Both the position numbers and the translations under genes were made by a program. The notes under the pieces were generated by a model. It was given only the letters and a program-made list of their open reading frames with translations, was not told the DNA's origin and did not search any database. From J061 sp003695725 [NCBI: Candidatus Schekmanbacteria bacterium] (GTDB lineage: Bacteria; Schekmanbacteria; GWA2-38-11), in assembly GCA_003695725.1 (NCBI GenBank), contig RFHX01000054.1, positions 1 to 5,126 on the forward strand: a DNA stretch of 5,126 bases, read 5' to 3'. This document shows, in pieces, positions 1-5,126 of this stretch. Position 1 is the stretch's first letter. Each line of letters starts with the position of its first letter.

Positions 1-132
1 ATATAAAAAAATAGAAATAAAATTTTTATTACAAAAAAATATCTCTTGACTGAAACATACCATAGTGAAAAGTTTTTATTGAAAATTATAGGAATAAAGA
101 TTTGAATGAGGGGGGGTGATTTTTTTTAAAAA

Positions 133-163
133 CTTCATTTTTTTATAGACAAAAAAAATGAAG
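133..163. repeat. 12-bp perfect inverted repeat upstream of exported-protein gene
   Basis: The left arm (133-144, CTTCATTTTTTT) pairs perfectly with the right arm (152-163, AAAAAAATGAAG) around a 7-nt loop. Only three of the twelve pairs are G-C, so as an RNA hairpin it is weak, and no U-tract follows on the + strand. It ends 15 bp before a TATAAT box and therefore covers the place where a -35 element would lie, so an operator-like role is possible. It could also be the remains of a terminator for a gene left of the window, or chance pairing of A and T runs. Confidence 0.45.
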
Positions 164-177
164 GGCGTTATTGTTAA

Positions 178-183
178 TATAAT
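178..183 (+). promoter_or_regulatory. Candidate -10 box (TATAAT) for the exported-protein gene
   Basis: A perfect TATAAT lies 35 nt before the ATG at 219, which would give a leader of roughly 30 nt containing the strong ribosome binding site. No convincing -35 hexamer sits 16-18 nt upstream, because that region is occupied by the A/T inverted repeat. The promoter may depend on an activator, or the match may be chance in AT-rich DNA. Confidence 0.35.
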
Positions 184-205
184 TTTTGAATTAATAACAT
201 TTTTT

Positions 206-214
206 AGGAGGAGG
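206..214 (+). promoter_or_regulatory. Strong Shine-Dalgarno sequence (AGGAGGAGG)
   Basis: AGGAGGAGG ends 4 nt before the ATG at 219; its first AGGAGG core leaves 7 nt. It fixes the start codon of the exported-protein gene and is much stronger than anything in front of the other genes here, suggesting that this protein is made at a comparatively high rate. Confidence 0.85.
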
Positions 215-218
215 TAAT

Positions 219-872
219 ATGAAAAGAAAGTCTTCATTTTTTGTTGCTTTTGTCGTTTTCATCCTTTCAGCGGCGTTATGTCTCCCGGGGGCTTATGCAA
301 AGAAAAGCAAATATTTTGTAGTGGACAAATGTAAAATAAATAACAAAAATGTTACCCTTAACAAGCCCAAAAAAGGAGTGTCAAAGGCGGCAAAGATCTC
401 TCAGTCAGTATCTGCAACAAGACCTAAAATCAAACTTGAATTCGATAAACTTAAAAAAGGGAAATCAACTATCAAAATGACTCTCGAATTCACGCCAGTT
501 GATACGAATGATCAAAGACGCATCACAATGACTGCTGCTGTCATCGTAAAGACAGACAAGAAGGGCAAAAAGATTACACTTTCAAAGGTCAAAGGAAATG
601 AATTTAAATATACAGGTACCTTGTCAGACGGCTCACCTGCAAATGGCGGCACACTCGATGTAAATGGCAAGGATGCTCTAACAGCAAGAAAGAAAACCTG
701 TACATTGAATTCTGAAGTTCTTCTCAATGCCTTGACTGCAGAAGACAAGATTGGACAAATTGGTAAACAAGTTGGAGACTACACTTATAAACTTACTCTC
801 TCAGGGGCTAAGTTCAAACTTAAAAAGAGAAATCTCAAAAAGATTAAAGGAACACTTAGCGTAACAGAATAA
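219..872 (+). CDS. Lysine-rich exported protein of unknown function
   Basis: This 217-residue protein is not one I recognise. Residues 1-27 form a Sec signal peptide: basic MKRK, a hydrophobic stretch to about residue 22, then AYA with likely cleavage after Ala27. Cys21 is in the signal but lacks Gly/Ala/Ser before it, so it is not a convincing lipobox. The predicted mature part (about 190 residues) has 39 Lys and 5 Arg against 16 acidic residues, so it is strongly basic. It has two cysteines (38 and 161) that could form a disulfide. Alternating hydrophobic and polar residues, as in EFKYTGTL and YTYKLTLSG, suggest beta strands joined by lysine-rich turns. The start is fixed by the strong ribosome binding site, and a terminator 23 nt after the stop makes it a single-gene unit. 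Binding to an anionic partner such as a cell-surface polymer is only inference from charge. Confidence 0.85.
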   Translation: MKRKSSFFVAFVVFILSAALCLPGAYAKKSKYFVVDKCKINNKNVTLNKPKKGVSKAAKISQSVSATRPKIKLEFDKLKKGKSTIKMTLEFTPVDTNDQRRITMTAAVIVKTDKKGKKITLSKVKGNEFKYTGTLSDGSPANGGTLDVNGKDALTARKKTCTLNSEVLLNALTAEDKIGQIGKQVGDYTYKLTLSGAKFKLKKRNLKKIKGTLSVTE

Positions 873-894
873 AGAAAACTATTTAAGCTCTTTC

Positions 895-934
895 AAGCCC
901 CGCTTCTATATATGTGGCGGGGCTTTTTGTTTTT
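895..934 (+). terminator. Intrinsic terminator after the exported-protein gene
   Basis: AGCCCCGC (896-903) pairs perfectly with GCGGGGCT (917-924), with a further A-T pair at 895/925, around a 13-nt AU-rich loop. It is followed by a T-rich tract (924-934, interrupted by one G). It is the most GC-rich hairpin in the window, lies 23 nt after the stop codon, and separates this gene from the tRNA-tilS unit. Confidence 0.93.
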
Positions 935-1069
935 AAAAATGTTCGCAACTCAAAGAAGAAATTATTTGCACTTTTTTTCAAGCTTTATACTTGGCTTCTG
1001 ATACCAATAAGGGTGTTTCTGTTGAGCTAAAAATAATGGATGAATTCTAATTTATCCTGTCAATTTCAC

Positions 1070-1097
1070 TTGACATTTCTAATTAAAAATTTAGACT
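1070..1097 (+). promoter_or_regulatory. Candidate sigma70-type promoter for tRNA-tilS
   Basis: A perfect -35 TTGACA (1070-1075) is followed after 16 nt by TAGACT (1092-1097, four of six matches to TATAAT). Transcription would start near 1104, about 58 nt before the mature tRNA 5' end, leaving a 5' leader for RNase P to remove. The -10 match is modest. TGTAAT at 1105-1110 is a rival -10 but has no good -35. Confidence 0.45.
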
Positions 1098-1161
1098 GCA
1101 TTCTTGTAATAAATCTCTTTTTTTGCCTTTTCTGATAAAAATTTTTAACCTCTTAATTGAA

Positions 1162-1235
1162 GGCGGTGTAGCTCAGATGGTTAGAGCATGCGGCTCATAT
1201 CCGCAGTGTCCGGGGTTCGATTCCCTGCACCGCCA
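1162..1235 (+). tRNA. tRNA with CAU anticodon, probably elongator tRNA-Met
   Basis: The full cloverleaf folds. The acceptor stem has seven Watson-Crick pairs (GGCGGTG with CACCGCC), the D stem is GCTC/GAGC with a 9-nt loop, and the anticodon stem TGCGG/CCGCA encloses loop CTCATAT with anticodon CAT at 1196-1198. The variable loop is 5 nt and the T arm has loop TTCGATT with one G-T pair in the stem. The discriminator is A1235 and CCA is not encoded. The G1-C72 pair and the lack of three consecutive G-C pairs at the base of the anticodon stem rule against initiator tRNA. Two identities remain: elongator Met, or the minor tRNA-Ile whose C34 is converted to lysidine. The acceptor sequence GGCGGTG matches Bacillus elongator tRNA-Met as I recall it, and the C4-G69/C5-G68 pairs used by E. 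coli TilS are absent (G-C here), so Met is favoured. Its position just before tilS leaves the Ile option open. Confidence 0.95.
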
Positions 1236-1267
1236 TAAAAATATCTAACTTACCTTTTAAAACTTTT

Positions 1268-2689
1268 ATGCCATACAGCTTAAACGAAAAAGACCCGCCA
1301 GTAAGAAAATCACTTGAAACAGTTGAAAAATACAATATGTTGAAGGAAGGTGAGAAGGTTTTGATAGCCCTTTCAGGAGGTCCTGACTCTATATTCCTAT
1401 TACATCTTTTCAACGATTTTTTAAAAACAAAATATTCTCTCAAGCTCCACATTGCCCACCTCAATCACGGAATAAGAGAGGGGGAAAGTGAAAGAGATGA
1501 GGAATTTGTCATTAAAACAGCTGACAATCTCGGAATCGACATAACTATTGAAAAAATTGATGCCTTTGCAGAAAAAAGAAAATATGGCACTTCACTTGAA
1601 TCTGCATGCCATTTTGAAAGAATAGGTTTTTTAAGAGAAACTGCAAAAAAAATCACAGCCAGTAAAATCGCATTAGGTCATACTTTAGATGACAGGATTG
1701 AATCCTTCTTTATGAATGTCCTGCGAGGCACAGGTGTATCAGGTATGAAGGGCATCTCGCCTGTGAATAAAAAATACAACATCATCAGACCATTGATTGA
1801 TTTGGCAAAAAAAGAGATTGAAGAATATCTATCAGCTCATCAAATTGAATATGTGAAAGATTCATCGAATTTAGTCCTAAAATATGAAAGGAATATCATA
1901 AGAAGCAAACTAATACCTTCTATAGAAGAAATCAAACCTTCATTCAAATCTGCATTGAGAAGGTCAATGAATGCGGCGGCAGACGACGATGATTTTTTGA
2001 ATGATATATGCAAAAAAGAACAGAACATAGCTATAATTGAAGAAAACAAAGACTTTATTCTCCTAAACAAAGAACATTTCAAAAAACTGCACAGGTCAAT
2101 AGGAAAAAGACTTCTAATCATTATTCTTGCAAAATACAAAAGCCCCAAGACAAGAATCAGCAGTTTTCATATTGAAAGAGCTCTTGAATTCATTTGCCAA
2201 TCAAAGCATGGTACGGAATTCCATTTGCCGTCAGGGATCCGTTTCATCAATAGTTATGGCAAGATTTTCATCAAAATCATTAGTGAAGATGAAAGAAAAG
2301 AGGAAGCCCTTTCTTTCATAAATCCTCCATCTGAAACAAAGCTCAACGGATTCCCCTACACTATTTCCTCAGCAATTCTTGAAAGGAATGAAGTAAAAAA
2401 TCTGAAATCAGGGCAAAGTGAGGCGTTTCTCGATTTAAATCAATTGAGTCTTCCTTTAAAGGTAAGAAGAAGAGAAGAGGGAGATTTCTTTTATCCTTTA
2501 GGGAATAAAGGGAAAAAGAAACTCAAAGATTTTTTTATCAACCTCAAAATTCCTAAAGATGAAAGGGATAAAATTCCAATTGTCCTCTCAGGAGACGACA
2601 TCGTATGGGTAGCAGGCTATAGAATAAACGACAAATTTAAAGTAACAAAAAATACAAAAAAAATTCTCCATCTTAAAATAAAAAAATAA
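1268..2689 (+). CDS. tilS: tRNA(Ile)-lysidine synthase TilS
   Basis: TilS uses ATP to adenylate C34 of the minor CAU-anticodon tRNA-Ile and attaches lysine, changing its codon specificity from AUG to AUA and its identity from Met to Ile. It acts in the cytoplasm. The 473-residue protein has the N-type ATP pyrophosphatase fold: P-loop SGGPDS at 36-41, HLNHGIR at 64-70, and GHTLDDRIES at 137-146, aligned with the family's HxxDDQxET. Further family segments are RPLIDLAKKEI (174-184) and DSSN...YERNIIRSKLIP (198-217). The C-terminal TilS domain (about 396-466) contains KVRRREEGDFFYPLG, a KKLKDFF segment and WVAGYRI. Length is typical of the full two-part enzyme. The ATG at 1268 is chosen because the helix before the P-loop (residues 12-28) is normally present and no other in-frame start lies upstream; Met24 would remove it. 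No Shine-Dalgarno sequence precedes this ATG. The gene lies 32 nt after the tRNA and is probably co-transcribed with it. The usual neighbours hpt and ftsH are absent downstream. Confidence 0.96.
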   Translation: MPYSLNEKDPPVRKSLETVEKYNMLKEGEKVLIALSGGPDSIFLLHLFNDFLKTKYSLKLHIAHLNHGIREGESERDEEFVIKTADNLGIDITIEKIDAFAEKRKYGTSLESACHFERIGFLRETAKKITASKIALGHTLDDRIESFFMNVLRGTGVSGMKGISPVNKKYNIIRPLIDLAKKEIEEYLSAHQIEYVKDSSNLVLKYERNIIRSKLIPSIEEIKPSFKSALRRSMNAAADDDDFLNDICKKEQNIAIIEENKDFILLNKEHFKKLHRSIGKRLLIIILAKYKSPKTRISSFHIERALEFICQSKHGTEFHLPSGIRFINSYGKIFIKIISEDERKEEALSFINPPSETKLNGFPYTISSAILERNEVKNLKSGQSEAFLDLNQLSLPLKVRRREEGDFFYPLGNKGKKKLKDFFINLKIPKDERDKIPIVLSGDDIVWVAGYRINDKFKVTKNTKKILHLKIKK

Positions 2690-2739
2690 TCTGCTTCTCA
2701 TCTTCATAATGACTTATCCAAATTAATTTAAACTTATTC

Positions 2740-2767
2740 TTGATTTTATGAATTTCAGGTTTATAAG
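2740..2767 (+). promoter_or_regulatory. Candidate promoter for the KaiC-like gene
   Basis: TTGATT (2740-2745, four of six matches to TTGACA) is followed after 16 nt by TATAAG (2762-2767, five of six). The start would be near 2774, giving a leader of about 31 nt. It sits in the 115-nt gap after tilS, in which I see no terminator hairpin, so read-through from tilS is also possible. Confidence 0.45.
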
Positions 2768-2804
2768 ATAATAATGTGATAATTAACCATTTTAATGGGG
2801 TCAG

Positions 2805-4328
2805 ATGGAGCTTTTAAAATCAGGAATTCCCGGCCTTGATGAAATCTTTCAAGGAGGCATACCAAGAGAAAATTGTCTTCTTGCTGAAGGACCGGCAGGC
2901 TCAGGGAAAACGACTTTCGGACTTCAATTCATATATAATGGCGCTACCCGCTACAATGAGAATGGACTAATTATCACCTTGGAAGAAAAACCTGCAATGC
3001 TTTATCGCGATGCTTATAACTATGGCTGGAATCTAAAAAAACTGGAAAAGGAAAATAAGATAAAAATTATTCCTACTTCACCTCAAACTCTGATTGATAT
3101 GATTTCAAATCCTACAAGCCACATAAACAACATCTTTGAAGAAATGAATATCAAACGAATATTTATCGACTCCATAAGCCATTTCAGACAAATAGCCGAA
3201 AACAATCTTCATTACCGTGAACTAATCAACAAACTTATTTATGCTGTTTCAGACAAAAACGCATTTATTGTACTTTCAAGGGAATTGCCGGGTTATAGTG
3301 AAAACAATCTTTTCTCTGATGAAGTGTATCTCGTCGATACTGTCATACGGTTGACATATGAATCCTGTGGGAATAGGAGAAGAGAAAGGTTTATAGAAAT
3401 CCTCAAATCTCGGGGTCAGGATTATATTTCGGGAAAACACTCCTTTATCTTCGATACGACAGGAATTCATATTTTCCCTTCCTGCTTTCTGAAAAACTAC
3501 GATATAAATGATATTCCCTCCTCTGAAACTGCAAAATTGAGCACAGGAATTGAGGGGCTCGATGAAATGCTGGGTGGAGGACTCAGCGTTGGGAAAACAG
3601 CGCTCATAACAGGGTCAAGCGGGACAGGGAAAAAAACAATAGGAATACAATTTCTAAACGAAGGTTTTACTCATAATGAAAACGGGCTATTTGTTACACT
3701 GCACAACAGACCTGAGGACATCATTCATTCAGCACTATCTTATTCGATAAATCTTGACGTAGCACTTAAAAAGAGGATGCTTGAAATTCTTTATCGTTCG
3801 CCAATGGAACTGATTGCCGATGAACTTTCCCACTCGATCAGAAAAATCTGCTCAGAAATGAATATTAGAAGAGTTGTAATAGATTCACTCAATGACTTAA
3901 GCGATTCAATAAAAGATAAGGATTACTTTAAAAATTTTCTCTTTTCACTATGCGATTTCTTTTCAAACAAAGGAATTACCACCATATTGACTCTCGACCT
4001 CAATGAAATGTTCAGTGCATCTGAAAGTGAAAACAGTGAAATAATGGGGCTAATTCCAGCCGTAATTTCACTTCGTTATGTAGAACTCGAAAGTGAAATA
4101 AGAAGGGCTGTTTCAGTAATCAAAGTAGGCGGCTCATATCATGACCGTAGTATCCATGAATACATTATCTCAAATAAGGGAATGGAAGTTTTAGAAAAAT
4201 TCGAAGGTAGAGAAGGTTTGATGAGCGGTTCACCGAAAAAAATTGATATACAGCTTCAAGAAATCTTAGGGAATATGGCTCTTTATGAAAGAGCTGTTAA
4301 AAAAAATCGTGGTATCGACGACCATTAA
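2805..4328 (+). CDS. Two-domain KaiC-like (RecA/RAD55 family) ATPase with degenerate second domain
   Basis: This 507-residue protein has two tandem KaiC domains, close to cyanobacterial KaiC in length (519). Domain 1 (about 4-226) opens with SGIPGLDEIFQGG and has Walker A GPAGSGKT at 29-36, the catalytic pair E60-E61, Walker B IFIDS with D122, and K201/R203 matching the KaiC interface residues. Domain 2 (about 246-480) opens with STGIEGLDEMLGGG and keeps Walker B VVIDS with D360. Its Walker A reads GSSGTGKK (270-277), with Lys where Thr or Ser binds Mg, and the Glu pair is H300-N301. C-terminal segments SLRYVE, GGSYHD and SGSPKKI align with KaiC CII, but the clock phosphosites Ser431/Thr432 are Met414/Gly415. 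I infer ATP hydrolysis in domain 1 and a structural or nucleotide-sensing domain 2, probably in a hexamer. The start is the only good one: TAA at 2793-2795 closes the frame just upstream, and only a weak GGGG precedes the ATG. A sensor-like gene follows 150 nt downstream. A circadian role is unlikely, since no kaiA or kaiB is visible and the phosphosites are missing. Confidence 0.93.
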   Translation: MELLKSGIPGLDEIFQGGIPRENCLLAEGPAGSGKTTFGLQFIYNGATRYNENGLIITLEEKPAMLYRDAYNYGWNLKKLEKENKIKIIPTSPQTLIDMISNPTSHINNIFEEMNIKRIFIDSISHFRQIAENNLHYRELINKLIYAVSDKNAFIVLSRELPGYSENNLFSDEVYLVDTVIRLTYESCGNRRRERFIEILKSRGQDYISGKHSFIFDTTGIHIFPSCFLKNYDINDIPSSETAKLSTGIEGLDEMLGGGLSVGKTALITGSSGTGKKTIGIQFLNEGFTHNENGLFVTLHNRPEDIIHSALSYSINLDVALKKRMLEILYRSPMELIADELSHSIRKICSEMNIRRVVIDSLNDLSDSIKDKDYFKNFLFSLCDFFSNKGITTILTLDLNEMFSASESENSEIMGLIPAVISLRYVELESEIRRAVSVIKVGGSYHDRSIHEYIISNKGMEVLEKFEGREGLMSGSPKKIDIQLQEILGNMALYERAVKKNRGIDDH

Positions 4329-4464
4329 TAAAAAATTTTTTTTCATTCAATATCACCAATTATTTCTTGCATTGTAAATTAGCAAATGTTTAAAATATTT
4401 GTTGAATGTAATTAAGTTATAAAATTAATTATAAATATTTTTATTTTCGCTAAATAAAGTTTGT

Positions 4465-4468
4465 GGAG
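4465..4468 (+). promoter_or_regulatory. Ribosome binding site (GGAG) deciding the sensor gene start
   Basis: GGAG lies 10 nt before the ATG at 4479. It is a moderate Shine-Dalgarno match in an otherwise A/T-only spacer and supports that ATG as the start of the gene that runs off the window. Confidence 0.6.
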
Positions 4469-4478
4469 TTCGTTCAAA

Positions 4479-5126
4479 ATGGTTGATTCATTTGATGACT
4501 TCCTTCAAAAAATTGCTAATTCCACTGCAAAAATAGAGATAATAAATTACTTCCAAAACAATCCTTCAGCCATTGATTCACCGCAAGGCTTGAGTCGATG
4601 GATCAATATTGACCCTCTTGAAATTGAAAATGAATTGGAAGACTTAGTGGAAAGCGGTATTCTTCTAAAAGAAAATGCCGGCACTCATTCACTCTACCGT
4701 TATTCTCCGCGCAAAGAATTCTCTACTTTCATATCTAATCTCTTCAACGCGCGCTCATATTATGAAAAGAAGATAGCCGAACTTGAAAAGGAAAAAAACT
4801 CTATCTCAGACAGGTTTACAAAAGAGATAATCAGAGAGAAAGGGAAAACCAAAACTATAATAGAAAGTATGAATGAAGGAATACTTGTCCTAAATAATGA
4901 AGCTAAAATTTTGACTGTAAATTCATTGGCGAGGGATATTCTATCAATAAAAGAGAGTGATCCAACAGGAAAAGACTTTTTCTCCATCATATCATCAGAT
5001 AAAAGAAAAGATTTGATGAAGTTAATTTCAGAAAATGAGAATGGAACTTTTGAAATAAAGTTGGAGGAAAATAAAAAAGAATCTTTTTACAAGGTCAATA
5101 TATCAGAATTGAGAGATGACTCAGAC
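4479..5126 (+). CDS. Predicted winged-helix/PAS sensor protein, 3' end beyond the window
   Basis: The frame stays open from the ATG to the last base of the window (216 codons), so this is the N-terminal part of a longer protein. Residues about 5-78 look like a winged helix-turn-helix: a helix with AKIEIINYFQNNP, a recognition-type helix with PLEIENELEDLVESGIL, and a wing ending LYRYSP. Residues about 92-125 are charged and heptad-like (YYEKKIAELEKEKNSI), suggesting a coiled coil or signalling helix. From about 127 a PAS domain begins: IIESMNEGILVLNNEAKILTVNSLARDIL is interrupted by no stop and has the family's GxLVxN and VNxxA features. No membrane segment is visible, so it is probably cytoplasmic. 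The missing C-terminus could hold a histidine kinase, a cyclase, an AAA+ domain or only PAS repeats; the visible part does not decide this. It follows the KaiC-like gene in the same direction, and a joint signalling role is inferred from that. Confidence 0.82.
   Translation, partial: MVDSFDDFLQKIANSTAKIEIINYFQNNPSAIDSPQGLSRWINIDPLEIENELEDLVESGILLKENAGTHSLYRYSPRKEFSTFISNLFNARSYYEKKIAELEKEKNSISDRFTKEIIREKGKTKTIIESMNEGILVLNNEAKILTVNSLARDILSIKESDPTGKDFFSIISSDKRKDLMKLISENENGTFEIKLEENKKESFYKVNISELRDDSD

What the first reader, a model, noticed from the sequence alone, without database searches (positions are those of the whole stretch)
3535..4245. Second KaiC domain appears to be a pseudo-ATPase
Aligning the two halves of the protein without gaps shows Walker A GPAGSGKT in domain 1 against GSSGTGKK in domain 2 (Thr36 to Lys277), and the catalytic pair E60-E61 against H300-N301. 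Walker B Asp is kept in both (D122, D360). In cyanobacterial KaiC both domains hold active P-loops and Glu pairs. Losing the Mg-binding Thr and both glutamates in one domain, while the fold segments stay well conserved, suggests selection for a non-hydrolysing, possibly regulatory, domain. The Lys277 side chain could occupy the Mg site.
Basis: partly seen in the sequence, partly recalled or inferred. Interest (0 to 1): 0.6.

Follow-up and report, generated by a model that had tools for sequence, protein, structure and literature searches.

The report
KaiC relative with disarmed second half
This bacterial relative of the KaiC clock protein keeps one working-looking ATP-burning half, while the other half has lost the residues that hold magnesium and split ATP but keeps those that grip ATP, and two related genomes carry the same changes, so the second half is probably a non-burning regulatory part.

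Summary
ORF 2805-4328 (+, 507 aa) is a two-domain KaiC-like protein: domain 1 has GKTT, E60-E61, D122; domain 2 has GKKT, H300-N301, D360. Of 88 other KaiC-like proteins, 82 keep the domain-2 P-loop lysine; 82 of 82 have Thr/Ser277, Glu301, Arg442. The nearest relatives found, three proteins of another phylum, are canonical there, so the change is derived. Phosphate-gripping residues stay (P-loop glycines, K276, D360, K440); Mg/hydrolysis residues go (277, 301, and 442 in two of three). Domain 2 is otherwise about as conserved as domain 1. Correction: position 300 is variable in relatives, so its loss alone is ordinary. A PAS kinase gene follows (cut by the contig end in the window); no KaiB found. 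Best reading: an inactive, nucleotide-gripping CII beside an active CI ATPase. Inactivated KaiC domains are known: new variant. Nothing biochemical could be tested.

The parts
2805..4328 (+). two-domain KaiC-like gene (507 aa)
   Evidence: ORF; PF06745 E=2e-93 with two stretches; AlphaFold model mean pLDDT 88, the 50 PDB matches listed are all KaiC
2814..3479 (+). domain 1 (CI-like), canonical
   Evidence: GKTT, E60-E61, D122, K201/R203 kept in 3 of 3 lineage members
2889..2915 (+). domain 1 Walker A GPAGSGKTT (29-37)
2982..2987 (+). domain 1 glutamate pair E60-E61
3168..3170 (+). domain 1 Walker B D122
   Evidence: D in 88 of 88 other KaiC-like proteins
3534..4238 (+). domain 2 (CII-like), disarmed
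3612..3638 (+). domain 2 P-loop GSSGTGKKT (270-278); K277 (3633-3635) replaces the Mg-binding Thr/Ser
   Evidence: invariant in 3 of 3 orthologues; T/S in 82 of 82 others with the P-loop Lys
3702..3707 (+). H300-N301 in place of the glutamate pair (E318/E319 of S. elongatus KaiC)
   Evidence: E at 301 in 82 of 82; roles of E318 and E319 from PMC2777353 passages; numbering
3882..3884 (+). Walker B D360, kept
4044..4049 (+). M414-G415, in place of the phosphorylated S431-T432 of KaiC
   Evidence: alignment to a cyanobacterial KaiC; these sites also vary in other relatives
4122..4130 (+). K440 kept, G442 in place of the trans arginine (K457 and R459 of S. elongatus)
   Evidence: R in 82 of 82 others; G, G, R in window, G001, G002
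4479..5126 (+). downstream sensor histidine kinase gene, cut by the contig end: N-terminal conserved domain and PAS visible; HisKA and HATPase_c seen only in the full-length orthologues
   Evidence: PAS in window; HisKA + HATPase_c in P0003, P0004; same order in G001 and G002; alignment

Best explanation
The gene encodes a double-RecA-domain KaiC-like ATPase that most likely assembles as a double-ring hexamer (inferred from family). Domain 1 (CI-like) is an ordinary Mg-ATPase. Domain 2 (CII-like) became a pseudo-ATPase on the stem of this lineage: it kept the parts that grip phosphates (P-loop glycines, K276, D360, trans lysine K440) and lost the parts that hold Mg and drive hydrolysis or phosphotransfer (Thr to K277, the E319 equivalent to N301, trans Arg to G442 in two of three, no S431-T432 pair). 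Inferred mechanism: domain 2 holds a nucleotide without Mg, with the K277 ammonium taking the place of the metal between the phosphates and D360, or is locked in one state. It then serves as a fixed or ligand-sensing ring that sets the activity of domain 1 and presents the hexamer to the PAS histidine kinase encoded next door. Shown: the residues, their conservation, their derived origin, the predicted fold, the neighbour. Inferred: hexamer, nucleotide binding, lack of hydrolysis, the Lys-for-Mg swap, the link to the kinase.
For: K277, H300 and N301 identical in 3 of 3 lineage members with saturated synonymous sites (window vs G001 domain 2 pS 0.79, pN 0.21). Domain 2 is about as conserved as domain 1 (domain 2 vs domain 1 identity: window-G001 0.685 vs 0.667, window-G002 0.583 vs 0.611, G001-G002 0.621 vs 0.552; to the nearest other phylum 0.425-0.485 vs 0.358-0.482). 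In a scan of columns at least 93% conserved in the 82 others, 4 of 14 in domain 2 are changed (277, 301, 418, 442) against 1 of 18 in domain 1 (154); the kept ones include G270, G273, G275, K276, D360 and K440. G350, G389, G390 have T277, E301, R442, and the trio plus these three form one clade with SH-aLRT 99. E318 is the general base, E319 a Mg ligand, K294/K457/R459 stabilise the phosphates (PMC2777353, passages). In RAD51 paralogues the Walker A Thr and Walker B Asp hold Mg (PMC7614784, passages). Kinase gene downstream in 3 of 3 lineage members, in the window only its N-terminal and PAS part, and in G350 and G389 of the other phylum, not in G390.
Against: Only three sequences from one order carry the change. 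The domain-2 versus domain-1 excess of changed invariant columns is not significant as a count (Fisher p = 0.14); its weight rests on which residues changed. Against four more distant proteins, domain 2 of the trio is slightly less similar than that of the three nearest relatives (0.328 vs 0.342), while domain 1 is slightly more (0.406 vs 0.374). No ATP binding or hydrolysis was measured. R442 is still present in G002. Domain 2 keeps a P-loop and Walker B, so weak or unusual activity is possible.
Confidence: 0.72

Rival explanations
1. Domain 2 still hydrolyses or transfers phosphate by altered chemistry: H300 acts as the general base, K277 stands in for the metal and for the lost arginine as an internal lysine finger, and T278 or D360 hold a metal.
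For: H300 and K277 are identical in the trio along with D360, K276, K440, which is more than a mere scaffold needs. Position 300 varies widely among relatives that keep the rest of the site.
Against: Both metal-linked residues that are invariant in 82 of 82 others are gone, and no Ser/Thr sits at the S431/T432 positions in the window or G002 (G001 has Ser at the T432 position).
Confidence: 0.12
2. Simple decay: domain 2 is losing function under relaxed selection and is on its way to being a passive spacer.
For: Stepwise loss (R442 gone in two of three). Paenibacillus and a Bacillota MAG (6 proteins) show a domain 2 without any P-loop, as a separate clade.
Against: P-loop 9 of 9 residues and LHN identical in all three, domain 2 not clearly faster than domain 1. 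Decay would not be expected to keep K277 and N301 through saturated silent sites.
Confidence: 0.1
3. Domain 2 no longer binds nucleotide at all: K277 pairs with D360 and fills the empty site, and the domain is a pure structural or protein-binding ring.
For: A lysine there could pair with D360 (inference). Walker B Asp is kept with it.
Against: K276, the P-loop glycines and trans K440 are all kept, which fits phosphate binding better.
Confidence: 0.2

Closest known systems
KaiC (cyanobacterial clock ATPase/kinase, S. elongatus)
   Same: Two collinear RecA/KaiC domains; the 50 PDB fold matches listed (of 1976) are all KaiC; domain 1 keeps the equivalents of K52, E77/E78 and K224/R226
   Different: Domain 2 lacks the equivalents of T295 (number recalled), E318, E319 and, in two of three, R459; no S431/T432 pair; no KaiB match in 4 of 4 genomes of the phylum; scores under the KaiC equivalog cut-offs (249.5 vs 546.25 and 305.9 vs 408 bits)
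iKaiC: inactivated KaiC-like domains of archaea (Makarova, Galperin, Koonin 2017, cited in PMC5847659)
   Same: A KaiC domain judged divergent and possibly inactivated within signalling proteins (PMC5847659 passages)
   Different: Here bacterial, in a collinear double-domain KaiC, P-loop kept with a Lys swap; the 2017 paper itself was not held, so residue detail was not compared
ArlH/FlaH (archaellum KaiC-like protein)
   Same: KaiC-like protein that binds ATP, does not itself hydrolyse it, and acts on a partner (PMC8978795 passages)
   Different: Single domain (recalled); partner is the ArlI motor, not a histidine kinase; the ArlH model scores under its cut-off here (71.9 vs 215 bits)
Two-domain KaiC-like proteins of Paenibacillus and a Bacillota MAG
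   Same: Canonical-looking domain 1, disabled domain 2 (two PF06745 stretches at E <= 0.01 in 3 of the 6, the 3 scanned)
   Different: P-loop, Walker B and glutamate all lost; separate clade on the tree

Membership tests
KaiC superfamily (PF06745), double-domain form | two tandem KaiC/RecA domains | tested here: met
   PF06745 2e-93, two stretches; both domains over cut-off; model and fold search
KaiC superfamily (PF06745), double-domain form | domain 1 active-site set (Walker A GKT, Glu, Walker B Asp, trans Lys/Arg) | tested here: met
Circadian KaiC (equivalog) | over the NCBIfam cut-off for circadian KaiC | tested here: not met
   TIGR02655 249.5 of 546.25 bits; NF006799 305.9 of 408
Circadian KaiC (equivalog) | CII Walker A GKT, EE, R459, S431/T432 | tested here: not met
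   K277, H300-N301, G442, M414-G415
Circadian KaiC (equivalog) | KaiB partner in the genome | tested here: not met
   PF07689: 0 of 4 genomes of the phylum, while the control rings for S. elongatus; the genomes are drafts. KaiA was not searched
Inactive (pseudo-ATPase) KaiC domain | loss of catalytic and Mg-binding residues with the fold kept | tested here: met
   the fold is a prediction
Inactive (pseudo-ATPase) KaiC domain | no ATP hydrolysis | not testable with these tools
   needs biochemistry
Inactive (pseudo-ATPase) KaiC domain | conserved in relatives of the lineage, not strain-specific | tested here: met
   3 of 3 orthologues; in the fourth genome of the phylum (G003, 70% complete) none was found

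The most novel reading that the evidence does not exclude
Domain 2 is a metal-free nucleotide sensor: a lysine built into the P-loop replaces Mg so that the ring holds ATP or ADP permanently or reads the free-nucleotide state without spending it, and passes this, with the turnover of the active ring, to a dedicated PAS histidine kinase. It would be a KaiC turned from self-phosphorylating timer into a one-engine energy sensor.
Probability: 0.25. Interest if true: 0.6.

Novelty: new variant of a known kind. Interest (0 to 1): 0.42.

Why it matters
In cyanobacterial KaiC the slow CI ATPase and the CII kinase are entangled. A natural double-ring protein in which only CI keeps its catalytic set gives a clean test of what CI turnover alone can signal and what a non-burning CII ring is for. 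The lysine in the Mg position of a conserved P-loop is also a testable way of making a metal-free nucleotide site. The general idea of inactivated KaiC domains is already in print (PMC5847659 passages), so the interest is moderate.

Tried and rejected
Register shift in the P-loop (K277 as the true P-loop lysine, T278 as the Mg threonine): rejected, because K276 aligns without gap and the helix starts at K276 as at K35.

Sequencing error or strain-specific change: rejected by two other genomes with partly different synonymous codons.

Selection bias of the comparison set: the second genome-contig scan used patterns KTT[FI]G[LM]QF and TLEE[KR]P[KA]M, which could favour GKT. Dropping every protein whose domain 2 itself matches either pattern leaves 53 of the 82, of which 53 have T/S277, E301 and R442; the 15 that came through the genome search instead are 15 of 15.

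Rows dropped: of 95 ORFs hit in the first set, 11 under 400 aa and 5 duplicate rows were left out; the 80 loci are the best of 368 relatives reported. Trees are 'quick' (SH-aLRT only).

The first genome-contig scan with the single protein found nothing. A sample of 386 genomes gave 13 with a match at E <= 1e-60 and no further member with the change. The mBio 2017 paper on KaiC-like ATPases is not held. The literature searches covered the held open library only; 'KaiC' with 'pseudo-ATPase' gave 0 papers, which says nothing about papers outside it. Model coordinates were not in the Python box, so no distance K277-D360 was measured. No KaiA search was run. The kinase's N-terminal domain was not folded.

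Full report
WHAT IS THERE. The window is a whole 5126-base contig (G000:C54) of a draft genome from a phylum of which 4 genomes are held. The ORF 2805-4328 (+) encodes 507 aa with two KaiC domains (PF06745, 2e-93; both domains over the cut-off). It is below the cut-offs for circadian KaiC. An AlphaFold model from 24 sequences has mean pLDDT 88, with the ten-residue blocks over 261-310 at 95-97; the 50 PDB chains listed of 1976 matches are all KaiC.

Domain 1: GPAGSGKTT, E60-E61, D122, K201 and R203. Domain 2: GSSGTGKKT, H300-N301, D360, K440 and G442. Numbering against S. elongatus KaiC (with the alignment) puts K277 next to the K294 equivalent, at Thr295 (Thr number recalled), H300 at E318, N301 at E319 and G442 at R459. 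PMC2777353 (passages read) gives E318 as the general base, E319 as a Mg ligand, and K294, K457(n+1) and R459(n+1) as the residues that stabilise the phosphates. PMC5520375 (passages) reports Walker A, the glutamates, the R-finger and a truncated Walker B in all cyanobacterial KaiC subgroups.

Close homologues with GKT and EE would have refuted it. The two orthologues found in the phylum (G001, 67%; G002, 58%) both have GKKT and LHN. Codons differ silently at two of the three sites (K277 AAA/AAG/AAA, H300 CAC/CAT/CAC, N301 AAC in all), and synonymous differences over the two domains are saturated (pS 0.77-0.88), while pN is 0.20-0.27 in both domains. In the fourth genome, G003, 70% complete, no such gene was found.

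WIDER COMPARISON. I aligned 88 further KaiC-like proteins from many phyla with the trio; one of them is the paralogue in the window's own genome. 82 keep the domain-2 P-loop Lys, and 82 of these 82 have T/S at 277 (63 T, 19 S), E at 301 and R at 442. The other six, five Paenibacillus and one Bacillota MAG, have lost the P-loop and form their own clade (SH-aLRT 100). Position 300 is E in 30, D in 29, Q in 16, R in 3, Y in 3 and H in 1 of the 82: the first glutamate is not diagnostic. The controls for pattern bias are (53 of 53, and 15 of 15).

POLARITY. Three proteins of another phylum (G350, G389, G390) are the nearest relatives found outside the lineage (39%, 38% and 42% identical) and form one clade of six with the trio (SH-aLRT 99). 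All three have T277, E301 and R442, with R, Q and Q at 300. So the ancestor was most simply canonical at 277, 301 and 442, the change at 277 and 301 arose on the stem of the window's lineage, and R442 was lost in the family of the window and G001 (G002 keeps it).

SELECTIVE DISARMING. I scanned the columns of both domains that are at least 93% conserved in the 82. In domain 2, 4 of 14 are changed in at least one of the trio: 277, 301, 442 and 418 (Asp to Pro; the three nearest relatives have His, Asp, His). In domain 1, 1 of 18 is changed (154). As a bare count this is not significant (Fisher p = 0.14). What is telling is which ones: the residues that grip phosphate stay (G270, G273, G275, K276, D360, K440), and those that hold Mg or drive catalysis go. 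Otherwise domain 2 is about as conserved as domain 1: within the trio 0.685, 0.583, 0.621 for domain 2 against 0.667, 0.611, 0.552 for domain 1; to the nearest other phylum 0.425-0.485 against 0.358-0.482. Against four more distant proteins, domain 2 of the trio is slightly lower than that of the nearest relatives (0.328 vs 0.342), and domain 1 slightly higher (0.406 vs 0.374).

NEIGHBOURHOOD. Downstream on the same strand, 150 bases after the stop, is a gene (4479-5126, cut by the contig end) of which a PAS domain is visible. Its orthologues in G001 and G002, 26 and 1 bases after the kaiC-like stop, are PAS-HisKA-HATPase_c kinases. G350 and G389 also have a gene directly downstream with HisKA and HATPase_c (PAS found by Pfam in G389 only) and a similar N-terminal domain; in G390 the next gene is nadA-like. 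Kinases beside KaiC-like genes are common: 43 of 82 loci, 40 on the same strand, by a crude ORF-based test that includes G001 and G002. So the pairing is old and ordinary; what is new is the state of domain 2. No KaiB was found in 4 of 4 genomes. The genome has a second two-domain KaiC-like protein (G000:C162), with GKTT and EE in domain 2, also next to a PAS kinase.

HOW IT MOST LIKELY WORKS. Domain 1 burns ATP. Domain 2 holds nucleotide without Mg or is locked, and serves as a regulatory ring for domain 1 and for the kinase. Precedents: ArlH binds but does not hydrolyse ATP (PMC8978795, passages); RAD51D and XRCC2 keep ATP bound through purification in the BCDX2 complex, with Mg held by Walker A Thr and Walker B Asp (PMC7614784, passages); a name for possibly inactivated KaiC domains, iKaiC, exists for archaea (PMC5847659, passages).

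VERDICT. A real, conserved, lineage-specific loss of the Mg/catalytic residues of the CII domain, best read as a pseudo-ATPase: new variant of a known kind, moderate interest.

Noticed in passing
window 1162-1235 (+): A tRNA with anticodon CAT lies directly upstream of tilS (1268-2689), whose product modifies the CAU tRNA-Ile (role recalled). The same tRNA-tilS order is in G001 (L033 11496-11569); none was found in the G002 stretch. Whether it is Met (ARAGORN's label) or Ile2 was not decided.
   Followed up: partly
window 219-872 (+): A 217-aa protein with a signal-peptide-like start (by eye) and no Pfam or NCBIfam match; ORFs of 230 and 210 aa with a similar kind of start precede tilS in G001 and G002.
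   Followed up: no
L058, L075, L081, L085, L086, L113: Bacillota two-domain KaiC-like proteins in which domain 2 has lost P-loop, Walker B and glutamate together: a second, separate disabling of domain 2.
   Followed up: partly
L039 8929-11532 and L040 1383-3989: KaiC-like ORFs of 867-868 aa with a C-terminal extension; in L039 it matches solute-binding proteins (SBP_bac_8, SBP_bac_1), an odd fusion for a cytosolic ATPase (not checked further; L040's extension was not scanned).
   Followed up: no
window 4479-4754 (+): The kinase's first 90 or so residues have no Pfam match in the window but are conserved in the orthologues and resemble the N-termini of kinases beside KaiC-like genes in another phylum; a candidate KaiC-docking or DNA-binding part.
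   Followed up: partly
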